Below, piece by piece: positions 1 to 7,459 of a stretch of 7,459 nt of DNA (the stretch's first letter is position 1; the number at the start of each line of letters is the position of its first letter). The notes under the pieces are model-generated. The model was not told where the DNA came from. It did no database searches and saw only the letters and a program-made list of their open reading frames with translations. The position numbers were made by a program, and so were the translations under genes. Source of the DNA: Chloroflexota bacterium (GTDB lineage: Bacteria; Chloroflexota; UBA5177; JANWHV01); assembly GCA_025450375.1 (NCBI GenBank), contig JANWHO010000066.1:1-7459 (forward strand), in the 5' to 3' direction.

Positions 1-29
1 CCCCGGGGGCCGGGCCCCCCCGCGCCCCT
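1..29. other. G/C-only tract at window edge, partly self-complementary
   Basis: The first 28 bases contain only G and C. They hold runs such as CCCCGGGGG and GGGCCCCCC that can fold on either strand into a very GC-rich hairpin. The tract lies about 50 bases beyond the pspAB stop codon, so it could help end htpX-pspAB transcription. It has no T-tract in the pspAB direction, so it is not a standard intrinsic terminator. It could equally be a low-complexity sequence at a contig edge. No coding signal is seen in positions 1-77. Confidence 0.3.
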
Positions 30-77
30 AAACGGCGACTCCGACCCGGTCTCGTCCCTCCCATCCGGCCTCAAGAA

Positions 78-644
78 TCACACGGGCGAGCCCCAACGGG
101 AGTACCACCGCTCCAGCTCCGGCTCGATGGGCAATTCGCGTTCCATCAAGGTTTTCAGGCGCAGCTCGAAGGCATTGTCGCGCGTCTGCCCTCCGGTGGG
201 CACCATGGGATAGAAAGTGCCGCGCTTATAGTTGTAGATCCAATAGACATTGCGCCCTTCTCCGGTGAACTTGAACACCGAGGAGAGTAATTGCTCGCCG
301 AAGCCGCGCGACTTCAACTCCTCGCTCATTAAGTGGATCGTGGTGACCAGATCCTCGAACTGCTCGGTCTGGAGGATGATCCATTGGTAGCCGTAGGTGT
401 CGGTCATCGTGCTCATGGTGGATTTCGTGTCGGCGGCCCGAATTTTGAGCAGGGCCTCGATATCCTGTTTGAGTTCCTCGAACCGGCCCACGTCGATTGC
501 CTTGAAACAGAGCGCGGCGGCGTTACTGGGTTCCAGATGCAGGGATGTCTGTAGGGTGATCACCGCCGTGGTCATGGCAAACAGGGCCTCGGTTTTGGAG
601 GCTACCGGTTTCGATGTCCCCAAGAGCCGATCGAGAAAACTCAT
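78..644 (-). CDS. pspAB: PspAB-like protein (PspA-associated), partner of HtpX
   Basis: This 188-residue soluble protein resembles the PspAB family, which is found next to htpX and assigned to the phage-shock/envelope-stress response; its biochemical role is not established. Visible features are a short amphipathic N-terminus (MSFLDRLLG), an Ala/Leu-rich helical region at about residues 18-70, and a conserved-looking aromatic core (YGYQWIIL at 84-91, VYWIYNYKRGTFYPM at 133-147). It ends with a charged ELPIEPELERWYSRWG segment at 170-185. There is no signal peptide or membrane helix. Its ATG overlaps the htpX stop codon as ATGA (641-644) and no strong ribosome binding site precedes it, so it is probably translated by coupling to htpX. 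The length suits the family. No pspA gene is in the window. The family call is from recognition of sequence and context, not a search. Confidence 0.8.
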   Translation of the reverse strand: MSFLDRLLGTSKPVASKTEALFAMTTAVITLQTSLHLEPSNAAALCFKAIDVGRFEELKQDIEALLKIRAADTKSTMSTMTDTYGYQWIILQTEQFEDLVTTIHLMSEELKSRGFGEQLLSSVFKFTGEGRNVYWIYNYKRGTFYPMVPTGGQTRDNAFELRLKTLMERELPIEPELERWYSRWGSPV

Positions 645-1546
645 CCGCGCGCCGCGTTCATATTCCGTTCCATCGCCTCGAGGCGGGCCAGACGGTGCTC
701 AAGGCTGGGATGGGTGCCGAATAACTCGCCTACCGATTGCTTCACATTCGGCACGATGAAGAAGGCGTTCATCGATTGCGCGGCCCGCAAGTCCGAGTTG
801 GGGATCCGCTGGATGGTGCCGCTAACCTTGAGCAAGGCCGACCGCATGGTGGAAGGCGAGCCGGTCAACAGGACCGATCCGCGATCCGCTGCGTACTCGC
901 GGTACCGCGAGAGGCTGCGCAAGAGGAAGAAGCTGATCGCCCAGACAGCCGCCGAGACCAGGAAGACGACCACGGCCGCCCCATTGTTGCTGTCGCGGTC
1001 GTCCTCGCCAAAGCCGAAACCGGTCCACATACCGATCTGCACGATAAACGAGGCCACGCTGGCGAACAGACTGGCGTAAGTCAGAACCATCATGTCGCGA
1101 TTCTTGATATGGGTCATTTCGTGACCCAACACCGACTCCAGTTCTTGGGGCTCCAGCAAGCGCAGCAGGCCCCGCGTGACCGCGATCACGGCGTGCTTGG
1201 GGCTCCGCCCGGTGGCGAAGGCGTTGGGCGTCCCCACCTCCATGATCGCCACCCGAGGCTTGGGCAGATCGGCGATCTGCGCCAGGCGCTCGATGATCGC
1301 GTGCAGACCCGGCTCCTCGGCGGCGGAAACCTCGCGGGCCCCCGTGCTTAGCAATACCAGCTTCTCGGAGACATAGTACTGAAACAGCACCATGCCGGCC
1401 CCTACCACCACCAGCAGCACAAGGCTCCCGGTGAACTTCCACAAAACTCCCAGGAATACGCTGTAGAGCAGCGCCAGCAGGAACAATGTGAATGCCATGC
1501 GCAGCGTGAGCTGCGTATCCCGCCCATACCAGCGTTGGCTAGCCAT
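641..1546 (-). CDS. htpX: HtpX-type M48 membrane zinc metalloprotease
   Basis: HtpX degrades misfolded or damaged inner-membrane proteins at the cytoplasmic face. This 301-residue protein has the full family layout. Two N-terminal transmembrane helices lie at about 15-36 and 40-58, followed by a PNAFATG segment (107-113). The zinc motif HEMTH is at 142-146 (H142 and H146 ligands, E143 catalytic), and a downstream REYAAD holds the likely third ligand E217. Further hydrophobic segments are at about 153-172 and 189-209. Length is close to the usual ~290 residues and no key residue is missing, so it should be active. The ATG at 1546 is preceded by AGAGGA nine bases upstream. It overlaps pspAB by four bases, so the two are co-transcribed and probably translationally coupled. 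The reading frame opposite encodes long open frames, but these are shadows caused by high GC. Confidence 0.95.
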   Translation of the reverse strand: MASQRWYGRDTQLTLRMAFTLFLLALLYSVFLGVLWKFTGSLVLLVVVGAGMVLFQYYVSEKLVLLSTGAREVSAAEEPGLHAIIERLAQIADLPKPRVAIMEVGTPNAFATGRSPKHAVIAVTRGLLRLLEPQELESVLGHEMTHIKNRDMMVLTYASLFASVASFIVQIGMWTGFGFGEDDRDSNNGAAVVVFLVSAAVWAISFFLLRSLSRYREYAADRGSVLLTGSPSTMRSALLKVSGTIQRIPNSDLRAAQSMNAFFIVPNVKQSVGELFGTHPSLEHRLARLEAMERNMNAARG

Positions 1547-1618
1547 CGTGTGTCATCCTCTTCAAGGCTGCATGGGTGCCACCCCAGATGAGGCACCAAC
1601 GGCCATGCGCCTACCGCG

Positions 1619-1627
1619 ATTGTACCA
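1619..1627 (-). promoter_or_regulatory. Possible extended -10 promoter for htpX-pspAB
   Basis: On the minus strand this reads TGGTACAAT, an extended -10 element (TG, one base, then TACAAT, five of six matches to TATAAT). It lies in the 119-base gap between the lacI-type gene and htpX and would give a leader of about 65 bases. No good -35 hexamer is seen at 16-18 bases, which extended -10 promoters can tolerate. This is a motif reading only; read-through from the upstream regulator gene is the alternative. Confidence 0.4.
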
Positions 1628-1665
1628 CAGGCCGTGGGTAGGGTCGTACAAAGGCGCGCGCCGCT

Positions 1666-2829
1666 TTACTCCGCCGAAGCCGCGTGGCCGCCGGTGCTGC
1701 TCGCGCGCGCGATCAGGCTAGGGGCGACCAACAGATGTCGTGGGTCTTGGGGGACACCACGAATTCTTTCGATCAAGAGATCGGTCACCGATCGGGCGAT
1801 CACGTCGATCTTCTGGTGGACCGAGGTCAGATCGAGGGCCTGCGCCACCGGCGTGTCGTCGTAGCCCGCCACCGCTATATCCTTCCCGATTAGGATGCCC
1901 GAACGCTCAAGGCACAATCTGACCCCAATCGCCCCGATGTCCGAGGCACAGATGATCGCCGTCGGACGCGGCACGCGGGACAGCAAATATTCGGCGGCCG
2001 TCGCGGCATGTGGTACGTCGTTCGGCGTGCGGGCCAGGAGATCCGGACGAGCATCGATCCCCCGCGCCCGAAGAGCCTCTTGATAGCCGCGCACACGGGC
2101 ATCACCGGCCACGATTCCTTCGAGCCAGCCCACCATGGCAATCTGAGTGTGACCTTGGGCCACCAAATGGTCCACCACCAGGCCAACTCCATGCTCCCCA
2201 TCATCATCGGCATAGGGAAAGTCCCAGTCGTCATTGGAGCGCCCGAAGCAGGCAAAGGGTATGTCGAGGTCAAGGAGACGCCGTATACGGGGGTCATGAT
2301 AGCTCGTATCGGAGAGCACGAATCCGTCGACCCGGCTGGTCCGGATCAAGTCAACATAGCTCTGTTCCTCCTGGGGCGCGGACTGCGCGAAGGTGAGGAC
2401 GTGGTAGCCATTGGACTCGGCCGCCTGCGCCACCTCGTAGAGGAAGCGATCGAGGACCGGATTCCGCTGTACTTCGTCCTGCACTCGGTGCCAGGCATAG
2501 CCGATCATGCGGGTCGTACTGGATTTGAGATTCCGCGCCGTGCTGTTTGGCCGATAGCCTAACGCCTGGATCGCCGCCCGGACCTTCCGGCGGGTGTCCA
2601 GTTTGATCAGGGAACTGTCGTTGATCACGTACGAGACGGTCGAAACCGACACCCCCGCCAGGGCCGCCACGTCACGAATCGTGATATTCAGCGCGTATTT
2701 GTGCTGAGCGGCCGCCCGGCGCACCTGATCGCCCGCGGCTTCATCTACTTCCGGCGAGTTATTCAGGGCCGCGTACGCGGTCAACAACGACACGCCGGCT
2801 TCCTCGGCAATAGACCGTAGACTCGACAT
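1666..2829 (-). CDS. LacI-family transcriptional regulator with two tandem HTH modules
   Basis: This 387-residue LacI/GalR-type regulator probably represses the divergent sugar-transport operon. Residues 49-101 form a standard LacI DNA-binding module: TIRDVAALAGVSVSTVS helix-turn-helix, then ALGYRPN, then a hinge helix ARNLKSS with the minor-groove leucine at L101. Residues 108-375 are the periplasmic-binding-protein-like sensor (MIGYAW, RVDGFVLSDT, QIAMVGW, AIICASDIGAIG, IAVAGYDDTPVAQALDLTSVHQ). What is unusual is that residues 4-48 are a second LacI-type module that aligns without gaps to 51-95, with 14 of 45 identical positions including AGVS, T, N, V-R-A, Y and N. The usual length is about 330-350, and the extra ~47 residues account for the excess. 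The ATG at 2829 has GAGGGAA six bases upstream and no start codon sits just before the second module, so the extension is likely real. The N-terminal copy has LL and A at the specificity positions and may bind DNA differently or not at all. Confidence 0.93.
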   Translation of the reverse strand: MSSLRSIAEEAGVSLLTAYAALNNSPEVDEAAGDQVRRAAAQHKYALNITIRDVAALAGVSVSTVSYVINDSSLIKLDTRRKVRAAIQALGYRPNSTARNLKSSTTRMIGYAWHRVQDEVQRNPVLDRFLYEVAQAAESNGYHVLTFAQSAPQEEQSYVDLIRTSRVDGFVLSDTSYHDPRIRRLLDLDIPFACFGRSNDDWDFPYADDDGEHGVGLVVDHLVAQGHTQIAMVGWLEGIVAGDARVRGYQEALRARGIDARPDLLARTPNDVPHAATAAEYLLSRVPRPTAIICASDIGAIGVRLCLERSGILIGKDIAVAGYDDTPVAQALDLTSVHQKIDVIARSVTDLLIERIRGVPQDPRHLLVAPSLIARASSTGGHAASAE

Positions 2830-2865
2830 AGCCGCTTCCCTCGCACGCTTTCCCGTGGCTCATCC

Positions 2866-2871
2866 ATTATA
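2866..2871 (-). promoter_or_regulatory. Likely -10 element of the lacI-type gene
   Basis: The minus strand reads TATAAT, a perfect sigma70 -10 hexamer, 37 bases before the regulator's ATG. This would give a leader of roughly 30 bases carrying the GAGGGAA ribosome binding site (2836-2842). The -35 region at the proper distance is poor (AACCCC), so an activator or a weak promoter is possible. The paired operators lie about 75-110 bases upstream of it and do not overlap it, so direct autorepression by them is not obvious. Confidence 0.5.
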
Positions 2872-2911
2872 GATAACCCGTAGCCCTTGGGGTTCACCTC
2901 GCCCGCCCCTA

Positions 2912-2940
2912 TTGACGACGGCCAGACCATAGTGTAGCAT
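2912..2940 (+). promoter_or_regulatory. Sigma70-like promoter of the sugar-transport operon
   Basis: TTGACG at 2912-2917 (five of six matches to the -35 consensus) and TAGCAT at 2935-2940 (four of six to the -10) are separated by exactly 17 bases, the optimal spacing. Transcription would begin near 2947, leaving a leader of about 155 bases before the binding-protein gene. The first operator-like palindrome begins four bases after the -10, so a bound repressor would block the start site. The start site has not been mapped; this is inferred from motifs. Confidence 0.6.
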
Positions 2941-2943
2941 GAC

Positions 2944-2957
2944 TTGTAACGTTTCAA
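2944..2957. promoter_or_regulatory. Operator-like palindrome O1 (LacI-family type)
   Basis: TTGTAACGTTTCAA is a 14-bp near-palindrome with six of seven base pairs symmetric around a central CpG. The AACGTT core with flanking TTG/CAA is typical of operators bound by LacI/GalR proteins, whose hinge leucines insert at the central CpG step. It overlaps the predicted transcription start of the transport operon, the classical position for repression. The divergently encoded regulator is the obvious candidate to bind it. Binding is inferred. Confidence 0.7.
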
Positions 2958-2963
2958 ACAGGA

Positions 2964-2977
2964 TTGTAACGTTGCAA
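2964..2977. promoter_or_regulatory. Operator-like palindrome O2 (LacI-family type)
   Basis: TTGTAACGTTGCAA differs from O1 at only one of 14 positions and is also symmetric at six of seven pairs. The flanking A (2963) and T (2978) extend the symmetry to 16 bp. Its centre is exactly 20 bp from that of O1, close to two helical turns, so proteins on the two sites would face nearly the same side of the DNA. It lies about 17-30 bases into the predicted transcript. Confidence 0.7.
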
Positions 2978-3090
2978 TTTGCCAAAGGGGGTAGCTACAG
3001 GACACACGGGGACTCGATGGATCAACATTCCTTGCCAGGGCTTACAACCTGCCTATTTGGGCTCCTCGCTCTACACGGATAGGTTCCGAA

Positions 3091-3097
3091 AAAGGAG
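3091..3097 (+). promoter_or_regulatory. Strong ribosome binding site of the binding-protein gene
   Basis: AAAGGAG lies six bases before the ATG at 3104. It is the best Shine-Dalgarno match in the window, consistent with a binding protein made in excess over the permeases. It fixes the start at 3104. Confidence 0.8.
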
Positions 3098-3103
3098 ACT
3101 GTC

Positions 3104-4507
3104 ATGACCGGTCCCAGCGAAACCACGAAGTCCCTCAGTCGTCGTTCCTTTGTTCTGAAGACCGCCGCCTCTGGCGCGGCGGTAGCCTGCGGCGCCGACC
3201 TGATCGGCGGCTTAGCTTCCGCCCACGCCGCGCCCAGGGCAGCGGCCTCCTCCGTCTCGGTGACCCTCAACGACATGCCGGCCCAGTCCGACAAAGTCAA
3301 CCTGGCATCGTTTCACGCCACCGTGGCCCGATTCGAGGCGGCTCATCCCGACATCAAGGTGATCGGCAAGACGGATACCTTTGATCCCACGACCTTCTAC
3401 GCGCATTACGCGGTCGGCAACGTTGAGGATTCCTATAAGGTGTACTTCACCGATGTCCAGCACCTGATCCAGATTGGATACGCGCGGGACATCAGCGCCT
3501 GGATGAAGAACTGGAAATGGACATCGAGCATCCAGCCCAGCGTCCGGCAACTGATCAGCGACGCCTCGGGGAAGATCTATGGCTTCCCGGTCGATGCGTA
3601 CGCGCTCGGCCTGTCGTACAGCAAACGGTATTTCAAGGCCGCCGGCCTTGATCCGAACAGCCCCCCGACTACCTGGGACCAATTCCGCGCCTATGCCAAG
3701 CAACTCAGCAAGGCGGGGATCGGGCGCTACGGTTTCGCTCCGCTCAGCCTCTCCAATACCGGCGGCTGGCATTTAACGGCGATGATGTACAGCTTCGGCG
3801 GCCAGCCGGAGATCGTCCAGGGTGGGAAGACGCTCGCCAATGTCAATTCCGCGGCCTGTGTGAAGCCGCTGCAACTGCTCTGGGATATGCGCTGGCGCGA
3901 CCATTCAATCGGCCCCAAGGAAATGGGCTACAACGACAATACGGCCGCCCTGGCCAATGGGTCCATCGCCATGGGCATCCTGGCCGGTGATCAGCCGCGC
4001 TTCTTCAAGACGCAATATCAGGCCGACATCAACAATTTCATGCTGGCCGGCTTGCCCCAGGGCGGCGGCAACGCCACCCTGATGGGTGGAGATGTGCAAT
4101 TGGTCAAGCCGGGCTCCTCGTCCGCCGTGATCAACGCGGCCCTGGAGTTCGCCGAGTATCGCTATTGGGATCTGACCTCCTGGGCGGCCAGCGACAAGGG
4201 CCAGCTCTCGAGCGGCGGCGTGGTCGGAATCCCCGCCAATATCGTCATTGGCGGATCCCTGAAGGCGGCTATTGCGGCGATCGACGCCAGATACACCAAC
4301 GTGCCCGCCGCGAACTACAAGCTGTTCGCCGACTCTTGCAACACCTTGAAACTGACGCCCGAGCCGCGCGTGCAGGCCCAGAAGTTGTATTCGCTGCTCG
4401 ATCCCTGCGTGCAGGCCGTCCTCAGCAGCCAGTCCTCGAATCCGCAGGCCCTGCTTGACGACGCGAACAAGAAGTTCCAGGCAGTTCTGGACGCCGCCAA
4501 CGGCTAG
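3104..4507 (+). CDS. CUT1 ABC transporter sugar-binding protein, Tat-exported
   Basis: This 467-residue extracellular solute-binding protein (family 1, MalE-like) captures an oligosaccharide and delivers it to the two permeases encoded just downstream. The N-terminus has a twin-arginine signal: SRRSFVLK at 12-19, then an Ala-rich hydrophobic stretch and a signal-peptidase I site AHA|AP after residue 42. C29 in AVAC is a poor lipobox, so a lipoprotein is possible but less likely. The mature part shows family features: FEAAHPDIKV near the start, the SGKIYGFPVDAYALGLSYSKRYFKAAGLDPNSPPTTWDQF segment, SFGGQPEI, and AALANGSIAMGILAGDQPRF. Its length is slightly above the common 420-450. It is first in the transport operon, behind the two operator-like sites. 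A small CCGG-GAA-CCGG stem-loop (4517-4527) follows the gene and might trim or stabilise its mRNA. The sugar cannot be identified from sequence alone. Confidence 0.92.
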   Translation: MTGPSETTKSLSRRSFVLKTAASGAAVACGADLIGGLASAHAAPRAAASSVSVTLNDMPAQSDKVNLASFHATVARFEAAHPDIKVIGKTDTFDPTTFYAHYAVGNVEDSYKVYFTDVQHLIQIGYARDISAWMKNWKWTSSIQPSVRQLISDASGKIYGFPVDAYALGLSYSKRYFKAAGLDPNSPPTTWDQFRAYAKQLSKAGIGRYGFAPLSLSNTGGWHLTAMMYSFGGQPEIVQGGKTLANVNSAACVKPLQLLWDMRWRDHSIGPKEMGYNDNTAALANGSIAMGILAGDQPRFFKTQYQADINNFMLAGLPQGGGNATLMGGDVQLVKPGSSSAVINAALEFAEYRYWDLTSWAASDKGQLSSGGVVGIPANIVIGGSLKAAIAAIDARYTNVPAANYKLFADSCNTLKLTPEPRVQAQKLYSLLDPCVQAVLSSQSSNPQALLDDANKKFQAVLDAANG

Positions 4508-4533
4508 GGATTCCGACCGGGAACCGGCAGACA

Positions 4534-4540
4534 AGAGGAG
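4534..4540 (+). promoter_or_regulatory. Ribosome binding site supporting a TTG start
   Basis: AGAGGAG lies seven bases before the TTG at 4548. The next in-frame ATG (4593) has no comparable site, so the TTG is the better start of the MalF-like permease. Confidence 0.65.
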
Positions 4541-4547
4541 ATAGGCA

Positions 4548-5522
4548 TTGGCGGTGTCGCAAGGGTGGAAGGCGCGTACGGCGCCCAGTCACATGGCGCG
4601 CGCTACCATCGGCCGGCACGCGCGGCGAGCGTTCGCCCACCATGCCGCCGCCTACCTCTTCTTGCTGCCGGCGATCGTGGTCTTTGCCCTGTTCGCCTGG
4701 TACCCAATCTTTAAGGGGTTCGTCCTCAGTTTTGAACATTACCAGAACAACAATGTCGGTTTGCCCGCCCACTGGGTAGGGCTGGACAATTATCGGGCTC
4801 TGTTCGCCGATCCATCCCTGAACTTCGGCGCCGTGTGGCTCAACACGCTGCAATTCACCCTCTACGCGCTGGCCCTCGGCTACATCATTCCCCTCAGCCT
4901 GGCCCTGGCGATCAATGAGATTCGCCAGGGCCGAGCCTTGTTCCGAATGGCCTTCTACATGCCGGTGATTGTTCCCACCATCGTCAGCATGTTCATCTGG
5001 CAGAAAGCGCTCTATGATCCGGACCCCAATGGGTTTCTCAACGAGGTGCTCGGCTGGCTACACATTGGTCCCCAGCCCTGGATCGCCGATCAAAGCCAGG
5101 CCATGGTCTGTCTGGTGGTCGCGGCGACCTGGGCCGCCGCCGGCGGCACCATGCTGATCTACCTTGCCGCCTTGCAGGGCGTCCCGGCGCACCTCTACGA
5201 GGCGGCCGAGATGGACGGGGCAGGCTTATGGCGGCGCCTGTACCACATTACCCTGCCGCGGATTCGCGTCATCATGCTGATCATGCTGTTATTGCAGATC
5301 ATCGCCACCATGCAGATCTTCACCGAGCCGTGGTCGCTCACGGGCGGCGGCCCGGTCGGAGCCACCACCACCGTGATGGTGGCGCTCTATAACACGGCCT
5401 TCGGCAGTAACGGCGGGGCCCAGGATTTTGGCCAGGCCAGCGCCATTGGGGTGATGCTGTTCTGCGCTCTGGGTCTCTTTTCCGGACTGTACTTCTTCGT
5501 GATCCGTCGCTTCGCCCAGTAG
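4548..5522 (+). CDS. MalF-like sugar ABC transporter permease (CUT1)
   Basis: This is one of two membrane subunits forming the translocation channel of the sugar importer. The 324-residue protein has about six membrane helices, at roughly 33-60, 98-122, 134-152, 185-208, 240-258 and 297-319. The cytoplasmic EAA loop that contacts the ATPase is intact at 218-237 (EAAEMDGAGLWRRLYHITLP). The segments AWYPIFKGFVLSF and FRMAFYMPVIVP, and the SLTGGGP turn before the last helices, are typical of UgpA/MalF-type CUT1 permeases. A basic stretch of ~30 residues precedes the first helix. The start is TTG, chosen for its AGAGGAG site; ATG at 4593 would remove 15 residues. It lies 40 bases after the binding-protein gene and 17 bases before the second permease. 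The weaker start codon fits the lower amount of permease needed. Confidence 0.93.
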   Translation: MAVSQGWKARTAPSHMARATIGRHARRAFAHHAAAYLFLLPAIVVFALFAWYPIFKGFVLSFEHYQNNNVGLPAHWVGLDNYRALFADPSLNFGAVWLNTLQFTLYALALGYIIPLSLALAINEIRQGRALFRMAFYMPVIVPTIVSMFIWQKALYDPDPNGFLNEVLGWLHIGPQPWIADQSQAMVCLVVAATWAAAGGTMLIYLAALQGVPAHLYEAAEMDGAGLWRRLYHITLPRIRVIMLIMLLLQIIATMQIFTEPWSLTGGGPVGATTTVMVALYNTAFGSNGGAQDFGQASAIGVMLFCALGLFSGLYFFVIRRFAQ

Positions 5523-5539
5523 TTTAGCGAGAGAGAGGG

Positions 5540-6535
5540 ATGTCGAGAGTGCTATCCTCGGCCGCGCGACCGTCCCATCCGCGGGTAAGGCCGCGATTGC
5601 GCTGGGATCGGCGCGGCACGCGATCCGAGGATCGGACATTGCTGTCCCCGCTGGATCGAGGACGCCTCTCCGTCCGGATCGGCTACTGGCTCATTTTCTG
5701 CTGTCTGGTGCTGGTGGCGATCGTCGCGGTCGTCCCGATGTACTGGCTCTTTACCGACGGGGTGAAGTCCTCGGTCGAGATCAGCTCCCTTCCTCCCACC
5801 TGGCTGCCCCAACACCCGGACTGGCATGGGCTCCTCGACAATAATTTCACGGCCAGTTGGACCTTGCTCAATCTTGGTCACTATCTGAATAACACCCTGA
5901 TCCTGGTCGGCGGCTCATTGGTGTTGCAGGTGCTGGTCTCGGTGACCGCCGCCTTCTCCCTGGCCAAACTGAAGCCGGCCCTCGGAAGGGTCTGGCTTGG
6001 TTTCTTTTTCGCCACCCTCCTGGTGCCGATGGTCACCTACCTCATTCCGCAGTATCTCAATATTTCCAGCCTACCGCTGATCCATTGGAATATTGGGAAC
6101 GGGAACTGGATCTATCTGGGGGTGCTGTTACCCGAGGCGGCGAATGCCTTCAATCTTTATATCCTCAAGAGCTTTTTTGACGACATTCCGGATGAAATCA
6201 TAGCGGCGGCCCGGATCGACGGAGCCAATTCCCTCGATCTGCTGGTCCGCATCGTGATTCCTATGTCGAGGGCCGCCCTGGCGGTGGTGGCGATTCTGAC
6301 CATAATGGCCTCCTGGAAGGACTTCCTCTGGCCCTACGTGGTGATGGCCGGCGATCAGGATCATCAGCCGCTGATGGTCTATCTCTTCTATCAATGGCAG
6401 AACCGGAGCCTTGGCACCCCCGACAATGTACTCTTCGCCTCTTTTGCCCTGGTAAGCATCCCGCCGATCATCCTATTCCTGATCTTCCAGCGGCAGATCA
6501 TCCGCGGCATCTCGTTGACTGGCTTGACCGGCTGA
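5540..6535 (+). CDS. MalG-like sugar ABC transporter permease (CUT1)
   Basis: This is the second channel subunit, pairing with the MalF-like protein. The 331-residue protein has about six membrane helices, starting with WLIFCCLVLVAIVAVVPMYW at 50-69. The SLPPTWLPQHPDW segment after helix 1 is typical of MalG-type subunits, as is the NTL...V motif at 118-133. The EAA loop is present as AAARIDGANSLDLLVRIVIP at 222-241, and the C-terminus is FQRQIIRGISLTGLTG. The ~45 residues before helix 1 are rich in Arg, Ser and Pro and are longer than usual; most relatives are about 275-300 residues. The purine-rich GAGAGAGGG abuts the ATG at 5540. GTG at 5549, three codons in, has better spacing, so the first residues are uncertain. 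The gene lies 17 bases after malF-like and about 10 bases before the next gene, so it is part of one operon. No ATPase gene is found alongside. Confidence 0.92.
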   Translation: MSRVLSSAARPSHPRVRPRLRWDRRGTRSEDRTLLSPLDRGRLSVRIGYWLIFCCLVLVAIVAVVPMYWLFTDGVKSSVEISSLPPTWLPQHPDWHGLLDNNFTASWTLLNLGHYLNNTLILVGGSLVLQVLVSVTAAFSLAKLKPALGRVWLGFFFATLLVPMVTYLIPQYLNISSLPLIHWNIGNGNWIYLGVLLPEAANAFNLYILKSFFDDIPDEIIAAARIDGANSLDLLVRIVIPMSRAALAVVAILTIMASWKDFLWPYVVMAGDQDHQPLMVYLFYQWQNRSLGTPDNVLFASFALVSIPPIILFLIFQRQIIRGISLTGLTG

Positions 6536-6540
6536 GAGGA
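6534..6540 (+). promoter_or_regulatory. Ribosome binding site of the secreted CBM protein
   Basis: GAGAGGA overlaps the stop codon of the MalG-like gene. Nearby ATGs lie at 6541, 6545 and 6548. The one at 6541 is in a different, shadow frame. Of the two in-frame codons, 6548 has seven bases of spacing and 6545 has four, so 6548 is preferred. Confidence 0.6.
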
Positions 6541-6547
6541 ATGAATG

Positions 6548-7459
6548 ATGATCGATTTGTGCCAAGCGGTACTGGGGCGCTTCGTGGTGGTTGGTGCTAT
6601 CGTCGTATCCGGCATGTTCCTCTCGCCTTCGGCGGCGCCCGTTTCCCTGGCCCATGCCGCGCCCATTCAGGACTCGACCGGGAGCCAGACGCGGTATGGC
6701 GCCGAGGACGCCTGGCTTATCGGAGGACTTACGGTGGCCGCGGGCGATCCGCATTCCTCCGGCGGCTACGTGACCGGATTCACCAAGCCGGGGGCCGAGG
6801 CTGTGTTCGCGGTGGAGGTTCCGGCGGACGGCGCGTACCACGTCACTCTGCACTATGCCAATGGCGGCCAATCGTCGGTGCCGCTGGTCCTTACCGCCAA
6901 TGGCCTTATGTTGGCACGGACAGTCCTGGCCCCAACGGGCGGATGGGCGGTCTGGGCGAGCCAGACCGACAATCTCTCCCTCCGCGCTGGCCTCAACACC
7001 CTGGCCTTTTCCTCCGTAGGCGGCGGGGGCAACCTGAACCTCGACTATCTTCAAGTGAGCGGGGGGAGCAGGCCGGCGGCGCTCGGAGCCACGGTGCCCT
7101 ACGTGGAGTACGAGGCCGAGAACGCCCGCACCAACGGGGCGGTCATTGGTCCGGACCGGACCTTCGGTGATCTGGCGGCCGAGGCATCGGGACGGAAAGC
7201 GGTAACCCTCCGGAAGGTGGGCCAGTTTGTCGAATTTACCCTGCGCCAGCCGGCCAACGGGATGGTGGTCCGCTATAGTATCCCGGACTCCCCCAAGGGC
7301 ACTGGGATCACGGCGCCCCTGGGCCTCTACGTGAATGGGCGATTCCAGCGGGCCCTGACTCTCACCTCGAAGTATACGTGGCTGTATGGATCGTACCCCT
7401 TCACCAACAATCCCGCCGGCCTCGGGGGACACCACTTCTATGATGAGATCCATCTCCTC
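6548..7459 (+). CDS. Secreted protein with CBM35-like modules, probable glycan-active enzyme (partial, 3' end cut by window)
   Basis: The frame is open from 6548 to the last base: 304 codons with no stop. A Sec signal peptide is seen, with hydrophobic FVVVGAIVVSGMFL at 12-25 and cleavage at AHA|AP after residue 37. Residues 50-171 look like a CBM35-type module: YGAEDA, SSGGYVTGF, VPADGAYHVTLHYANG, a GGWAVWAS segment, LRAGLNTLAF, and NLNLDYLQVS at the end. From residue 184 a second galactose-binding-like segment starts (PYVEYEAENARTNG, AAEASGRKAVTL, FTNNPAGLGGHHFYDEIHLL). I recall such segments preceding right-handed beta-helix glycan-active domains in large secreted enzymes, but any catalytic part lies beyond the window. 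It begins ~12 bases after the permease gene and so belongs to the transport operon; a role in binding or degrading the imported glycan's polymer is inferred. Start at 6545 (one extra Met) is possible. Longer open frames on both strands here are shadows. Confidence 0.85.
   Translation, partial: MIDLCQAVLGRFVVVGAIVVSGMFLSPSAAPVSLAHAAPIQDSTGSQTRYGAEDAWLIGGLTVAAGDPHSSGGYVTGFTKPGAEAVFAVEVPADGAYHVTLHYANGGQSSVPLVLTANGLMLARTVLAPTGGWAVWASQTDNLSLRAGLNTLAFSSVGGGGNLNLDYLQVSGGSRPAALGATVPYVEYEAENARTNGAVIGPDRTFGDLAAEASGRKAVTLRKVGQFVEFTLRQPANGMVVRYSIPDSPKGTGITAPLGLYVNGRFQRALTLTSKYTWLYGSYPFTNNPAGLGGHHFYDEIHLL

Follow-up and report, generated by a model that had tools for sequence, protein, structure and literature searches.

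A LacI-type regulator of Chloroflexota with a second, conserved HTH module that lacks the DNA-contact pattern

Repressors of the LacI/GalR family, including LacI, PurR, CcpA and RbsR, bring together a helix-turn-helix (HTH) module, a hinge, an effector-binding core and CG-centred palindromic operators. The regulator described here has the HTH and the core, a segment in the position of the hinge and predicted operators of this kind, and carries an extra LacI-type HTH at the place where such proteins start. It is encoded in a 7,459-nucleotide stretch of Chloroflexota DNA (contig JANWHO010000066.1 of assembly GCA_025450375.1), called the window below. Two HTHs per monomer are known from the AraC-family regulators MarA and Rob, and one of the two HTHs of Rob is not a base reader. 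However, both HTHs of MarA and Rob belong to one AraC-type domain, whereas here one of the two is a duplicated LacI-type module. Domain databases may well contain this tandem architecture without comment. All parts of the regulator are of the LacI family; the tandem architecture itself was not found in the literature searched, neither in titles and the beginnings of abstracts nor in the portions covered of PMC4052901 and PMC3870299. LacI regulators, as those portions of PMC4052901 describe them, have one HTH and one effector domain.

Pfam places the LacI-type HTH (PF00356) on two stretches of the window regulator with 90.8 bits, and also finds a periplasmic-binding-protein-like effector core (Table 1). 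Module 1 scanned alone still passes the cut-off of 27, with 34.8 bits. The two modules, at residues 4-48 and 51-95 as the sequence-only reading had proposed, lie 47 residues apart and are joined directly without a linker. At this offset 14 of 47 positions match; other offsets from 40 to 55 give 0-6 matches and the shuffled mean is 3.8. Module 2 aligns gap-free to CcpA and to LacI headpieces. Residue 1 of CcpA pairs with residue 47 of the window protein, and therefore the extra module sits just ahead of the normal start. A single HTH per subunit is the usual LacI/GalR architecture, though not a defining one in Pfam; the window protein and the 141 rows of the alignment discussed below have two.

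The AlphaFold2 model of the window protein has two confident three-helix modules. Residues 1-100 modelled alone reach a pTM of 0.77 which, taken without an error map, suggests a defined joint between them. In structural comparison, module 1 of the model matches the HTH of SghR with an rmsd of 1.0 over 47 residues, and module 2 fits onto CcpA, PurR and LacI. Among the Foldseek / VIA matches listed, no solved structure spans both modules. The hinge segment (residues 96-104) is present behind module 2 and is of low confidence in the monomer model, as expected without DNA. Module 1 has no hinge of its own.

Table 1. Features of the window (positions include the stop codon for the regulator gene; operators and promoter are predictions).
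Feature	Position	Strand	Basis
Tandem-HTH LacI-type regulator, 387 aa	1666..2829	-	ORF, Pfam LacI + Peripla_BP_3/1, homologues
Effector-binding core, residues 105-387	1669..2517	-	
Hinge segment, residues 96-104	2518..2544	-	low pLDDT in monomer model; follows module 2 as in LacI
Module 2, residues 51-95, canonical LacI HTH, inferred operator reader	2545..2679	-	
Module 1, residues 4-48, conserved LacI-type HTH without DNA-contact pattern	2686..2820	-	Pfam, conservation, charge, contact positions, omega, models
Promoter-like TTGACG-17-TAGCAT, divergent ABC operon	2912..2940	+	consensus scan: 1 found vs 0.1 expected
Operator 1 (predicted), TTGTAACGTTTCAA	2944..2957	.	TTGNAACGTTNCAA pattern match
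Operator 2 (predicted), TTGTAACGTTGCAA, exactly 20 bp from operator 1	2964..2977	.	TTGNAACGTTNCAA pattern match
Solute-binding protein, sugar ABC transporter, first gene of presumed target operon	3104..4507	+	SBP_bac_1
ABC permease 1	4548..5522	+	BPD_transp_1
ABC permease 2	5540..6535	+	BPD_transp_1
Alpha-1,3-glucanase with CBM6/35, fourth gene of presumed target operon, runs off the window	6545..7459	+	CatAgl_D1 147.9 bits, CBM_6 42.4 bits

How widespread is the tandem form? A homologue search scored 8000 candidates, 1172 of which passed. Among the best 120 of these 1172, a complete module 1 is present in 110. Together with 31 proteins from genome loci, these 110 form an alignment of 141 rows, and the offset is exactly 47 in 137 of them, with 1-2 extra residues in the other four. 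The 137 rows correspond to 133 distinct sequences, and counts on distinct rows agree with those given below. The ten homologues without a complete module 1 begin inside module 1 (P0014, P0025, P0026, P0030, P0104), in its last helix (P0022, P0028) or inside or after module 2 (P0032, P0036, P0084). P0022 (353 aa) may have truly lost most of module 1, or its start may be wrong. The longest contigs of P0007 and P0022, two tandem-family homologues, are both 17356 long, and the two may be neighbours. A further candidate for loss, L118, was discarded as there are Ns at the junction. Nine other module 1s were scanned with the Pfam model; seven score above the cut-off and two, at 17.6 and 25.4 bits, stay under it. 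When the deepest tandem branch supplied the query, in the form of its double module, 10 of 118 newly listed proteins have the double module and the others cover 44-62% of the query. The break between tandem and other proteins is sharp in this search.

All eight listed tandem-family proteins with an organism-named source are from Chloroflexota. The record of one tandem locus (L001) gives Bacteroidetes as its label, but the genome was assigned to the same order as a Chloroflexi genome. Tandem proteins occur in 4 of 400 genomes drawn from the phylum (E 1e-120, at most four candidates scored per genome), in 4 of 82 genomes of one order and in 28 of 154 genomes of another, 25 of them complete and three cut by Ns or contig ends. 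A second search of 400 phylum genomes, with P0014 as query, gave no window-type gene, returning only G084, G286 and G314, all already in the set. The tandem gene was also absent at E 1e-135 from seven genomes in the class of the genome that is closest by its M48 protein, and had no match in viral contigs. The M48 peptidase of the window is 85% identical to one in G059, a genome without the tandem regulator at E 1e-135. In the window it adjoins PspAB (PspA-associated protein B, 247 bits), at 78-644 (-) and 641-1546 (-), downstream of the regulator.

A tree of module 2 and core with 76 rows (45 tandem, 31 single-module) puts the tandem proteins in one clade on one side of one branch, with support 100/99 and all 31 single-module rows outside. 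The 45 had been picked as tandem, and losses are tested by the 31 single-module rows only. The single-module sisters (L004-L026, mostly Anaerolineae) are close in the core (38-46% identity), most have the reader helix SIATVSYV(L/I)N, and by eye none has a module 1 in frame ahead of it. Another relative, the LacI-family structure 3BBL from Chloroflexus aggregans, probably comes from a protein with one module, judging from its numbering, in which residue 62 pairs with window residue 105. Sorted by the module 2 reader helix, the tandem proteins divide into subfamilies a (31 distinct rows, including the window), b (49), c (27), d (13) and e (13).

Pooled over 15 pairs of relatives, which share sequences, omega comes to 0.162 in module 1, compared with 0.065 in module 2 and 0.070 in hinge and core. 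Purifying selection acts on module 1, which is nevertheless less constrained than the rest of the protein. Since module 1 is both present across homologues and under selection, the idea that it is an artefact of a wrong start codon was rejected. The sequence-only reading would have been undone by orthologues that all start at module 2, or by an unconserved N-terminal copy; domain search and selection analysis, the checks it had suggested, found neither.

The surface of module 1 is another matter. In LacI numbering, anchored by alignment to the LacI headpieces and CcpA, positions 17, 18, 21, 25 and 31 are those we take to contact DNA. Position 21 is Ser in all 137 module 2s, whereas in module 1 it is Tyr in 119 rows, Phe in 15 and Ser in none. 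Asn25 is kept in 135 of 137 module 2s, but in only 15 module 1s, having been lost in 122. Positions 17 and 18 are both hydrophobic in 95 of 137 module 1s and in no module 2, and an acidic residue occupies position 31 in 107 module 1s and, again, in no module 2. Single modules were represented by 32 same-length sequences out of 48 caught, with a pattern that allows only S/Y at 21 and N/H at 25 and so biases both columns; none of the 32 has the hydrophobic pair and six have the acidic residue. Module 1 has a mean charge of -1.37 (below zero in 62% of rows), where module 2 has +2.17 and the single modules have +1.12. The fold core is kept in module 1 (L4, A8, A11, V13, L22, V36, A40, Y45). The unusual recognition-helix residues noted from the window alone (L15, L16, Y19, A20) are real. 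The window's module 1 retains an Asn at the Asn25 position, and so loss of the contact pattern is less complete there than in the family.

The coevolution signal between the two modules arises in part from differences between subfamilies and does not settle the role of module 1. Within subfamilies the pairs 16-57 and 16-93 are unremarkable (286 and 75 of 1000 shuffles reach them). The pairs 46-57, 43-78, 26-88 and 27-88 do stand out (0, 0, 0 and 1 of 1000), but they are not relied on because there are only about 65 effective sequences.

What might the regulator control? Its neighbour is a divergent operon of sugar ABC transporter genes and an alpha-1,3-glucanase (Table 1). In view of these genes, the target is probably the uptake and breakdown of alpha-1,3-glucan oligosaccharides. 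The window's solute-binding protein and both permeases are matched near 26 of 34 tandem loci (E 1e-8, 24-45% identity), and the solute-binding protein has no match beside any of 23 single-module loci. The glucanase is matched at two of the 34 tandem loci (L149 and L151, both subfamily c). Between the regulator and the operon lie two matches to TTGNAACGTTNCAA with at most one mismatch, where 0.01 are expected in the window and none of 200 shuffles has two. The first is centred 10 bp after the promoter-like site.

CG-centred LacI-type palindromes are found near many other tandem genes, and predicted sites of this type are present in the window pair, in subfamily d (14 of 16 genomes) and in c and e. 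The test is strong for subfamily d and weaker in the others. In d, the pattern TGAGACGTCTCA occurs in 15 of 16 genomes and in 14 of them exactly once, in front of the tandem gene, which makes the pairing of site and protein unusually clean. Of the other two genomes, G512 has two sites on other contigs and G527 has none; in both, the start of the tandem gene is at the end of a contig. The reversed control is found in none of the 16. By eye, a -10-like box of the divergent transporter operon immediately precedes the d operator. For subfamily c, TTGAAMCGNTTCAA was sought in eight genomes, four of which are subfamily b hosts. In G084, G286 and G424 a single pair exists, with spacings of 134, 146 and 157 bp, and it lies at the tandem locus; nothing else in these genomes matches. 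In G314 one pair (185 bp) is at the tandem locus and another elsewhere. As for the b hosts, the pattern is missing from G001 and G486, and in G003 and G583 its sites lie away from the tandem gene. The reversed control gives one site each in G424, G003 and G001.

Subfamily b loci L147 and L001 have weaker palindromes before the transporter operon. In subfamily e, 23 sites in 10 genomes compare with 10 for the reversed control; 15 of the 23 lie no more than about 5 kb from the tandem gene, at least one in every genome. No operator was found at L152, where the contig begins inside the solute-binding-protein gene. The same operator type is present near the gene in 5 of 23 single-module loci (L004, L006, L008, L019, L024), with none near the gene in the other 18. 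Two TTGAACCGCTTCAA sites about 1080 bp apart were also seen in two genomes (G003:C27:26064 and 27143; G583:C67:38457 and 39538). In G003 a single-module LacI gene (L094) lies between them, an arrangement that hints at another case of self-regulation.

We read the window protein, with a probability of roughly 0.6, as a LacI-family repressor of a sugar operon in which module 2 and the hinge read the operator and module 1 is a protein-protein or structural element and not a sequence reader. For module 1 such a role is most likely because of its retention, its fixed joint, its hydrophobic former recognition face and its negative charge, and of the three roles offered by the sequence-only reading (new specificity, DNA clamping, protein contact) the last fits best. 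In this scheme a repressor would have gained, at an early date, a second LacI-type HTH ahead of its original start. Reading of the CG-centred palindromes would fall to module 2 and the hinge behind it. The two predicted operators come directly after the -10-like box of the divergent operon, and so protein bound there would keep the promoter closed until the core takes up a sugar; family and layout both point to this repression and sugar response. Module 1, folded and selected, would have ceased to read sequence, with its near-invariant Tyr/Phe set on a mostly hydrophobic former recognition face. Its contacts might stiffen or orient module 2, or hold neighbouring dimers together. A more specific version, which we regard as tentative and less likely than not, is that this face joins neighbouring dimers on paired operators, such as those 20 bp apart in the window and 134-185 bp apart in subfamily c, around the Tyr. 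In LacI, a C-terminal helix does this oligomer-joining job.

Perhaps module 1 is instead a non-specific DNA clamp, lying on the backbone beside each half-site and adding affinity without sequence preference. Rob, whose second HTH adds affinity without reading bases, would be the model. A folded HTH fused without a linker next to the reader is what such a clamp might look like, Lys or Arg at position 5 (130 of 137 module 1s) and Thr17 (106 of 137) would suit it, and it would leave little flanking motif, as is observed. An acidic, hydrophobic HTH can still touch the DNA backbone. However, the negative mean charge and the acidic residue at 31 make a poor fit, and a clamp, possible as it is, seems rather unlikely.

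A second alternative is that module 1 reads half-sites of its own, which would make the operator extended or paired, the two window palindromes then being one composite site. Their 20 bp spacing, the paired sites of subfamily c and the second, slightly degenerate copies 55-56 bp off in three of 14 subfamily d loci (L132, L136, L138) are in its favour, and so is a value of 0.74 bit at 10 bp in subfamily c, the highest in the flanks at 10-34 bp (8 related sites). Yet the other 11 d loci have one palindrome only, and spacings vary. Information in the flanks at 10-34 bp averages 0.21 bit per position in c, 0.20 in d and 0.04 in the reduced set of e, compared with 0.07 in the single-module control. 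Nearer in, at 8-9 bp, subfamily d reaches about 1 bit, and the promoter accounts for some of its signal. No clear added symmetric half-site appears in the flanks of these three subfamilies. A doubled operator as a rule was accordingly rejected, with most d loci single and flanks poor in information. In addition, single-module sisters share the operator type, and the contact pattern is lost in module 1. Several sites occur anyway in about 20% of LacI-regulated operons, according to the portions covered of PMC4052901. An extra specific reader is thus unlikely, more so than a clamp, and the drift to a new specificity once proposed for module 1 is disfavoured. The dimer would carry four modules, as had been pointed out; that holds as a count of folds but is not supported as one of DNA readers.

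Least probable is a relic, a duplication that is being lost and has been kept only because a deletion would disturb the gene start. The omega of module 1, about 2.5 times that of module 2, would agree with this, as would P0022 if it really has lost most of the module, but an omega of 0.16, the near-invariant new Tyr/Phe19 (134 of 137), the fixed offset and the single clade all speak against decay.

LacI-family repressors are a textbook model of gene control, with 'one module per subunit'. If module 1 is indeed a protein-contact or structural element, the tandem proteins, as an old and well-populated clade with a conserved second module whose reading residues are gone, would be a natural experiment on the reuse of a DNA-binding domain. 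They also yield predicted operators for regulators from a group whose members are largely uncultured.
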